A stretch of DNA of 64,000 nucleotides, taken from positions 62,001 to 126,000 of the forward strand of contig NZ_JASNNW010000010.1 in the NCBI RefSeq assembly GCF_030165005.1, written 5' to 3'. The translations under genes and the position numbers were made by a program. The notes beneath the pieces are model-generated. The model was not told the origin of the DNA and searched no databases. It worked only from the letters and a program-made list of their open reading frames with translations. The first letter of the stretch is position 1. The number at the start of each line of letters is the position of its first letter. Shown here piece after piece: positions 1 through 64,000 of this stretch. The DNA is from Blastococcus capsensis. GTDB lineage: Bacteria; Actinomycetota; Actinomycetes; Mycobacteriales; Geodermatophilaceae.

Positions 1-14
1 TCGGGGCGGCGGTG

Positions 15-380
15 TCAGGCGCTGATCGAGCTGCGGCGCTGCAGGCGCACCCGACGGCGCTCCCGCTCCGAGAGCCCGCCCCAGATGCCGAACCGCTCGT
101 CGCTGGCCAGGGCGTACTCCAGGCACTCGGCCCGCACCGGGCAGCCGGCGCAGACCCGCTTGGCGTCCCGCGTGGAGCCGCCCTTGTCCGGGAAGAAGGC
201 CTCGGGGTCGGTCTCGGCGCACAGCGCGTCCAGCCGCCACTCGTCGTCGGCGCCGGTGGCTGCCCACTCCGGGGCGTCGAAGGGCCGGTTCCACTCGGGC
301 GCGTCGAACGGCTCGGGCACCGGCGGGGCGGCGGGCACGCCGGGGAGGAGCGTCAGGGACGGGCGGGAGAAGGAAGGCAT
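15..380 (-). CDS. WhiB-family iron-sulfur transcriptional regulator
   Basis: Predicted 121-aa WhiB-like protein, a small [4Fe-4S] actinobacterial regulator that usually works with a sigma factor. Four cysteines (about residues 54, 77, 80 and 86) form the C-x22-C-x2-C-x5-C cluster ligand pattern, followed by the GIWGG turn (98-102) and a basic C-terminal DNA-contact tail rich in Arg. The ATG at 380 is preferred over the in-frame ATG at 407 because GAGGAG lies 6 nt before it. The N-terminal 40 residues carry a short PFDAPEW duplication. The arrangement resembles the WhiB2/WhmD or WhiB1 groups, but the exact paralogue cannot be fixed from sequence alone. Confidence 0.93.
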
Positions 381-573
381 GGGAAGCTCCTCGGAGGTGG
401 GGTGCACGCCGGATGACGGTCTGGCAGGGCGTGCTTGCTGTCAGTGACGTTACGGGCACGCGGGCCGACGGGGCACCGGCACAAAAAACCGAAACGGTCG
501 CGTCCGTTTGGAAAGTCCTGCCGTGGCGCAGCGCCCCGGTGGCACCTGACCAGCGGAACCGGCCGGCCCTGCC

Positions 574-579
574 TAGCCT
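574..579 (+). promoter_or_regulatory. Probable -10 hexamer of a leaderless mscS transcript
   Basis: TAGCCT lies 6 nt before the GTG start codon of the MscS gene, and no Shine-Dalgarno sequence is present. This spacing is what is expected when transcription starts on the start codon itself. Confidence 0.45.
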
Positions 580-585
580 CCGGGG

Positions 586-1473
586 GTGGCCGTACAGCAT
601 CTGGTGATCCCATGGGCGGCCGAGGACCCGGTGGTGGTCACCGACACCATCACCTGGCAGGAGGCGGTCCAGGCGCTGGTCGTCTTCGTGCTCGGCATCG
701 TGCTGGCCGCCGTCGTCCGCAGGGGAATGGTCCGGGCGATCGACCGCGAGGGCAGCCGCCACGTCGGCCGCGTCGTCGGCCGGTTCGTGAGCGTCGTGAT
801 CGCGGCCGTCGGTGCGGTCTACGCGCTCGGGATGGTCGGCGTGCGCATCGGTCCGCTGCTCGGCGCGCTGGGCGTGGGTGGCATCGCGATCGCCTTCGCC
901 GCCCAGGACATCCTGCAGAACTTCATCGCGGGAGTGCTCCTGCAGGTCCGGCACCCGTTCCGTGTGGGCGACCAGATCGGCAGCGGCGACCACGAGGGCG
1001 TGGTCGACGACGTGAACCTGCGCACGACGGTCCTGAACACGTACGACGGCCTGGTCGTGTACCTGCCCAACGCCGAGGTGCTCAAGAACCCGATCATCAA
1101 CTACACCCGGACACCGGTGAGCCGCACGTCGCTCACCGTGGGGCTGCCCTACGACGCCGACCTGCAGCGCGCGCGGGAAGTGCTGCTGCAGGCCTGCCGC
1201 GACACCGACGAGGTGCAGAGCAGCCCGCCGCCCGAGGTCTGGGTGGAGGAGTTGCCGGACTCCTCGATCAACGTCGCCGTGCGCTACTGGCACCCGGCCG
1301 ACATCGCCAGCCGGTGGCGGGTGCGCAGCGCGGTCGCCGTCTCCCTCAAGACGGCGCTGGACGCGGCCGGGATCTCGATCCCGTTCCCGCAGCGGGTGCT
1401 CTGGTTCGCCCCGGAGAGCGGGGCCGCCGTCTCGGGCGCAGACGCGGGCGGCCCGGGGCGGCGCGCGGACTGA
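586..1473 (+). CDS. MscS-family mechanosensitive ion channel
   Basis: Predicted 295-aa small-conductance mechanosensitive channel. Three membrane segments are visible (about 22-42, 63-85 and 88-113). The third is the Gly/Ala-rich pore helix containing GVGGIAIAFAAQDILQNF, followed by the beta domain (FRVGDQI, VVYLPNAEV, NPIINYTR), all hallmarks of MscS. It would release solutes from the cytoplasm on hypo-osmotic shock. The GTG start is chosen because a TANNNT hexamer sits 6 nt upstream and the pore-domain spacing fits the family. It stands alone between whiB (divergent) and the helicase (convergent). Confidence 0.93.
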   Translation: MAVQHLVIPWAAEDPVVVTDTITWQEAVQALVVFVLGIVLAAVVRRGMVRAIDREGSRHVGRVVGRFVSVVIAAVGAVYALGMVGVRIGPLLGALGVGGIAIAFAAQDILQNFIAGVLLQVRHPFRVGDQIGSGDHEGVVDDVNLRTTVLNTYDGLVVYLPNAEVLKNPIINYTRTPVSRTSLTVGLPYDADLQRAREVLLQACRDTDEVQSSPPPEVWVEELPDSSINVAVRYWHPADIASRWRVRSAVAVSLKTALDAAGISIPFPQRVLWFAPESGAAVSGADAGGPGRRAD

Positions 1474-3282
1474 TCAGCCGCGGCGGCTGCGGCCCCGGGG
1501 GCCGCCCTGCCGCCCGCCCAAGGCCCGGCCGGCCGCCCGGCCGGCGGTCCGGCGACCGCCCGTGCTCGGGCGGCGGTCCCGCTCGCCGCCCCCGCGGCCG
1601 GCGGGGGCGCTGCAGGGCCGGCAGGTGGTGAACCACGGCGCGATCGCGCTGCCGCACTCCGCGCACTTGCCCGACCGGCCGAGCGCGATGGCGTCGGGGA
1701 GCAGCTCGCTGATCATCTCCGCGCACTCCTCCTCGACCCACGCGGCGTCGTCACTGGTCAGGCCGGCGACACCGGGGAACTGGCGGAGCAGCGTCTGCGC
1801 GTCGCGGGCAGCGGCGGCCGCCTGCTCGAACTCCTCCACGCCGGCGCCACGCGGGACGTCGGGCAGCACGGTCTCCGGCTGCACGGGCAGCCCGGCCGCG
1901 TGGCGCAGCGCGGCCTGCGCGAGGACCAGCCAGCGGGTGCGCCGCGGCGGGTTGTAGTCGATGGCCAGGTTGACCAGCCGCCAGACGGTGTCGAGGTCGC
2001 CGGCGGCGTCGAGTGGGCCGCGCAGCAGCGGCAGCAGGGCGTGCACGCGGACGATCAGGCTGGTGACGTCGTCCGGGGTCATCGCGTGGTCGCGGGTGGC
2101 GGCCCGGGCCCAGGCCATCCACCGGGTGAGCGCCTCGGGCAGGTCCACGGCCTCGAACGCGCCGAGGTCGGCCAGCTCCGGCCGCAGCCGGGGAGCACGC
2201 TTGGGCAGGTCGCTCATCGCGTCCCCGCGCGCCACGGCCGCGCCGGCGGTCAGCACCCCCTGGTCGGCCCGCAGCCCGGTCACCCCGGTCAGCACGCCCA
2301 CCTGGCCGTGGCCGGTGAGGCCGTAGCGCCCCGCGCGGCCGGCGATCTGGGCGGTCTCCCAGCTGCGCAGCGGGCGGACCTTCGTCCCGTCGAACTTGGT
2401 GGTCTCGGCGAACAGCACCGTGGTGGCCGGCACGTTGATGCCGTGGCCGATCACGTCGGTGGTGACCAGCACCTCGACCTCGCCGCTGGTGAAGCGCTCG
2501 ATCACCTCGCGGCGGGTGGCCGGCGGGAGCGCCCCGTAGAGGACCCCGACCTTGCCCGGCCGGTGCTGGTCCAGCTCCGCGGCGGCGGCGTAGACGGTCT
2601 TGCGGGAGAAGGCCACCACGAGGGTCTGCGGGCGCACGTCGGCGGGCCGGACCGGTGCCCGGAGCACGTCGAGCCGCGACAGCCGCTTGTGGTTGACGAC
2701 CGTGACGTGCTCGGCGTCGGACACCAGCGGCTTCAGCAGCAGGTAGGCCTCGGCCGCGGAGATCAGGTGCATCTCGCGGTACTCGCCGGTGAGCAGCAGC
2801 CGGGCCCAGTGGTGGCCGCGGTCGGGGTCGGCGATCCAGTGCGACTCGTCGAGGACGAGGAGCTCGCCGCGTAGCGGCGCCTTCTCGACCGTGCAGCAGA
2901 CGATCGGCGCGAACGGATCGATCTCCTCCTCGCCGGTGGACAGGCCCACCGTGCCGGGCGGGAGCTGGGCCGACAGCTTGGCGTAGGCCTCGTGGGCGAG
3001 CTGGCGCAGCGGTGCGGCGTAGACCCCGGAGCCGGTGGCGGCCAGCGCCTGCAGCGACTCGTACGTCTTTCCGGAATTGGTCGGGCCGAGGTGGAATACG
3101 ACCTCGGCCGGCCGCACCGTCCGCATCGGCAGCGCGGGGGACGCGCCCTCCACCCAGCTCGCCTGCGCGAGCCGCTCCTGGCGGGCGGCGGCGCGGTCGA
3201 TGTCGCGCGCCGCCGACTGGCGGCCGGTGGAGCGTTCCCGGCGCCGCGAGGTGGCGGCGGACCGGGCGGGGGTGTCAGGCAA
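1474..3282 (-). CDS. SUV3-like DExH-box RNA helicase with C-terminal zinc-ribbon-like motif
   Basis: Predicted 602-aa helicase. Walker A GPTNSGKT (about 66-73), the Walker B box LDESH (about 144-148), motif FSRKT and the motif VI stretch QIAGRAGRYG match the SUV3 family, known from the mitochondrial degradosome and also found in actinobacteria. It should unwind RNA or RNA/DNA duplexes using ATP. Near the C-terminus CAEC and CRPC pairs (about 12 residues apart) suggest a small zinc ribbon, after which the chain is Arg/Gly-rich and probably disordered or nucleic-acid binding. The TTG start at 3282 is preferred because GAAGGA lies 6 nt upstream; the open frame continues further 5' without recognizable homology. 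Confidence 0.85.
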   Translation of the reverse strand: MPDTPARSAATSRRRERSTGRQSAARDIDRAAARQERLAQASWVEGASPALPMRTVRPAEVVFHLGPTNSGKTYESLQALAATGSGVYAAPLRQLAHEAYAKLSAQLPPGTVGLSTGEEEIDPFAPIVCCTVEKAPLRGELLVLDESHWIADPDRGHHWARLLLTGEYREMHLISAAEAYLLLKPLVSDAEHVTVVNHKRLSRLDVLRAPVRPADVRPQTLVVAFSRKTVYAAAAELDQHRPGKVGVLYGALPPATRREVIERFTSGEVEVLVTTDVIGHGINVPATTVLFAETTKFDGTKVRPLRSWETAQIAGRAGRYGLTGHGQVGVLTGVTGLRADQGVLTAGAAVARGDAMSDLPKRAPRLRPELADLGAFEAVDLPEALTRWMAWARAATRDHAMTPDDVTSLIVRVHALLPLLRGPLDAAGDLDTVWRLVNLAIDYNPPRRTRWLVLAQAALRHAAGLPVQPETVLPDVPRGAGVEEFEQAAAAARDAQTLLRQFPGVAGLTSDDAAWVEEECAEMISELLPDAIALGRSGKCAECGSAIAPWFTTCRPCSAPAGRGGGERDRRPSTGGRRTAGRAAGRALGGRQGGPRGRSRRG

Positions 3283-3428
3283 GCGGAATCCTTCGGATGA
3301 GCAGCATGGGGGTCGACGCCGCGCGGGCGACGGACCGTCTCTCCAGCAAACACCGGGAGTGATCGATCCATGCCCGCGGGGGCCGGCCCGGCCGTGGAGG
3401 CCGCGCCGGCCGCATGCGGCATCCGGTG

Positions 3429-5624
3429 TCAGGAGGCGGCGCTGACCGTCTCCCGGTGCCGCCCGGGCGCGGGTGCCGCCTTCTGCGGTCCGGCGCCCTC
3501 GACGTCGAGGGCGGGCAGCCAGTGCAGCCAGCGCGGCAGCCACCACGCCCGACCGCCGAGCAGCGCGAGGGCCGCGGGCACCAGCACCATCCGGACGACG
3601 AAGGCGTCGAAGACGATGCCGGTCGCCAGGGCGAAGGCGATCGACTTGATGGTCGCCTCACCCGCGGGGACGAAGCCGGCGAACACCGAGAACATGATCA
3701 GCGCCGCCGCGACGACGACCGGGGCGGCCTGCCGGAAGCCGGTGCGGATGGACTCCACCGCACGGGCGCCGGAGCTGTGCGCCTCGTGCATCCGCGACAC
3801 CAGGAAGATCTGGTAGTCCATCGCCAGCCCGAAGAGGATGCCGATCACCAGGATCGGGGTGAGGCTGATCAGCGGGCCGGTGGTGTCGAGGTTGACCAGG
3901 TCGGCGAGCCAGCCCCACTGGAACACCGCGACGGTGGTCCCGAGCGAGGCCGCGATGGTCAGCAGGAAGCCCAGCACTCCGACCAGCGGCACCAGCAGCG
4001 AGCGGAAGACCAGCACGAGCAGCACGAGCGCCAGGCCGACGACCAGGGCGAGGTAGACCGGCAGCGCCTCGTCCAGGCTGCGCGCGACGTCCACGCTGAC
4101 CGCGGTCTGGCCGGTGACCGACGCCTCGGCCCCGTCCAGGCCGGCGAGCTGGGCCCGCAGGTCGGCGACCAGCTGCTCGGTCGCCGGGTCGGTCGGGCCG
4201 GACTGCGGGATGACGGTGAGCAGCGCCGCGCTCCCGTCGGGGTTCGGGACCGGCGGGGTGACCAGTGCGACGTCGTCCAGCTGGGCGACCGACGTGCTCG
4301 CCGAGGCGGCCGCGCCGGCGGCGTCGTCGCCCTCGAACAGGATGGTGATCGGCCCGTTGGAGCCGGCGCCGAAGCCCTCGGCCAGCAGCTCCTGCGCCCG
4401 GGCCTGGGTGGAGTCCTCGCCGGGGGTCTGGACCAGGGTCGTCCGCATCGAGAAGAACGGGATCGACACGACCCCCAGCGCCGCGATGGTCAGCAGCAGC
4501 GACAGCACGCGCCGGCGGGTGACGGCGCGCGCCCAGCCGGCGAGGAAGCCGCGGCCTCCGGCGGGCGCGGCGTCGCCGGCGGTCGCCGCCTGCGCGGCGG
4601 CGCGCTGCTTCTCGGGCAGCGCCCGGTGGCCGAGGTAGCCGAGGACGGCCGGGACCAGGGTCAGGGCGACCAGGACCGATATGACGACGGTCAGTGCCGC
4701 GGCGACACCCATCTGGGTCAGGAACGGGATGCCGACGACGGACAGCCCGGCCAGCGCGATGACCACGGTCAGGCCGGCGGTGACCACGGCCGAGCCCGCC
4801 GTGCCGACGGCCGTGGCGATCGCGGCGCCGACGTCGGCCCCGGAGCGCAGCTCCTGCCGGTACCGCGTCACGATGAACAGCGCGTAGTCGATGCCGACGG
4901 CCAGGCCCAGCATCGCGGCCAGCGTCGGGGTGGTCGAGGACAGGTCGAGAAAGCCGGTCGCGATCGTGACGCCCAGGACGCCGATGCCGACGCCGACGAT
5001 CGCGGTGAGCAGGTTCATGCCGGCCACGGCGAGCGAGCCGTAGGTGACCGCCAGGACCACCAGCGCCACGACGACGCCGATCGCCTCGGTCGGCCCGCCG
5101 ACGTGCGGCGCCTGCTGGGTGGCCTCGCCGGACACCTCGACGGTCAGCCCGCCCGCGCGGGCGTCCTCCAGGGCCGCGAGCAGCGCGTCCTGCTGTTCGG
5201 GGGTGACCTCGCCGGGCACTGCGTCGTAGGTGACCGTGCTGTAGGCGGTGTCCTGCTGCTGGTTGACCGACGGCGTGGCCGGGTCCAGCGGGTTGGTCGC
5301 GCCGGCGACACCGGGCAGCCCGCCCAGCTCGGTGACCAGCGCGGAGACCGCGCCGGCGTTCTCGGGCGTGGTCAGCGTCCCGCCGTCCGGTGCGGCCACG
5401 ACGACCCGGGCGGTGGCGCCCTCACCGCGCGCGCCGAACTCCTCGCCGATCCGCTCCAGCGCGGTGGTGGACTCCTGCCCGGGGATGGAGAAGCTGCTCG
5501 AGGTCTCCCCGGCCAGGGTGGCCGCGCCGGCCCCTCCGCCGACGAGCAGGATCAGCCAGACGGCGATCACCGGGAGCCGGTGCCGGTGCGCGAACGCGCC
5601 GAGTGGGGACAGCGCAACAGCCAT
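3429..5624 (-). CDS. MMPL/RND-superfamily membrane transporter
   Basis: Predicted 731-aa integral membrane protein of the MMPL (YdfJ-like) branch of the RND superfamily. It shows one N-terminal transmembrane helix, an extracytoplasmic loop of about 130 residues, a five-helix block containing the typical GIDYALFIVTRYR motif, then the same layout repeated with GLAMDYQIFLVSRMHE in the second half. Such proteins export lipids or hydrophobic drugs using the proton gradient. It begins 6 bp after the TetR gene on the same strand, so the two form an operon and the exporter is very likely controlled by that repressor. The substrate is unknown. Confidence 0.92.
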   Translation of the reverse strand: MAVALSPLGAFAHRHRLPVIAVWLILLVGGGAGAATLAGETSSSFSIPGQESTTALERIGEEFGARGEGATARVVVAAPDGGTLTTPENAGAVSALVTELGGLPGVAGATNPLDPATPSVNQQQDTAYSTVTYDAVPGEVTPEQQDALLAALEDARAGGLTVEVSGEATQQAPHVGGPTEAIGVVVALVVLAVTYGSLAVAGMNLLTAIVGVGIGVLGVTIATGFLDLSSTTPTLAAMLGLAVGIDYALFIVTRYRQELRSGADVGAAIATAVGTAGSAVVTAGLTVVIALAGLSVVGIPFLTQMGVAAALTVVISVLVALTLVPAVLGYLGHRALPEKQRAAAQAATAGDAAPAGGRGFLAGWARAVTRRRVLSLLLTIAALGVVSIPFFSMRTTLVQTPGEDSTQARAQELLAEGFGAGSNGPITILFEGDDAAGAAASASTSVAQLDDVALVTPPVPNPDGSAALLTVIPQSGPTDPATEQLVADLRAQLAGLDGAEASVTGQTAVSVDVARSLDEALPVYLALVVGLALVLLVLVFRSLLVPLVGVLGFLLTIAASLGTTVAVFQWGWLADLVNLDTTGPLISLTPILVIGILFGLAMDYQIFLVSRMHEAHSSGARAVESIRTGFRQAAPVVVAAALIMFSVFAGFVPAGEATIKSIAFALATGIVFDAFVVRMVLVPAALALLGGRAWWLPRWLHWLPALDVEGAGPQKAAPAPGRHRETVSAAS

Positions 5625-5630
5625 GCGGGA

Positions 5631-6230
5631 TCAGGCCTCCACCTGGTCGGTACGGGGAAGAGCAGCGCCGGCACCGGGGTGCCCGAGCGCGTCGAAACAG
5701 GTGGCGACGATGTAGGGCCGCCAGGTGGTGGCCGCGTCCTGCTGCCGGGCGGCGAGCACGAGGACGGCGAGCGCGCTCAGCGCGCCCACCACCCGGACGG
5801 CCCGCTCCGACACCGGCGCCCCGGCCTCCACGCCGAACGCCTGCAGCGCGGCCGCAGCCGCCACGTCGACCTCGGGAGCAGGCGCCCCCGGGTCCGCCTG
5901 CATCACCGGCGCCAGCAGGAGGGCCACCAGGCCCGGGTGCGCCAGGGCGACGTCGACCAGCACATCGATGGCGTACCGGTCGCGCGCCGGCCCGTGCGGC
6001 AGGTCGGCGACGCGGTCGAGCACCCGCTGCCCGAGGGAGCCCGCCTGCGCGAGCACCGCTCCGTGCAGCGCCTCCTTGCTGGGGAAGTGGTGCAGCAGCC
6101 CGGCCTTGGACAACCCGACCGCGTCGGCGACGTCCTGCAACGAGGTCTTCGCGAAGCCGCGCCGGGCGAAGAGGGCTGCGGCGCGGTCGAGGATGCCCTC
6201 GTCGACCTGCTGCCGGAACGGTCGTGTCAC
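5631..6230 (-). CDS. TetR-family repressor of the MMPL exporter operon
   Basis: Predicted 199-aa TetR regulator. The N-terminal helix-turn-helix (about 10-55) has the standard LFARRGFAKTSLQDVADAVGLS and LLHHFPSKEAL blocks; the C-terminal ligand domain is family-specific. The GTG start at 6230 follows a TACCCT hexamer by 6 nt, suggesting a leaderless transcript. Just upstream lies a strong inverted repeat (6249-6288) at the place expected for an autoregulatory operator. It is cotranscribed with the MMPL exporter immediately downstream. Confidence 0.92.
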   Translation of the reverse strand: MTRPFRQQVDEGILDRAAALFARRGFAKTSLQDVADAVGLSKAGLLHHFPSKEALHGAVLAQAGSLGQRVLDRVADLPHGPARDRYAIDVLVDVALAHPGLVALLLAPVMQADPGAPAPEVDVAAAAALQAFGVEAGAPVSERAVRVVGALSALAVLVLAARQQDAATTWRPYIVATCFDALGHPGAGAALPRTDQVEA

Positions 6231-6236
6231 GCGCTC

Positions 6237-6242
6237 AGGGTA
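6237..6242 (-). promoter_or_regulatory. Probable -10 hexamer of the tetR-MMPL operon
   Basis: Read on the minus strand this is TACCCT, 6 nt before the GTG start of the TetR gene. The operator begins 7 bp further upstream, so repressor binding would cover the -35 region. Confidence 0.45.
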
Positions 6243-6248
6243 CGGGGT

Positions 6249-6288
6249 ACCGACCGTTTCGGTAGGTGAACCGACCGAAACGGTCGGT
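6249..6288. promoter_or_regulatory. Double TetR operator
   Basis: A 15-bp arm ACCGACCGTTTCGGT at 6249-6263 is repeated as its exact reverse complement at 6274-6288. The right copy extends to a 19-bp palindrome (6270-6288) with ACCGACCG and CGGTCGGT half-sites around AAA. It sits directly upstream of the TetR gene promoter, which supports autorepression; possible dimer-of-dimers binding is inferred. Confidence 0.75.
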
Positions 6289-6404
6289 AATCTTCGTCAT
6301 GCCCGCCGAGCGGGATCCTCAGCCTCCGGGGGCCGCACCACGCGCGTGCCGTCCGACGGGGTGCGGTGCCCGCCCCGCCGGGGCGGCCCCACCGGCGCCC
6401 CGCC

Positions 6405-6540
6405 TCGCGGAACCGGGCGGCCACCGTCTCCGTCTCCGGCGCCGGTCCGTGCGGCGAGACGAGGACCCACTCGCCGGTGAGCCGGTCGAGCCGCCGGTGC
6501 GTCGCGTCGAACACCGCTTCAGGATGGGGACCACCCGTCC
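6405..6540 (-). pseudogene. Possible remnant of galactose-1-phosphate uridylyltransferase
   Basis: On the minus strand a short frame reads FDATHRRLDRLTGEWVLVSP followed by H, which matches the conserved N-terminal block of GalT (R.xPLTGEWVLVSPHR). After about 30 residues the homology ends and no HPH active-site region or zinc ligands follow. It therefore looks like a 5' fragment left after deletion of a galT gene. The match is short, so a chance resemblance cannot be excluded. Nothing else convincing is seen between 6289 and 6559. Confidence 0.35.
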
Positions 6541-6559
6541 GTTCCGCGAAGACCCCGGC

Positions 6560-6847
6560 TCAGGTATCGAACTGGATCCGGACGATCTCCTCGCTGATCG
6601 GGCCGAACAGCTCCCGCCGGACCCGGTTGTGCTCGGCCTCGGCGTCGTAGGCACGGTAGGCGTCCGCGTCCTCGAAGTCCGCGGTGATCGAGAAACTCCA
6701 GTTGCCGGGGCGCAGGCCCGCGTCGACGCCGACCCGCATGTCGAGGCAGCCGGGCGGGTGCAGGGCGACGATCGCCGCCAGTGCCTGCTCGACCTGTTCA
6801 CGCCGGACCCCGGCTCGCACTCGGCCCACGACGACGTTGCGGATCAC
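6560..6847 (-). CDS. Dabb-domain (stress-responsive alpha/beta barrel) protein
   Basis: Predicted 95-aa protein of the Dabb family of dimeric ferredoxin-like barrels. It begins VIRNVVVGRVRAG and shows the typical WSFSITADFEDADAYRAY strand-helix block and a C-terminal EIVRIQFDT strand. The full length equals one domain. The GTG at 6847 is used because GGAG lies 7 nt upstream; an open frame continues further 5' but has no family similarity. Members are linked to stress responses or small-molecule binding; no specific substrate can be inferred here. Confidence 0.82.
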   Translation of the reverse strand: MIRNVVVGRVRAGVRREQVEQALAAIVALHPPGCLDMRVGVDAGLRPGNWSFSITADFEDADAYRAYDAEAEHNRVRRELFGPISEEIVRIQFDT

Positions 6848-7517
6848 GGACCCACTCCAGCACAGCAGCCGGGTGCGCGCAGGTCGGTCGCTCGCAGAGG
6901 CGGACGTCGGCGTCCCGGAGGTCGTCGTGCCCGTACCTGGCGGACACGACGACCGGCACCACCGCGCGACACCCCGTCGGGCGCGGAAGGCGGCGACAGC
7001 GTGGCCAGATCCACCTCCGAGTCGACCGCCTCGCCGCGAGCCACGATTCCGGCGCACTCCGACAACGGGATCTCCTCGAGCGCCGGTGCGAGGAGCAAGG
7101 CGAATCCGAGGATCGGTACGAGGTACGGGAACACCCAGGGAGGCTGCTGGCGCAGGCGTCGGAGAGTGCCGAGACGGAGGGGCTCGCCGGCGGCCTGGAC
7201 GGCGGCGGGGACGAAGCGCCCGGGGACGTGCCGCCGGCCTGCACCGCCTGCTCACCGTTCGCGGCAGCGCCCCGGTCGGGTTCGCGGCCGGCCGGCCGCT
7301 GAGCAGCGCTGCAACGTCGCAGGGGACTGGACCGGCGACGGCTCACGGCGGCGAGTCAGCTGCGGTCGTCCGGCGCGAGGGTCCCTCGACTGGGTAGCGT
7401 GGGCATTCGGTCGGGACGCTGCCGCTGTGGCGCGCTTCCGGTGTGCGGGGGGACGTCGTACTCCCCGGTCGGAACCAATCTGTGCCGCCGGCCGGCACCG
7501 TCGCCGGAACGAGGGTC
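6848..7517. other. Gene-poor stretch without a supportable gene
   Basis: About 670 bp with several short open frames but no recognizable protein family or ribosome-binding site. A minus-strand frame at about 7000-7134 begins with a hydrophobic helix (FPYLVPILGFALLLAPALEE) and then loses character; part of this stretch is visibly lower in GC than its neighbours. It may be a decayed gene or the upstream region of the phosphatase gene. Confidence 0.4.
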
Positions 7518-9650
7518 ATGACCGAGGCGCTGTGGTGCCGCCGGCCCCTGCCCCAGCAGGAACCGCCCGCGCGGACGGTCGTCGACGGGTGGCCCACGAC
7601 GCTGGCCGAGCTGCGCTCCCTGCGGCTGCGCCTGCGCGCCTCCCTCGACGACGGGGGGCTGCCGCCGGGTGCCGCGGTGGACGACCTCGAACGGCTGCTG
7701 CTGGTGTTCGAGGAACTGGTGAGCAACGGGCTGCGGCACGGTGGAGCGCCGGTGCAGGTGGTCGTCACAGAGCCCGGCGACGGCTGGCTGATCGAGGTGG
7801 GCGACGCCTCCGGCGACGTCCCACCGGTCCCCGCGGTCGGCCGGGACGCCGCGCTCGGCGGGCTGGGGCTCTACCTGGTCGCGCAGATCGCCGGTGCGCA
7901 CGGCTGGACGGCGGGCGGCGACGGGCGCAAGGTCGTGTGGGCACGGGTGGACTTCACCGGCGACATCGGCTCCTCGGCTCCGGTCGGCACGCCGGCGGCC
8001 CCGGTGACGACAGCCACCGTCGGGGGTGGCTCGCCGGTGTCCCCGTCCGGTGCCGGCTCCGAGGTGAACCTCGGAGCCGCCACGGCACCGGACCGGCGCC
8101 GCCGTTCCCGGAAGCTGCCGCGCCGGCTGAGCGTCGTCGTCGCCATCGTGGTACTGCTGCTCACCCTGGGTCTGGCCTGGGTGACCTCGGCGGTCAACGC
8201 CAGCAACAACGAGCGCCTGCTCGCCCAGCAGATCGACGAGATCGCCACCCTCCTGTCGGCCCAGCTCGCGGTGCTCCAGACCCAGATGGCCGATGCCGGG
8301 CAGGTCGCCGCCGCCACCGCGGGTGCCCCCGGCCCGTTCACGCGCTTCGCCGCCGCGACGGTCGCCGCTCCGGAGCTGTCCCTCTCGCTGTGGCGGGTCA
8401 GCGGGGACCAGGTCGAGCAGCTCGCCGTGCACGGCCCCGCCCCCCTGCTCGCGGGCGACGAGGCGGCCTCCTTCTTCACGGGCCTGGAGCCGACCGGTCA
8501 GCTGAGCGTCGCCGGCATCCTCGACGGGCCCGAGCCGCGGCTGGCCTACGCGCTGCGGCCGGGCGACACCGGGGGGCTGGTCGTCCACGCCGAGGTGCCG
8601 CTGAACCGCCGGGTGTCGGTGCCGCCGGGAGAGGCGTACAGCGGCCTGGACCTCGCCGTCTTCCTGGGGCGGACGACGGCGCCGGACCAGCTGGTGCAGA
8701 CCACCGCACCGCTCCCGATCCAGGGGGACACGGCCACCCAGCGGGTGCCCTTCGGGGACAGCGAGTTCACCGTCGTCGCGGCGCCCCGCTCCTCGGTGAC
8801 CGGCCCGCTGTCGGCGGCGCTGCCGTGGATCGTGCTCGGGGTCGGCGGGGTGCTCGCGGTCGGGGGCGGGGCCATCGTGGAGATCCTGTCCCGCCGCCGG
8901 GCGGTCGCCGAACGGCTGGCCGTCGACAACGCGGAGCTCTACCGGCGCCAGCGCGGCATCGCCGGCACCCTGCAGCACGCGCTGCTGCCCGAGGTGCCGC
9001 GCGTGGAGGGACTGGAGCTCGCGGCCCGCTACGTCGCCGGTGCCGACGAGCTGGAGGTCGGAGGCGACTGGTACGACGTGATCCCCGGGCCGTCGGGCCG
9101 GTGGGTGTTCGTCGTCGGCGACATCTCCGGCCAGGGACTGCCGGCCGCGACGACCATGGCGTCCCTGCGGTTCGCGGTGCGCGCCTACGTGGCGCAGGGG
9201 GACGACATCGCGACCGTCCTGCACAAGCTCGGCGCGCTCCTCGACGTCCACGTCGACCACCAGTTCGCCACGGTGCTGCTCGGGGAGCTCGACCCGACCG
9301 AGGGCGTCGTCCGGATCGTCTCCGCCGGGCACTTCGCCCCATTGCTGATCAGCGGCTCCCGGACGGGCTACCTGGACTGCCAAGTCGGCCGGCCCGTCGG
9401 GGTGGCCACCGACGTGCCGGCGGTGACCGAGACGCGGGTGGTCGGCCCAGCGACGCTGCTCGCCTTCACCGACGGCGCGGTGGAACGCCGCGGGGAGGAC
9501 GTCGACACCGGGCTGGAACGCCTGCGCACCGCTGCGGTGGCCGCGGCCGGGCAGCCGCTGCCCGCCGTCCTCGATCGGCTCATGCAGCTGCCGATCGACG
9601 ACGGCGGGCGGGACGACACGGTCATCCTCGCGCTGCGGTGGGGGAGCTGA
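7518..9650 (+). CDS. Membrane-bound histidine-kinase-like ATPase / SpoIIE-type PP2C phosphatase
   Basis: Predicted 710-aa regulator of a partner-switching system. From the N-terminus: an anti-sigma-factor-type HATPase domain (about 20-150) with the N-box EELVSNGLRHGG; a linker; a membrane helix (about 205-227, VVVAIVVLLLTLGLAWV); an extracytoplasmic sensor region of about 215 residues; a second membrane helix (about 450-470); and a SpoIIE-like PP2C domain with LQHALLPEVP, GGDWYD, VGDISGQG and GGRDDTVILALR. The kinase-like domain would bind or phosphorylate an anti-sigma antagonist and the phosphatase reverse it; both halves in one chain are unusual. The ATG at 7518 is preferred, though an in-frame GTG lies at 7482. 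Confidence 0.88.
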   Translation: MTEALWCRRPLPQQEPPARTVVDGWPTTLAELRSLRLRLRASLDDGGLPPGAAVDDLERLLLVFEELVSNGLRHGGAPVQVVVTEPGDGWLIEVGDASGDVPPVPAVGRDAALGGLGLYLVAQIAGAHGWTAGGDGRKVVWARVDFTGDIGSSAPVGTPAAPVTTATVGGGSPVSPSGAGSEVNLGAATAPDRRRRSRKLPRRLSVVVAIVVLLLTLGLAWVTSAVNASNNERLLAQQIDEIATLLSAQLAVLQTQMADAGQVAAATAGAPGPFTRFAAATVAAPELSLSLWRVSGDQVEQLAVHGPAPLLAGDEAASFFTGLEPTGQLSVAGILDGPEPRLAYALRPGDTGGLVVHAEVPLNRRVSVPPGEAYSGLDLAVFLGRTTAPDQLVQTTAPLPIQGDTATQRVPFGDSEFTVVAAPRSSVTGPLSAALPWIVLGVGGVLAVGGGAIVEILSRRRAVAERLAVDNAELYRRQRGIAGTLQHALLPEVPRVEGLELAARYVAGADELEVGGDWYDVIPGPSGRWVFVVGDISGQGLPAATTMASLRFAVRAYVAQGDDIATVLHKLGALLDVHVDHQFATVLLGELDPTEGVVRIVSAGHFAPLLISGSRTGYLDCQVGRPVGVATDVPAVTETRVVGPATLLAFTDGAVERRGEDVDTGLERLRTAAVAAAGQPLPAVLDRLMQLPIDDGGRDDTVILALRWGS

Positions 9651-9680
9651 CGCGCGGTCCCACCGGGTGCGCCGCAGTCG

Positions 9681-10070
9681 TCAGGGCTTGACGGCGAGGA
9701 CCGGCCGGTCGGCGTCGAGCAGGATGCGCTGGGCGCTGCTGCCCATCAGCAGCTTGCCGACGGGGGAGCGCTTGCGCAGCCCGATCACGATCACCGACGC
9801 GTCGACCTCCCGCGCCACCCGGAGCACCTCGTCGGCCGCGTCGCCCTCGTGCATGTTCTGCCGGACGTCGACCTCGACGCCGTCCGCCTTCGCACGCTCG
9901 GTCATGCGCTCGATGGCCTCCTCGGGAGCGACGTCCATGTTGACCGGAGCGCCGCCGCGCGCGGAGTTGAGCAGCACCAGCGGCTCGGCTCGTCGCCGGG
10001 CCTCCTGCAGCGCGGCGGTGAACGCGGCGTCACCCTCGGACGTGGGGACGTAGCCGACCAGGACGGTCAT
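9681..10070 (-). CDS. Universal stress protein (UspA family)
   Basis: Predicted 129-aa single-domain Usp. It starts MTVLVGYVPTSEG (first beta strand) and ends with the ATP-binding region GLRKRSPVGKLLMGSSAQRI followed by the final strand RPVLAVKP; the glycines and paired serines fit the ATP-binding subgroup. AGGAG lies 5 nt before the ATG at 10070. It is convergent with the phosphatase gene and divergent from the patatin gene. The role is likely survival under stress or energy limitation; the specific trigger is unknown. Confidence 0.92.
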   Translation of the reverse strand: MTVLVGYVPTSEGDAAFTAALQEARRRAEPLVLLNSARGGAPVNMDVAPEEAIERMTERAKADGVEVDVRQNMHEGDAADEVLRVAREVDASVIVIGLRKRSPVGKLLMGSSAQRILLDADRPVLAVKP

Positions 10071-10241
10071 ACGAGCTCCTCGGTGTCGCTGTGGCGCCGG
10101 TGGGGTGCCGGCGGGCGAGGGGCGCGGACCACGGGACCACGACCCCAGCAGGAAGAGTACGAGCCGGGAGCCGGGAGCGAGCGGTTCGCACCGGCCGGGG
10201 ACGAACTGCCTGGCTGCTGCGCCCGTGGCAGGCTCGGGGCC

Positions 10242-11219
10242 GTGACTCGGGTGGGGCTGGTGCTCGGCGGCGGCGGCGTCGTCGGGCAGGCGTACCACTC
10301 GGGCGTGCTCGCCGTCCTCCAGCACGACTTCGCCTTCGACGCGCGCAGGGCGGACATGGTCGTCGGCACCTCGGCCGGGTCGATCACCGGCGCGCTGCTG
10401 CGGCTGGGCGTCTCCGCGGAGAACCTGGCCGCCTGGACGGTGAAGGCACCCCTGTCCGGTACCGAGGACGTGCTCCGGCAGATGGCGGAGGCTCCGGTGC
10501 CCGAGCTCGCGCCGTTCCGGGCGTGGGAGCTGCTCCGCCGCCCGCTCCGGCTGCCGGGGCGGCACATGGTGGCGCGGGCGCTGACCCGGCCGCTGCAGTT
10601 CCGGCCGATGGCGGCCGGCATGGCGCTCATGGCGCCCGGCCGGCACGACATCCTCGAGCAGCTGGCGGCCCTCCGGGAGCTGGAGGGACCGGGGTGGCCC
10701 GAACCGGATCTGTGGATCTGCGCGGTGCGCCGCCGGGACGGCCGCCGGGTCGTGTTCGGCCGTCCCGGGACCGAGAAGGCGCCGCTGCACCTGGCGATCG
10801 GGGCGTCGTGCGCGGTGCCGGGCTACTTCGCCCCGGTGCGGATCGGGCGGCACACCTATCTGGACGGCGGTGTGCACTCGCCCACCAACGCCGCCGTCCT
10901 GCGCGGGCAGGGTCTGGACGTCGTCATCGTCATCGCCCCGATGAGCGGCCCCGCGGGCTGGCGCCCAGGGGTCCTGCCCGCAGCCCGGCGGTACTCCGAT
11001 CGGCTCCTGCAGCGGGAGGTCCGCGCCCTCGAGGCCGACGGGATCCGGACGGTCGTCTTCACCCCCGGACCCGGCGAGCAGCAGGTCATGGGCACCGACA
11101 TGATGTCGCGCAGCCGGCTGGACGAGGTGGTCCAGCAGTCGTTCCTGAGGGCAGGGGCCCAGGCGGCCACGCCGGAGGTCGCCGAGCTGCTCCGGGCCGC
11201 GGCGACGCGCGCCGGCTAG
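10242..11219 (+). CDS. Patatin-like phospholipase
   Basis: Predicted 325-aa patatin-fold acyl hydrolase. The oxyanion-hole loop GGGGVVGQAYHSG is at the N-terminus, the nucleophile elbow GTSAGS at about residue 46, and the DGG of the Ser-Asp dyad in YLDGGVHSPTNA near residue 208, so all catalytic elements are present. It should cleave acyl esters of phospholipids or related lipids in the cytoplasm. The GTG at 10242 is chosen because the family core begins almost immediately after it. A second patatin is encoded at 62507-63382. Confidence 0.92.
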   Translation: MTRVGLVLGGGGVVGQAYHSGVLAVLQHDFAFDARRADMVVGTSAGSITGALLRLGVSAENLAAWTVKAPLSGTEDVLRQMAEAPVPELAPFRAWELLRRPLRLPGRHMVARALTRPLQFRPMAAGMALMAPGRHDILEQLAALRELEGPGWPEPDLWICAVRRRDGRRVVFGRPGTEKAPLHLAIGASCAVPGYFAPVRIGRHTYLDGGVHSPTNAAVLRGQGLDVVIVIAPMSGPAGWRPGVLPAARRYSDRLLQREVRALEADGIRTVVFTPGPGEQQVMGTDMMSRSRLDEVVQQSFLRAGAQAATPEVAELLRAAATRAG

Positions 11220-11236
11220 CCGGGCGAGCCGGCCGC

Positions 11237-12481
11237 TCATCGGCGGAGCGGGTCCAGCGGGGGCAACCGCCGCAGCCAGAAGGCCAGCAGACAAGTGACG
11301 GCGAGCAGCGCGCAGGCGAGGACGACGACGCCGGGCCAGGCGGCCACCGTCCAGGCCCGGCCGGTCAGGCTGCCGAACGCCGACGCCCCGAGGTAGTAGG
11401 CGAACAGGTACAGCGACGCGGCCTGCCCGGCGGCTGCTCCACCCGCGTGGGCGCGGGTCGGCACCCAGCCGCTGGCGACCCCGTGGACGGCGAAGAAGCC
11501 GGCGGTCATCACCGCCAGGCCCAGCACGACGACCGGCAGCGAGCCGGCCAGGGTGAGCAGGATCCCGGTGACGGCGATCAGGCAGCCGACCGGCACCACG
11601 GCACGCCGGGAGAAGCGGTCGGCCAGGCGCCCGGCGACCATCGCCCCCAGGGTGCCGACCGGATAGACCAGGAACACCAGCCCGGCCGCGCCCAGCCCCA
11701 GGTCGAACGGCGGCGAGGTGAGCCGGAAGCCGAGCGCGTTGTAGACGCCGATGAACGCACCGACCGAGCAGGCCCCGATGCCGTACAACGCCAGCAGGGC
11801 CCGGTCACCGAGTGCCCGCCGGGTCATGGCCATCAGGTGGCCGACCCGGGCCGGGACCGGCACGAAATTGCGCGAGGCCGGCAGCAGCAGGCGGACGACG
11901 ACGGCGCACACCAGGGCGATGGCGGCCACGGCGGCCAGCGCCCACCGCCAGCCCGCCACCTCGGCGACGGGACCGGTGACCAGCCGGCCGGTCATCCCGC
12001 CGAGCGCGGTGCCGCCGATGTAGACGCCGGCCGCCCGGGCATGGGTGCCGGGGTGCAGTTCCTCGCGCAGGTAGGCCGTGGCGACGGCGGGCAGCCCGGC
12101 CAGCGCGACTCCCTGGAGCAGGCGCAGGCCGAGCAGCACGTCCCAGGTCGGCGCGACGGCGCACCCGATCCCCACCACCGCGGACGCCGCCAGGGAGAGG
12201 TGGATCAACCGCGTCCGTCCCACCACCTCCGACAGGGGGCCGGCCAGCAGGAGCGCGACGCCGAGGGCGACCGTGGTCAGCGAGACCGACAGCGTGCTCT
12301 CGGCGGCGGACACGGAGAACACCCGCGAGAACTCCGGCAGCAGCGCCTGGGTGCTGTAGATGAGGGCGAACGTCGCCAGCCCCGCCGCGAACAGCGCTCC
12401 GGTGATCCGTCGGTAGCCGGGCTCGCCGACGCGGTGGCCGGCGAAGTCCGCCGGCCGGGTCGGTGGTGGTGCAGGCTGCAT
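11237..12481 (-). CDS. Major facilitator superfamily exporter
   Basis: Predicted 414-aa MFS protein with about 12 hydrophobic segments. The loop between helices 2 and 3 has GPLSEVVGRTRLI and the equivalent C-terminal loop GRLADRFSRRAVVP, the two half-copies of the MFS signature. Overall it resembles the YnfM/AraJ drug-efflux group. It stands alone, convergent with the patatin gene, so no substrate can be deduced. The ATG at 12481 is preferred although the frame is open to 12544. Confidence 0.9.
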   Translation of the reverse strand: MQPAPPPTRPADFAGHRVGEPGYRRITGALFAAGLATFALIYSTQALLPEFSRVFSVSAAESTLSVSLTTVALGVALLLAGPLSEVVGRTRLIHLSLAASAVVGIGCAVAPTWDVLLGLRLLQGVALAGLPAVATAYLREELHPGTHARAAGVYIGGTALGGMTGRLVTGPVAEVAGWRWALAAVAAIALVCAVVVRLLLPASRNFVPVPARVGHLMAMTRRALGDRALLALYGIGACSVGAFIGVYNALGFRLTSPPFDLGLGAAGLVFLVYPVGTLGAMVAGRLADRFSRRAVVPVGCLIAVTGILLTLAGSLPVVVLGLAVMTAGFFAVHGVASGWVPTRAHAGGAAAGQAASLYLFAYYLGASAFGSLTGRAWTVAAWPGVVVLACALLAVTCLLAFWLRRLPPLDPLRR

Positions 12482-12604
12482 GCCGACCCGTGCCCTCCTC
12501 GTCGCCGCCGCTGGACCAGGACATCCGGGCCGCAGCGCCGGCACCCGGCCGGACGCGGCCCCGCGTGATTATCGCTCCCCGGGGTCCACGCGCCCGGCCG
12601 ACCG

Positions 12605-13075
12605 TCAGCGGTGTAGGTGCTCGCGGAGCACTCCGGTCACCATCCGGTGGTCGTCGAGCTGGGGGAGCCCGGACACCGCGACGACGCCGACCGGGCCGAC
12701 GTCGCGCACGAGCAGCGGGAACGCGCCGCCGTGGGCGGCGTACCGCTGCGGGTCGAGCCCGAACTCCGCCTCGAAGGTGGTGCCCCGCTCGATGCTGGCC
12801 TGCCGCACGTACAGGGAGGCGTGCCCGAAGCGGTGGACCACCCGCGACTTGCGCTCGATCCAGCTCCAGTTGTCCGGGGTGGCGCCGGTCAGGGCGACGG
12901 CGAACAGCCGGTGCCCGTTGCGGGTGATCTCGACCGCGACCGGTGCGGCGTCGCGGCGGGCGGCGGCCACGAGCGCGGACCCCAGTTCCCACGCGTCCTC
13001 GTTCGTGAACGAGGTGAACTGCAGGTCCTCCTCGTCGGCGGCGAGCTGGGGAAGGGACGGGAACGGCTCGGTCAT
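12605..13075 (-). CDS. UPF0303/HbpS-like heme-degrading-domain protein
   Basis: Predicted 156-aa protein of the UPF0303 family, related to the DUF336/GlcG/HbpS fold. Conserved blocks are visible: ELGSALVAAA, VAVEITRNGHRLFAVALTG, NWSWIERKSRVVHRFGHAS and YAAHGGAFPLLVRDVGPVGVV. HbpS relatives bind heme and sense redox stress, but for UPF0303 proteins themselves the function is not settled. The start at 13075 has AGGAAGG 5 nt upstream. It is divergent from the DUF1643 gene with a gap of only about 50 bp. Confidence 0.85.
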   Translation of the reverse strand: MTEPFPSLPQLAADEEDLQFTSFTNEDAWELGSALVAAARRDAAPVAVEITRNGHRLFAVALTGATPDNWSWIERKSRVVHRFGHASLYVRQASIERGTTFEAEFGLDPQRYAAHGGAFPLLVRDVGPVGVVAVSGLPQLDDHRMVTGVLREHLHR

Positions 13076-13123
13076 CGGTCCTTCCTACTGCCTCGGTTCC
13101 CGATCGTGGCTGGCGTCGGGCGG

Positions 13124-13672
13124 ATGGACGACGTGTTCTCGGTGCTCGCCGGGCGGCACGGCCTCGAGGACCGCCCGGGCACGTCGCCGGACGGGCTGCC
13201 CGAGCGGTACCTGTACTCGCCCGACATGGCCTACCGGTACGGCTTCGGCCGCTGGTGGGGCGGGCAGGACCTGGCGACGACGGACGTGTGGGTGCTGCTC
13301 GACCCGGCCAGCGGTGACACCGAGCGGCGGCGGCCGACGCTGGGCCGGTGCATCGCGCGCAGCCGCGCGACCGGACGCAGCGGCCTGGTCGTCGTCAACC
13401 TCTTCGCCCACCGGCACACCGACCCGAGGACGCTCCGGCAGGCCGGCGATCCGGTCGGTCCCGCCGACGACGACGCACTGCGGCTGTTCACCACCGCCGC
13501 GCCGCGGACCATCGCCGCCTGGGGCGGTGGGGGCGGGCTGCACGGGCGGTCCGGCGCCGTGGCTCCGCTGCTCGACCGGGCGCTCTGCCTGGGCACCACC
13601 CGCCGCGGCGAGCCGCGGCACCCGCTCTACGTGCCGGTGGAGGCCCCGTTGATCCCGTGGACGGCGCCCTGA
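13124..13672 (+). CDS. DUF1643 domain protein
   Basis: Predicted 182-aa DUF1643 protein. The family pattern is clear: WVLLDPASGDTERRRPTLGR, SGLVVVNLFAHRHTDPRTL, DDDALRLF and IAAWGGGGGLHGR. The family is widespread but has no assigned biochemical function. No ribosome-binding site is obvious; an in-frame GTG at 13106 is an alternative start. Confidence 0.85.
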   Translation: MDDVFSVLAGRHGLEDRPGTSPDGLPERYLYSPDMAYRYGFGRWWGGQDLATTDVWVLLDPASGDTERRRPTLGRCIARSRATGRSGLVVVNLFAHRHTDPRTLRQAGDPVGPADDDALRLFTTAAPRTIAAWGGGGGLHGRSGAVAPLLDRALCLGTTRRGEPRHPLYVPVEAPLIPWTAP

Positions 13673-13745
13673 TCCTGCAGCTCGGCTCGGTGAGCGGCGG
13701 CCAACGGCAACCAAAGCGTTACCCCGACATGTCGCCCTGATGTCC

Positions 13746-13751
13746 TACTGT
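13746..13751 (+). promoter_or_regulatory. Probable -10 hexamer of the LAL regulator gene
   Basis: TACTGT lies 7 nt before the ATG of the LuxR-type regulator and no Shine-Dalgarno sequence is present, suggesting a leaderless transcript. Confidence 0.45.
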
Positions 13752-13758
13752 CGCCCGC

Positions 13759-16728
13759 ATGCGCGGTTCGCCCGAGGACGCTGCGCCGCGGCACCGGGCC
13801 GCGGGGACGACATCGCCCGCGTGCCCGGACGGCGATGCCACCACCCTGGTGGGCCCCCGCATCGCGGAGCTGCCACCGGTCGGCCGCGACGGCACGCTCG
13901 GCACGCTGATGGAGCTCACCGAGCGCCTCGCGACCGGGTGGAGCGGGATCTGCGTGCTCACGGGCGAGCCCGGCGTGGGCAAGACGCGGGTGCTGCGCGA
14001 GCTGCTCGGCCGGGTCCGGGCGCAGGGACACCACGTCCTCCACGGCCGGGCGCAGGAGTACGACAGCTCGATCGCCTACGCCGTCCTCAAGGATGCGCTG
14101 GCATCGACGCCACGGGCGGACATCGGCGCGCGGGTGCGGGCCGAACTCGACGGGCTGGTCGACGCCATGGACCGGTCGGTGACCGGTCCCGAGGGCGACG
14201 AGGTCAGCCGCCGCCAGTCCCCGTACGTCATGACCACCCGGCTGCTGCGCTCGCTGACCGACGAACGTCCCTGCGTGATCGCCGTGGACGACGCGCACCT
14301 GGCCGACGAGGAGAGCCTCGCGGCGCTCTGCCTGGCCGCACGCCACCTGCGGAACCGGCCGTTGCTGCTCGTCTTCGTCCTGCGCAGCGGCCGGCCGGTC
14401 CCGGGCACCGCATTCGCGGCGACCGTCGGCCGGCTGGTGGAGGAGGGTTCCGGGCCGGTCGTCCACCTCGCGCCGCTGAGCGAGGAGGACACCCGGACGC
14501 TCATCTGCACGGCGCTCGACGCTTCGCCGGACCCGCGCCTGGTCCAGCACGTGTTCGCGCAGAGCCGGGGCAACCCGCTGTTCGCCTGGGAGACCCTGCT
14601 GGCGCTCACCGCCCAGCGGGCCATCCGGAGCGCGCACGGCCGGCTGTACCTGTCCGGGGAGCCAGGGCGCGGCCTGGTGTCCCGGCGTGGCGCACTGCTG
14701 CACCGCATCTTCCAGCAGGACGAGGACGCCCGGCGCCTCGCGCGGGTCATGTCCGCGTTCGGGCGGGTGCACCTGGACCAGCTGTCGCTGGTCGCCGAGC
14801 TGACCGGGCTGGACGAGCCGAGGGTCCAGCGCGCGTTCGACGCGCTGACCGAGTCCGCGGTGCTCGCCCGGGTCGGTTCGGGTGGCTTCGAGTTCGCGCA
14901 CCCGCTCATGGCCGAGGTGCTCTACGACGACCTGGGACCGGTCGAGCGGCGCCGCGTGCACGCCGCGATCAGCGCGTACACGGACGCCCACCCCGATCCG
15001 CGGATCGGACTGCTGGAACGCGCCGCCCATGCGGTCGAGGCGGCCAGCCCGGGCGATCCGGTCGCGATCGAGGCGGCGCTGCAGGCGGCGCGGGCCACCC
15101 GGGACACCGCGCCGTTGTCGGCCGCCCGCTGGCTGAACCGGGCACTGGAGCTGGCTCCGCCGGGGTCGGGGCAGGCGGGGGAGATCCTCGCCCAGCAGAC
15201 GCAGGCGTACTGGAAGGGCTCTCGTCCGGACCTGGCCATCGACGCGGGGATCCGGGCATCGGAGCTGCTCCCGGCGGGGCGCCGGCGGACGTCCACGGCG
15301 CTCACCGTCATCAACGCCGCGTACGCCACCGGCCGGTTGAGCGAGGCGCTGGAGCTCTCGGAGCGGTTGATGCCCGGGGACGACGCACCGGCGGCGATGG
15401 TCGCCCAGCGCAGCCTGCTGCTCACCTACGTGGGGCGCGCCGAGGAGGCGGCGGAGCTGGCGGCGCTGGCCTGGACCCGGCTCCGCTGCGGCGACCCGGA
15501 GGCCCGGGCCGTCACGTACAGCTCGCTGGCGTTCGTCGAGAACATGGTGGGCAGCCGGGTTCGGGCCGAGCAGGCGCTGGACGGGCTCTGGCATCTGGCG
15601 ACCGACGGCGCAGACGCGCTCCCCGTGGGGGCGCGGCTGAGCGCGCTGGAGTCATGGACGTACATCAGCCGGCTGACCGATCGCACCGACGAGACGCCGG
15701 TGTCCCGGGAGTTGATCGAGTCGCTGTCCGGCCGGACCGGCTGGCTCGACCTGGGTGGGCAGGCTGTGTCGGCCTTCGCGCGGGTCCAGTGGCTGCGCGG
15801 GGAATGGGACGCCGCACTGGACACGATCCACAGCGGCGTCATCGCGCTGGAGTTCGCCGGCCTGTCGACCAATCTCGCCTGGCTGCGGATGCTCGAGGCA
15901 CGGATCCTGCTGGCCCAGGGGGCGCCCGCCCCGGCCCAGGAGGTGGTGGACGGCGTCCGGCTGCCGGAGCAGTCGGCCTACTGGTGCGCCCAGCGCGACG
16001 TGCTGCAGGCGCGCCTGGACGTGGCGAGGGACCCGGCTGGCGACGGCGCGGAGCGGCTGGCCGAGTGCCTTCGCTCGGGTGTGCGCACCGGCTGGCACGA
16101 CGTGGTCGCCGAGAGCCTGGGCGCCCTGGTCGACCGGGCGATGGACCGGGACGACCCCGGCGCGCTGGAGTCCTCGGCTGTGCTGGTCCGGCGGCTGGCG
16201 GAGCGTGCGGACTCCCTCCCGCTCCGGCTGGTGCGTGCGGTCGACGCCGCGGAGGCGCTGCTCCACCGCGACCCGGCGAGCGCGGTGGACGTGCTCCGGC
16301 GGGAGCAGGCCGCCGGCATCCCGCTGGCGACGGCGCGCGCGCACTTCCTCCTCGCCCTGCTGGACCACGACGCGGCCAGCCACCTCGGGGCGGCGGCCTG
16401 CGGGTTCGAGGCCCTCGGCGCACGGGCCTGGTCGCAGCGGACGCAGGCGCTGGCGCAGGCACGGGGGATCCCGCTGGTGCGCAGCCGACCCGTGCCGGAG
16501 GACTCCGCACCGCGGCTCGCCGACATCGATCTGCAGCTGCTGCAGCTGGTGCGCGACGGGTTGAACAACCGCGAGATCGCCGAGGCCATGCACTACAGCC
16601 GCAAGACCGTCGAGGCCTACCTCTCCCGGCTCTACCGCAAGACCGGATCGACCTCCCGGATCAGCCTCGTCCTCACCGCCGAGCGCGAGGGCTGGCTCAG
16701 CGCCACCGCGGCCGGTTCCAGGTCGTAG
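13759..16728 (+). CDS. LAL-type LuxR family transcriptional regulator with AAA ATPase domain
   Basis: Predicted 989-aa large ATP-binding regulator of the LuxR family. The N-terminal AAA/STAND module starts with VGRDGTLGTLMEL and has Walker A GEPGVGKT (about 69-76) and Walker B CVIAVDDAHLADEE. A long helical TPR-like middle follows, and the C-terminal LuxR helix-turn-helix contains LVRDGLNNREIAEAMHYS and TVEAYLSRLYRKTGS. Such proteins typically activate a nearby catabolic or transport operon on binding a ligand. The next genes on the same strand form a substrate uptake and beta-oxidation cluster, which is the obvious target. Confidence 0.93.
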   Translation: MRGSPEDAAPRHRAAGTTSPACPDGDATTLVGPRIAELPPVGRDGTLGTLMELTERLATGWSGICVLTGEPGVGKTRVLRELLGRVRAQGHHVLHGRAQEYDSSIAYAVLKDALASTPRADIGARVRAELDGLVDAMDRSVTGPEGDEVSRRQSPYVMTTRLLRSLTDERPCVIAVDDAHLADEESLAALCLAARHLRNRPLLLVFVLRSGRPVPGTAFAATVGRLVEEGSGPVVHLAPLSEEDTRTLICTALDASPDPRLVQHVFAQSRGNPLFAWETLLALTAQRAIRSAHGRLYLSGEPGRGLVSRRGALLHRIFQQDEDARRLARVMSAFGRVHLDQLSLVAELTGLDEPRVQRAFDALTESAVLARVGSGGFEFAHPLMAEVLYDDLGPVERRRVHAAISAYTDAHPDPRIGLLERAAHAVEAASPGDPVAIEAALQAARATRDTAPLSAARWLNRALELAPPGSGQAGEILAQQTQAYWKGSRPDLAIDAGIRASELLPAGRRRTSTALTVINAAYATGRLSEALELSERLMPGDDAPAAMVAQRSLLLTYVGRAEEAAELAALAWTRLRCGDPEARAVTYSSLAFVENMVGSRVRAEQALDGLWHLATDGADALPVGARLSALESWTYISRLTDRTDETPVSRELIESLSGRTGWLDLGGQAVSAFARVQWLRGEWDAALDTIHSGVIALEFAGLSTNLAWLRMLEARILLAQGAPAPAQEVVDGVRLPEQSAYWCAQRDVLQARLDVARDPAGDGAERLAECLRSGVRTGWHDVVAESLGALVDRAMDRDDPGALESSAVLVRRLAERADSLPLRLVRAVDAAEALLHRDPASAVDVLRREQAAGIPLATARAHFLLALLDHDAASHLGAAACGFEALGARAWSQRTQALAQARGIPLVRSRPVPEDSAPRLADIDLQLLQLVRDGLNNREIAEAMHYSRKTVEAYLSRLYRKTGSTSRISLVLTAEREGWLSATAAGSRS

Positions 16729-16856
16729 GGACCCTGGAGGGGACCGTAGGGACCCACCCCATCGTCTGTAAGCCACGTCACACCTAGCGTCGTCTCCGTA
16801 CCGACCCCGGCCGCCGCATCCCGGCGGCCGGGTCCACGGGTCATCGGAGGTCCGGC

Positions 16857-17156
16857 ATGGTCCACGTCCTCGTGTCGCTCACCGCGGCAGATGCCGTCGA
16901 TGGCTCCGCGCGTCAGGTGGAGGGGGTGCTGCGGCGGCTGCCCGAGTCGGGCCAGAGTGCGAGCACCGGTCCGAACCACCCCGTCGCCGACGGCCTGCCC
17001 TTCAGCGGGTGGCTGGAGCTGCTGGGCCACCTGGAGCGGCTGATCGCGCCGGGCCCGCAGGTCGCCGATCCGATCGAGACCGGTGGTGGGCACCCGGTGC
17101 AGCCGTCCGCGGCCGCGGGGCCCGTGCCGGCGACAGCACTTCCAGGAGAGAGCTGA
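16857..17156 (+). CDS. Small hypothetical protein upstream of the ABC importer
   Basis: Predicted 99-aa protein with no family I recognize. It begins MVHVLVSLTAADAVDGSARQ, has no signal peptide or membrane helix, and ends in a Pro/Ala-rich tail. A very good ribosome-binding site (GGAGG, 6 nt before the ATG) supports translation. It lies between the LAL regulator and the substrate-binding lipoprotein, so it may be the first cistron of the importer operon. Function unknown. Confidence 0.5.
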   Translation: MVHVLVSLTAADAVDGSARQVEGVLRRLPESGQSASTGPNHPVADGLPFSGWLELLGHLERLIAPGPQVADPIETGGGHPVQPSAAAGPVPATALPGES

Positions 17157-17244
17157 CATGCGCACCACAGGACGGGCCGCCATCCCGGCGGTCGCTCAGG
17201 ACCGGTCCCGCCGCGCCTCGCGGTCGAACAGCAGGGAGAGCTTC

Positions 17245-18996
17245 ATGACCTCCATCCCCGGAGCGCGGCCGAACAGGTCCGCACGCCGCCTCGCCGTCGG
17301 GCTCACCGCCCTGGCCCTGGCCGCCACGGCCTGCGGTGGCGGCGGCAGTGAAGAGGGCGGCGGCGGCGGCGGGGGCGGCGACGCTCCGCTGGCCACCGAC
17401 AACCCGCAGCCGACGGGGGAGCCGCAGGAGGGCGGGAGCATCTCGGTCGCTTTGGAGGGGGAGACCAACGGCTGGCTGCCGGGAGTAACCGCGGCCGCCG
17501 CACCGGGCTACAACGTGCTGTACGCCGTCTACGACACGCTGGCCATGCAGACCGCCGAGGGCACCTACGAGCCGTACCTCGCCGAGTCGATCGAGCCGAA
17601 CGAGGACTTCACGTCCTGGACCGTGACGCTCCGCGAGGGGGTCACCTTCCACGACGGCAGCCCCCTGACCGCCGAGGTGCTCGCGCAGAACCTGGCGATC
17701 ATCAAGGAGCCGACCTCCAACCTCGCCGGCTCCCTGGCGGAGGTCACCGGCGCCACGGTGGTCGACCCGCTCACCGTGCGCTACGACCTCGCCGCGCCGA
17801 ACGCCGCCTTCCCGGCGCTGCTGACCACCACCCCCGGCATGCCGTTCTCGATGGAGAACTACAACGCGGTCGGGAAGGAGGCGGCCAGCGCCGCCCCGGT
17901 CGGCACCGGACCGTTCGTCTTCCAGGAGTGGCGGCGCGACGACCAGCTCACCGTCACGGCCAACGAGTCGTACTGGGGCACGGACCTGGGCCTGGGCCCG
18001 TACCTCGACGAGATCACCTTCCGGCCCATCCCGGACGAGGACAGCCGGCTGCAGAGCCTGCTCTCCGGTGACGTCGACGCGTTCCAGACGCTGCGGCAGA
18101 GCATCATCCGCCAGGCGCAGGACGAGGCCGCCGACGGCGACATCGCGCTGCACACGTTCCTCGGCAACAACGCCGGCAACTCGATCTTCAACACGCTGGT
18201 GCCGCCGCTGGACGACCCGCGGGTGCGGCGCGGTCTCGTCCACGCCGTGGACCAGGCGCAGCTCATCGAGGTGCTCGGCGGTACCGGCATCAGCCCGGCG
18301 CAGACGCAGTTCTTCAGTGAGGAGAGCCCGTACTACTCGGAGGAGGTGGCCGAGGCCTACCCCGATTACGACCCGGAGCGGGCCGAGGAGCTGCTGCAGG
18401 AGTACGTCGACGACCCGCAGCGCTCCGACGGCCTGCCGGTCGGCTCGCCGATCGCGCTGGAGTACAACTGCCAGCCCGATCCGAGCCTGGTCGAGCTGTC
18501 GCAGGCATACCAGGCCTTCTGGAGCAACGTCGGGGTCGACGTCTCCCTGAACGCGGTCGACCAGGCCTCGCACATCCAGAACGCCATCGGGTCGCCCGCG
18601 ACGGACCCGCCGTTCATGGGCGACTACGAGGTCAACTGCTGGCGGTCGGGCAGCCAGAACGATCCGTACATCGTGCTGCGGAACGAGTTCGGGCCGGTGG
18701 CCAAGCAGCCGCTGAACTTCACCAACTACACCAGCGACGTGATCGACGAGCAGCTGAAGGTGCTGGCCACGACGGAGGACCTCGAGACCCGCAAGGAGGC
18801 GGTGGAGCAGATCGGCCTGGACCTCGCGGAGAACACGCCGCGGCTGTGGACCGGCACCACCGTCACGCTCATCGGCACCCGTCCGGAGGTGCAGAACGTG
18901 TCCAGCTGGCAGCTGCCCAGCGGGTCCGAAGGCATCGGGACCGGTCTCTTCACCGGCGGCACCGCCATGTGGGGCCAGACCTGGCTCGCTGAGTAG
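17245..18996 (+). CDS. ABC importer substrate-binding lipoprotein (SBP family 5)
   Basis: Predicted 583-aa extracellular binding protein of the peptide/nickel (SBP_bac_5) family. The signal peptide ends in the lipobox LAATAC with Cys at about residue 30, followed by a Gly-rich flexible linker. Family blocks include WTVTLREGVTFHDGSPLTAE, VGTGPFVFQEW and DDPRVRRGLVHAVDQAQ. The ATG at 17245 is preferred (GGGAGAG 4 nt upstream) because it gives a compact signal peptide; an in-frame ATG at 17158 would add 29 polar residues. It delivers the ligand to the two permeases encoded just downstream. Ligand unknown: peptides are typical, but the acyl-CoA genes downstream suggest an acylated or carboxylic substrate. 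Confidence 0.92.
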   Translation: MTSIPGARPNRSARRLAVGLTALALAATACGGGGSEEGGGGGGGGDAPLATDNPQPTGEPQEGGSISVALEGETNGWLPGVTAAAAPGYNVLYAVYDTLAMQTAEGTYEPYLAESIEPNEDFTSWTVTLREGVTFHDGSPLTAEVLAQNLAIIKEPTSNLAGSLAEVTGATVVDPLTVRYDLAAPNAAFPALLTTTPGMPFSMENYNAVGKEAASAAPVGTGPFVFQEWRRDDQLTVTANESYWGTDLGLGPYLDEITFRPIPDEDSRLQSLLSGDVDAFQTLRQSIIRQAQDEAADGDIALHTFLGNNAGNSIFNTLVPPLDDPRVRRGLVHAVDQAQLIEVLGGTGISPAQTQFFSEESPYYSEEVAEAYPDYDPERAEELLQEYVDDPQRSDGLPVGSPIALEYNCQPDPSLVELSQAYQAFWSNVGVDVSLNAVDQASHIQNAIGSPATDPPFMGDYEVNCWRSGSQNDPYIVLRNEFGPVAKQPLNFTNYTSDVIDEQLKVLATTEDLETRKEAVEQIGLDLAENTPRLWTGTTVTLIGTRPEVQNVSSWQLPSGSEGIGTGLFTGGTAMWGQTWLAE

Positions 18997-19043
18997 ACGA
19001 AAGATCCGATGACGCCGACCCCGGGGCAGGAGGAGCGAGGACC

Positions 19044-20009
19044 GTGGCACGACTGATCGGCCAGAAACTGCTGACGCTGGTGCCCGTGCTGCTCGCGGTC
19101 TCGCTGCTGACCTACCTGCTGCTGAACCTCCTCCCCGGGGACCCGGCGCTGCTCGTGCTCGGCCCGGAGTCGGTGTCGGCGGAGTCCATCGCCGCCGTGC
19201 GGGCCGAGCTCGGGCTCGACCGCCCGCTCCCGGTGCGCTACCTGGCGTGGCTGGGGGCCGCCGCCACCGGCGACCTCGGGCGGTCCTACATCACCCAGCA
19301 GGAGGTCACCGGCGCCATCCTCGACCGGCTGCCGGTGACGCTGGAGCTGATGGTCCTGTCGCTGACGATCGCGCTGGTGCTGGCGATCCCGCTCGGGGTC
19401 TTCAGCGCCTACCGCGCCGGCAGCCGGTTCGACAAGCTGGTGACCGGCACGACGTTCGGTCTGCTGGCGCTGCCGAACTTCATCTTCGCGCTGCTGCTGA
19501 TCTTCTTCCTGTCCGTCCGGCTCGGCCTGTTCCCGGCCACCGGCTGGCAGCCGCTCTCCGACGGCCTGGTGGAGAACCTGCAGTCGGCGTTCCTGCCGGC
19601 GCTCGCCCTGTCGGTGACCAACATCGCGGTGTTCACCCGCCTGCTGCGCACCGACATGATCACCACGTTGCAGGAGGACCACGTCACCCTGGCGCGGTCC
19701 AAGGGGCTGCCGACCTGGCGGATCCTGTTCCGCCACGCACTGCGGCCCTCGTCGTTCTCGCTGCTCACCGTGGCCGGCCTGCAGGTCGGGACGCTGCTCA
19801 GCGCAACCGTCATCGTCGAGACGATCTTCGCCCTGCCGGGCGTGGGCCGGCTGCTGTTCGACGCCATCAACAGCCGCGACCTGCTCATGGTGCAGGGCGT
19901 CGTGCTCGTGCTGGCCGTGTCGTTCGTCCTGGTCAACTTCGTCGTCGACCTGCTCTACACGTTCCTCGATCCCCGCATCCGTTCAGGAGCCGCCCGTGTC
20001 CGCGCCTGA
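19044..20009 (+). CDS. ABC importer permease, DppB type
   Basis: Predicted 321-aa inner-membrane permease with about six membrane helices. It opens with the usual DppB/OppB start (GQKLLTLVPVLLAVSLLTYLL then LLPGDPA) and contains the EAA loop EDHVTLARSKGLPTWRILFRHALRPS that docks on the ATPases. GGAGG lies about 9 nt before the GTG start. It overlaps the next permease gene by 14 bp, indicating translational coupling. Confidence 0.95.
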   Translation: MARLIGQKLLTLVPVLLAVSLLTYLLLNLLPGDPALLVLGPESVSAESIAAVRAELGLDRPLPVRYLAWLGAAATGDLGRSYITQQEVTGAILDRLPVTLELMVLSLTIALVLAIPLGVFSAYRAGSRFDKLVTGTTFGLLALPNFIFALLLIFFLSVRLGLFPATGWQPLSDGLVENLQSAFLPALALSVTNIAVFTRLLRTDMITTLQEDHVTLARSKGLPTWRILFRHALRPSSFSLLTVAGLQVGTLLSATVIVETIFALPGVGRLLFDAINSRDLLMVQGVVLVLAVSFVLVNFVVDLLYTFLDPRIRSGAARVRA

Positions 20010-20985
20010 CGACGCCGCCGTCCCGGTGGCTCCCAACCGGACCGGCGCCCTGGTCGGCGCCGACGCAGAGCGCGCCGGCCCGTCCGGCACCGCCGCCGCG
20101 GAGCTCCAGGCCGGCACGCAGACCGGCGTCACCCCGCTGACGCCGGATCCACCCGCCGGCCGCCGCAAGCGCGGCAAGGGAGTCGTGTACTGGTTCTGCC
20201 TGGGCTGGCTGGCCCTGGTGGTGCTCGCCGCGATCGCGGCCAACTGGCTGCCGCTGCCCGACCCGAACGCGATCGACATCATCAACAAGACGGCCCCGCC
20301 GTTCAGCGAGGGTCATCTGCTGGGGACCGACGGCCTCGGCCGCGACATCCTCTCGCGGCTGGCCTACGGGGCCCGGGTGTCGCTGGTGATCAGCGTGGCC
20401 GCCGTCGCCGTCGGGATCATCGTCGGCGGCACGCTGGGCATGGTCGTCGGCTACTTCCGCGGCCGCCTGGAGACGGCGGTGATGGCGGTCATCGACGTCA
20501 TCCTGGCCTTCCCCGGCCTGGTGCTGCTGCTGGCGCTGGTTGCCTTCGTCGGGCAGAGCCTGCTGGCGATCACCGTCGTGATCGGGTTCCTCTCCATCCC
20601 CGTCTACACCCGGGTGGCGCGCGCGGCGACGCTCGCGGTGAGCCAGCGCGAGTACGTGCTGGCGGCCGGGCTCATGGGAGGGAAGACGACCCGCATCCTG
20701 TTCCGCGAGATCATGCCGAACGTCATCCTGCCGGTCGCCGCGTTCGGGCTCATCGCCCTCGGTGTGGTCATCGTCCTCGAGGGCTCGCTGGCCTTCCTCG
20801 GGCTCAGCGTCGAGGCTCCCGCCGCGACCTGGGGCTCGATGATCGCCGAGGGCAAGCGGCACCTCGACGACGCGATCCACATCGCGCTGATCCCCTCGGT
20901 CGTCATGTTCCTGACCGTCCTGTCGCTGAACCTCGTCGGCGACGTCCTGCGCAGCCGCTTCGACGTCCGGGAGGCCAACCTGTGA
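19996..20985 (+). CDS. ABC importer permease, DppC type
   Basis: Predicted 329-aa permease of the DppC/OppC family. An N-terminal cytoplasmic extension of about 60 residues rich in Ala/Pro precedes the first helix; the family motif LLGTDGLGRDILSRLAYGAR and the EAA loop QREYVLAAGLMGGKTTRILFR are present. It pairs with the DppB-type subunit to form the membrane channel. The start overlaps the upstream gene and the end overlaps the ATPase gene by 4 bp (GTGA), so the cluster is tightly coupled. Confidence 0.95.
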   Translation: MSAPDDAAVPVAPNRTGALVGADAERAGPSGTAAAELQAGTQTGVTPLTPDPPAGRRKRGKGVVYWFCLGWLALVVLAAIAANWLPLPDPNAIDIINKTAPPFSEGHLLGTDGLGRDILSRLAYGARVSLVISVAAVAVGIIVGGTLGMVVGYFRGRLETAVMAVIDVILAFPGLVLLLALVAFVGQSLLAITVVIGFLSIPVYTRVARAATLAVSQREYVLAAGLMGGKTTRILFREIMPNVILPVAAFGLIALGVVIVLEGSLAFLGLSVEAPAATWGSMIAEGKRHLDDAIHIALIPSVVMFLTVLSLNLVGDVLRSRFDVREANL

Positions 20986-22094
20986 GCATCGCCGCCGAGC
21001 TGCCGGTGCCGCCGGCCACGCCCGATCCCGTGGACCCGCTGCTGGAGGTCCGGGACCTGCACACCTGGTTCGACACCCCCCGCGGCATGGTCCGCGCCGT
21101 GGACGGGGTCTCCTTCACCCTGCGGCGCGGGGCGAGCATCGGCATCGTCGGGGAGTCCGGCTCGGGGAAGACCGTGCTGTCCCGGTCGATCATGAACCTG
21201 CTCCCGAAGAAGGCAGCCGTACCCGCCTCGGGGGAGGTCCTGTTCGAGGGCCGCGACCTGCGACCGATGTCGTCCAAGCAGATGCGGTCCTACTGGGGGC
21301 CGCAGATGGCGATGGTCTTCCAGGACCCGATGACGTCGCTCAACGGGGTGGTCAAGATCGGGCGGCAGATCACCGAGGGCCTGCGCCAGCACCTGGACCT
21401 GAGCCGCCAGGACGCCGACGCCGAAGCCGTCCGGCTGCTCACCTCGGTCGGCATCCCGGCCCCCGAACGGCGGCTGGGCGAGTACCCGCACCAGCTCTCC
21501 GGTGGCATGCGCCAGCGCGTCACGATCGCGATCGCGCTGGCCTGCGGACCCAAGCTGCTCATGGCCGACGAGCCGACCACGGCCCTGGACGTGACCGTGC
21601 AGGCCCAGATCCTGGACCTGCTGGCGCGGCAGCAGGCCGAGCGGTCGATGGGCATGGTGCTGGTCACCCACGACCTCGGTGTGGTCGCCAACCGGACCGA
21701 TGACATCGCCGTCATGTACGCCGGCCAGATCGTCGAGAAGGCCTCGACCCGGACGCTGTTCCGCCGCATGCGGCACCCCTACACCGAGGCGCTGATGCGC
21801 TGCATCCCGCGGGTGGAGAATCCCAGCCACACCCGGCTGGACGCCATCCCCGGCCGGCCCCCGGACCTGGCCGCCCTGCCGGTGGGCTGCCGCTTCGCCC
21901 CGCGCTGCCGCTACGCGCAGCCGGAGTGCCTGGCCGAGAACCCGCCGCTGTTCAGCGACGAGCCCGGCCACGAGTACCGCTGCTTCTTCCCGGTCGGCAC
22001 CTCGGCCGGCGCGGAGGCGCTCGAGCGCAACGAACGCGCCGGCTCCACGGCTGCCGGCACGACCATGGACCTCCTGACGAAGGCGAGCGCCTAG
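20982..22094 (+). CDS. ABC importer ATPase, DppD type
   Basis: Predicted 370-aa ATP-binding subunit. Walker A GESGSGKT, Q-loop VFQDPMTSLN, signature LSGGMRQRV, Walker B LLMADEPT and the switch histidine in LVTHDLG are all present. The C-terminal oligopeptide-transporter extension with GCRFAPRCRYAQPEC is typical of DppD/OppD. It forms a heterodimer with the ATPase encoded immediately after it (directly abutting). Confidence 0.95.
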   Translation: MSIAAELPVPPATPDPVDPLLEVRDLHTWFDTPRGMVRAVDGVSFTLRRGASIGIVGESGSGKTVLSRSIMNLLPKKAAVPASGEVLFEGRDLRPMSSKQMRSYWGPQMAMVFQDPMTSLNGVVKIGRQITEGLRQHLDLSRQDADAEAVRLLTSVGIPAPERRLGEYPHQLSGGMRQRVTIAIALACGPKLLMADEPTTALDVTVQAQILDLLARQQAERSMGMVLVTHDLGVVANRTDDIAVMYAGQIVEKASTRTLFRRMRHPYTEALMRCIPRVENPSHTRLDAIPGRPPDLAALPVGCRFAPRCRYAQPECLAENPPLFSDEPGHEYRCFFPVGTSAGAEALERNERAGSTAAGTTMDLLTKASA

Positions 22095-23132
22095 ATGGCG
22101 GGCAGTGGCACGGCGCACCTGCGGGACCGGGACGACATCGTCCTCACCGTCGAGGACCTGGTCGTGGAGTTCCCGCTGGGGCGCGGCCGGAAGGTGCACG
22201 CGGTGTCGGGCGTGAGCTTCGACCTCGCCGAGGGGGAGACCCTCGGCCTGGTGGGGGAGTCCGGCTGCGGCAAGTCGACCACCGGCAAGGCGATCATGCA
22301 GGTGCCCCGGCCGACCCGTGGCTCGGTGCGGCTGCGCGGCCGGGAGCTGACCGGCCTGCACGGCGACGACCTGCGGAAGACCCGTCCGCAGATGCAGATG
22401 ATCTTCCAGGACCCGATCTCCTCCCTGAACCCCCGTCGCCGCGTGCGCGACATCGTGGGGGAGGGGCTCTCCATCTGGAACCGGGACCGCGACGGCGCTT
22501 CGCGGAGCCGGGTGGACGAGCTGCTGTCGGCGGTCGGCCTGGACCCCGAGACCGCCGGCGGCCGGCGGGCGCACGAGTTCTCCGGCGGCCAGTGCCAGCG
22601 CATCTGCATCGCCCGCTCGCTGGTGCTCGACCCGGACGTGCTGATCTGCGACGAGCCGGTGTCGGCCCTCGACGTGTCGGTGCAGGCGCAGATCCTCAAC
22701 CTGCTCGAGGACATGAAGGCCCGGTACGGGCTCACCATGCTGTTCATCGCGCACGACCTCGCCGTGGTGAAGAACATCAGCGACCGGGTCGCCGTCATGT
22801 ACCTGGGCAAGGTCTGCGAGGTCGGCCCCGCCGAGTCGCTCTACGCCCGCCCGACGCACCCGTACACCAACGCCCTGCTGGCCGCGGTGCCCCGGCCCGA
22901 CCCGGAGGCCGGCTCCACGTCGGTGCCGCTCGAGGGCGACGTCCCCTCGCCGGTCGACCCGCCGTCGGGCTGCCGGTTCCGCACCCGGTGCCCCCGGGCG
23001 CAGGAACGGTGCGCGCTGGAGGAGCCGCTCGTGCGGCCGGTGGGCGAGGACCACTTCGTCGCCTGCCACTTCCCGGTGCACGCCGCCGACGCCCCGGCCG
23101 ACGCGGTGGCGGGGGTCGCGACGATGTCGTGA
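22095..23132 (+). CDS. ABC importer ATPase, DppF type
   Basis: Predicted 345-aa ATP-binding subunit, partner of the preceding DppD-type protein. Walker A GESGCGKS, Q-loop IFQDPISSLNPRRRV, a signature motif written FSGGQCQRI (Cys where Arg is common), Walker B VLICDEPVSALD and the C-terminal CRFRTRCPRAQERC block are seen. All motifs needed for ATP hydrolysis are present. It ends the importer part of the cluster; the first acyl-CoA dehydrogenase starts 48 bp later on the same strand. Confidence 0.95.
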   Translation: MAGSGTAHLRDRDDIVLTVEDLVVEFPLGRGRKVHAVSGVSFDLAEGETLGLVGESGCGKSTTGKAIMQVPRPTRGSVRLRGRELTGLHGDDLRKTRPQMQMIFQDPISSLNPRRRVRDIVGEGLSIWNRDRDGASRSRVDELLSAVGLDPETAGGRRAHEFSGGQCQRICIARSLVLDPDVLICDEPVSALDVSVQAQILNLLEDMKARYGLTMLFIAHDLAVVKNISDRVAVMYLGKVCEVGPAESLYARPTHPYTNALLAAVPRPDPEAGSTSVPLEGDVPSPVDPPSGCRFRTRCPRAQERCALEEPLVRPVGEDHFVACHFPVHAADAPADAVAGVATMS

Positions 23133-23180
23133 TCCTCTCCGCACGGCCGGGACCAGGATCGACGACGGCAGGGAGCACCG

Positions 23181-24371
23181 ATGAGCGACGGACCGACCAC
23201 TCCCGGGGAGCTGCGGCAGCGGGTCGCGGACTTCCTGGCCGAGCACCCGCCGGCCGGCACCGACCGGCTGGAGTTCCTCCGTGCCCGGTACGACGCCGGG
23301 CTGGCGTGGGTGCACTTCCCGCCCGGTTCCGGCGGGCTGGGGCTGCCCCGGAGCCTCCAGGCCCAGGTGGAGGAGGAGCTCGCCCGGGCCGGCGCGCCCG
23401 ACAACGACCCCCGGGCCAACGGGATCGGCCTGGGCATGGCGGCGCCGACGATCCTCGCGTTCGGCACCGAGGAGCAGCAGCGCCGCTTCCTCCGGCCGCT
23501 GTGGACGGGGGAGGAGCTGTGGTGCCAGCTGTTCAGCGAGCCGGGCGCCGGGTCCGACCTCGCCGCCGTCAGCACCCGCGCCGTGCGGGAGGGCGGTGAG
23601 TGGATCGTCAACGGGCAGAAGGTGTGGACCTCGGGGGCGCACAAGGCCCGCTTCGCGATCCTGGTGGCGCGCACCGACCCGGACGTCGCGAAGCACGCCG
23701 GGCTGACCTACTTCCTGTGCGACATGGCCGCGCCCGGCGTCGACGTGCGGCCGCTGCGCCAGATCACCGGCGAGGCGGAGTTCAACGAGGTCTTCCTCAC
23801 CGATGTGCACATCCCCGACGACCACCGCCTCGGCGCGGAGGGCGAGGGCTGGCGGGTCGCCACCGCCACCCTCAACAGCGAGCGGGTCGCCATCGGCGGC
23901 GGCGCCGCCCGCGAGGGCGGGATGGTCGGCGTGCTGTCCCGCACCTGGCGGCAGCGGCCCGAGCTGCGCACCGCGGACGCCCACCAGCGGCTGCTCCGGC
24001 TGTGGGTGGAGGCCGAGGTCACCCGGCTCACCGGGAAGCGGCTGGCGCAGAAGCTGGCCGTGGGCCAGCCCGGGCCGGAGGGTGCGGGCATGAAGCTGGC
24101 CTTCGCCCGCATCGCGCAGGAAACCAGCGGGCTGGAGCTCGAGCTGCTCGGGGACGAGGGCCTGCGCTACTCGGACTGGACTCTCGTGCGCCCCGAGCGG
24201 GTGGACTTCACCGGACGCGACGCCGGCTACCGCTACCTGCGGGCCAAGGGCAACTCCATCGAGGGCGGCACCTCGGAGATCCTGCGCAACGTCCTGGCCG
24301 AGCGGGTGCTCGGCCTGCCACCGGAGCCACGGGTCGACAAGGACCTGCCCTGGAAGGACCTGCCCCGATGA
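23181..24371 (+). CDS. Acyl-CoA dehydrogenase, first subunit
   Basis: Predicted 396-aa FAD-dependent acyl-CoA dehydrogenase. The FAD/substrate block QLFSEPGAGSDLAA, the NGQKVWTSGAHKARFAILVAR segment and the C-terminal KGNSIEGGTSEILRN motif are clear. Its stop codon overlaps the start of a second, more divergent dehydrogenase (ATGA). Such adjacent unequal pairs in actinobacteria often form alpha2beta2 enzymes acting on bulky CoA esters such as steroid side chains, and that is the inference here. AGGGAG lies about 8 nt before the ATG. Confidence 0.92.
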   Translation: MSDGPTTPGELRQRVADFLAEHPPAGTDRLEFLRARYDAGLAWVHFPPGSGGLGLPRSLQAQVEEELARAGAPDNDPRANGIGLGMAAPTILAFGTEEQQRRFLRPLWTGEELWCQLFSEPGAGSDLAAVSTRAVREGGEWIVNGQKVWTSGAHKARFAILVARTDPDVAKHAGLTYFLCDMAAPGVDVRPLRQITGEAEFNEVFLTDVHIPDDHRLGAEGEGWRVATATLNSERVAIGGGAAREGGMVGVLSRTWRQRPELRTADAHQRLLRLWVEAEVTRLTGKRLAQKLAVGQPGPEGAGMKLAFARIAQETSGLELELLGDEGLRYSDWTLVRPERVDFTGRDAGYRYLRAKGNSIEGGTSEILRNVLAERVLGLPPEPRVDKDLPWKDLPR

Positions 24372-25492
24372 GCGACCTCGACCTGCTGCCCACCGACGTC
24401 GAGGACGACCTGCGCGCGAGCGTCCGCGAACTGCTCGCCGACCGGTGCCCGCCCTCGGCGGTGGTGCCGGTCTACGACGGCGACCGGTCGTCGATCGCGC
24501 CGCTGTGGCGGGCGCTGGCCACCGACCTCGGCCTGGCCGGGCTGCTGGTCCCGGAGGAACGCGGCGGGGCCGGGGCGTCGGCCCGCGAGGCCGCCGTCGT
24601 CCTGGAGGAGCTGGGCCGGGCCGTGGCGCCGGTGCCGTTCCTGACCAGCAGCGTCGTGGCCACCACGGTGCTCTCGGCGGCCGGGCCCGGTGGTGCCGGT
24701 GCCGGCCTCCTGGCCGCCCTGGCCGCCGGCGAGCGGACCGCAGCGCTGCTCGTGCCGCTGGGCACCGCCCCCGGCGGCCGCCTGCCCGGATTCGCCGTCG
24801 ACGGGTCCGGAAGGCCGGCCGGGCAGGTGCGCGGGATCGCCGGTGCCCTCGAGGCCGACGTGCTGCTCGTGCCGGTCGCCGGCCCCGACGGCACCAGCGT
24901 GCACGCCGTGCCGGCCGGTGACGCGCGGATCGACCCGGTGATCTCCCTGGACATGAGCCGTCAGCTCGCCGACGTGGTGCTCGACGGAGCGGCCGGCGAG
25001 CGGGTGCTCGGTGCGGAAGCGGGCGACGCCGCGGTCCGCTCCGGCCTCGAGGTCGGTGCCGCGCTGCTGGCGTCGGAGCAGTCCGGGGTCGCGCAGTGGT
25101 GCCTGACCACGACCGTCGGCTACCTCCAGGACCGCCGGCAGTTCGGTCGGGTGGTCGGCGGGTTCCAGGCCCTCAAGCACCGGCTGGCCGACCTCTTCGT
25201 CGCCGTGGAGCAGGCGGCCGCGGCGGCCCGCTACGCCGCGGTGACCGTCGCCGAGGACGACCCGGACCGCACGGTGGCCACCGCCGTGGCCCAGGCCTGG
25301 TGCGGCGACGTCGCCGTGCGGGCGGCCGAGGAGGCCGTCCAGCTGCACGGTGGGATCGGCATGACCTGGGAGCACCCGGCGCACCTGTACCTGAAGCGCG
25401 CCAAGGCCGACCAGCTCGCCTTCGGCACGCCCGGGACCCACCGTGCCCGGTTGGCCGACCTGCTGGACCTGCCCGCACCGGCCGCCCCGTGA
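24368..25492 (+). CDS. Acyl-CoA dehydrogenase, second subunit
   Basis: Predicted 374-aa acyl-CoA dehydrogenase-like protein. The C-terminal helical domain is well kept (DRRQFGRVVGGFQALKHRLA, AVQLHGGIGMTWEHPAHLYL) while the middle beta domain is short and variable, as in the small subunits of heteromeric dehydrogenases. It overlaps the first dehydrogenase gene by 4 bp, so the two should be made in equal amounts and probably associate. The substrate is not known. Confidence 0.9.
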   Translation: MSDLDLLPTDVEDDLRASVRELLADRCPPSAVVPVYDGDRSSIAPLWRALATDLGLAGLLVPEERGGAGASAREAAVVLEELGRAVAPVPFLTSSVVATTVLSAAGPGGAGAGLLAALAAGERTAALLVPLGTAPGGRLPGFAVDGSGRPAGQVRGIAGALEADVLLVPVAGPDGTSVHAVPAGDARIDPVISLDMSRQLADVVLDGAAGERVLGAEAGDAAVRSGLEVGAALLASEQSGVAQWCLTTTVGYLQDRRQFGRVVGGFQALKHRLADLFVAVEQAAAAARYAAVTVAEDDPDRTVATAVAQAWCGDVAVRAAEEAVQLHGGIGMTWEHPAHLYLKRAKADQLAFGTPGTHRARLADLLDLPAPAAP

Positions 25493-25520
25493 CGCCGGCG
25501 ACCCGCCAGGAAGGGACGAC

Positions 25521-27029
25521 ATGACCAGCAGCACCCCGGTGTCGCTGACCCAGCGTGCCGAACAGCGCCTCGAGCGGCTGGGCGACCACGACCAGCTGTG
25601 GTTCGAGGGCCGCTGGCACCGCGCAGAGGAGCTCGCCGCTCGGGCCCGCCGGACCGCCGGGGGCTTCGCCCGGCTGGGCGTGCGCCCGGGAGACCGGGTG
25701 GTGCTGTTCATGGCGAACTGCCCGGAGGTGATGATCGTCTCGGCCGCCCTCTGGCGGGCCGGCGCCGTGGTGACCCCGGCGATGTTCCTGCTCAGCGACG
25801 ACGAGCTCCGGCACGTCCTGCGCGACTCCGGCGCGGTGGCGGTGGTGACGACGCCCGAGTTCGCGGCCAAGGTCACCGGGGTGGCCGACGACCTGCCGGT
25901 GGTCGTCGTCGGGGGCGGTGACGGGCGCACCCTCGCGCTCGGGGAACTCGAGTCCGCCGCCGAGCTCGGCATCGTCCCGCGCGGTCCCGAGGATCTGGCG
26001 GTGCTGCTCTACACCGGCGGGACGACGGGGCGGAGCAAGGGGGTGGCGCTCTCCCACGGAGGGCTGGACGCCTCGGGCGCGGCGCTGGCCGCCGCCGCCC
26101 AGCCGGACGTCGTCGTGGGCCTCCTGTGCCTGCCGATGGCGCACGTCTACGGGCTGCTGATGTCCGTGGCGGGCTACCACATGCCGGAGATCCGGCGCAG
26201 CGTCGTCATGCGCTGGTTCGACCCGGCCGGGTTCCTCGCGCTGGTCGAGCAGCACCGCGTCCAGCAGACGGCGTTCGTCCCGTCGATGTTCCAGCGCCTG
26301 CTCGAGCAGCCGCTGGAGCAGCACGACCTGTCCTCGCTGCAGCTGGTCAGCAGCGGGGGTGCCCCCCTGCCCCGGGAGGTGGCCCGGGAGTTCGAGCGGC
26401 GGGTGCCCTCGGCCGAGGTGCGGGAGGGCTACGGATGCACGGAGACCAGCTCGCTGATCTCCGCCCAGCCGGCCGGCGCACGCCGGCTCGGCTCGGTGGG
26501 CAAACCGGTCGCCGGCGCGGAGGTGGAGGTGGTGGACGAGGCGGGGCGGACGGTCCCGCCGGGCGTGCACGGGGAGATCCGGGTGCGGGGACCGGTGCTG
26601 ATGCAGGGGTACTGGCGGTCTCCGGAGGCCACGGCGGAGGCGGTGCGCGACGGCTGGTTCCACACCGGTGACGTCGGCACCTTCGACGAGGACGGCTACC
26701 TGTACGTGGTCGACCGGCTCAAGGACGTCGTCATCCGCAACGGGTTCAACGTGTACCCGCGGGACGTCGAGGACGCGCTGGTGGCCCATCCGGAGATCTC
26801 CGCGGCGGCCGTCGTCGGCCGTCCCGATCCGCGGGTGGGGGAGGAGGTGGTCGCCTACGTGACACTCGTCCCGGGGTCCGCGCTGCAGCCGGCCGACGTC
26901 GTCGAGCACGCGCGGCGGCACGTGAGCGCCGCGAAGTACCCCCGCGAGGTCCACGTGGTCGACGCCATCCCGCTGACCGCCGTCGCCAAGATCGACCGCA
27001 AGGCGCTGCGGGCGCGGCACCGGTCGTGA
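25521..27029 (+). CDS. AMP-forming acyl-CoA synthetase (AMP-binding family)
   Basis: Predicted 502-aa adenylate-forming ligase. The phosphate loop YTGGTTGRSKGVALSH, the adenine motif EGYGCTETSS, the TGDVGTFDEDGYLYVVDRLKD hinge region and the C-terminal catalytic lysine in TAVAKIDRK are present. It would activate a carboxylic acid to its CoA thioester, feeding the two acyl-CoA dehydrogenases encoded upstream. AGGAAGGGA precedes the ATG by about 5 nt. It closes the cluster that starts with the LAL regulator. Confidence 0.93.
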   Translation: MTSSTPVSLTQRAEQRLERLGDHDQLWFEGRWHRAEELAARARRTAGGFARLGVRPGDRVVLFMANCPEVMIVSAALWRAGAVVTPAMFLLSDDELRHVLRDSGAVAVVTTPEFAAKVTGVADDLPVVVVGGGDGRTLALGELESAAELGIVPRGPEDLAVLLYTGGTTGRSKGVALSHGGLDASGAALAAAAQPDVVVGLLCLPMAHVYGLLMSVAGYHMPEIRRSVVMRWFDPAGFLALVEQHRVQQTAFVPSMFQRLLEQPLEQHDLSSLQLVSSGGAPLPREVAREFERRVPSAEVREGYGCTETSSLISAQPAGARRLGSVGKPVAGAEVEVVDEAGRTVPPGVHGEIRVRGPVLMQGYWRSPEATAEAVRDGWFHTGDVGTFDEDGYLYVVDRLKDVVIRNGFNVYPRDVEDALVAHPEISAAAVVGRPDPRVGEEVVAYVTLVPGSALQPADVVEHARRHVSAAKYPREVHVVDAIPLTAVAKIDRKALRARHRS

Positions 27030-27033
27030 GGGT

Positions 27034-27519
27034 TCAGCGCGCGCGGCCGGTGTCCTCGGCCTCGAGGGCGGCGTTCCACTCCCGCTTGGTCGCCTGCCAG
27101 CGGTCCTCGGTGTCCCCGCGACGCCAGTAGCCGGAGACCGACGTCCACGCCGGGTCCAGCCCGCGCTCCGCCCGCAGGTGCCGGCGCAGCTCCCGGACGG
27201 CGTGCGCCTCACCGTGCACGAACACGTGCCCGGAACCGGCCGGCAGCGGAACTTCCCGCACGGCGGCGACCAGGGCCGTGCCGGGCTCGGTGTCGCCGCG
27301 GTGCAGCCAGCGCAGCTCGACGCCCGGCCCGACGGCGAGGTCGTCCTGCTCCTCGACCGGGCCGGCCACCTCGACGAACACCATCGCCCGTGCGCCGGGC
27401 GGGAGCCGGCCGAGCGTGGCCGTGATCGCGGGCAGCGCGGACCCGTCGCCGGCCAGCGGGTGCCAGTCGGCGTCCGGCCGGGGCGGCCGGCCGTCGCCCG
27501 GTCGGGGCTGGCTGGCTCG
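27034..27519 (-). pseudogene. 5'-truncated siderophore-interacting protein (ferric-siderophore reductase fragment)
   Basis: The frame encodes only the C-terminal NAD(P)H-binding domain of the SIP/ViuB family: WHPLAGDGSALPAITATLGR, PPGARAMVFVEV, HVFVHGEAHAVRELRRHL and VSGYWRRGDTEDRW. The N-terminal FAD-binding domain (normally about 120 residues with the RPYTPR-type motif) is missing; going upstream the frame meets a TGA at 27520-27522, and the only ATG is internal at 27384. It is therefore probably a remnant of a reductase that released iron from siderophores. The TesB promoter and start lie just beyond the break. Confidence 0.75.
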
Positions 27520-27562
27520 TCACGACCGGCGACGGTACAGAGGTGACCTCCCGGCGCCCGGT

Positions 27563-27568
27563 TATGGT
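27563..27568 (+). promoter_or_regulatory. Probable -10 hexamer of leaderless tesB
   Basis: TATGGT lies 6 nt before the GTG start of the thioesterase gene, fitting a leaderless transcript. Confidence 0.5.
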
Positions 27569-27574
27569 CCGGAG

Positions 27575-28408
27575 GTGGAGACCGTCGCTGCTGCTGCCGC
27601 CGGGGACCGATCGGCCGCCGGGCCGACGGTGCTCGACGTGCTGGCGCTGGAGGAGATCGACCGCGATCTCTACCGCAGCACCCTGCTGTTCGCCGACCCG
27701 TTCCCGTTGTACGGCGGCCAGGTCGCCGCCCAGGCGCTGTACGCCGCCGGCCGGACCGTCGGCGCCGACCGCCCGCCGCACTCGCTGCACGGGTACTTCC
27801 TGCGCAGCGGGGACGCCGCCCGGCCGACGATCTTCCGGGTCGACCGGGACCGGGACGGCGGGTCGTTCTCGGCGCGGCGGGTCGTCGCCATCCAGGGCGG
27901 GGAGGTCGTCTTCAGCATGTCGGCCTCCTTCCAGGTGCCCACACCCGGCCCCGACGTGCAGGTGCAGGAGACACCCCGGGTGGAGCCGCCCGAGACGCTG
28001 CCGGCGCTGGCGCTGCCGCGGCTGTTCTCCATGGAGAGCCGCCGTCCGTCGCAGCCGTACGAGGGGCACTTCCCGACCCGGTTCTGGGCGCGGGCGACCG
28101 TGCCGCTGCCGGAGGAGGCGCTGGTGCACGCCTGCGTGCTCACCTACCTGTCCGACATCGGGACGGGGCTGTCCGCGCTGCCCGAGGACGAGGCGAGCCC
28201 CGGCCCGACGCTGGATCACGCACTGTGGTTCCACCGGCCGGCCCGACTGGACGACTGGGTGCTCATGGACATGGTCCCGCGGACCGTCTCCGGGGGGCGC
28301 GGCTGGTACACCGGTTCGCTCGCCACCCCGAGCGGTGTCCTGGCGGCGAGCTTCACGCAGGAGACATTGTTCCGGCCGGGCCGGAACCCGTTCCGTCCGG
28401 GACGCTGA
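27575..28408 (+). CDS. tesB: Acyl-CoA thioesterase II
   Basis: Predicted 277-aa double-hotdog thioesterase. The catalytic triad positions of TesB can be followed: Asp in LTYLSDIG, Ser/Thr region in LDHALWFHRPARLDDW, and Gln in ASFTQETLFR near the C-terminus; the N-terminal FPLYGGQVAAQAL block is also typical. It hydrolyses medium and long acyl-CoA to free acid and CoA. Its location near the acyl-CoA genes is consistent with fatty-acid metabolism, but it has its own promoter. Length matches the family. Confidence 0.92.
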   Translation: METVAAAAAGDRSAAGPTVLDVLALEEIDRDLYRSTLLFADPFPLYGGQVAAQALYAAGRTVGADRPPHSLHGYFLRSGDAARPTIFRVDRDRDGGSFSARRVVAIQGGEVVFSMSASFQVPTPGPDVQVQETPRVEPPETLPALALPRLFSMESRRPSQPYEGHFPTRFWARATVPLPEEALVHACVLTYLSDIGTGLSALPEDEASPGPTLDHALWFHRPARLDDWVLMDMVPRTVSGGRGWYTGSLATPSGVLAASFTQETLFRPGRNPFRPGR

Positions 28409-28502
28409 CAGCGGGCCGCGTGTCGCGCGCGGCGCCGAGTCGTCGAGACGTCATGACGTATGGTCGGTCGCGTCCCGGCCCACGACCGCGAGGAGCCAGC
28501 CG

Positions 28503-29531
28503 GTGCGCATCGGAGTCCTGACCGGAGGCGGCGACTGCCCCGGCCTCAACGCGGTCATCAGATCGGTGGTCCGCACCGCGGGTGTCCACTACGGCAGCGA
28601 GGTCATCGGCTTCCGCGACGGCTGGCGGGGGCTGCTGGAGAACCGGTCCACGGCGCTGGACGTCGCCGCCGTCGACGGCCTGCTGACCCGTGGGGGGACG
28701 ACGCTGGGCTCGGCCCGCGTCGCGCCCGAGAAGCTGCGCGCCGGCATCGCCGAGATGCGGGCCACCCTCGACGAGCACGGCATCGACGTGCTGATCCCGA
28801 TCGGCGGGGAGGGCACCCTCACCGCGGCCCACGTGCTGTCCGAGGCCGGCGTCCCGGTGGTGGGCATCCCCAAGACCATCGACAACGACATCGACGGCAC
28901 CGATCTGACCTTCGGGTTCGACACCGCGGTCAGCATCGCCACCGAGCTCATCGACCGGCTGCACACGACCGCGGAGTCCCACCAGCGGGTGCTGCTGGTG
29001 GAGGTGATGGGCCGGCACGCCGGGTGGATCGCGCTGCACGCCGGGCTGGCCGCCGGCGCGCACCTGACCCTGGTGCCCGAGGAGCCGTTCGACGTCGACG
29101 ACGTCGTCCGGCTGGTCTGCGGACGGTTCGCGCGCGGCGACTCGCACGTCATCGGGGTCGTCGCCGAGGGTGCGATGCCCCTGCCCGGGACGATGGCGTT
29201 CCGGGAGGGCGGCATCGACGAGTTCGGCCACCGCCGGTTCACCGGCGTGGCCCAGCAGCTGGGGGAGGAGCTGGAGCGGCGCACCGGCAAGGAGGTGCGG
29301 GCGACGGTGCTCGGGCACGTCCAGCGCGGCGGGACGCCGACGTCGTTCGACCGGGTCCTGGCCACCCGCTTCGGCCTGCACGCCACCGTCGCCGCGCACG
29401 AGGGGCACCACGGCCAGATGGTGGCCCTGCGCGGCACGGAGATCGAGCTGGTCCCGCTGGCGCGCGCCGTCGCCCGGCTCAAGACCGTGACCCCCGCCCG
29501 GCTCGCCGAGACCCGCGCCTTCACCGGCTGA
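28503..29531 (+). CDS. pfkA: 6-phosphofructokinase
   Basis: Predicted 342-aa PfkA-family enzyme of glycolysis, phosphorylating fructose 6-phosphate. Motifs: GGDCPGLNAVI at the N-terminus, GGEGTL (about 101-106), PKTIDNDI(D)GT, VEVMGRHAGWIA and HVQRGGTPTSFDR. A glycine at the position equal to E. coli Gly104 suggests use of ATP, while the Lys in PKTIDND is the form seen in group III actinobacterial enzymes, including some PPi-dependent ones. ATP is the more likely phosphoryl donor. GAGGAG lies 7 nt before the GTG start. Confidence 0.95.
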   Translation: MRIGVLTGGGDCPGLNAVIRSVVRTAGVHYGSEVIGFRDGWRGLLENRSTALDVAAVDGLLTRGGTTLGSARVAPEKLRAGIAEMRATLDEHGIDVLIPIGGEGTLTAAHVLSEAGVPVVGIPKTIDNDIDGTDLTFGFDTAVSIATELIDRLHTTAESHQRVLLVEVMGRHAGWIALHAGLAAGAHLTLVPEEPFDVDDVVRLVCGRFARGDSHVIGVVAEGAMPLPGTMAFREGGIDEFGHRRFTGVAQQLGEELERRTGKEVRATVLGHVQRGGTPTSFDRVLATRFGLHATVAAHEGHHGQMVALRGTEIELVPLARAVARLKTVTPARLAETRAFTG

Positions 29532-29552
29532 GCCGGCCGCGGGCCGGGCGGC

Positions 29553-30737
29553 TCAGGCGTCGAAGTCGACCCGCACGGTGTCGGACAGCGGCAGGCTCTG
29601 GCAGGTGAGCACGTACCCCGCCTCGACCTCCTCGGCCTCCAGGGCGTAGTTCCGCCGCATCTCCACCCGGCCCCCGGTGACCCGCGCGCGGCAGGTGCCG
29701 CACACCCCGCCCTTGCAGGCGAAGGGCAGGTCGCCGCGGATCCGCTGCGCCGAGTCGAGCACCGGCACGTCGCGGGGGAGGGCCAGCATCGTCGTGCGGC
29801 CGTCGAGGACGACCGTCACCTCGCTGCTGGGCCCCGAGACCACCTCCTGGTCCCCGCGCACCGGCTGCGGCGGGACGTCGTCGACGTAGAAGAGCTCCTG
29901 GTGCACCCGTTCCGCCGGCACGCGCAGCCCGGCCAGCAGCTCCCGGGCGTCGCCGACCATGCCGTGCGGCCCGCACAGCCACCAGTGGTCGACGTGCTCG
30001 ACGTCGACCAGGTTCTCGACGAGGACGCGCAGCCGGGGGCCGTCGAGCCGCCCGCTGGTGACCTCCGCGTCCCGGGGCTCCCGGGAGAGCACGTGCACCA
30101 GCTGGAACCGTGGCCCGTAGGCGTCCTTCAGGTCGGCCAGCTCGTCGGCGAACATCACCGTGTTCGTGCGCCGGTTGCCGTAGAAGACGGTGACCGTCGA
30201 CCGTCCGTCGCACAGCGCGCTGGCGGCCAGGGACAGCGCCGGGGTGATCCCGGAGCCGGCGACGACGAAGACGTGGTCGGCGGGCACGGACAGGTCCGCG
30301 GTGAAGGTGCCCGACGGTGGCAGCACTTCGATCCGGTCGCCGGCCCTGACCTCGTGCACCAGGTAGGAGGAGAAGAAGCCGCCCGGCACCTCGCGGACGC
30401 CCACCCGCGGCGGGGCGCCGACCGGTGCGCAGATCGAGTACGAGCGGCGCTCGTCGCGGTCGCCGTCGACCCGGCGCAGGGTGAGGGCCTGGCCAGGCCG
30501 GAACGCGTAGTCCACGGCCAGCTCCTCGGGGACGTCGAAGGTGATCGCAACCGCGTCGTCGGTCAGCTGCTCGACGTGGGCGACGGTCAACGCGTGGAAC
30601 CGCGGCCGCCTGCGGGTGGACGCAGTCCTGTCCTGCCCGGTGTCGCTCCGCGGTCGTTCCGCTCCTCGCTCGCTGCGATGCGCGCTCCCTGTCGGCTCCG
30701 GGTACCCGGTTGCGATGCTCGCTCCCTGTCGCGCCAC
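29553..30737 (-). CDS. paaE: 1,2-phenylacetyl-CoA epoxidase reductase subunit PaaE
   Basis: Predicted 394-aa flavo-iron-sulfur reductase that passes electrons from NADPH to the PaaAC oxygenase. The FAD region RRSYSICAPVG, the NAD-binding VVAGSGITPALSLA and the C-terminal plant-type ferredoxin domain with C-x4-C-x2-C (CKGGVCGTC) and a final Cys in LTCQSL are intact. The GTG start directly abuts the paaD stop. The first 32 or so residues (rich in Arg/Ser/Gly) have no family similarity and are encoded by a dispersed repeat; recognizable PaaE begins at RPRFHALTV. Last gene of the paaABCDE operon. Confidence 0.95.
   Translation of the reverse strand: MARQGASIATGYPEPTGSAHRSERGAERPRSDTGQDRTASTRRRPRFHALTVAHVEQLTDDAVAITFDVPEELAVDYAFRPGQALTLRRVDGDRDERRSYSICAPVGAPPRVGVREVPGGFFSSYLVHEVRAGDRIEVLPPSGTFTADLSVPADHVFVVAGSGITPALSLAASALCDGRSTVTVFYGNRRTNTVMFADELADLKDAYGPRFQLVHVLSREPRDAEVTSGRLDGPRLRVLVENLVDVEHVDHWWLCGPHGMVGDARELLAGLRVPAERVHQELFYVDDVPPQPVRGDQEVVSGPSSEVTVVLDGRTTMLALPRDVPVLDSAQRIRGDLPFACKGGVCGTCRARVTGGRVEMRRNYALEAEEVEAGYVLTCQSLPLSDTVRVDFDA
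30643..30735. repeat. Dispersed palindromic repeat, copy A (paaD/paaE junction)
   Basis: Contains two copies, 37 bp apart, of TGCGATGCNCGCTCCCTGTCG, joined by a perfect 12-bp palindrome CCGGGTACCCGG, plus a CGTTCCGCTCCTCGCTCGC segment. The same words occur at 32653-32697 and, inverted, at 35128-35290. Here the element forms the first codons of paaE. Confidence 0.8.
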
Positions 30738-31247
30738 TCAGACCTCCTTGACGTGCTCGAAGGGCTCCCGGCAGCTCCGGCACCGGCGCAGCGCCTTGCA
30801 GGCGGTCGCGCTGAACTCGCTCAGCTCCTCGGTGTCGGGCGAGCCGCACAGCGGACAGGTTGCGGTGCGCCGGGACGGTCCCAGCTGCAGCGGCACCGGG
30901 CCGTCCATGCGGACCGGCGCGGCGCCCGGTGGGGCGATCCCGCCGGCGGCCAGCTTGCGGCGCCCGGCATCGGAGATCCAGTCCGTGGTCCAGGCGGGGG
31001 AGAGGACGGTCCGGACCTCCACGTCGGGGAAGCCCGCGCTGTGCAGCGCGTGCACCAGATCGGCGCGCATGACGCCCATCGCGGGGCAGCCGCTGTAGGT
31101 CGGGGTGATCTCGACGACGACCGTGCCGTCCCCCTCGGTGCGTACGTCCCGCAGCACGCCGAGATCGGCGAGGGTGACCAGGGGCAGCTCGGGGTCGGTG
31201 ACCGCCTCGGCGACGGCGCGGGGATCCGCCCGCCCGGCGGTCACCAC
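30738..31247 (-). CDS. paaD: 1,2-phenylacetyl-CoA epoxidase subunit PaaD
   Basis: Predicted 169-aa PaaD. The N-terminal half is a DUF59/MIP18 domain (VTDPELPLVTLADLGVLRDV, ITPTYSGCPAMGVM) and the C-terminal half carries a zinc-finger-like CPLCGSPDT with a second CRSC pair. PaaD is thought to help assemble or mature the iron centres of the PaaABCE monooxygenase. The GTG start overlaps the paaC end by 7 bp, so translation is coupled. Confidence 0.95.
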   Translation of the reverse strand: MVTAGRADPRAVAEAVTDPELPLVTLADLGVLRDVRTEGDGTVVVEITPTYSGCPAMGVMRADLVHALHSAGFPDVEVRTVLSPAWTTDWISDAGRRKLAAGGIAPPGAAPVRMDGPVPLQLGPSRRTATCPLCGSPDTEELSEFSATACKALRRCRSCREPFEHVKEV

Positions 31248-32152
31248 GTGGCTGCCGGATGCGCCCGGGCCAAGCCCTGCAGGGCGGCCAGCAGCTCGGC
31301 GAGCTCGGGGCCGTGCCCACCGGTGCGGCCGCGCGGCGGCACGTCCGCCGGCCAGGCCGGCAGCTGGAGCGTGGCCCGGTCGAGCACGGTTCTCAGCACG
31401 TCACGCACCTCGTCGCGGACGTCGGCCGGGTCGACGGCGACGCCGGCGGCGGTGAGCCGCTGTTCGACGGCGGTAGCGGTGAAGAGATCGGCCAGCACCG
31501 GCCACACGGCGTCGACCCCGTCCTGCGCCCGGCGGTGGGACTCCGCCGTGCCGTCGCCCAGGCGGAGCACCCAGCGGGCGGCGTGGTCGCGGTGGTAGGT
31601 GAGCTCGTGGACGCCCTTGGCGGCGATCGCGGCCAGCACCGGGTCGCGGGACTCGCGGAGCCGGGCGAACACCGCCAGCCGGACCGTGGCGGCGACCAGG
31701 AGCCGGACCATCGTCTGCGCGAAGTCGCCGTTCGGCGCCTCGACCAGGCCGGTGTTGCGGAACTCGTCCGGATCGCGGAAGTAGGCCAGCGCGTCCTCGT
31801 CGGGGACGCTCGCGGTCGCGTGGTCGCGGCTGCGACCCAGCACGCCGACCGAACCGGCGCGGGCCAGCAGCAGCCGGGCCTGACCGAGCAGGTCGAGCGC
31901 GACGTTGGCGACCGCCACCTCCTCCTCCAGCTCCGGGGAGCTGGTCACCCACTGCGTCAGCCGCTGGGCCAGCACCAGGGCGTCGTCACCCAGCATGAGG
32001 CAGTACGCGCCGAGGTCGCCCGCGTCGATGCCCTCGGGAACGGTGGTGTCCACCCCCGCCAGCGGCTCGTCGAACCCGGTGCCGAACGCCCAGTGCCCGT
32101 CGCCGTCGTGAGCGGAGTCCAGCGCGTCGTAGACGGTCTCCTCGTCCCCCAT
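31241..32152 (-). CDS. paaC: 1,2-phenylacetyl-CoA epoxidase structural subunit PaaC
   Basis: Predicted 303-aa helical ferritin-like protein, the structural partner of PaaA in the phenylacetyl-CoA epoxidase. Typical stretches are CLMLGDDALVLAQRLTQWV, NVALDLLGQARLLL, ALAYFRDPDEFRNTGLVE and GVHELTYHRDHAARWVLRLG. PaaC keeps the fold but not a working di-iron site. It starts 42 bp after paaB ends and overlaps paaD. Confidence 0.95.
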   Translation of the reverse strand: MGDEETVYDALDSAHDGDGHWAFGTGFDEPLAGVDTTVPEGIDAGDLGAYCLMLGDDALVLAQRLTQWVTSSPELEEEVAVANVALDLLGQARLLLARAGSVGVLGRSRDHATASVPDEDALAYFRDPDEFRNTGLVEAPNGDFAQTMVRLLVAATVRLAVFARLRESRDPVLAAIAAKGVHELTYHRDHAARWVLRLGDGTAESHRRAQDGVDAVWPVLADLFTATAVEQRLTAAGVAVDPADVRDEVRDVLRTVLDRATLQLPAWPADVPPRGRTGGHGPELAELLAALQGLARAHPAATW

Positions 32153-32194
32153 ACCAACAGTTCCTTCCGTCGCTGAGTGACCGGCCGCCGGGTC

Positions 32195-32611
32195 CTACAT
32201 GTGGGGAACGGCGTCGGGGATCTCGTAGAAGGTGGGGTGCCGGTAGACCTTGTCGCCGCTCGGCGCGAACATCGGGTCCTTCTCGTCGGGGCTGGAGGCG
32301 GTGATGTCGGCCGCCTGGACCACCCAGATGCTCACGCCCTCGTTGCGGCGGGTGTAGACGTCGCGGGCTGCATGCACGGCCATCTCGTCGTCCGGGGCGT
32401 GCAGCGAGCCGACGTGCACGTGGTTGAGCCCCCGCTTGCCGCGGACGAACACCTCGTAGAGCGGCCAGTCCCGGCCCCGTCCAGGGCCGGCCCCGTCCGG
32501 AGGCTCGCCGCGAGCCTGCGAGCGGTGAGGAGGACGGGGTCCTTCTCCGAGGGGTGGGGGGGACGGGGTGTTTTTGGCGCCGTGGCCGCCCTCGGCGGTG
32601 AGGCCGGTCAT
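32195..32611 (-). CDS. paaB: 1,2-phenylacetyl-CoA epoxidase subunit PaaB with repeat-encoded N-terminal extension
   Basis: Predicted 138-aa protein. From about residue 48 it is a normal PaaB: WPLYEVFVRGKRGLNHVHVG, RRNEGVSIWVV, ITASSPDEKDPMFAPSGDK and YRHPTFYEIPDAVPH. PaaB is usually about 95 residues; here a Pro/Arg/Gly-rich extension (including PPPLGEGPRPPHRSQARGEP) is encoded by a palindromic repeat inserted in frame between a short start segment and the conserved core. PaaB bridges PaaAC units in the oxygenase complex, and an extension could be tolerated at the surface. Start assignment is by frame only, as no internal start is seen before the core. Confidence 0.93.
   Translation of the reverse strand: MTGLTAEGGHGAKNTPSPPPLGEGPRPPHRSQARGEPPDGAGPGRGRDWPLYEVFVRGKRGLNHVHVGSLHAPDDEMAVHAARDVYTRRNEGVSIWVVQAADITASSPDEKDPMFAPSGDKVYRHPTFYEIPDAVPHM
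32473..32570. repeat. Palindromic repeat element inside the 5' part of paaB
   Basis: CCCCGTCC (32491-32498) pairs with GGACGGGG (32532-32539); inside lies a perfect 7-bp hairpin AGGCTCG/CGAGCCT (32501-32517, loop CCG). GGCCCCGTCC is duplicated at 32473-32482 and 32489-32498, and GGACGGGG recurs at 32561-32568. The element is in frame with paaB and contains no stop codon in that frame. Confidence 0.8.
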
Positions 32612-32652
32612 GCCGCGGTCCCGCGGTGCTTGCGGGCGTTCAAGGCTCGTCT

Positions 32653-32697
32653 CGGCACTCGCTCCGCTCCTCGCTCGTTCCTCGCTGCGATGCTCAC
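32653..32697. repeat. Dispersed repeat, copy B (paaA/paaB junction)
   Basis: CGCTCCGCTCCTCGCTCGTT followed by CCTCGCTGCGATGCTCACT. It shares its words with the copies at 30643-30735 and 35128-35290 and overlaps the paaA stop codon. Confidence 0.75.
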
Positions 32698-33665
32698 TCG
32701 CGCGTCGCCTTCGCGGCGTACGCGGTCGCCGCCTCGATGACCCACGCGTTGTCGTCGCGGGCGGTCCGCCGGCGGGCGATCCGCTCGGTGTTGGCCGGGC
32801 CGTCGCCGCTGATCACCCGCTTGAACTCGGCCCAGTCGATCCGGCCGAACCGGTAGTGCCCGCGCTCGGCGTCCCACGCGATCTCCGGGTCGGGCAGCGT
32901 GACGCCGAGGAACTCCGCCTGCGGGACCGACATGTCCACGTAGCGCTGGCGCAGCTCGTCGTTGCTGTGCCGCTTGATGCCCCAGGCCATGGACTGCGCG
33001 GAGTTGGGGCTGTCGTCGTCGGGCGGGCCGAACATCATCAGCGAGGGCCACCACCACCGGTCCACGGCGTCCTGCACCATCGCCCGCTGCTCGTCGGTGC
33101 CGCGCATCATCGTCATGAGCAGCTCGTAGCCCTGCCGCTGGTGGAAGGACTCCTCCTTGCAGATCCGGATCATCGCCCGGGCGTAGGGCCCGTAGGAGGA
33201 GCGGCACAGCGGCACCTGGTTGCAGATGGCGGCGCCGTCGACCAGCCAGCCGATGACGCCGACGTCGGCGTAGCTCAGGGTCGGGTAGTTGAAGATCGAG
33301 CTGTACTTCTGCCGGCCCTCGATCAGCTTGTCGGTCAGGTCGGCGCGGTCCGCGCCGAGGGTCTCGGCTGCCGCGTACAGGTACATCCCGTGCCCGGCCT
33401 CGTCCTGCACCTTGGCCAGCAGGATCGCCTTGCGGCGCAGGCTGGGCGCGGCCAGCAGCCAGTCCCCCTCGGGCTGCATGCCGATGATCTCGGAGTGGGC
33501 GTGCTGGGCGACCTGCCGGATCAGCGTCCTCCGGTAGCCCTCGGGCATCCAGTCGCGCGGCTCGATCCGCTGGCCGGCGGCGATGGTGGCGTCGAACCGG
33601 CGCTGCAGCGCGGGGGGATCGAGGGGGCCGCCTGCGGGGGGCCGTTCCAGGGCGGGCGCGGACAT
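32694..33665 (-). CDS. paaA: 1,2-phenylacetyl-CoA epoxidase oxygenase subunit PaaA
   Basis: Predicted 323-aa catalytic subunit that epoxidizes the ring of phenylacetyl-CoA. Di-iron ligand motifs of the ferritin-like fold are visible: [16 protein letters not shown] and [16 protein letters not shown], and the conserved segments [13 protein letters not shown] and [19 protein letters not shown] match PaaA. GGAGGAG lies about 5 nt before the ATG at 33665. First gene of the operon; the palindromic operator at 33689-33710 lies just upstream. Confidence 0.96.
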
Positions 33666-33688
33666 CGGACTCCTCCAGTGGGCGGCAT

Positions 33689-33710
33689 TTACCGACCGGG
33701 CGGTCGGTAA
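33689..33710. promoter_or_regulatory. Palindromic TetR (PaaR) operator between paaA and paaK
   Basis: Two perfect 10-bp arms, TTACCGACCG and CGGTCGGTAA, separated by GG. It lies 23 bp before the paaA start and about 78 bp before paaK, in the only divergent promoter region of the cluster, next to a TAGTGT hexamer (33711-33716) usable as -10 for paaK. The TetR regulator encoded downstream of paaK is the obvious ligand. Confidence 0.82.
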
Positions 33711-33788
33711 TAGTGTGACCCGCGACACGGCACCGCACAAGCGCTCCGGCCGACCGGCCCGGGCCGACGTCCGAGGGGACGGCCGAGG

Positions 33789-35129
33789 ATGACGACGACC
33801 GACAGCACCCGCCGGCTCGGGTCCGCGCCCGACCCCGCCCTCCTGGACCCCGCCGAGCGGATGTCGGTCGACGAGCTGCGCGCCCGGCAGCTCGAGCGGC
33901 TGCGGTGGACCCTGCGGCACGCCTACGACAACGTGCCGCACCACCGGCGGGCCTTCGACGCGGCCGGGGTGCACCCCGACGACTGCCGGGAGCTGTCCGA
34001 CCTCGCCGCGTTCCCCACCACCGGCAAGGCCGACCTCCGCGAGAACTACCCCTTCGGCATGTTCGCGGTCGCCCAAGACCAGGTGCGCCGCGTGCACGCC
34101 TCGTCGGGCACCACCGGTCGCCCCACGGTGGTCGGGTACACCGAGCGCGACCTGGACACGTGGGCCGCCCTGATGGCCCGCTCCATCCGGGCCGCGGGTG
34201 GCCGCGCCGGCGACCGGCTGCACAACGCCTACGGGTACGGCCTGTTCACCGGCGGCCTCGGTGCCCACTACGGCGGGGAGAGGCTCGGCTGCACGGTCGT
34301 CCCCGTCTCCGGGGGCATGACCCCGCGCCAGGTCCAGCTGATCACCGACTTCGCGCCGCGGATCATCATGGTGACGCCGTCCTACCTGCTCACCGTCCTC
34401 GACGAGTTCGAGCAGCAGGGCCTGGACCCGCGGGCCTCCAGCCTGGAGATCGGCATCCTCGGCGCGGAGCCCTGGACCGAGCAGATGCGCCGCGAGATCG
34501 AGCAGCGGTTGGACATCCATGCCGTCGACATCTACGGCCTGTCCGAGGTCATGGGCCCGGGGGTGTCCCAGGAGTGCGTGGAGACCAAGGACGGCCTGCA
34601 CGTCTGGGAGGACCACTTCTACCCGGAGGTCATCGACCCGGCGACCGGCGAGGTGCTGCCGGACGGCGAGCAGGGCGAGCTCGTGTTCACCTCGCTGACC
34701 AAGGAGGCGATGCCGGTCGTCCGCTACCGCACCCGGGACCTGACCCGGCTGCTGCCGGGTACCGCCCGCCCCGGCATGCGCCGGATGGAGAAGATCACCG
34801 GCCGCACCGACGACATGATCATCCTGCGCGGGGTGAACCTCTTCCCGACCCAGATCGAGGAGGTGGTGCTGCGCACCCCCGGCCTCTCGCCGCACTTCGC
34901 CCTGGAGCTCAGCACCCGCGGTCGGATGGACCACCTCACCGTCCGGGTGGAGGCGCGGCCCGACTGCCCGGCGCAGCGTCGTCCGGCCGCCGCCGCCGAG
35001 GTGGCGCGGGCGGTCAAGGACGGCGTCGGCACCAGCGTCGAGGTGCTCGTCGTCGACCCGGAGACCCTGGAGCGCTCGCTGGGCAAGCTCAAGCGGCTCA
35101 CCGACAACCGTGAGCGGACAGGGGCGTGA
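33789..35129 (+). CDS. paaK: Phenylacetate-CoA ligase
   Basis: Predicted 446-aa AMP-forming ligase that starts phenylacetate catabolism by making phenylacetyl-CoA. Motifs: [20 protein letters not shown] (phosphate loop), [17 protein letters not shown] and [20 protein letters not shown], followed by the C-terminal domain with [16 protein letters not shown]. Divergent from paaA across the operator. Its stop overlaps a potential upstream GTG (35126) of the TetR gene frame. Confidence 0.96.
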
Positions 35130-35290
35130 GCATCGCAGCGAGGCGGCCGCCGACAGGGAGGGAGCATCGCAGCGAGGCGGTCGCCGACAGGGAGGGAGCA
35201 TCGCAGCGCGGAACGAGCGAGGAGCGGACCGACCGCGGAGGCGGCCTGGACGCCCGAGCGAGGAGCGGAGCGCCCCGCGGGAGCGAGCCG
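35128..35290. repeat. Dispersed repeat, copy C: 34-bp tandem repeats before the paa TetR gene
   Basis: Two nearly identical 34-bp units (35128-35161 and 35162-35195) start GAGCATCGCAGCGAGGCGG and end CGACAGGGAGG; a third unit begins at 35196 and then changes to CGGAACGAGCGAGGAGCGG, a word repeated at about 35257 as GAGCGAGGAGCGG. The block is the inverted form of copies A and B and occupies the whole paaK-tetR gap. Confidence 0.85.
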
Positions 35291-35935
35291 ATGGCACCGC
35301 GAGCGCGCATGACGCCGCCCGGGAACGCCGGCCCGGCCCGGCGGGGCCGTCCGGGCCACTCGCTGGACTCGCTGCTCGGGGTCGCCGTCGCGGTGTTCAA
35401 CGAGCGGGGCTACGACGCCACCACCATGGAGGACCTGGCGACCCGGCTCGGCGTCACCAAGTCCGCGATCTACCACCACGTGCCGGGCAAGGGGGAGCTG
35501 CTGCGGCTGGCCCTCGACCGGGCCCTCGACGCCCTGTTCGCGGTCACCAGGGAGCCGGGCGCCACCGGCGGGCCGGCGATCGAACGGCTGGAGCACGTCG
35601 TCCGCGGCTCGGTGCGGGTGCTCACCCGGGAACTGCCGTTCGTGACCCTGCTGCTGCGGGTGCGCGGCAACTCGCCGGTCGAGCAGGAGGCGCTGGCGCG
35701 GCGGCGCGAGTTCGACCGGCTGGTCACCGGGCTGGTGCGCGCCGCGGAGGAGCAGGGCGACGTCCGGCCCGACGTCGACCCCGCCGTCACCAGCCGGCTG
35801 CTGTTCGGCGCGGTCAACTCGCTCACCGAGTGGTACCGCCCCGAGGGCGGGCTCGACGCGACGGCCGTGGCGGACGCGCTGGTCGCCACCATGTTCGACG
35901 GGCTGCGCGGCGTGGCCCGCCCCCGGCGCGGCTGA
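35291..35935 (+). CDS. TetR-family regulator of phenylacetate catabolism (PaaR-like)
   Basis: Predicted 214-aa TetR regulator. The helix-turn-helix shows [20 protein letters not shown] and [19 protein letters not shown]; the C-terminal part is a typical TetR effector domain. Location next to paaK and the strong palindrome in the paaA/paaK intergenic region make it the likely repressor, relieved by phenylacetyl-CoA in known systems. The ATG at 35291 (GGGAG 7-8 nt upstream) is chosen; the same frame is open back to a GTG at 35126 through the repeat block, which could give an Arg-rich 55-residue extension. Confidence 0.9.
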
Positions 35936-35958
35936 CCGTACCCACCGGAGGGCACCGG

Positions 35959-37449
35959 TCAGCCGACCGGGACCTTCGCCGGCACCCGGATGAGGTTGTC
36001 GTAGCGGTCGGTGCGGGACTGCTTGTCGGCGTACATGCGCTCGTCGGCGCGCCGCACCAGGTCGTCGACCGAGCACGGCCGCTCCGGGTGCCAGAGCTCT
36101 GCGCCGATGGAGAAGCGCAGCTGGAAGGCGGCGCTCGACCCGGCGTTGAAGCTGTCGAGGGCCTCGTGCACCCGCCGGCGCGCCTCGCTGGCGTCCGCGC
36201 CGTTCCCGAGGAGGACGACGAACTCGTCCCCGCCGAGGCGGCCGAGGACGTCTCCCGACCGGCACGCCGCCCGCAGGACCGCTGCGGCCGACGCGATGGC
36301 GCGGTCGCCCTCCTCGTGACCCAGGACGTCGTTGACCTGCTTGAGCCCGTCGAGGTCGAGGAAGACGGCGAGGCGGGTCTCGCCGGTCCGGGCGGCGCGG
36401 ACGAGTTCCTGCTCGGCCAGCTCGAACCAGCCACGCCGGTTGTGGATCTTCGTGAGCTCGTCGGTCGAGGCGATGACGGCCATGGCCCGCTCGCGGCGGC
36501 GGCCCATCACGACGAGCGTCGTGCCGGTCATCAGCAGCATGCCCAGCACGAGCAGCTCCGTGCGCAGGCTCGCGCGTTCCAGGTGCCCCTGGAAGGCGTC
36601 CCGGGTCTGCACGTTCATGACGGTCCAGGTGGTGCCGTCGATGTGCTGCCAGGCGCTGACGTGGTCGGTCCCGCCTTCGGAGGTGTCCACGATGCCGTTG
36701 TCCCCGCCCGCGCGCACCGCCTCGAGCGCCGCGGGGTAGGGCAGCTCGGTGCCGATCAGCTCCGGCTCCGGCGCTCCGACGACGAGGCCCTCGGCGTCGA
36801 CGATCCACCCCTCGCCCTCACCGGCGGTGAAGAACTCCGTGGTGGTGTTCCGGGCCGACCAGAAGCAGACGAACAGACCCCAGCTGCCGTCGGACAGCTG
36901 CGCCGGCGCGCCCAGCGCGAGGGCGGGCTCGTCGCCGATGGTGACGATCCCGGACAGCGGTACCTGGCCGGCGCCCGGATCGGCGGCCGCCGCGACCAGC
37001 GGCCGGAACCCCGGATCGGCGGGCGAGGCGGATGCGCCGGTCGGCGAGTAGGAGGCGACGATCTGGCCCCGGGCGTTGAAGACGGCGGCGCCGAGGTCCA
37101 TGGCGCCGGCCGAGGTGTCGACGATCCTCTGGATGCGCGCTGCGTCCCGCTGCGCCTCCGGCCCGTCGCCGGGCACGGCGCCGAAGGGGGCGACGCCGGC
37201 CTGGTTCTGCACCGCCAGGACCGCGGCCAGCTGCACGAAACCGTCCCGCACCCGCTGCGCGCTCAGCTGGCCGAGCACCTCGGCCTGGTCGGTCCGGTCC
37301 TCCCGGTGCTGCTCGATGGCGAGGTCGCCGGCCTGATGCGTGGAGACGAGGCCGAGCACGCCCATGACCCCGACCAGCAGGCCGGACACCACCAGTGCGC
37401 CCCTGTTGCGGCGCCCCGTCGTGGGCTTCTCCCTGGTATCGCTCGACAC
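35959..37449 (-). CDS. Membrane-anchored diguanylate cyclase (GGDEF domain)
   Basis: Predicted 496-aa enzyme making cyclic di-GMP. A first membrane helix (about 17-37) and a second (about 305-325) flank an extracytoplasmic Cache-like sensor region of about 260 residues; a GGDEF domain fills the C-terminus. The active site LGGDEFVVLL is intact and RSGD sits five residues before it, matching the inhibitory I-site RxxD. No EAL domain follows. GTG at 37449 is used because GAGGAGG lies 5 nt upstream. It is convergent with the TetR gene. Confidence 0.93.
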   Translation of the reverse strand: MSSDTREKPTTGRRNRGALVVSGLLVGVMGVLGLVSTHQAGDLAIEQHREDRTDQAEVLGQLSAQRVRDGFVQLAAVLAVQNQAGVAPFGAVPGDGPEAQRDAARIQRIVDTSAGAMDLGAAVFNARGQIVASYSPTGASASPADPGFRPLVAAAADPGAGQVPLSGIVTIGDEPALALGAPAQLSDGSWGLFVCFWSARNTTTEFFTAGEGEGWIVDAEGLVVGAPEPELIGTELPYPAALEAVRAGGDNGIVDTSEGGTDHVSAWQHIDGTTWTVMNVQTRDAFQGHLERASLRTELLVLGMLLMTGTTLVVMGRRRERAMAVIASTDELTKIHNRRGWFELAEQELVRAARTGETRLAVFLDLDGLKQVNDVLGHEEGDRAIASAAAVLRAACRSGDVLGRLGGDEFVVLLGNGADASEARRRVHEALDSFNAGSSAAFQLRFSIGAELWHPERPCSVDDLVRRADERMYADKQSRTDRYDNLIRVPAKVPVG

Positions 37450-37585
37450 CCATGCCTCCTCTGGCCGTTGCCATGGCATCGGCCCGCGCAGGAGAAGCTT
37501 GAGAACTCTCGCCGGACGTTCTGCGGAATCTCGTCCTCGCCGGGGGGAGACACGCGCGGACCGGTTCGCCGGGCACCGGACCGGG

Positions 37586-37843
37586 TCAGCCCTCCGGCAC
37601 ATCCGGAGCTGGCCCACCTGCGCGTGGGTGTCCGGCGCGGCGCCGCACCGCCCACGTGGTGGCCAGCACGCCCACCAGCAGCAGGGCGCCGGTGAGCCAG
37701 CCGGCCACCTCGGCTCCGGAGGCCGGCGAGGAGCCGGCAGCGGCGTCGACCAGACCACCGATCCAGGTCCACAGCGCGTGGCCCACCACGTAACCGACCA
37801 GCACGACCAGGAAGGCGGGGACGGCCAGCCCGAGCAGGAACAT
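37586..37843 (-). CDS. Small two-helix membrane protein
   Basis: Predicted 85-aa protein with two membrane helices (about 2-22 and 47-66) and a basic, Pro-rich tail. GGGAGGG lies 4 nt before the ATG. No family recognized. It is divergent from the thioredoxin-like gene and upstream of the diguanylate cyclase on the same strand; a link is possible but unproven. Confidence 0.6.
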   Translation of the reverse strand: MFLLGLAVPAFLVVLVGYVVGHALWTWIGGLVDAAAGSSPASGAEVAGWLTGALLLVGVLATTWAVRRRAGHPRAGGPAPDVPEG

Positions 37844-37940
37844 GCGGCCCTCCCGTGCGCGTGACGCGGCCCGGTCGGGCCCCTGCGGGTCTTCGGCCGG
37901 TGGGCGGTCGGTGGATGCGCGCGGAGCCCGGCGACTGGGC

Positions 37941-37946
37941 TACGGT
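37941..37946 (+). promoter_or_regulatory. Probable -10 hexamer of the thioredoxin-like/UGSC operon
   Basis: TACGGT lies 7 nt before the GTG chosen as start of the thioredoxin-like gene, with no ribosome-binding site, fitting a leaderless transcript. Confidence 0.45.
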
Positions 37947-37953
37947 CGCGGGC

Positions 37954-39354
37954 GTGCGGCTTCCGGACGGCCTCGTCGCCGTGGTCAAACGCGACTGCCC
38001 GACCTGCGTGCTGGTCGAGCCGGTGCTGCGCCGGCTGGGCGCGGCCGTGTGGTGCCAGGACGACGCCGGGTGGTTCGAGGGCGACGACACCGAGCTGGAG
38101 CTGTCCTACCGCCTGGGTATCGAGACCGTTCCCACGCTCCTGCGCGTGGCGGACGGCGCGGAGACGGCGCGCGTGGTCGGGTGGAGCCGGGAGCAGTGGG
38201 CGCAGCTCACCGGGGTGCCCGGCCTGGGAGAGGGGCTGCCCGAGCACCGGCCCGGCTGCGGATCGCTGTCGGTGGACCCCTTCCGGCTCGACGCCCTGGA
38301 GGCGCGGTACGGCGGCAGCGGCCTGGCCAGCCGCCGGGTGGAGCTGGCCGACCTCGAGGACGAGCACGAGGCGCTGTTCGACCGCGGCTGGACCGACGGG
38401 CTGCCGGTGGTGCCGCCCACGCCGGAACGGGTGCTGCGGATGCTGCGCGGGACGACCCGTGACCCGTGCGAGGTGGTCGCGGTCGTGCCGCCGGATCTCG
38501 TCGAGTGCACGGTGGAGAAGGTGGCCGTCAACGCGGTGATGGCTGGCTGCCTGCCGGAGCACCTGCCGGTCGTGCTGGCCGCGCTGGAGGCGGCGTCCGC
38601 GGAGGAGTTCGCGCTGCACGGGCTGCTGGCGACGACGTACTTCTCCGGGCCGGTCGTGGTGGTGAACGGGCCGGTGGCCGAGCGGATCGGCATGAACGGC
38701 GGGGTCAACGCGCTCGGGCAGGGCAACCGCGCCAACGCCACGATCGGCCGGGCGCTCCAGCTGGTTGTGCGCAACGTCGGGGGCGGGCGCCCCGGTGAGG
38801 TGGACCGGGCCACGCTGGGCAACCCCGGCAAGTTCACCTTCTGCTTCGCCGAGCGGGAGCAGGACAGCCCGTTCGCCCCGCTCGCCGCCGACCGGGGGGT
38901 GCCGGGGAACGCGGTGACCGTCTTCGCCGGGTCGGGCGTGCAGCCGGTGGTGGACCAGCTCAGCCGCGAGCCCGGATCGCTCGCCCGCACGTTCGCGGCC
39001 TGCCTGCGCGTCAACGCCCACCCCAAGCTGCCGATGGCGTTCGACGCCATGCTCGTCGTCTCGCCGGAGCACGGCCGGGTGTTCCGCGAGGCCGGCTGGA
39101 ACCGTGCCCGCCTGCTCGCCGAGCTCGACGACCTGCTCACCCTCCCCGCCGACGAGCTGGTGCGCGGGGCCGGGGGCATGGCCGAGGGTGTGCCGGCGGC
39201 CGCCCTGGCCGGCAGCGAGCTGCCCAAGTTCCGCCCCGGCGGCCTGCTGGTGGCGCACGCCGGCGGCGACGCGGGGCTGTTCAGTGCGATCGTCGGCGGT
39301 TGGGTGGCCGGGAAGACCGGGAGCGCCCCGGTGACCAGAGAGGTGAACGCATGA
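37954..39354 (+). CDS. Thioredoxin-like domain fused to a conserved domain, partner of the UGSC selenoprotein
   Basis: Predicted 466-aa protein. Residues about 1-80 form a thioredoxin fold: redox motif CPTC in VVKRDCPTCVLVEPVLRRLG and a cis-proline loop ETVPTLLRV. A linker leads to a domain of about 330 residues with the conserved RGWTDGLPVVPPTPERVLRM, VECTVEKVAVNAVMAGC and GMNGGVNALGQGNRANATIG; I know no function for it. It overlaps the UGSC gene by 4 bp (ATGA), so the two proteins are made together; a thiol/selenol relay between them is inferred. An in-frame ATG at 37915 is an alternative start. Confidence 0.8.
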   Translation: MRLPDGLVAVVKRDCPTCVLVEPVLRRLGAAVWCQDDAGWFEGDDTELELSYRLGIETVPTLLRVADGAETARVVGWSREQWAQLTGVPGLGEGLPEHRPGCGSLSVDPFRLDALEARYGGSGLASRRVELADLEDEHEALFDRGWTDGLPVVPPTPERVLRMLRGTTRDPCEVVAVVPPDLVECTVEKVAVNAVMAGCLPEHLPVVLAALEAASAEEFALHGLLATTYFSGPVVVVNGPVAERIGMNGGVNALGQGNRANATIGRALQLVVRNVGGGRPGEVDRATLGNPGKFTFCFAEREQDSPFAPLAADRGVPGNAVTVFAGSGVQPVVDQLSREPGSLARTFAACLRVNAHPKLPMAFDAMLVVSPEHGRVFREAGWNRARLLAELDDLLTLPADELVRGAGGMAEGVPAAALAGSELPKFRPGGLLVAHAGGDAGLFSAIVGGWVAGKTGSAPVTREVNA

Positions 39355-39869
39355 GAACCGTCCTGGATCCCACCGGCGAGCGGCGGACGTCGGCCCGGGA
39401 GCTGCTGCCCCGTCCGGCGTCGCTCCGGGGCCGCAGCGTCGGCCTGCTCGACATCAGCAAGGCGCGTGGCGACGTCGTCCTCGACCGGCTCGAGGAGCTG
39501 CTGACCGCGGACGGCGCGGTGGTGCGCCGCTACCGCAAGCCGACCTTCGCCCGGACCGCCCCGGTGGACCTGCGGCACGAGATCGCCGAGCAGTGCGAGG
39601 TGGTCATCGAGGCGCTGGCCGATTAGGGCTCGTGCACGTCGTGCAGTGTGCACGACATCGCAGACCTCGAGCGCCGCGGCGTGGTCGGGGTCTTCCTCGC
39701 CAGCGAGGCGTTCGCCGAGGCGGCCCGGGTGCAGGGCGCGGCGTTGGGCTTCCCGGCGCCGTGCGTGCTCGTCCCGCACCCCGTCCAGGACCGGACGGAC
39801 GCCGAACTGCGGGCCGTCGCCGAGCAGGCCTACCCCGCGGTGCTCGCTACCCTGACGACGCGCGGGTAG
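39351..39869 (+). CDS. UGSC-family selenoprotein with in-frame TAG as probable selenocysteine codon
   Basis: Read through the TAG at 39624-39626 this gene encodes 172 residues, with residue 92 at the TAG. The codons after it give GSCTSCSVHDIADLERRG, so the motif is exactly U/C-G-S-C of the UGSC (seleno)protein family; the N-terminal half (MRTVLDPTGERRTSARELLP, VGLLDISKARGD, EVVIEALAD) and the C-terminal half (VGVFLASEAFAEAARVQGAA, PHPVQDRTDAEL) are both conserved-looking and in one frame. Usual members use UGA or Cys here. Geodermatophilaceae have been reported to decode UAG as selenocysteine. A SECIS-like hairpin starts 11 nt after the TAG. A second TAG at 39867 ends the frame. Without readthrough a 91-aa truncated product would form. 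Coupled to the upstream thioredoxin-like gene. Confidence 0.85.
39638..39656 (+). promoter_or_regulatory. SECIS-like hairpin
   Basis: GTCGTGCA (39638-39645) pairs perfectly with TGCACGAC (39649-39656) across a GTG loop. The apical TGCA/TGCA stem equals that of the E. coli fdhF SECIS, and the loop begins 19 nt after the TAG (18 nt in fdhF). An alternative stem TCGTGCAC/GTGCACGA (39630-39637 with 39648-39655) could compete. Recruitment of SelB is inferred. Confidence 0.65.
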
Positions 39870-39893
39870 CCGCCGACGAGGGAGGGTGCACGC

Positions 39894-40967
39894 ATGCCGG
39901 TCGTGGCACGGCTGGATGCGTTCCAGGCCAGGCATCCCGCAGCGGCCTTCCCGCTGGCCGTGGTCTACAAGTTCGTCGACGACCGCGGGCCGCACCTGGC
40001 CGCGCTGATCACCTACTACGGGTTCGTCTCGCTGTTCCCGCTGCTGCTCATCCTGACCTCCACGCTCGGCTTCCTGCTGGAGGACGATCCCGGCCTCCAG
40101 CAGCGGATCCTCGAGTCCGCGCTGTCCGACTTCCCGCTCCTCGGCCCGGCGCTGGTGGAGAACATCGGCGGCTTCCGGGGAAGCGGAGCCGCCCTGGTGA
40201 TCGGCATCGTGGGCAGCCTCTACGGTGGGCTGGGCGTCATGCAGGCGGCCCAGGCGGCGCTCAACCGCATCTACGCCGTGCCCCGCTTCGCCCAGCCCAA
40301 CCCCGTGCTGTCCCGGCTGCGCAGCCTGCTCCTCGTCGTGGTCCTGGGCCTGGCCGCGGTGGCATCGACGGGGCTGACCGCATTCGTGTCTACGTTCTCC
40401 GGCGCCCTGCCGGTGCCGGAGCCGGTCGTCACGGCCACGGGCACGCTGACCAGCCTGGCGATCAACGTCGGCATCTTCCTGGTCGTCTACCAGGTGCTCA
40501 CCGCGCGCCGGCTGGGCTGGCGCAACGTCGCCGTCGGCGCCGTCATCGCCGCGGTGCTCTGGGAGCTGCTGCACCTGCTCGGCACCTACTACTTCGGCAC
40601 GTACGTGATGCGGTCCAGCGACGTCTACGGGGTCTTCGGCGTCATCCTCGGCCTGATCGTCTGGATCTACCTGCAGGCGCTCGTCGTCGTCCTGGCCGCG
40701 GAGATCAACGTCGTCCGGCACCGGCGGCTGTACCCCCGCTCGCTGTTGACCCCCTTCACCGATGACGTGGAGCTGACCCCGGCCGACGTGCGGGTCTACA
40801 CCGGCTACGCGCGGAGCGAGCGATACAAGGGGTTCCAGCGGGTGGAGGCCACGTTCCGCAAGGAGGAGCGGGAACCTCCACCCGACGCCGAGGGCTTCCC
40901 CGGGGACGTCGCGCAGGACGAGGCGGACAGCGACGGCGACCGCCCTCCGCGGGGCCGTCACCGGTAG
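39894..40967 (+). CDS. YihY/BrkB-family membrane protein
   Basis: Predicted 357-aa integral membrane protein with about six helices. Family marks: HLAALITYYGFVSLFPLLLI, GIVGSLYGGLGVMQAAQAAL, the central TGLTAFVSTFSGALPV segment and FGVILGLIVWIYLQALVVVL. The function of the YihY family is not established (it is not an RNase as once proposed). It follows the UGSC gene by 24 bp on the same strand and may be cotranscribed. The end overlaps the convergent DUF2252 gene by 10 bp. Confidence 0.9.
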   Translation: MPVVARLDAFQARHPAAAFPLAVVYKFVDDRGPHLAALITYYGFVSLFPLLLILTSTLGFLLEDDPGLQQRILESALSDFPLLGPALVENIGGFRGSGAALVIGIVGSLYGGLGVMQAAQAALNRIYAVPRFAQPNPVLSRLRSLLLVVVLGLAAVASTGLTAFVSTFSGALPVPEPVVTATGTLTSLAINVGIFLVVYQVLTARRLGWRNVAVGAVIAAVLWELLHLLGTYYFGTYVMRSSDVYGVFGVILGLIVWIYLQALVVVLAAEINVVRHRRLYPRSLLTPFTDDVELTPADVRVYTGYARSERYKGFQRVEATFRKEEREPPPDAEGFPGDVAQDEADSDGDRPPRGRHR

Positions 40968-42364
40968 ACGACGTCGACGCTCCGGAAGGCGCCCAGCGCG
41001 TGGTCGGCGACGAAGTGCTCGTGGTCCATGCGCACCCGGGCGGCCGCCTCCTCGGCGAACCGCAGGACGTCGTCGACGAACAGGTCCCGGCTGCCGATCG
41101 CGTCGAGGATCGCGGGCTCGACGTCGTAGTCGACGTTGCCGCTGTCGTCGGACATGGCGTGGGTGTGCGCCAGCACCCGGCCGCAGATCTCGGCGTAGTC
41201 CTTCCACTCCCGGCCCGACAGCGAGCCCAGGCTCATCGAGTCCCGGAACGGCGCCCGTTCGCGGGCCAGGAAGCTGCGGCCGTCGATGTCCACGCTGCCG
41301 TAGAAGACGTCGCCGTTGACCAGGTGCACCCGCTGGGCGTGGCGGATGCGGTCGGCCATGCCGTCCTGCTGGTACTCCGTGAGCGGGACCAGGCCGAGCA
41401 GGGCCGATCGCCGGGCCTGCTTGAACTCCAGCAGGAGGTCGTCGGTCCCGTCCGCCCGGGGGCCCTCCACGAGCACGAAGAAGCGGGGCAGGCCCAGCGA
41501 GGCGGTGCCCGCGCCCTTGCGCTCGGCGACGTCCTTCACCCGCATCCGGCCGGCCCGCTCGGGAACCGGCACCTCGTTCTCGGCGACGAACCGGTCGATG
41601 ATCTCCTGGAACTCGGCGCGGCGGCTGCTCACCGGGACGACTTCCTCGTTCGCCCGGAATCCGCTGCGGGAGTCGTCCAGCAGGCCGGCCAGCCAGTCGG
41701 ACCGGGGAAGCTCGAAGGCCCCGGCGATGAGGCCGGCGACCAGCGGCGGGGCGTTGTCCAGCCGCAGCTGCTCGCCGTCCTCGGTGGCCTCGGCGGCGTA
41801 CGAGGTCATGGCGGCGACGTAGCCGGAGAGGAAGCGGCCGGCGATGGCCCGCTGCTTCTTCGGGCCGTGGCCGCCCTTCTCCGCCGCGGCGAGCAGGAAG
41901 CCGACGGCGCCGCGCTTGAGGTCCCAGGTGAACGGGGCGTAGTAGGCGTCGTCGAAGTCGTTGACCCCGAAGATCGGGACGTTGTCCGCGCTGGGCATCA
42001 CCCCGAAGTTGCCCGGGTGGACGTCGCCCAGGGCGAGCACCGTGGGCATCCGGGCGTCCTCGCCGGCCAGGTCCCGGTAGAAGAGCAGCGCGGTGCCGCG
42101 GAAGAAGTGGAAGACCGACCGGGCCAGCTTGTCGAACTTCTGCTGCGCCTCCACGTCGTGGCTGGCGATGCGGGTCTCGTGGTCCTCGCGCACGGTCTCC
42201 CGGACGTGGACCCGGCGGTCGTTCCCGGCGAGCATGCGCGGGATCAGCACCATCTGCCCGGCCGCCCGCGACTCGGCGAGCGTGCGGAACGCCTCCACCC
42301 GTGAGCTGATCCGCTGGCGGCCCTCGGCGGGGGTGGTGGTCGCGAGCCGGGGAGAGGAGTCCAT
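40958..42364 (-). CDS. DUF2252 family protein
   Basis: Predicted 468-aa protein of DUF2252, a kinase-fold-like family common in actinobacteria. Motifs: FFRGTALLFYRDLAG, LALGDVHPGNFG (resembling an aminoglycoside-kinase catalytic loop), VFGVNDFDDAYYAPFTWDLK-like DFD segment and FLVEGPRADGT region. Substrate unknown. Stands alone with its own ATG at 42364. Confidence 0.9.
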   Translation of the reverse strand: MDSSPRLATTTPAEGRQRISSRVEAFRTLAESRAAGQMVLIPRMLAGNDRRVHVRETVREDHETRIASHDVEAQQKFDKLARSVFHFFRGTALLFYRDLAGEDARMPTVLALGDVHPGNFGVMPSADNVPIFGVNDFDDAYYAPFTWDLKRGAVGFLLAAAEKGGHGPKKQRAIAGRFLSGYVAAMTSYAAEATEDGEQLRLDNAPPLVAGLIAGAFELPRSDWLAGLLDDSRSGFRANEEVVPVSSRRAEFQEIIDRFVAENEVPVPERAGRMRVKDVAERKGAGTASLGLPRFFVLVEGPRADGTDDLLLEFKQARRSALLGLVPLTEYQQDGMADRIRHAQRVHLVNGDVFYGSVDIDGRSFLARERAPFRDSMSLGSLSGREWKDYAEICGRVLAHTHAMSDDSGNVDYDVEPAILDAIGSRDLFVDDVLRFAEEAAARVRMDHEHFVADHALGAFRSVDVVYR

Positions 42365-42424
42365 GGTCCACGGGCTACCCGCCGCCGGGGCGGCCAGGCA
42401 CGACGGTTCCGTGACAGCTCCCGG

Positions 42425-43387
42425 TCAGCGGGCGCGCAGCGCCCGGCTTCCCATCCGGAGCCGACGCAGGACACCCGCTGGCTGCTCGGCGACCGGTGCC
42501 CTGACCTGGTCCGTCAGCAGCGCCACCTCGGCCTGCAGTGCCGCTCGCCGCTGTTCCAGGGCCCCGACCTCGGAGCGGAGGGCGGCGGCCTGCCGGTCCA
42601 GGCGCTCCCGGGCCGTCGCGGCCTCGGCGTCGGCCCGGCGCCGCTGCCCCCGGCCGGCCGTGAGCATCCGCACGATCTCCTCGCGCGCCTGCAGGCGGGC
42701 GGCGGCGGCTGCCTTCCCGGCCTCCTGCCGGATCCGCTCGGCCTGCGTGACGGCCCGGCGCTCGCGGAGACGAATCTCCTCCAGCCGTGCCGCGGCTTCG
42801 GCGTGGGCCGCCGTCCGCGTCGCCTCGGCCGCCTCCACGATGCGGTCGGCGTGGGCGGTCGACTCCTGCGCCTCGGCGGTCGCCGCGGCGACCACCCGGC
42901 CGGCCTCGGTCTCGGCGTCGGCCAGGAGTCGTTCGGCGAGCCGGAGCCTCGCCTCCGACTCGGCGGCGACAGCGGAGTGGTGGGCGGCGGCTTCGGCCCG
43001 GATGCCGTCGGCCTCGTCGGCGGCCACGGCGAGCATGGCGCCCATCCGCCGGGACAGGGAGACGAACTCGGCTCCCCCGGAGGAGTGGGAGAGCAGCTCG
43101 CGTGCCTCGTCGAGCTCGGCGAGCGCGTGCAGATGGCGGCTCTCCAGGTGCTCCCGCTCCTGCTCGGCGGTGGTCAGCTGGTGCTCCGCCCACTGGACGT
43201 AGGTGTCGACCTGGAAACGGTCGTAGCCTCCCAGCACCCGCCGGAACATCGGCGCCATCTCGAAGATCGTGGGCAGGTCACCGGAGACGTTGGGGCGCGG
43301 GCGGCCCAGCGGCTCCTCGTCCGCTCCCGCGTCGTGCCCGAGCGGTGCGCCGGCCGGCCGGTCGTGCGTGTGCAACTCGATGGTCAT
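42425..43387 (-). CDS. DivIVA-like coiled-coil protein
   Basis: Predicted 320-aa protein that is mainly an Ala/Glu/Arg-rich coiled coil (about 65-300). Near residue 50 is a DivIVA-type motif (RRVLGGYDRFQVDTYVQWAE), which in DivIVA/Wag31/Scy proteins supports membrane or polar localization. The N-terminal 40 residues are low complexity. A role in cell shape or polar growth scaffolding is inferred. GGAGG lies about 9 nt before the ATG. Confidence 0.72.
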   Translation of the reverse strand: MTIELHTHDRPAGAPLGHDAGADEEPLGRPRPNVSGDLPTIFEMAPMFRRVLGGYDRFQVDTYVQWAEHQLTTAEQEREHLESRHLHALAELDEARELLSHSSGGAEFVSLSRRMGAMLAVAADEADGIRAEAAAHHSAVAAESEARLRLAERLLADAETEAGRVVAAATAEAQESTAHADRIVEAAEATRTAAHAEAAARLEEIRLRERRAVTQAERIRQEAGKAAAAARLQAREEIVRMLTAGRGQRRRADAEAATARERLDRQAAALRSEVGALEQRRAALQAEVALLTDQVRAPVAEQPAGVLRRLRMGSRALRAR

Positions 43388-43486
43388 CCCAGCTGCCTCC
43401 CCCGCAGTCGGTCGAACACGGAACGCTACGGCTCCCGTCTCGGGAGCGCGCCCGCTGCCGGGACCGGTGTCACCCGTCCGGGGCGG

Positions 43487-43526
43487 GGCCCGCCTGGTGT
43501 GGCGGGCCGAGGGCCAGGCAGGCCCT
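43487..43526. other. Pair of strong hairpins between divergent genes
   Basis: GGCCCGCC (43487-43494) pairs with GGCGGGCC (43501-43508) over a TGGTGT loop; directly after it AGGGCC (43510-43515) pairs with GGCCCT (43521-43526). It lies upstream of both divergent neighbours, so it is not a simple terminator; it may act in a 5' untranslated region. Confidence 0.4.
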
Positions 43527-43593
43527 CCCTCCTGCGGGTGACGGGCCCGGCCAAGGGCGTTTGGTGGCGCCCGGCGGGGCGCACCCTCCGTCC

Positions 43594-43953
43594 ATGGCGC
43601 CCGCTCCGACCCCGCAGATGCCGGGAAACCTGACCGTCCCGGTGCTGTTCGGCTGGGAGAACCTGGTGACCGTCGTGGTCCTCGCCGTGGTCACCGCGGT
43701 GCTGTTCGTCGTGGCCCTCGCGGCTGCCGCGGCGGGCAGCCGACGGTCGGAGTGGCGGGGGTGGCTCGATTCCCGGCCGACCGGGGCGGCGAGGCCCGCC
43801 CCGGACGCGGCCGAACGGGACCGCTCGGTGCGCCGGGGGGCGCCGGTCGCGCTCGCAACCGGCCTCAGGTGCTCAGCCCCCGGCGGCCCGCAGGAGCTGG
43901 GCGAGGTGCGCCAGGGCGGTCGCGACCTCGGTGAAGCTGGTGCTCAGCGGTGA
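43594..43953 (+). CDS. Small single-helix membrane protein
   Basis: Predicted 119-aa protein with one strong membrane helix (about 24-48, VTVVVLAVVTAVLFVVALAA) and a basic cytoplasmic tail. The ATG is the natural start before the helix. The last 27 codons overlap the convergent kynureninase gene on the other strand, so the true end may be a shorter product after a frameshift or this overlap may be real. No family recognized. Confidence 0.45.
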   Translation: MAPAPTPQMPGNLTVPVLFGWENLVTVVVLAVVTAVLFVVALAAAAAGSRRSEWRGWLDSRPTGAARPAPDAAERDRSVRRGAPVALATGLRCSAPGGPQELGEVRQGGRDLGEAGAQR

Positions 43954-45126
43954 CAGGCCCATCCGCAGGCCCCGCGGCGGCCGGAAATCGGGGATGACGC
44001 CGCGACGCCACAGTTCCGCGACCACCGTCCGCATCGCGTCGTGCTCCAGCGTGACGTGCCCCGCGCGGCGGTCCGGGTTCCGGGGGGAGGCCACCCCGAC
44101 GCCGAGCGGGGCGAGCACCTCGTCCGCGAACCCGATGACGAACTCCGTGAGCGCCACGGACTTCTGCCGGACGGCCGGCATCCCGGCCCGCTGGATGAGC
44201 TCCAGCATGTCCTCGACCGGAACCATGCCCAGGACCGGAGGCGTTCCGCTGAGGAAGCGGCGGATGCCGGTGGCCGGCGCATAGTCCGGCCCCATCGCGA
44301 AGGGCTCGGCGTGGCCCATCCAGCCGGTGATCGGCTGGGTGAGCTCGTCCTGCAGCCGCCGGGCGACGTAGCCGTACGCGGGCGCGCCAGGCCCGCCGTT
44401 CAGGAACTTGTACCCGCAGCCGACGGCGAGATCGACCTCCGCCGTGTCCAGCCCGACCTCCACCACGCCGGCGGAGTGGCACAGGTCCCACAGCACGAGG
44501 GCACCGGCCCGGTGCGCCGCCGCGGTGATCGCCGGCAGGTCGGCGATGTAGGCCGACTTGTAGGCGACGTGGCTGAGGAGCACCAGCGCCGTCCGGTCCG
44601 ACAGCAGCGCCGCCACCTCGGCGAGCTGCACGCCGGTGGCCGGGTCCGGCTCGATCCACCGGACCGTCCGGCCCGTCTCCGCGGCGATCGTGGCGAGGAG
44701 GAAGCGGTCGGTGGGGAAGTTCTCGGTGTCGGCGACGATCTCGCAGCGCTCCGGACGGGCGTCCACCGCGGCCCGGATGAGCTTGTAGAGCAGCACCGTC
44801 GTCGAGTCGCCGACGACGGTCTGACCGGGCGCCGCCCCCAGCACGGCGCTTCCGATGAGGTCGCCGACGGCCGTCGGGAGGTCCATCCACTGCTCGTCCC
44901 AGGCGCGGATGAGCCGCTCGCCCCAGTCGTGGTCGACGAACGCGGAAAGACGATCCCGGGTGATCTGGAGAGGCCGGCCGAGCGAGTTGCCGTCGAGGTA
45001 GGCGACGACGTCCTCGGGCAGGACGAACTCGGCGCGGCAGGCCGCCAGCGGGTCCCGCTCGTCGAGGTCGGCCGCCAGCCGGACGAACTCCGGGGGGAGC
45101 AGCTCCATCGGGTCGGGCGGTGACAT
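43873..45126 (-). CDS. kynU: Kynureninase
   Basis: Predicted 417-aa PLP-dependent enzyme cleaving kynurenine to anthranilate and alanine. Motifs: YLDGNSLGRPL, VVGDSTTVLLYKLIRAAV, CHSAGVVEVGLD and the PLP-lysine region VGCGYKFLNGGPGAPAYGYV, and TGWMGHAEPFAMG in the C-terminal part. GAGGAC lies 4 nt before the ATG. It is divergent from an HGGFW hydrolase that may be the preceding enzyme of the pathway; no tryptophan dioxygenase gene is in the window. Confidence 0.93.
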   Translation of the reverse strand: MSPPDPMELLPPEFVRLAADLDERDPLAACRAEFVLPEDVVAYLDGNSLGRPLQITRDRLSAFVDHDWGERLIRAWDEQWMDLPTAVGDLIGSAVLGAAPGQTVVGDSTTVLLYKLIRAAVDARPERCEIVADTENFPTDRFLLATIAAETGRTVRWIEPDPATGVQLAEVAALLSDRTALVLLSHVAYKSAYIADLPAITAAAHRAGALVLWDLCHSAGVVEVGLDTAEVDLAVGCGYKFLNGGPGAPAYGYVARRLQDELTQPITGWMGHAEPFAMGPDYAPATGIRRFLSGTPPVLGMVPVEDMLELIQRAGMPAVRQKSVALTEFVIGFADEVLAPLGVGVASPRNPDRRAGHVTLEHDAMRTVVAELWRRGVIPDFRPPRGLRMGLSPLSTSFTEVATALAHLAQLLRAAGG

Positions 45127-45234
45127 GGGTGTCCTCGGGTCGGCGGCGCTCAGCGGGGGGCTGAGCTCCCCGGCACGGTAGCGCCGTCCGGCGTTCCCGC
45201 CCGGACCGGCTGGACGCGGCAGGCGGCGCCGTCG

Positions 45235-46002
45235 ATGATCAGGGCCGTGGGCTCGGAGGACCGGTCGGTGCTCACCCGGCCCGCCGCCGCTCCGGACGCG
45301 GTGCTCGGCTACGGCCCCGGCCCGGACCAGGTGGCCGACGTCCGGTTCCCCCCGGCCGCAGCGCCCGATCGGCCGGTGCTGGTGGTCGTGCACGGGGGCT
45401 TCTGGCGGCCGGAGTACGACCGGGCGCACCTGGGGCCGATGGCCGAGGCGCTGGCCGCGGCCGGCTGGCCGACGCTGACGCCGGAGTACCGGCGCATCCC
45501 CGGCCGGCCCGACCTGACCGTGGCGGACGTCCACGCCGCGGTGCGCAGCGTCGCGGCACGGCTCGAGCTGGGCCGGCGGGGCGACCCGCGGGTGCTGCTC
45601 GTCGGGCACTCCGCCGGCGGGCACCTGGCGCTGCAGGCGGCCGCGACCCTGGACGCTCCGCACGTGCCCGCCGGGGTGCTGGCCCTGGCGCCGGTGGCCG
45701 ATCTCCGGCAGGGACAGCGGCTCGGGCTCGGGAACGACGCCGTCCTGGCCTTCCTCGGGCAGGACGCCGCAGGCCGCCCCGACCTGGACCCGGCCCGGCT
45801 GCCGGCCCCGGCGGGCGCGGTGCGGATCGTGCACGGCACCGAGGACGGGATCGTCCCGATCGAGGTGAGCGAGTGCTACCTCAGGCGCCGTCCCGGTGCG
45901 GTCCTCCTGCCCGTCCCGGCCGGGCACTTCGCCGTGATCGACCCGCTCAGCGTCGTCTGGCCCACGGTGCTCGCGACGCTCGAGGAGCTCGACTCGCGCT
46001 GA
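45235..46002 (+). CDS. Alpha/beta hydrolase with HGGFW motif, possible kynurenine formamidase
   Basis: Predicted 255-aa alpha/beta hydrolase. The oxyanion motif HGGFW, nucleophile elbow GHSAGG, Asp in HGTEDGIVP and a C-terminal His in VPAGHFAVID give a complete catalytic triad. HGGxW is characteristic of arylformamidases that hydrolyse N-formylkynurenine, and the gene is divergent from kynureninase, so that role is the best guess. A leaderless start at the GTG 45247 (GATGAT 7 nt upstream) is an alternative. Confidence 0.8.
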   Translation: MIRAVGSEDRSVLTRPAAAPDAVLGYGPGPDQVADVRFPPAAAPDRPVLVVVHGGFWRPEYDRAHLGPMAEALAAAGWPTLTPEYRRIPGRPDLTVADVHAAVRSVAARLELGRRGDPRVLLVGHSAGGHLALQAAATLDAPHVPAGVLALAPVADLRQGQRLGLGNDAVLAFLGQDAAGRPDLDPARLPAPAGAVRIVHGTEDGIVPIEVSECYLRRRPGAVLLPVPAGHFAVIDPLSVVWPTVLATLEELDSR

Positions 46003-46177
46003 CCGTGGGAGCACCCGCGATCGGGACCGCCATGGGGACGTCTGCACCATGTGCCGCCCCGGGGGACGCGGACAGCATCGACGGCGCCCGATCGACGCCG
46101 ACCCGAGGACGCCGCCGGCAGGCCATGCTGCGGTCCCGGGCCGCCGGGGGAGGGGCTCACCCCGAGCGGTAGCCGCA

Positions 46178-47050
46178 TCAGAACGCGGCATCCAGCCGGG
46201 CGAGCAGCGTGGCGCCGTCCCAGGTCGGCGGCGGCATGATCCGGCGGATGGTCAACAGTGGAAACGCCGGATCCTGCGGGTCGGCAAGCTGGAAGGCCGC
46301 CCGGTAGCCCGCCGCCTCGACCCGGGGCAGCGCCTCGGGTGACCAGACGCCGTGCGGATAGGCCAGCAGGTCCACGGGGTGGCCGAGGATCCCGGCCAGC
46401 TCGGCGCGCGGCCGGTCCAGCTGGGTCGCCCACTGGTCGCCGGTGAGCCGATCGACCCGCTGGTGGTCCCAGCTGTGCGCACCGATGGTCATGCCGGCCC
46501 GGTCGAGATCGCGCAGCTGGTCCGCGCTCAGCCAGTCCGGCTTGCCCAGGACGACGGTCATCGGGAAGAACGCCGCCGGGAAGCCCAACTCGGTCAGCAC
46601 CGGGAGGGCGACGGAATGGTGGGTCGCCGAGCCGTCGTCGAAGGTCAGCAGCACCGGCCGGTCGGGGAGGGGCGCGCCGAACTGCAGGTGGTCCAGCAGT
46701 TGGGCCGTGCCGATAGGTGTCCGGCCGCCGTCGCGCAGCGCCTGCAGCTGTGCGCGGAAGACCGACGGCGGGGTGATGATGGTGCGGGCGTACGCGCTGT
46801 CGCCGGCACGGAACTCGCGCAGCTGGTGGAAGCACAGCACCGGCACGGTGGAGCGGGCCAGCAGCTCCTCCGCCGTCGCGGGCGGAGGCGGGGCGCTGCT
46901 GGCCGGCGGCGTGCTGGGAGCGGCCGGTGATGACTGCGCCGGCGAGCGGGGGGCGCGGGCCGTCGGCGCGGTCGACCGGTCGGTGGTCGGTGCCGAGCAG
47001 GCGCCGAGCAGCACCGTCCCGGCTGCGGCGAGGAACGTCCGTCTGCGCAT
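46178..47050 (-). CDS. Polysaccharide deacetylase lipoprotein
   Basis: Predicted 290-aa exported deacetylase of carbohydrate esterase family 4. A Tat-like/lipoprotein signal (MRRRTFLAAAGTVLLGACS, Cys about 18) is followed by a Ser/Pro-rich linker and the NodB domain: the TFDDG motif in VLLTFDDGSATHH, the metal-binding HSWDH and DLLAYPHG. It probably removes acetyl groups from cell-wall glycans outside the membrane. The twin arginine (MRRRTF) suggests Tat export, as inference. Confidence 0.92.
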   Translation of the reverse strand: MRRRTFLAAAGTVLLGACSAPTTDRSTAPTARAPRSPAQSSPAAPSTPPASSAPPPPATAEELLARSTVPVLCFHQLREFRAGDSAYARTIITPPSVFRAQLQALRDGGRTPIGTAQLLDHLQFGAPLPDRPVLLTFDDGSATHHSVALPVLTELGFPAAFFPMTVVLGKPDWLSADQLRDLDRAGMTIGAHSWDHQRVDRLTGDQWATQLDRPRAELAGILGHPVDLLAYPHGVWSPEALPRVEAAGYRAAFQLADPQDPAFPLLTIRRIMPPPTWDGATLLARLDAAF

Positions 47051-47208
47051 GCCCGCAACCCTCACGGGTGGCCGACGAAGGGGCAAGACCCGCCGACCCC
47101 GGCCGCGCGGACCGGCCCGGAACCCGCCGTTCGGTGGGGAGCCGGCGCGTCCTACCGTTCTGCTGGCGTGCCCGGGGTGGGCAGGGGAGACGAGGGGGCG
47201 GCCGGGGG

Positions 47209-48033
47209 ATGGTGGATGCCTTCCCCTCCGATCTGCTGCCCGCCGACCTGAGCGGCGGCGTCCTCCTGCTCCTGCTGCTCGCCGCGCTCGCCGCCGGGTG
47301 GATCGACGCCGTCGTCGGGGGCGGCGGTCTCCTCCAGCTGCCCGCGCTGCTCCTGGTTCCCGGGATCGGCCCGGTGCAGGCACTGGCGACGAACAAGCTC
47401 GCCTCGATCTTCGGCACCGCCACGAGCGCCACCACCTTCTACCGCCGCGTCCACCCCGATCTGCGCACCGCACTCCCGATGGCCGGGATAGCCCTGGTGG
47501 GCAGTTTCGCCGGCGCGTCGGTCGCCGCCGCGCTGCCGGCCAGCGTGTTCAAACCGGTCATCGTCGTCGCGCTCGTCGGCATCGCCGCGTTCACCGTGCT
47601 GCGTCCCTCGCTGGGAGAGGTGACCGCGCTGCGGCACAGCGGCCGTCGGCATCACGGCATCGCGGCAGCGGTCGGGGCCGCCATCGGGTTCTACGACGGC
47701 ATCCTCGGCCCGGGCACCGGGTCGTTCCTGGTGTTCGCCATGGTCTCGCTGCTGGGCTACGACTTCCTGAACGCCAGTGCCAAGGCGAAGATCGTCAACG
47801 TCGCCACCAACGTGGGGGCGCTGCTGTTCTTCGTCCCCCATGGTGCGGTTTTCTGGGGGCTCGGGATCCTCATGGGCCTGGCCAACATGCTCGGCGGGTA
47901 CCTCGGCGCCCGGGCGGCGACCGCGCGAGGGACCCGCTTCATCCGGGTCGTCTTCCTCGTCGTCGTCACCGCGCTGATCTGCCGGCTCGGCTGGGACGTG
48001 TGGACGGAGAACCTCCGCCCGCTCCTGGCCTGA
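47209..48033 (+). CDS. TauE/SafE-family membrane exporter
   Basis: Predicted 274-aa permease with about 7-8 membrane helices and the two-fold DUF81 pattern: GWIDAVVGGGGLLQLPALLL in the first half and GFYDGILGPGTGSFLVFAMV in the second. The family exports sulfite, sulfoacetate or related anions. Substrate not deducible from neighbours. Confidence 0.92.
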   Translation: MVDAFPSDLLPADLSGGVLLLLLLAALAAGWIDAVVGGGGLLQLPALLLVPGIGPVQALATNKLASIFGTATSATTFYRRVHPDLRTALPMAGIALVGSFAGASVAAALPASVFKPVIVVALVGIAAFTVLRPSLGEVTALRHSGRRHHGIAAAVGAAIGFYDGILGPGTGSFLVFAMVSLLGYDFLNASAKAKIVNVATNVGALLFFVPHGAVFWGLGILMGLANMLGGYLGARAATARGTRFIRVVFLVVVTALICRLGWDVWTENLRPLLA

Positions 48034-48122
48034 CAGCGGTCGGGCATGCTTGGCGTGCCCTCGGGCGCTGGGCGGGCAGACGCCCACCGTCGACGGCGGT
48101 GCTGATCAGCAGGGGAGAACGG

Positions 48123-49331
48123 GTGAACGACTTGAAGGCACTCTTGGTCGAAGGGATCCATCCCGTCGCCGTCGACGTGCTGGCCTCGTCCGGTATCGAG
48201 GTCGACCGGGAGAGCCGGGCCCTGAGTGGCGAGGAGCTGGTCTCCCGGCTGGCAGGGGTGCAGGTGCTCGGGCTGCGCTCGGGCACGCACGTGACCGCCG
48301 AGGTGCTCGCGCAGGCGCCGGACCTCCGGGTCATCGGCGCCTTCTGCATCGGCACCAACCAGATCGACCTGCAGGCCGCCACGGAGCGCGGCATCGCGGT
48401 GTTCAACGCGCCGTTCTCCAACACCCGCAGCGTCGTGGAGCTCGCCATCGCCGAGATCATCGCGCTGACCCGGCGGCTCACCGTCCAGGACGACGCGATG
48501 CACGCGGGGCAGTGGCGGAAGTCGGCGAAGGGCAGCCACGAGCTGCGCGGCCGGCGGCTGGGCATCGTCGGGTACGGCAAGATCGGCAGCCAGCTGTCCG
48601 TGCTGGCGGAGGCGCTGGGCATGCACGTGCGCTTCTTCGACACCGCCGACCGGCTCGCCCTCGGCAACGCCCGCCGGTGCGCCACCCTCGAGGAGCTGCT
48701 GGGCGACTCCGACGTCGTCTCGCTGCACGTCGACGGCCGACCGGGCAACAGCGGGATGTTCGGTGACGCCCAGTTCGGGCTGATGCCCCGGGGCGCGGTC
48801 TTCCTCAACCTGTCCCGAGGCTTCCTCGTCGACCACTCGGCCCTGCGCGAGCGGATCGTCAGCGGCCACCTGGCCGGCGCCGCGGTCGACGTCTTCCCCA
48901 ACGAGCCGGCCGGGCCGGGGGACCCCTTCGAGTCGGGGCTGCGGGGGCTGCCCAACGTCATCCTGACGCCCCACGTCGGAGGCTCCACGGAGGAGGCGCA
49001 GCAGGACATCGGCGACTTCGTCGCAGGCAAGCTGCTGGGGTACCTGCGCGCCGGGGCCACGGGGTTGTCGGTGAACCTCCCCGAGGTGCAGCTGCCGCGA
49101 CTGGACGGCGCCACCCGGCTGCTTCTCCTGCACCGGAACCAGCCCGGGGCCCTGGCCCACCTCGCCGGGGTGCTCGCCGACGGGGGGCTGAACGTCGAGC
49201 AGCAGCTGCTGACCACGTCGGGGACGGTCGGGTACGCGGTGACCGATGTCCGGGGCACGGTCGGGGACGGCGTGGTGGACCAGCTGCGCGGGCTGCCGGA
49301 GACCATCCGGCTGGACGTCCTGACCGGCTGA
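48123..49331 (+). CDS. serA: D-3-phosphoglycerate dehydrogenase
   Basis: Predicted 402-aa first enzyme of serine biosynthesis. Substrate/NAD domain motifs: LGLRSGTHVTAEVL, IGAFCIGTNQIDL, LGIVGYGKIGSQLSVLAEAL, NLSRGFLVD and the catalytic His region LTPHVGGSTEEAQQ. A C-terminal ACT domain (LLHRNQPGALAHLAGVLAD) is where serine inhibits E. coli-type enzymes. Length and layout match the short E. coli type rather than the long mycobacterial type. GGGGAG lies about 5 nt before the GTG. Confidence 0.93.
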   Translation: MNDLKALLVEGIHPVAVDVLASSGIEVDRESRALSGEELVSRLAGVQVLGLRSGTHVTAEVLAQAPDLRVIGAFCIGTNQIDLQAATERGIAVFNAPFSNTRSVVELAIAEIIALTRRLTVQDDAMHAGQWRKSAKGSHELRGRRLGIVGYGKIGSQLSVLAEALGMHVRFFDTADRLALGNARRCATLEELLGDSDVVSLHVDGRPGNSGMFGDAQFGLMPRGAVFLNLSRGFLVDHSALRERIVSGHLAGAAVDVFPNEPAGPGDPFESGLRGLPNVILTPHVGGSTEEAQQDIGDFVAGKLLGYLRAGATGLSVNLPEVQLPRLDGATRLLLLHRNQPGALAHLAGVLADGGLNVEQQLLTTSGTVGYAVTDVRGTVGDGVVDQLRGLPETIRLDVLTG

Positions 49332-49341
49332 GCGCGCGGAG

Positions 49342-49851
49342 TCAGACCAGGATGCGGCAGCCGTGCAGGCGGTCCGCGGCCTCGGCGGCGAGCAGGATCC
49401 GGCGGGCCGGGCGGTAGCGGCCCTCCCGCAGCGTGCGGGCCTTGTCCGGGTCGTGCCCGGCCAGCGCGGCGCTGGCGGCGAGGTCGTGGCTGTTGACGAC
49501 GAGCTTCACCAGGCGGCCGAGCGGATGGGTGGCCGCGCGCCGGATCAGGCCGGACATGTACGGCTCGCCGGGGCGCCGGGTGACCGCGTCGACGGCCTCG
49601 ACGACGACCTCCGGCACCCCCAGGAGGCGCAGCCGGTCGAGGTCGTAGCGGCGGACCGGGTCCGGGTGGTCGCGGGTGCTCTCGACGATGTCGCGGAGCA
49701 GGCCGGCCATCTCCGCGTCCCGTCCGTACGGCCTGAGCAGCTCGGCGACGGGGCGCAGGTGGGCGAGGTAGTGGTCGCGGCCGTGCTCGTCGAGCTGCCC
49801 GTCGTGGGCATCCAACGCCAGCAGGTGCGCGTCGGGAACGGTGAAACCCAC
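49342..49851 (-). CDS. Degenerate HD-domain (RelA/SpoT hydrolase-like) protein
   Basis: Predicted 169-aa protein with the layout of the small HD-hydrolase domain of RelA/SpoT-type enzymes: DHYLAHLRPVAELLRPYG, AGLLRDIVESTRDHPDP, then LGVPEVVVEAVDAVTRRPGE and LVKLVVNSHDLA. The catalytic HD pair is replaced by Arg53-Asp54 (normally LLHD) and the usual VKLAD metal-ligand segment is VKLVVN, so it is probably inactive or altered. TAGCCT lies 7 nt before the GTG start (leaderless). Confidence 0.65.
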   Translation of the reverse strand: MGFTVPDAHLLALDAHDGQLDEHGRDHYLAHLRPVAELLRPYGRDAEMAGLLRDIVESTRDHPDPVRRYDLDRLRLLGVPEVVVEAVDAVTRRPGEPYMSGLIRRAATHPLGRLVKLVVNSHDLAASAALAGHDPDKARTLREGRYRPARRILLAAEAADRLHGCRILV

Positions 49852-49858
49852 GGCTCCG

Positions 49859-49864
49859 AGGCTA
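49859..49864 (-). promoter_or_regulatory. Probable -10 hexamer of the leaderless HD-like gene
   Basis: Minus-strand TAGCCT, 7 nt before the GTG start; no Shine-Dalgarno sequence. Confidence 0.45.
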
Positions 49865-49915
49865 GGCCAAGGCCAGGCCCTCCACGGGGAGCCCGGCCGG
49901 GCCGGACCGGGCGGC

Positions 49916-50887
49916 TCAGGCCATGTCGAGGGCGATCTTGTACTGGCCGGCCCGCGGCTGGATCGCCGCGGCGAAGGCCCGCTGCACGTCGCCGGCCCGG
50001 TGGACGTCGGTCACGTAGACCTCCCGGAGAGCGGGGTGCGCGGCGAGGTAGCTCCCGGCGTCCCGCAGCACCCGGCGCCGCTCCAGCGTGACCCCGGCGC
50101 GCAGCGTGAGGTTCTTCCGCAGGAACGTCAACATGTCCACCGGGTAGACCGGGTCGTCGGGGATCCCGAAGTAGAGGATCTCCCCGCCGAAGGCGACGCT
50201 GTCGACGCAGTCCTTGAGCGTGGTCACCTGGTGACCCACCGCCTCGACGACCAGGCTGGGACGGTCGGTCTCGCCGAGGGTCGCCGACCACAGGTTGGCG
50301 CTGGCCGTGACGGTCTCGTCCACGCCGAACACGTCGGCGTGCCGGCTGCGGTCGATCCGGTCGATCCCGATGACGTGGCCGGCCCCGCGCTGCTTGAGCA
50401 CGTGGCTGAACAGCAGCCCGATCGGGCCCTGGCCGATGACGGCCACGGTCCGGCCGCGCACGTCGCCGAGCTGCTCCACCGCGTAGAGCACGCAGGCCAG
50501 CGGCTGCAGCATGACCGCGGTGGTGGGCGCCAGCGTCGTGTCGTAGCCGGTCAGCCCTTCGCCGTCGCTGACCACGAGCTCGGCGATCCCGTCGAATGCG
50601 GAGGCCCAGCCGACGACCAGGTCGCCGGGGGAGTGCGCCGGGTGCCTGCTCGCCACCACCTCGCCGACGAGCTCGTGCAGGGGGAAGCCGGGGGCGGGCG
50701 CCGCCCACGTGCCCCGGTTGGCGGCGTGCAGGAACGGTGCGCCCTTGAAGAAGGGCAGATCGCTGCCGCAGATGCCGCCGGCTCTCGCGGCGAGGAGCAC
50801 CTGCCCCTCGACGAGCTGCTCGGGGCGGGGGGCCTCGATCTCGACCTCCCGGAAGGTGAGCGGTCCGTCCAGCACCTGGGCCCACAT
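49916..50887 (-). CDS. Medium-chain (zinc) alcohol dehydrogenase family protein
   Basis: Predicted 323-aa MDR-family dehydrogenase. The catalytic-zinc Cys is in GGICGSDLPFF and the second ligand region reads FPLHELVGEVV (LHE instead of the common GHE). The Rossmann motif VAVIGQGPIGLLFSHVLKQ is intact. The structural-zinc four-Cys lobe is absent, and the total is about 20-30 residues shorter than classical enzymes. Substrate unknown. GGGAG lies about 9 nt before the ATG. Confidence 0.85.
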   Translation of the reverse strand: MWAQVLDGPLTFREVEIEAPRPEQLVEGQVLLAARAGGICGSDLPFFKGAPFLHAANRGTWAAPAPGFPLHELVGEVVASRHPAHSPGDLVVGWASAFDGIAELVVSDGEGLTGYDTTLAPTTAVMLQPLACVLYAVEQLGDVRGRTVAVIGQGPIGLLFSHVLKQRGAGHVIGIDRIDRSRHADVFGVDETVTASANLWSATLGETDRPSLVVEAVGHQVTTLKDCVDSVAFGGEILYFGIPDDPVYPVDMLTFLRKNLTLRAGVTLERRRVLRDAGSYLAAHPALREVYVTDVHRAGDVQRAFAAAIQPRAGQYKIALDMA

Positions 50888-51003
50888 GTCAGTCGTCTCC
50901 CGTTCCGTTCAGCTGCTTTCCGCAGAGTGTCTCCCGGCGGCCGGCATCCGCGCGGGCGGGCGCCATGGGTGCGCTCGCGGGCACCCGCTGCCAGAGTGAG
51001 GCG

Positions 51004-51612
51004 ATGAGCCAGACACCGATCAGCCGCTTCCCGATCCGGCCACCGGGCGAGCTGCCGGCCGACCTCGCCGAGCGCTACGCGGAGGTGGCCGACCGGTCGG
51101 GCTTCCTGCCCAACATCTTCGCGGCGCTGGCGTGGCGGCCGGACGAGGCGCGGGCGTTCTTCGCGATGCACGACGCCCTGATGGAGAAGGAGACGCCGGG
51201 GCTGTCGAAGGCCGACCGCGAGCTGATCGTGGTCGCGACCAGCGCCGGCAACGACTGCCTGTACTGCGTCGTCGCGCACGGTGCGGTGGCGCGCATCCGC
51301 GCCCGCGATCCCTACATCGCCGACCAGGTCGCCGTCGACTGGCGCAAGGCGCCGCTGTCGCCGCGGATGCACGCCGTGCTCACCGTGGCGACCCGCCTGG
51401 CCGCCGATCCGGCCGGCGTCACCGCCGAGGACCTGACCGGCCTGGCCGGGCACGGGCTCACCGAGGACGACGTCTGGGACGTCGGCATGATCACGTCGTT
51501 CTTCGCGCTCTCCAACCGACTGGCGCACTTCGCCGCGCTCGCGCCCAACCCCGAGTTCTTCCTCATGGGGCGGCTGCCACGGGGCACCGAGGGCGCCGCC
51601 GGGCGGCCATGA
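51004..51612 (+). CDS. AhpD-like peroxidase-related protein (carboxymuconolactone decarboxylase family)
   Basis: Predicted 202-aa all-helical protein. The redox motif DCLYCVVAHGAVAR is the CxxCxxxH signature of AhpD-like alkylhydroperoxidases; the segment FLPNIFAALAWRPDEARAFF is typical of the uncharacterized peroxidase-related subgroup. It probably works in thiol-based peroxide handling. The ATG at 51004 gives the usual N-terminus (SRFPI). Confidence 0.9.
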   Translation: MSQTPISRFPIRPPGELPADLAERYAEVADRSGFLPNIFAALAWRPDEARAFFAMHDALMEKETPGLSKADRELIVVATSAGNDCLYCVVAHGAVARIRARDPYIADQVAVDWRKAPLSPRMHAVLTVATRLAADPAGVTAEDLTGLAGHGLTEDDVWDVGMITSFFALSNRLAHFAALAPNPEFFLMGRLPRGTEGAAGRP

Positions 51613-51804
51613 CGGATCCCACACCGGTCCCCAGGTCGCCGCACTGCGTCCCGGTGCCGGGTCGCCCGTGCCGGCGCCGGCCGCGGTACGAAGGGCCTGG
51701 GCGCCGGTAGGGCAGTCCTTTCCCAGGACGGGCATCGACCTCCGACGGCCGGGGTAGCCGAGCTGACGCGGTACTCCAGCAGACGTCCAGGAAAGGGATC
51801 AGCG

Positions 51805-52626
51805 ATGACCACGAAGGCCGAGAAGTCGATCCAGGTCGACGTACCGGTGTCCACGGCCTACAACCAGTGGACCCAGTTCGAGGACTTCCCCCACTTCATG
51901 GGCGGGGTCGAGGAAGTCCACCAGCACAGTGACCGGAGCCTGCACTGGGTCGCCGAGATCGCCGGCATCCGTCGCGAGTGGGAAGCCACGATCATCGAAC
52001 AGGTGCCCGACCAGAAGATCGCCTGGGCGGCGAAGGAGGGCGCCACCAACGCCGGCGCCGTGCGGTTCGAGCCGGTCGGCCTGGGGTCCACCGTGGTGCA
52101 CCTCTCCCTGGAGTACGAGCCGGAAGGTCTCGTCGAGAAGGTCGGCGACAAGCTGGGGGTCGTGGAACGGCAGGTCGAATCCGACCTCCAGCGGTTCAAG
52201 GCGCTCGTGGAGAGCGAGGGCTACGCCTCCGGCGGATGGCGCGGCACGATCAGCCCGGGCCAGGACGTCGGCACCCCCGGGGCCAACGCCGCCTTCGCCT
52301 CCCGGGGCGACAGCGGCAAGGCCGGGGTCTCCGGCAAGGCCGTCGCCGCGGGGGCGGCCGCCGTGGCCGGTGTGGCGGCCGCTGCGGCCGGTGCAGCCGC
52401 TGCCGCCTCCTCCAAGAGCGGCCAGGGGGAGACCCAGGAGCGCACCGTGCAGCCTCAGGAGACGGTCGCGGTGGTTCCGCAGCCGTCGGCGGGCGTGGCG
52501 CGGGACGAGGTCGTGGTCGACGAGTCGGACCCGGCCGGCTACACCACGCGGACCTCCACGGAAGGCGTCGAGCGAGGGACCGGCGACCCCGGCGACGACC
52601 CCATGATCGGCGGCGGGAGCCGCTGA
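51805..52626 (+). CDS. SRPBCC-family protein with long Ala-rich tail
   Basis: Predicted 273-aa protein. Residues 1-145 form a START/SRPBCC cyclase-dehydrase-like domain (VDVPVSTAYNQWTQFEDFPH, WVAEIAGIRREWEATI, VHLSLEYEPEGLVEKVGDKL) as in the Streptomyces SRPBCC proteins often linked to stress. After it comes a Gly/Ala-rich stretch (about 165-210) and an acidic disordered tail. Ligand unknown. AAAGGG lies 8-9 nt before the ATG. Confidence 0.83.
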   Translation: MTTKAEKSIQVDVPVSTAYNQWTQFEDFPHFMGGVEEVHQHSDRSLHWVAEIAGIRREWEATIIEQVPDQKIAWAAKEGATNAGAVRFEPVGLGSTVVHLSLEYEPEGLVEKVGDKLGVVERQVESDLQRFKALVESEGYASGGWRGTISPGQDVGTPGANAAFASRGDSGKAGVSGKAVAAGAAAVAGVAAAAAGAAAAASSKSGQGETQERTVQPQETVAVVPQPSAGVARDEVVVDESDPAGYTTRTSTEGVERGTGDPGDDPMIGGGSR

Positions 52627-52815
52627 GCCACCTGGTCGGTGGGGGGCCGGAGTGCCCTCCACCGACCGCGGGATCGTCTGCCCCACCGGCCGGCCCGCGG
52701 GCCGCGGCTGCCCCGCCCGGTCGTGAGCTCGCTGTCCCGCCGGCGGCAGGATGGCCAAGGCCGGCGCCCGGGGTCGGCGGGGGACGGGGCCGGCGTCATC
52801 CACCGGCGGCGGACG

Positions 52816-52821
52816 TAGGGT
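52816..52821 (+). promoter_or_regulatory. Probable -10 hexamer of the leaderless aldolase gene
   Basis: TAGGGT lies exactly 6 nt before the ATG of the HpcH/HpaI aldolase gene. Confidence 0.5.
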
Positions 52822-52827
52822 CCGGGG

Positions 52828-53574
52828 ATGGCGATCAGCGAGATGGACCTGCGGCGGCGGTGGTCGGAGGGGCAGCCGTGCCACGGCCTCTGGAGCATGC
52901 TGCCCGGCGCCGTGACCGGCGAGATCCTGGCGCGGACCGGCGCCGACTTCGTCGTCGTCGACCTGCAGCACGGTGCCCGGTCCGAGGCCGAGCTGCCGGG
53001 GGTGGCGGCGGCGATCACCGCGGCGGGCTCGGTGCCGCTCGTCCGGACCCGCAGCGCGCTGTTCCCCGATGTGGGCCGGCCGCTGGACCTCGGCGCCCGG
53101 GGCGTCATCGTGCCGAACGTCCGGGACGCCGAGCACGCCCGGGAGGTCGTCGCCTGCTGCAGGTACGCGCCCGGCGGCGGTCGGTCGATCGGCCGGCTCG
53201 TCGGCGGCACCGAGGGCCCGCTCACGATCGTGATGGTCGAGACGGCGACCGCTCTGGAGGACCTCGACGCCGTCCTGGCCGTGGACGGAGTCGACGGGGT
53301 GTTCGTCGGCCCCGGCGACCTGGGGCTGGCGCTCGGGCTGACCGGCGCGGACCGGCGGGCGGAGCTGCGCGGTGTGCTCTCGTCGATCATCGTTCGGGCC
53401 GGCGCCGCCGGCGTGCCGGTGGGCGTGTATGCGCGCAGTGGCGAGGAAGCCGCCGGCTACGCGGCCGAGGGGGCGACGATCGTCACCGCCGGGGCGGACG
53501 CCGCCACCCTGGGGGAGGCCATGGCGCGGCACCTCGGGGTCGCGCGCGACCGCCCGGAGCCGGAGCGCTCCTGA
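52828..53574 (+). CDS. HpcH/HpaI-family aldolase
   Basis: Predicted 248-aa class II aldolase of the HpcH/HpaI family, TIM barrel. Motifs: GLWSMLPGAVTGEILARTGA, FVVVDLQHGARS, PLVRTR, LGARGVIVPNV, VMVETATALEDLDAVLAVDG and VFVGPGDLGLALG. These carry the metal-binding Glu and Asp. It should cleave a 2-keto-3-deoxy acid (such as a 4-hydroxy-2-oxo acid) to pyruvate and an aldehyde; the physiological substrate is not evident. Confidence 0.92.
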   Translation: MAISEMDLRRRWSEGQPCHGLWSMLPGAVTGEILARTGADFVVVDLQHGARSEAELPGVAAAITAAGSVPLVRTRSALFPDVGRPLDLGARGVIVPNVRDAEHAREVVACCRYAPGGGRSIGRLVGGTEGPLTIVMVETATALEDLDAVLAVDGVDGVFVGPGDLGLALGLTGADRRAELRGVLSSIIVRAGAAGVPVGVYARSGEEAAGYAAEGATIVTAGADAATLGEAMARHLGVARDRPEPERS

Positions 53575-53598
53575 CCGGGCGCCGGCCCCGCGCATACC

Positions 53599-54345
53599 TC
53601 AGCTGGTGCAGCCGTCCGGTCCGCAGACGGCGCCGTCGCTCGCCACCGAGATCAGCGGGGAGCGCTCCGACCACGCCCGCTCGAGCACCTGGAGCAACGC
53701 GTCGGCCGACTGGGCCCCGTTGACGCCGTACTTCCGGTCGACCACGAAGAAGGGCACCCCGCTGATGCCCAGCGCGGCCGCCTCGGCCTCGTCGCCCCGG
53801 ACCGCACCGGCGTAGCGCTGCTCCTCGAGCGCCGCGCGCACCTCGTCGGCGTCCAGACCGGCGTCGGCGGCCAGCCGGACCAACGTCTCGCGGTCGCCGA
53901 CGGCCTCGCCCTCGCTGAAGTAGGCGGTCAGCAGCCGCTCCTTCACCGCGTCCTGGATCCCCCGCTCGGCCGCCAGGTGGATCACCTGGTGGGCGTCGAA
54001 GGTGTTGGCGCGCACCGCCCGGTCGAACCGGAAGTCCAGCCCCTCGGCGGCGGCCTGCTGGGTCATGTGGTCGGTCATCTGCTGGGCGCCGGCGACCGAG
54101 GTGCCGTACTTGCGGGCCAGCCGCTCGGCGTAGGCGGTCGGCGACGCCTCGTCCCCGGCAGCAGCCGACGGCGCGCCCGGGTCGAGCTCGAACGCCTTCC
54201 ACTCCACCTCGACCGCGTCCCGGTGGGGGAATCGCGCCAGGGCTGCCTCGAAGCGGCGCTTGCCGATGTGGCACCAGGGACAGACGACGTCGGACCAGAT
54301 CTCCACCTTCACGACCGGGGCAACCACGGCGGCCGGCGGCGGCAT
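53599..54345 (-). CDS. DsbA-family oxidoreductase, FrnE type
   Basis: Predicted 248-aa DsbA-fold protein: IWSDVVCPWCHIGKRRFEAA with the redox CPWC, the helical insertion QMTDHMTQQAAAEGL and the cis-Pro loop GISGVPFFVVDRKYGVNGAQ match FrnE-like 2-hydroxychromene-2-carboxylate isomerase/DsbA relatives. No signal peptide, so it acts in the cytoplasm. An in-frame GTG at 54312 would remove 11 residues and is an alternative start. A Cys pair at the C-terminus (AVCGPDGCTS) is notable. Confidence 0.9.
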   Translation of the reverse strand: MPPPAAVVAPVVKVEIWSDVVCPWCHIGKRRFEAALARFPHRDAVEVEWKAFELDPGAPSAAAGDEASPTAYAERLARKYGTSVAGAQQMTDHMTQQAAAEGLDFRFDRAVRANTFDAHQVIHLAAERGIQDAVKERLLTAYFSEGEAVGDRETLVRLAADAGLDADEVRAALEEQRYAGAVRGDEAEAAALGISGVPFFVVDRKYGVNGAQSADALLQVLERAWSERSPLISVASDGAVCGPDGCTS

Positions 54346-54664
54346 TCCCGCGCGTTGTGGAGCGCGACGGCCCTGCGCGGACCGGCAGGGGTTAGCATTG
54401 GACCAGCACCGTTCATCGGCAGACGGCGCTCGTCCGGCGACGACGCCCCGTGTGCGCTCGTCGCCCCGGCCATCGACCGGCCGCTCCGGGTTCCTCCCGG
54501 AGGGCGGGCCGCCTCGCCCAGGGGCGTGGACCTCTCGGAGCTCCAGGCGCGCAATCGCGGCTGAAGCACCCGGCCCGCTGCCCGTGACGTCCGTCGCCCG
54601 CGACCGCGGGACGGTGCGCAGCACTCTGCCCGGCTCCCGTGCCGGGCATCCGGAGGAGGAGTCC
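54346..54664. other. Divergent upstream region without a gene
   Basis: About 320 bp between the DsbA-like gene and the SNF2 helicase. TTAGCAT at 54392-54398 gives a TAGCAT hexamer on the plus strand and ATGCTA on the minus strand, the only clear promoter-like word. The right end carries the helicase ribosome-binding site (GGAGGAGGAG at about 54652-54661). No coding signal seen. Confidence 0.4.
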
Positions 54665-56797
54665 GTGGCTCGACCAGGGCAGCGCCAGGGGCGCAGCCGC
54701 CGCACCGCCCCGCGCAACGAGCGGCGCGTCCGCGGCGGTGACGACGTCATGTCGGTGATCGCCCGCGCGGTCCGCGAGGTCGAGGCCGCCGCGGAGCGCG
54801 GCCGGGTGACGCCCGCGGTGCGCACGAGGTTCCAGGTCGTCGCCCTGCTGCTGCGCGAGGAGCGCGAGCGGGTGCAGGCCGACGAGAGCGTCAGCACCGC
54901 CTCCCGTGCCGAGCAGCTCAAGCGGCTGGACGGGATCGCGACGACGCTGGCGAGGACCGCCGTGCGCGACTCCGGGCTGCTCGCCCTGCTGAGCGAGGAC
55001 GCCGTCGTCTCCACCACCGCCCGGTCGATGAAGCGGGAGATGCTGGCGGCCCACGGGATCGAGCCGGCGCCCGAGGAGGAGCCGCCGCCGCCGGCGCCCG
55101 CCGTCTTCTCCGCCGCTCCTCAGCGCCGGGTCGTGCCCCAGTCGGTCATCTCCCGGCAGCTGGCCAACCCGTTCCTCGCCCCCGACTTCTCCGCCGCCCC
55201 GCCGCCCCAGGCTCGTCCGCGCAGGCTGGTCGGCTGGGAGCTCCTCGATCCGCTGCTGAACTCGTTCGAGCGCGCCGGCGGTGGGGACGCGGCGTGCATG
55301 CCGCTCCCGGTGCCGTCGTCCTCGCGTGCGGCGGGCGGCCGGGAACTCATGCCGCACCAGGCGCAGGTGGTGGCAGCCGCCGCGGCCGGTCACCGGACCT
55401 TCCTGCTCGCCGACGAGCCGGGTCTCGGCAAGACGGCGCAGGCGCTGCTGGCCGCGGAGGCGGCGGACGCCTACCCGCTGCTCGTGGTGGTGCCGAGCGT
55501 GGTCAAGACGAACTGGGCGCGCGAGGCGGGCATCTGGACGCCGCACCGCGCGGCCACCGTCATCCACGGCAACGGGGAGACCATCGACGGGTTCGCCGAC
55601 ATCGTCGTCGTCAACTACGAAGTGCTCGACCGCCACGTGGGCTGGTTCGGCGACTTCGGCTTCCGCGGCATGGTCGTCGACGAGGCGCACTTCATCAAGA
55701 ACAAGACCTCGCAGCGCTCGCAGCACGTCCTGGAGCTGTCCGACCGCATCCGGTCGCGGTTCCCGCGTCCGTTGCTGATGGCTCTCACCGGCACCCCGCT
55801 GATCAACGACATCGACGACTTCCTGGCCATCTGGCAGTTCCTGGGCTGGATCGACGAGAGCAAGCCGCTCGGCGACCTGATGAACGTGCTGGAGGACACC
55901 GGGCTGACGCCGGCCGACCCGGGCTTCTACCCGGCCGCCCGCAGGTGCGTGATCGACCAGGGCATCGTCCGCCGCCGCAAGGTGGACGTCGCCGCCGACA
56001 TCCCCGCCCGTCGCATCGCCGACCTCCCCGTCGAGCTCGACGACAAGGCCGGCCGCTCGATCCGGGCGGCGGAGCAGGAGCTGGCCCGCCGGCTGGTGAA
56101 GCGGTACCAGAGCGCGCTGGCCGCCCGCGAGTCCGCGGACGTGGTGGAGGAGATCGACGTCGACCTGGTGCGCAAGGTGGCCCGCTGGGAGCTGAAGGAC
56201 GCGACCGCGTCGGCCACCGGCGAGAACGTGTTCAGCATGATGCGGCGGATCGGGCAGGCGAAGGCCGGTCCGGCCGCCGACTACGCCGCGCAGCTCGCCC
56301 GCAGCGCGGGCAAGGTGGTGTTCTTCGCCAAGCACGTCGACGTCATGGATGCCGCCGAGGAGTCGTTCAGCCGGCAGGGGATCGGCTTCTCGTCGATCCG
56401 GGGCGACCAGACGCCGTCGGCGCGGCAGAAGCAGATCGACGCGTTCGTCAACGATCCCGACGTCGCCGTCGCGGTCTGCTCGCTCACCGCGGCCGGCGTG
56501 GGGCTCAACCTCCAGGTCGCGTCCAACATCGTGCTCGCCGAGCTGTCCTGGACCGACGCCGAGCAGACCCAGGCCATCGACCGCAGCCACCGCATCGGTC
56601 AGACGGAACCGGTCACCGCGTGGCGGATCATCGCCGCGCAGACCCTCGACTCCCGGATCGCCGAGCTGATCGACAGCAAGGCGGGGCTCGCCGCCCGGGC
56701 GCTCGACGGGTCGGACGAGGAGATGTCGTCGTCGGCCGACGTGCAGCACGAGGCGCTCGTCGCGCTGCTGACCGACGCGTTGTCGGCGTCGTCGTAG
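54665..56797 (+). CDS. SNF2-family DEAD/DEAH-box ATPase/helicase
   Basis: Predicted 710-aa SNF2/SMARCAL1-like DNA translocase. An N-terminal helical/low-complexity region (about 1-220) is followed by Walker A DEPGLGKT, DEAH box VVDEAHFIKN, LTGTPLIND, then the C-terminal helicase half with VVFFAKHVDVMDAAEE, AGVGLNLQVASN and the motif VI AIDRSHRIGQTEPV. All ATPase motifs are intact. Likely acts in DNA repair or recombination. GTG at 54665 is used because a GGAGGAG site lies about 6-9 nt upstream. Confidence 0.9.
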   Translation: MARPGQRQGRSRRTAPRNERRVRGGDDVMSVIARAVREVEAAAERGRVTPAVRTRFQVVALLLREERERVQADESVSTASRAEQLKRLDGIATTLARTAVRDSGLLALLSEDAVVSTTARSMKREMLAAHGIEPAPEEEPPPPAPAVFSAAPQRRVVPQSVISRQLANPFLAPDFSAAPPPQARPRRLVGWELLDPLLNSFERAGGGDAACMPLPVPSSSRAAGGRELMPHQAQVVAAAAAGHRTFLLADEPGLGKTAQALLAAEAADAYPLLVVVPSVVKTNWAREAGIWTPHRAATVIHGNGETIDGFADIVVVNYEVLDRHVGWFGDFGFRGMVVDEAHFIKNKTSQRSQHVLELSDRIRSRFPRPLLMALTGTPLINDIDDFLAIWQFLGWIDESKPLGDLMNVLEDTGLTPADPGFYPAARRCVIDQGIVRRRKVDVAADIPARRIADLPVELDDKAGRSIRAAEQELARRLVKRYQSALAARESADVVEEIDVDLVRKVARWELKDATASATGENVFSMMRRIGQAKAGPAADYAAQLARSAGKVVFFAKHVDVMDAAEESFSRQGIGFSSIRGDQTPSARQKQIDAFVNDPDVAVAVCSLTAAGVGLNLQVASNIVLAELSWTDAEQTQAIDRSHRIGQTEPVTAWRIIAAQTLDSRIAELIDSKAGLAARALDGSDEEMSSSADVQHEALVALLTDALSASS

Positions 56798-56807
56798 CGA
56801 CGGGCTG

Positions 56808-58124
56808 TCAGGTGGCGTCGGCGCTCGGCTGGGGCCCATCGGACGTGGCCTGAGGGCTCCAGTCGGGGCGGCGCAGCGGGAGCGGGTCGTCACGCGCCCC
56901 CGGCTTCACCGCGAGGACCTGGTTCACGCCGGTCCGATGCCGTTCGAAGGCCAGGGCCGATGCCGCCAGGTAGAGCCGCCACACCCGGGCCCGCCCCGGG
57001 GAGGAGGACCGGACCGCCTCGTCCCAGTGCTGCTCCAGATTGCGTACCCAGGCGCGGCAGGTGAGCGCGTAGTGCCGGCGGAGGGTCTCGACGTCGCAGA
57101 CCTCGAAGCCCGTCTCCTCGAGCACCCGGACGTGGGTGGCCAGCGGTTGCAGCTCGCCGTCGGGGAAGACGTACCGCGTGAGGAACGACCGAGGATCGGG
57201 GCGGTCGGGACCAGCCGAGGGGCCGCGCGCGATCGCCTGGTTGAGCAGCCGGCCACCGGGGCGCAGCAGGGCGTGGAGCCTGGCGGCGTAGGCCGGCAAC
57301 TGGGCGAGCCCCACGTGCTCGGCCATCCCGATCGAGGAGATCGCGTCGAAGGGCCCGTCGACGACCTCGCGGTAGTCCTGCAGCCGGACCTCGACGCGGT
57401 CGGCGAGCCCGGCCTCGGCGTTGCGCCGGCGGGCCAGGTCGGCCTGGGCCTCCGAGATGGTCACGGCGACCACCGAGACGCCGTACCGGGACGCCGCGTG
57501 CAGGGCCAGCGAGCCCCAGCCGCTGCCGACGTCGAGCAGCCGCATCCCCGGCTGCAGCCCGAGCTTGCGGCAGACCAGGTCGAGCTTGGCCTCCTGCGCC
57601 TGCTCCAGCGTCGCATCGGGGTCGGGGAAGTACGCGCAGCTGTAGACCAGCGACGGGCCCAGCAACAGCCGGTAGAAGTCGTTGCCGACGTCGTAGTGGT
57701 GGCTGATGGCCTCCCGGTCGCGGCGCAGCGAGTGCCGGATCCCGCGCACGCGGGCCTCCTCCGGCGGTGGTGCGGGGGGCGGCCCGAGGACCCCCAGGCG
57801 CAGCAGCGGGCGAGTCAGCCGGGCCAGCGCGCGTCGATCCAGGCGCAGCTCCGGGCGGGCGGGCAGCCGGTCCGGGAAGCTCAGCGCCGCGTAGATGTCC
57901 CCCTCGACGTCGAGATCCCCGCTGACGTAGGCACGGGCCAACCCCAGTTCCCCGGGGGCGTGGACCAGGCGGCGGAGGGCCCGCGGGTGGCGGACGACGA
58001 GGGTGGGCGCCCCGTCGACGACCGTCCGGGAGCCGTCCCAGCACCGGACGGACATCGGGAGCGGTGCACCCAGCAGGAGCCGGGCGAGGTCGCCCACCAA
58101 CTCGGCGGCGCGCGGTGGAGTCAC
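56808..58124 (-). CDS. Cyclopropane-fatty-acyl-phospholipid synthase family methyltransferase
   Basis: Predicted 438-aa SAM-dependent methyltransferase. The N-terminal lipid-interacting part includes GLARAYVSGDLDVEGDIYAA; the core has ISHHYDVGNDFYRLLLG, SCAYFPDPDATLEQAQEAKL, SAM motif LLDVGSGWGSLALHAA, and IGMAEHVGLAQL with the conserved Glu-His. It would add a methyl or methylene to membrane fatty acyl chains. GTG at 58124 follows CAGGGT by 6 nt. It is convergent with the SNF2 gene and 91 bp downstream of the alditol-oxidase gene on the same strand. Confidence 0.9.
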   Translation of the reverse strand: MTPPRAAELVGDLARLLLGAPLPMSVRCWDGSRTVVDGAPTLVVRHPRALRRLVHAPGELGLARAYVSGDLDVEGDIYAALSFPDRLPARPELRLDRRALARLTRPLLRLGVLGPPPAPPPEEARVRGIRHSLRRDREAISHHYDVGNDFYRLLLGPSLVYSCAYFPDPDATLEQAQEAKLDLVCRKLGLQPGMRLLDVGSGWGSLALHAASRYGVSVVAVTISEAQADLARRRNAEAGLADRVEVRLQDYREVVDGPFDAISSIGMAEHVGLAQLPAYAARLHALLRPGGRLLNQAIARGPSAGPDRPDPRSFLTRYVFPDGELQPLATHVRVLEETGFEVCDVETLRRHYALTCRAWVRNLEQHWDEAVRSSSPGRARVWRLYLAASALAFERHRTGVNQVLAVKPGARDDPLPLRRPDWSPQATSDGPQPSADAT

Positions 58125-58215
58125 CCGGCAACCCTGGCACAGGGGTGCTGGCGGGCGGGCGTCGTCGCGCGCCCGGATCGGTCCCTCCGGATGCCGGCCG
58201 CGTACGGCTGCCCGG

Positions 58216-59511
<1,296 letters not shown>

Positions 59512-59644
59512 GCCGGCTCGTGCTCCTCGTTCCGGGCACGGATCTCCGCGCCATCCGTCGTGGTCCCTGCTCCTGGTGTCCGATTCCTGCGCGATCGTGA
59601 CCTCCGTACCACCGCCGGCGCTGGAGCGCCGCGCGGTGCACGGG

Positions 59645-59842
59645 TCAGCGCGCCAGGAAGTGCACGCCGAGCCATACCCACGCGGCCAGGACGGCCAGCC
59701 TTCCGGGCGCGGTGCGCATGGCGGCGGCCGTGGCCTCGGCCGCAGTCGCCGGGCCGGTCCCACGGCGGGCGCGGACCTCGACGACCACAGCGACCACGAC
59801 CAGGGCCGCGAAGACGGCGATGCTCGTCCCGGTGCCGGTCAC
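59645..59842 (-). CDS. DUF6186-like small membrane protein
   Basis: Predicted 65-aa protein with an N-terminal membrane helix (about 8-24, IAVFAALVVVAVVVEV) and a C-terminal helix ending in WVWLGVHFLAR, the hallmark of DUF6186 proteins. The GTG start overlaps the stop of the upstream membrane-protein gene (GTGA), so they are coupled. Function unknown. Confidence 0.75.
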   Translation of the reverse strand: MTGTGTSIAVFAALVVVAVVVEVRARRGTGPATAAEATAAAMRTAPGRLAVLAAWVWLGVHFLAR

Positions 59843-60228
59843 GACGACTCCGTCCGGCGCCGGGGGCGGGCGACCAGCCAGGCGCCGACCGCCAGCCAGC
59901 CGAGCGTGGCCGACCCCCGCACGGCGGGGGAGGCGAGCAGGGGATCGGCCAGGTCGCTGACCGTCGGCAGGGCGTCGGCGGCCAACGTCACCAGCTCCCA
60001 CCCGAGGACGGCAGCGAGCCAGCCGAGCCAGGGCAGCCCCCGCCGACCGACGGGGCAGGCGGCCTCGCCGGAGTGCCGGGCGACTCCCACGGCGGCCACG
60101 ACGGCGCCGGTGAGCCCGACGGCGACCAGCGCGACGGTGGACAGCTCACCTCCGACGACGACGCCGGTGATGCAGGCGACCGCCACCGCTGCGGACGTGA
60201 GCCGGCGCGCGTAGGGGGAACAGTCCAC
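59839..60228 (-). CDS. Small multi-helix membrane protein
   Basis: Predicted 129-aa protein with about four hydrophobic segments (roughly 10-27, 30-48, 65-82 and 105-122) and a basic C-terminus. No named family recognized. It is the first gene of a two-gene unit with the DUF6186-like protein. Its GTG start is only 2 bp from the divergent start of the CPBP protease gene. Confidence 0.68.
   Translation of the reverse strand: MDCSPYARRLTSAAVAVACITGVVVGGELSTVALVAVGLTGAVVAAVGVARHSGEAACPVGRRGLPWLGWLAAVLGWELVTLAADALPTVSDLADPLLASPAVRGSATLGWLAVGAWLVARPRRRTESS
60219..60224 (+). promoter_or_regulatory. Possible -10 hexamer for leaderless CPBP protease gene
   Basis: AACAGT, 6 nt before the plus-strand GTG at 60231. 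It lies inside the coding region of the divergent gene. Confidence 0.3.
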
Positions 60229-60230
60229 CC

Positions 60231-60947
60231 GTGCATGCTCGTCGCTCCGGACGCCGGAAGGTCGTCCTCCTCACCGCTGCGCTGGTCCCGGTGCTGCTCG
60301 CCTGGAACAACGTCGTCGTCCCGCGACTGCCCGGCTACCCGGAGTCCTACGTGCCGGCCAACGTGGCGGCGACGGCCCTGGTCCTGGCGGCCGCCAGGGG
60401 CTCGGGCCTGTCCTGGGCCGAGCTCGGCCTGCACCGCCGGGGCCTCGGGGCGGGGCTGCGGTGGGGCGGGGCCTGCGCCGCCCTGGTGGCGGCCGGGCTG
60501 GTCGCCGGCCTCGCGCTCCCGGCGACCCGCCCACTGTTCGCCGACGCCCGCGCCGCCGGAACCGACGGCGGCGAGCTGGCCTACCAGACGCTGGTCCGCA
60601 TCCCCCTCGGCACCGTCGTCTGGGAGGAGGTGGCGTTCCGCGGCGTCCTGCTCGCCGGCCTGGCGCGGCTGCTGCCGCTGCGGGCGGCGGTCGGGGTGTC
60701 GGCCGTCGTCTTCGGGCTGTGGCACGTCCGACCCACGCTGAGCGCGGCCGCGGCCAACGACCTGTCCGACGGTCTCCTGGGACCGGTCGTGGCGGTGGCC
60801 GTCGGCTGCCTGGTCACCGCGGCTGCCGGGGTGCTGTTCGCCTGGCTGCGGCTGCGCAGCGGGAGCCTGCTGGCGCCGCTGCTCCTGCACCTGGCGACCA
60901 ACACCCTGGGCCTGGTCGCCGCCGCGGCGGCCCACCGGCTGGGGTGA
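60231..60947 (+). CDS. CPBP-family intramembrane metalloprotease
   Basis: Predicted 238-aa membrane protein of the CPBP (ABI/CAAX-like) family. The catalytic motifs are all visible: WEEVAFRG (EExxxR), FGLWHVRP and the last-helix HLATNTLG. It has about six to eight membrane helices. Such proteases process prenylated or bacteriocin-type peptides or act in signalling; substrate unknown. Starts 2 bp from the divergent gene. Confidence 0.9.
   Translation: MHARRSGRRKVVLLTAALVPVLLAWNNVVVPRLPGYPESYVPANVAATALVLAAARGSGLSWAELGLHRRGLGAGLRWGGACAALVAAGLVAGLALPATRPLFADARAAGTDGGELAYQTLVRIPLGTVVWEEVAFRGVLLAGLARLLPLRAAVGVSAVVFGLWHVRPTLSAAAANDLSDGLLGPVVAVAVGCLVTAAAGVLFAWLRLRSGSLLAPLLLHLATNTLGLVAAAAAHRLG
60235..60240 (-). 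promoter_or_regulatory. Possible -10 hexamer for the leaderless minus-strand membrane gene
   Basis: Minus-strand GAGCAT, 6 nt before the GTG at 60228, located inside the first codons of the divergent CPBP gene. Confidence 0.3.
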
Positions 60948-60965
60948 GCAGCCGCTGGACCGTCG

Positions 60966-61961
60966 TCAGTCACCGGGGTAGGGCGGCGTGCTGTCCGCCA
61001 CGACCGCGCCCCGGTCGCCCGGGGGCCGCTCCGGCCCGACGGTGGAGTCGCACGCCGTCTGGCGCTCGGTCTCCGCGTTCACCGCTGCCCCGAGGAAGAC
61101 CAGGGTGACCGTCGTCCAGAGCCAGAACATGCTGATCGCCACCCCGGCGAGCGAGCCGTAGGTCGACTGGTAGTTGCCCAGGTTCTGCACGTAGGTGAAG
61201 AAGCCCAGGGTGGTGGCCAGCCAGGCGGCCGTCGCGAGCACCGAGCCGACCGAGATCCACCGCCACTGCGCCTGCGTGCGGTCGGGGGCGAACCGGTAGA
61301 GCACGGCGAGGGCCACGGTCATGAGGGCTGCCACCGCCACCCACGACGCCACGGAGGCGGCGGCTCGGACTGGACCGGGGGCACCTGCGAGCGCACCCGC
61401 GAGAACGGTCGCCACGGTGATCAGACCGGCGAGCACCACGGCGCCACCGAGGACGAAGAGCAGGGCCAGCCCGCTGCGGCGCAGCAAGCTGCGCGTCTCC
61501 GTCTGGTGGTAGGCGATCCCCACACCGTCGATGAGGTAGGTCATCGCGGTCGTCGCCGTCCACAGGGCCACGAGCAGGCCGGTGAGCCCGCGCCAGGTCA
61601 GCACCTGCGCCGAGGCGGCGGTGATCGTGGTGAGCTGGTCGGCCACGACCCGCTCGAGGTCAGGGGGCAGCATCTCCGCGACCTCCGACAGCTGCCGGTG
61701 CGCCGATTCCGGGGTGTTGACGACGCCGTAGATCGACAGCGCCGTCGCCAGCACCGGGGCGACGGACAGGACGGCGAAGAACGCCACCCCGGCGCTCTGC
61801 ACCGTCAGGCGCTCGTCGAGCAGCTGGCGGGCGACCCGCCGCAGCACGTACCGCCAGCCGGCGGGAGGGATCCCCCGGGGCGAGTCCGCGTCCTCCCCCT
61901 CGGTCCTCTCCCCGCGGCCTCCCGTGCCGGCCGGGGGCCGGTCGTCCCGGGCCACCGCCAT
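60966..61961 (-). CDS. YihY/BrkB-family membrane protein (second copy)
   Basis: Predicted 331-aa protein with about six membrane helices. Motifs: RLTVQSAGVAFFAVLSVAPV, GLLVALWTATTAMTYLIDGV, YRFAPDRTQAQWRWISVGSV and SLAGVAISMFWLWTTVTLVF. The order of motifs is the YihY pattern, distinct in sequence from the copy at 39894-40967. N-terminal 45 residues are polar and disordered. Convergent with the CPBP gene. Function unknown. Confidence 0.9.
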   Translation of the reverse strand: MAVARDDRPPAGTGGRGERTEGEDADSPRGIPPAGWRYVLRRVARQLLDERLTVQSAGVAFFAVLSVAPVLATALSIYGVVNTPESAHRQLSEVAEMLPPDLERVVADQLTTITAASAQVLTWRGLTGLLVALWTATTAMTYLIDGVGIAYHQTETRSLLRRSGLALLFVLGGAVVLAGLITVATVLAGALAGAPGPVRAAASVASWVAVAALMTVALAVLYRFAPDRTQAQWRWISVGSVLATAAWLATTLGFFTYVQNLGNYQSTYGSLAGVAISMFWLWTTVTLVFLGAAVNAETERQTACDSTVGPERPPGDRGAVVADSTPPYPGD

Positions 61962-62084
61962 AGCACATCCCACCCCCGGCAGCGGGGCGCCGCAACGCAA
62001 CCCGGCGTGCGGGGGCAGGTCGCGATCGGGTGACGTTGCCCGCTGACCGTGTAACCCGGCGCCGGACCGGGCAGGCATCCACCC

Positions 62085-62393
62085 GTGATGTACCGCGCCG
62101 CCGCCGCCGTCCCGTTCGACGACCCGGATCGGGTGACCGCGGGGCTCCGCGGGCAGCTGCGCGTGATGGCCGCCGCCGCAGGGGCCGACCCGGACTGGTC
62201 GACGCTGCGGGTGCAGGGGCCGGTCCGACGGGGCGCGCACCGGGGCACGGGGTTGTCCGAGTGGACGGCGACCGTGGTGGTCACCGGGGCCTCCCCGGCG
62301 CTGGACGACCGGTGGATCGATGCGCTCGGGCCGACCGTTCCGCGGCGGATGGCTGCGACCGCCGAGATGACCTCCCCGCTGGTCGACCGCTGA
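62085..62393 (+). CDS. Small hypothetical protein
   Basis: Predicted 102-aa protein (start GTG 62085 or ATG 62088). No membrane segment; contains two short hydrophobic strands (TATVVVTGASPALD). No family recognized and no convincing ribosome-binding site. It sits between the divergent YihY-type gene and the patatin gene. Confidence 0.45.
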   Translation: MMYRAAAAVPFDDPDRVTAGLRGQLRVMAAAAGADPDWSTLRVQGPVRRGAHRGTGLSEWTATVVVTGASPALDDRWIDALGPTVPRRMAATAEMTSPLVDR

Positions 62394-62493
62394 ACCGGCC
62401 CCGCCTCACGGAGACCGGTGGCAGGACTGCGATCTGATCGCCGGGCCCCGGAGCCGGTGCCGCGGATGTCCTGCCGGGCCGCACGCGGGTTGG

Positions 62494-62499
62494 CAGGAT
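62494..62499 (+). promoter_or_regulatory. Probable -10 hexamer of the leaderless second patatin gene
   Basis: CAGGAT lies 7 nt before the ATG at 62507. Confidence 0.35.
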
Positions 62500-62506
62500 G
62501 CCTCCC

Positions 62507-63382
62507 ATGGCCGCGACAGGAATGCCGGGCGAGGGCGGCCGCACGGCGTTCGTCCTCGGCGGCGGCGGGGTGCTCGGCGCCGCCGAAGTCGGGATGCTCA
62601 GTGCCCTGCTCGAGCGCGGGATCAGGCCGGACGTGATCGTGGGCACCTCGGTGGGCGCGATCAACGGTGCGCTCGTCGCGGCCGATCCGACCCCCTCCGG
62701 GGTGGACCGGTTGCGTGCGGTGTGGGCGGAGCTGACCTCCGAGGGCGTCTTCGCCGGATCGGTGCTGACCCGCGCGCGGACGCTGGTGCGCACCCGCACC
62801 CACCTGCATGCGCGCGAGCCGCTGCGGGAGCTGCTGACGGCGCACCTACCGGTGCGGACCTTCGCCGAGCTGACCGTGCCGTTCCAGTGCGTCGCGGCCA
62901 GCATCGAGCGGGCCGCCGAGCACTGGTTCGACCACGGCGACCTGGTGGAGGCGGTGCTGGCGTCCTGCGCGGTCCCCGGGCTGCTGCCCCCGGTGGAGCT
63001 CGACGGCGAGCACTACCTGGACGGTGGGCTGGTGCACAGCATCCCGGTCGGCCGGGCGGTGGCGCTCGGTGCCGACACGATCTACGTGCTGCACGTCGGC
63101 CGGATCGACCGCCCGCTGCGTCCGCCGGCCCGGCCGTGGGAAGTCGCGACGGTCGCCTTCGAGATCGCTCGGCGGCACCGGTTCGCCGCCGACCTCGCCG
63201 CGTTGCCGGCCGGCGTCACGCTGCACGTCCTGCCGTCGGGGAACGCGGGCCCGGCCGGCGCCGGGGACCTGCGGGACCTGCGCTACCGCGACTTCTCCGC
63301 CGTGCCGGGGCGGATCGACCGGGCGCACGTGGCGGCCGGCGACTACCTCGACCGGTCCGGCGCGTCCGAGGGCGGGACCTGA
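62507..63382 (+). CDS. Patatin-like phospholipase (second copy)
   Basis: Predicted 291-aa patatin-fold acyl hydrolase. FVLGGGGVLGAAEVGML gives the oxyanion loop, GTSVGAINGAL the nucleophile elbow, CAVPGLLPPVELDGEHYLDG plus G the DGG aspartate. It is a RssA-like short form. The next gene, an acyltransferase, begins 1 bp after its stop, so the pair may deacylate and reacylate phospholipids. The ATG at 62507 is preferred over 62498 because of the promoter-like word. Confidence 0.92.
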   Translation: MAATGMPGEGGRTAFVLGGGGVLGAAEVGMLSALLERGIRPDVIVGTSVGAINGALVAADPTPSGVDRLRAVWAELTSEGVFAGSVLTRARTLVRTRTHLHAREPLRELLTAHLPVRTFAELTVPFQCVAASIERAAEHWFDHGDLVEAVLASCAVPGLLPPVELDGEHYLDGGLVHSIPVGRAVALGADTIYVLHVGRIDRPLRPPARPWEVATVAFEIARRHRFAADLAALPAGVTLHVLPSGNAGPAGAGDLRDLRYRDFSAVPGRIDRAHVAAGDYLDRSGASEGGT

Positions 63383-63383
63383 G

Positions 63384-64000
63384 GTGCTCCCGCCCCGGCG
63401 GGTGCGCCGGCTCACCGGACCGCTGCTCATCGGTGCGCTGGCGGCCGCGGTGATCCTGCTGCCGGTGCTCGTGGTCGTGGCGGCGATCGTCTCGGCGTGG
63501 TTGCCGGGACGCTGGCGCGCACTGCGGCTGCTGTGCTTCGCGCTCGTGTACCTCGGGATCGAGCTGGCCGGGCTCGTGGCCGCGGGGGCTCTCTGGGTGC
63601 TCAGCGGCTTCGGTCGCCGGCTGGCCGCTCCGAGGTTCCGTGCGGCGCACTACACCGTGCTGCGGCTGCTGCTCGACGTGCTCATGCGGGCTGCGCAGCG
63701 ATTGTTCGTCCTGGAGCTGGTCACCGACGGGGAATCCTGGTCACCGCTGGACGACGGGCAGCCCGGCTCCACCGACGCCATGGTGGTGCTGTCCCGGCAC
63801 GCCGGTCCGGGTGACTCGTTCCTGCTCGTCCACACGCTCATGAACCGGGACCACCTGCGGCAGCCGCGGATCGTGCTCAAGGACGTGCTGCAGTTCGATC
63901 CGCTCATCGACGTCTACCTCAACCGGCTGCCCAACCACTTCGTCAGCCCCGGTGGGCCGGCCGGATCCAGCTCCGCGGAGGCGATCGCGGAGCTCGCCCG
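63384..64000 (+). CDS. Lysophospholipid acyltransferase (PlsC-like), truncated by the window end
   Basis: The first 205 codons are present; the frame is open to the last base. Two N-terminal membrane helices (about 12-35 and 50-75) precede the acyltransferase H-x4-D motif as SRHAGPGDSF, and the second motif region NRLPNHFVSPGG follows. It should acylate a lysophospholipid or glycerol-phosphate intermediate. The GTG at 63384 follows the patatin stop directly, indicating coupling. Confidence 0.85.
   Translation, partial: MLPPRRVRRLTGPLLIGALAAAVILLPVLVVVAAIVSAWLPGRWRALRLLCFALVYLGIELAGLVAAGALWVLSGFGRRLAAPRFRAAHYTVLRLLLDVLMRAAQRLFVLELVTDGESWSPLDDGQPGSTDAMVVLSRHAGPGDSFLLVHTLMNRDHLRQPRIVLKDVLQFDPLIDVYLNRLPNHFVSPGGPAGSSSAEAIAELA

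Follow-up and report, generated by a model that had tools for sequence, protein, structure and literature searches.

UAG as a probable selenocysteine codon in a UGSC-family gene of Blastococcus capsensis

How should an in-frame TAG be interpreted when it falls in the middle of an otherwise uninterrupted gene? This question is raised by a locus in a 64,000-nucleotide stretch of contig NZ_JASNNW010000010.1 from Blastococcus capsensis, which is referred to below as the window. A sequence-only reading of this DNA had placed a frame from 39351 to 39869, with a single internal TAG at 39624–39626 followed by codons for Gly-Ser-Cys, and these coordinates, together with an ATG at the first position, are exact. 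The comparisons described here indicate that this is almost certainly a genuine selenoprotein gene, carried by a Blastococcus species that uses UAG as a codon for selenocysteine (Sec). The raw sequence thereby supports a rare, naturally occurring change in the genetic code. The coordinates of the relevant features are collected in Table 1.

Table 1. Features of the UGSC locus and of related loci in other contigs and genomes (plain numbers are window positions)
Feature	Position	Strand	Properties	Basis
Upstream partner gene	37855..39354	+	499 aa; stop overlaps UGSC start (ATGA)	
Probable UGSC-family selenoprotein gene	39351..39869	+	172 residues, Sec = residue 92	profile matches, 33 copies
In-frame TAG, probable Sec codon	39624..39626	+	between PF24696 profile positions 92 and 94	
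Predicted SECIS-type hairpin	39638..39656	+	8 pairs, loop GUG, 14–32 nt past U of UAG	
Terminal TAG, stop of the same UGSC gene	39867..39869	+		frame reading
Second UGSC gene	L211:7050-8531 (own genome, contig C13)		one TAG, at Sec site	
Second tRNA-Sec of Geodermatophilus sp. LHW52908 (G058)	L156:1173-1263	-	UCA, 81.8 bits	
UGA-interrupted AhpD-like ORF, Geodermatophilus sp. LHW52908	L156:1579-2211	+	TIGR01926 112.3 bits, above cut-off	
Apparent UAG-Sec loci of the Coriobacteriia MAG	L138:2319-2795, L138:4293-7689, L212:1501-2808			

The interrupted gene and its hairpin

An interrupted frame is no evidence of recoding on its own, because the six frames of this GC-rich window hold 178 stops, 45 of them TAG, that are preceded by more than 80 open codons and followed by more than 75. 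The abundance of such long-flanked stops is what would favor either a sequencing error or the decay of a gene that has taken a nonsense mutation. The TAG at issue is lifted above chance by the homology of both its flanks. When the halves are scored separately, the 91 codons on the 5' side match positions 1–92 of the Pfam UGSC profile (61.8 bits) and the 80 codons on the 3' side match positions 94–171 (67.7 bits), so the TAG sits on the column that holds Sec or Cys. The two halves are thus consecutive parts of one protein, as had been supposed from the letters. With the TAG read as Sec, the full protein scores 146.7 bits against the NCBIfam UGSC equivalog (NF041046), which has a cut-off of 125, and this bears out the proposed family membership. 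At the position of this codon, paralogues have Cys, and other families of the order have TGA.

The history of the gene also speaks against decay or error. All 33 fetched copies of the window type (the window's own included) carry TAG at the identical codon, and their final stop is TGA in 27 copies and TAG in six. For the 29 copies with a 91-codon first half (406 pairs), pN/pS is 0.29 before the TAG and 0.22 after it; the second half therefore behaves as translated and needed, and the decay that the sequence-only reading had named as a sign against itself is not seen. Combined with synonymous sites that are frozen in the hairpin, and with TGA at the same codon in relatives that mostly have the same hairpin, these observations leave a damaged or misread gene with a next to negligible probability. 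Ordinary termination at TAG nevertheless persists, as had been claimed: it ends seven of 38 window genes (picked by a simple rule of length and GC3) and also the UGSC gene itself, at 39867. A gene finder that takes UAG for a stop splits such interrupted genes in two.

Directly after the internal TAG lies a predicted hairpin of the SECIS type that carries GU in its apical loop. GU at this place is the rule for bacterial SECIS elements. The window's codon-to-loop distance falls within the range of 16–37 nt that is given in a part of PMC10778597. The predicted folding energy is unexceptional, with a z score of -1.8 over 27 nt (12 of 200 shuffles are as stable) and of -1.1 over 50 nt, so the case for the hairpin is a comparative one. 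It draws on 68 TAG-bearing genes of the family (51 UGSC, four UGSC fusions and 13 formate dehydrogenases, with 18 distinct 24-mers among them), set against eight UGSC genes of the Cys type.

The six inner pairs (16-30 to 21-25) are present in 68/68 TAG genes and the two outer pairs in 63/68 and 64/68. Pairing is kept through changes on both sides; pair 18-28, for example, occurs as UA, GC or CG. In register, 135 of 144 cells are paired, compared with 52–71 of 144 when the partner strand is slid by 1–3 bases. Loop residues G22 and U23 are found in every TAG gene (68/68) and in none of the Cys genes (0/8). Codon choice is restricted as well: among the 29 window-type copies, invariant residues are written with one codon only at 6/7 places in the hairpin versus 21/87 elsewhere (Fisher p 0.002). 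The Ser codon in the loop is AGT in 29/29 of these copies, and AGT accounts for 1/133 Ser codons outside the hairpin.

Selenocysteine machinery and related genes of the genome

The genome assembly from which the window was taken spans 4.39 Mb and is 99.95% complete. One further contig (C48) has selD on one strand and selC, selA and selB in a row on the other. The protein genes score 415.6 (selA), 285.8 (selB) and 388.6 bits (selD), each above its equivalog cut-off, with the SelB match covering model positions 2–341 of 581 only and the C-terminal, SECIS-binding half without a match. The tRNA-Sec matches RF01852 across all 91 positions (65.3 bits), has the anticodon CUA, and ends 32 nt ahead of the selA start codon. 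The sequence-only reading had held that this genome uses UAG for Sec, had pointed to selA, selB, selD and a CUA-type selC as the genes to look for, and had regarded a lack of such a selC as fatal. All four are in place, and with the Sec/Cys site of the UGSC family and the hairpin they support that claim.

The UAG might instead be decoded as some other amino acid, either as pyrrolysine or as serine or cysteine by way of a suppressor resembling an allo-tRNA, and indeed ARAGORN labels the CUA tRNA as tRNA-Pyl with anticodon cta. However, the same tRNA fits the tRNA-Sec model over its entire length and adjoins selA and selB, and the profile search of the genome for PylS gave no match above the cut-off of 178.15 bits, the best reaching 22.7. 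Furthermore, the site in question holds Sec or Cys in the families to which the TAG genes belong, and the loop GU accompanies the TAG forms while being absent from the Cys forms. Decoding as another amino acid is therefore very unlikely.

Under selenocysteine decoding, the steps would presumably follow the known bacterial pathway. The tRNA-Sec would be charged with serine by SerRS, SelA would turn this serine into Sec with selenophosphate supplied by SelD, and SelB would carry the Sec-tRNA to the ribosome and bind the hairpin. At the internal UAG of the UGSC gene SelB would outcompete RF1, and translation would still terminate at UAGs that lack a hairpin, among them the final codon of this gene. 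An internal and a terminal UAG in one gene imply competition by RF1 at the internal one, and this gives some support to the idea that Sec is inserted but that the codon serves mainly as a regulated switch, with a 91-residue product or loss of the mRNA being the normal outcome at low selenium. Yet the first half alone is without the Sec/Cys site and the two halves are conserved together, which makes such a switch unlikely. A full-length selenoprotein read through UAG is the preferred interpretation.

Within the two families covered in this genome, UGSC and formate dehydrogenase, four genes of the UAG selenoprotein type were found, two in each. Both formate dehydrogenase genes have TAG at the Sec site, in the context NQARI-TAG-HS. 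In the second UGSC gene, a flavoprotein domain (PF07992, 101.4 bits, above cut-off) is fused to UGSC on its N-terminal side. This domain is nearest to thioredoxin reductase, its match to TIGR01292 scoring 187 bits, below the cut-off of 343. The UGSC part is accepted by Pfam and scores 107.3–109.9 bits in NCBIfam, below the cut-off of 125. Behind the second UGSC gene come two frames that are related to the upstream gene of the window.

That upstream gene is weakly thioredoxin-like at its N terminus (PF13098, 20.5 bits, below the cut-off of 27). Its C-terminal domain shares 41–49% identity with domains fused behind UGSC at five other loci (L034–L037 and L170). For the two frames after the second UGSC gene, the identities are 43% and 39%. 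All these identities (39–49%) span 208–290 aa. Part of an earlier report (PMC2398784) describes a fusion of UGSC to an unknown conserved domain and proposes a Trx-like fold. Gene fusions and neighbors make a redox enzyme linked to thioredoxin the most likely identity of the UGSC protein. Its selenol and the Cys three residues on (U-x-x-C) would form a selenenylsulfide, which would then be reduced by a thioredoxin or by a thioredoxin-reductase domain.

A lead of another kind is a possible distant relationship between UGSC and the C-terminal region of GrdB, which bears its Sec. In an HMM search, GrdB matches NF041046 with an E value of 6.5e-5, below cut-off, and the window protein matches the GrdB model TIGR01917 with an E value of 0.0065, also below cut-off, with Sec aligned on Sec in both cases. 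The comparison of the two profiles is weak (hhalign probability 23.5). An AlphaFold2 model computed from the single UGSC sequence is poor (mean pLDDT 39.4), a search of the PDB for UGSC relatives gave none that was convincing (best E 0.087), and a scan of viral contigs gave no confirmed relative.

Distribution of the codon in the family and beyond

To judge from 112 genomes of Geodermatophilaceae, a CUA tRNA-Sec is the rule in this family and no quirk of a few strains. A tRNA-Sec was found in 108 of these genomes. It has the anticodon CUA in 101, spread over nine of 12 genera, and one of the 101 has a UCA form too. Seven genomes have a UCA tRNA-Sec alone (L051–L056, L059); they belong to genera g5, g6 and g7, which have nine genomes together. 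No tRNA-Sec was found in four of the 112, all of them 72–82% complete, with two in g5 and g7 and two in g9.

For UGSC, 54 genomes of the family contribute 95 matches, of which 72 have one TAG, 23 have no stop and none has TGA. Out of those 72, the genes read at the DNA level have their TAG on the Sec site in 55/55 cases. Across 69 UGSC loci, the residue at the site was read in all except L030–L033. Cys occupies the site at L170 and L171. Two of the UCA genomes have UGSC matches, and these contain no in-frame stop.

When 397 genomes were sampled from the order, with up to eight candidates scored per genome, 34 UGSC matches came from outside the family: 15 with TGA, 19 with no stop and none with TAG. 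Of the 15 TGAs, 14 (L263–L276) occupy the Sec site, and for the remaining one (L277) no Sec site was located. Eleven of the 14 have the six inner pairs and GU at the same place in the loop, and three have fewer than six inner pairs at this register. In one of the 14 (L268), the 24-base hairpin stretch is letter-for-letter equal to that of the window. Thus, between TGA outside the family and TAG within it, the codon differs and the signal is mostly shared, and the change that would be needed is one codon and one anticodon. Together with the UCA forms in three genera of the family, these relatives offer a natural experiment on shifts in the meaning of a stop codon.

A pattern scan of named genomes for CUA tRNA-Sec, with a pattern that leaves out tRNAs having A after GGTG in the D arm, returned 66 stretches, all of them labelled as Geodermatophilaceae or as one of its genera with the exception of L115 and L138. 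Family membership was checked for Blastococcus, Goekera and Trujillonella; Geodermatophilus, Modestobacter and Klenkia are genera in the scan that we take to belong to the family as well. Two of the matches lie on a single contig of Blastococcus endophyticus (NZ_JABGCI010000003.1; L133, L145). A SelA tree was built from 45 CUA rows, three UCA rows and L138. The UCA rows are grouped apart from the CUA rows (support 97/62, and 82/84 for the CUA side), and for the remaining four UCA loci the surrounding DNA examined contained no match to SelA. The L115 stretch comes from a MAG labelled Frankiales and falls among the CUA rows of this tree, in which L138 has a very long branch.

A TGA in a formate dehydrogenase gene of a Klenkia genome (G079, L206) was considered as a possible UGA-encoded Sec and rejected, since it lies away from the Sec site. 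A piece of the gene starts with this TGA, beside the place that has no Sec region, and it is the sole TGA among the formate dehydrogenase matches listed for the family. As a separate observation, this gene seems to be without its Sec region.

The L138 stretch belongs to the Coriobacteriia MAG S32M_St_metabat_43 (G434) and holds selA, selB and a CUA tRNA-Sec in a row. This is the one tRNA-Sec found in that genome. In the same MAG, the Sec sites of both GrdA (NF040748, 274.6 bits) and GrdB (TIGR01917, 672.1 bits) carry TAG. In its relatives, the tRNA-Sec anticodon is UCA in 49/49 cases read, out of 58 listed; 48 of these calls come from CTTCAAA or CCTCAAA, and the 49th (L225) was read separately. 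On these grounds the MAG is apparently an independent UAG-Sec lineage. A full-text literature search, which most subscription papers lie beyond, found no report of UAG-encoded Sec in Coriobacteriia.

The family genome with both anticodons is that of Geodermatophilus sp. LHW52908, where a UCA tRNA-Sec stands besides the usual CUA one. An AhpD-like (peroxidase-related) ORF, 315 bases from the UCA tRNA-Sec, is interrupted by TGA in the context NRCFY-TGA-MESHAEF. Downstream of the TGA a hairpin with loop GUU is predicted, at a distance from the codon that is two bases shorter than in the UAG genes. The contig also has transposase-like ORFs, including one IS256-type match. Plasmid records share short matches with this island (at most 3% of the query, among 15 of 30 records listed), several of which fall under IS256 transposases. 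Contamination, stated as 1% for this genome, could still be the source of the UCA tRNA-Sec.

A scenario that joins these cases is that UAG became a Sec codon at least twice in Actinomycetota, once in Geodermatophilaceae after the UCA genera had split off and once in the Coriobacteriia MAG, and that LHW52908 gained a UCA tRNA-Sec in addition, such that two stop codons could mean Sec with one SelA and SelB. Taken jointly, these proposals have about an even chance of being correct. If true, the Coriobacteriia case and the two-codon Geodermatophilus would mean that Sec can change its codon more than once, and can even have two at a time.

Relation to known systems

The sequence-only reading had also asserted that UAG-encoded Sec was reported in this genus before, and the literature confirms this for Blastococcus. 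Parts of PMC5330540 describe a tRNA-Sec with the anticodon CUA in three Geodermatophilaceae genomes, attribute UAG-encoded formate dehydrogenase and UGSC selenoproteins to Mukai et al. 2016, and add AhpC as a UAG selenoprotein in Blastococcus saxobsidens. In addition, a part of PMC5133445 states that UAG specifies Sec in Blastococcus. The core finding, UAG as a Sec codon in Blastococcus, is thus already known, because it was reported for this genus in 2016. Possibly new are the UCA tRNA-Sec in seven genomes of three family genera, the Coriobacteriia MAG that combines a CUA tRNA-Sec with UAG in GrdA and GrdB, and the Geodermatophilus strain in which an added UCA tRNA-Sec stands beside a UGA-interrupted AhpD-like gene.

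The UAG-Sec work of Mukai et al. 2016 (Angew. Chem.) reportedly used 75Se labelling or mass spectrometry. The system it describes in Geodermatophilaceae is the same as the present one with regard to family, genus, the CUA tRNA-Sec, and the presence of UAG in formate dehydrogenase and UGSC genes. The present case differs in coming from another genome of Blastococcus. The present analysis describes the fusion of UGSC to a domain resembling thioredoxin reductase, the shared hairpin and the boundary of the family, with possible overlap with that earlier work.

The UGA-encoded UGSC selenoproteins, as far as they are covered by part of the 2008 ocean survey (PMC2398784) and by the models NF041046 and PF24696, share the protein family and the motif with the window gene, whereas their codon is UGA and that of the window is UAG. 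Similarly, the pyrrolysine system shares the UAG codon and the CUA anticodon with the genome described here, but this genome is without PylS above the cut-off and its tRNA fits tRNA-Sec. Canonical bacterial UGA decoding has the same selA, selB, selC and selD genes and the same in-frame hairpin just past the codon, and differs in that the tRNA-Sec of the window genome has the anticodon CUA. The release factor that competes with decoding is RF1 for UAG and RF2 for UGA.
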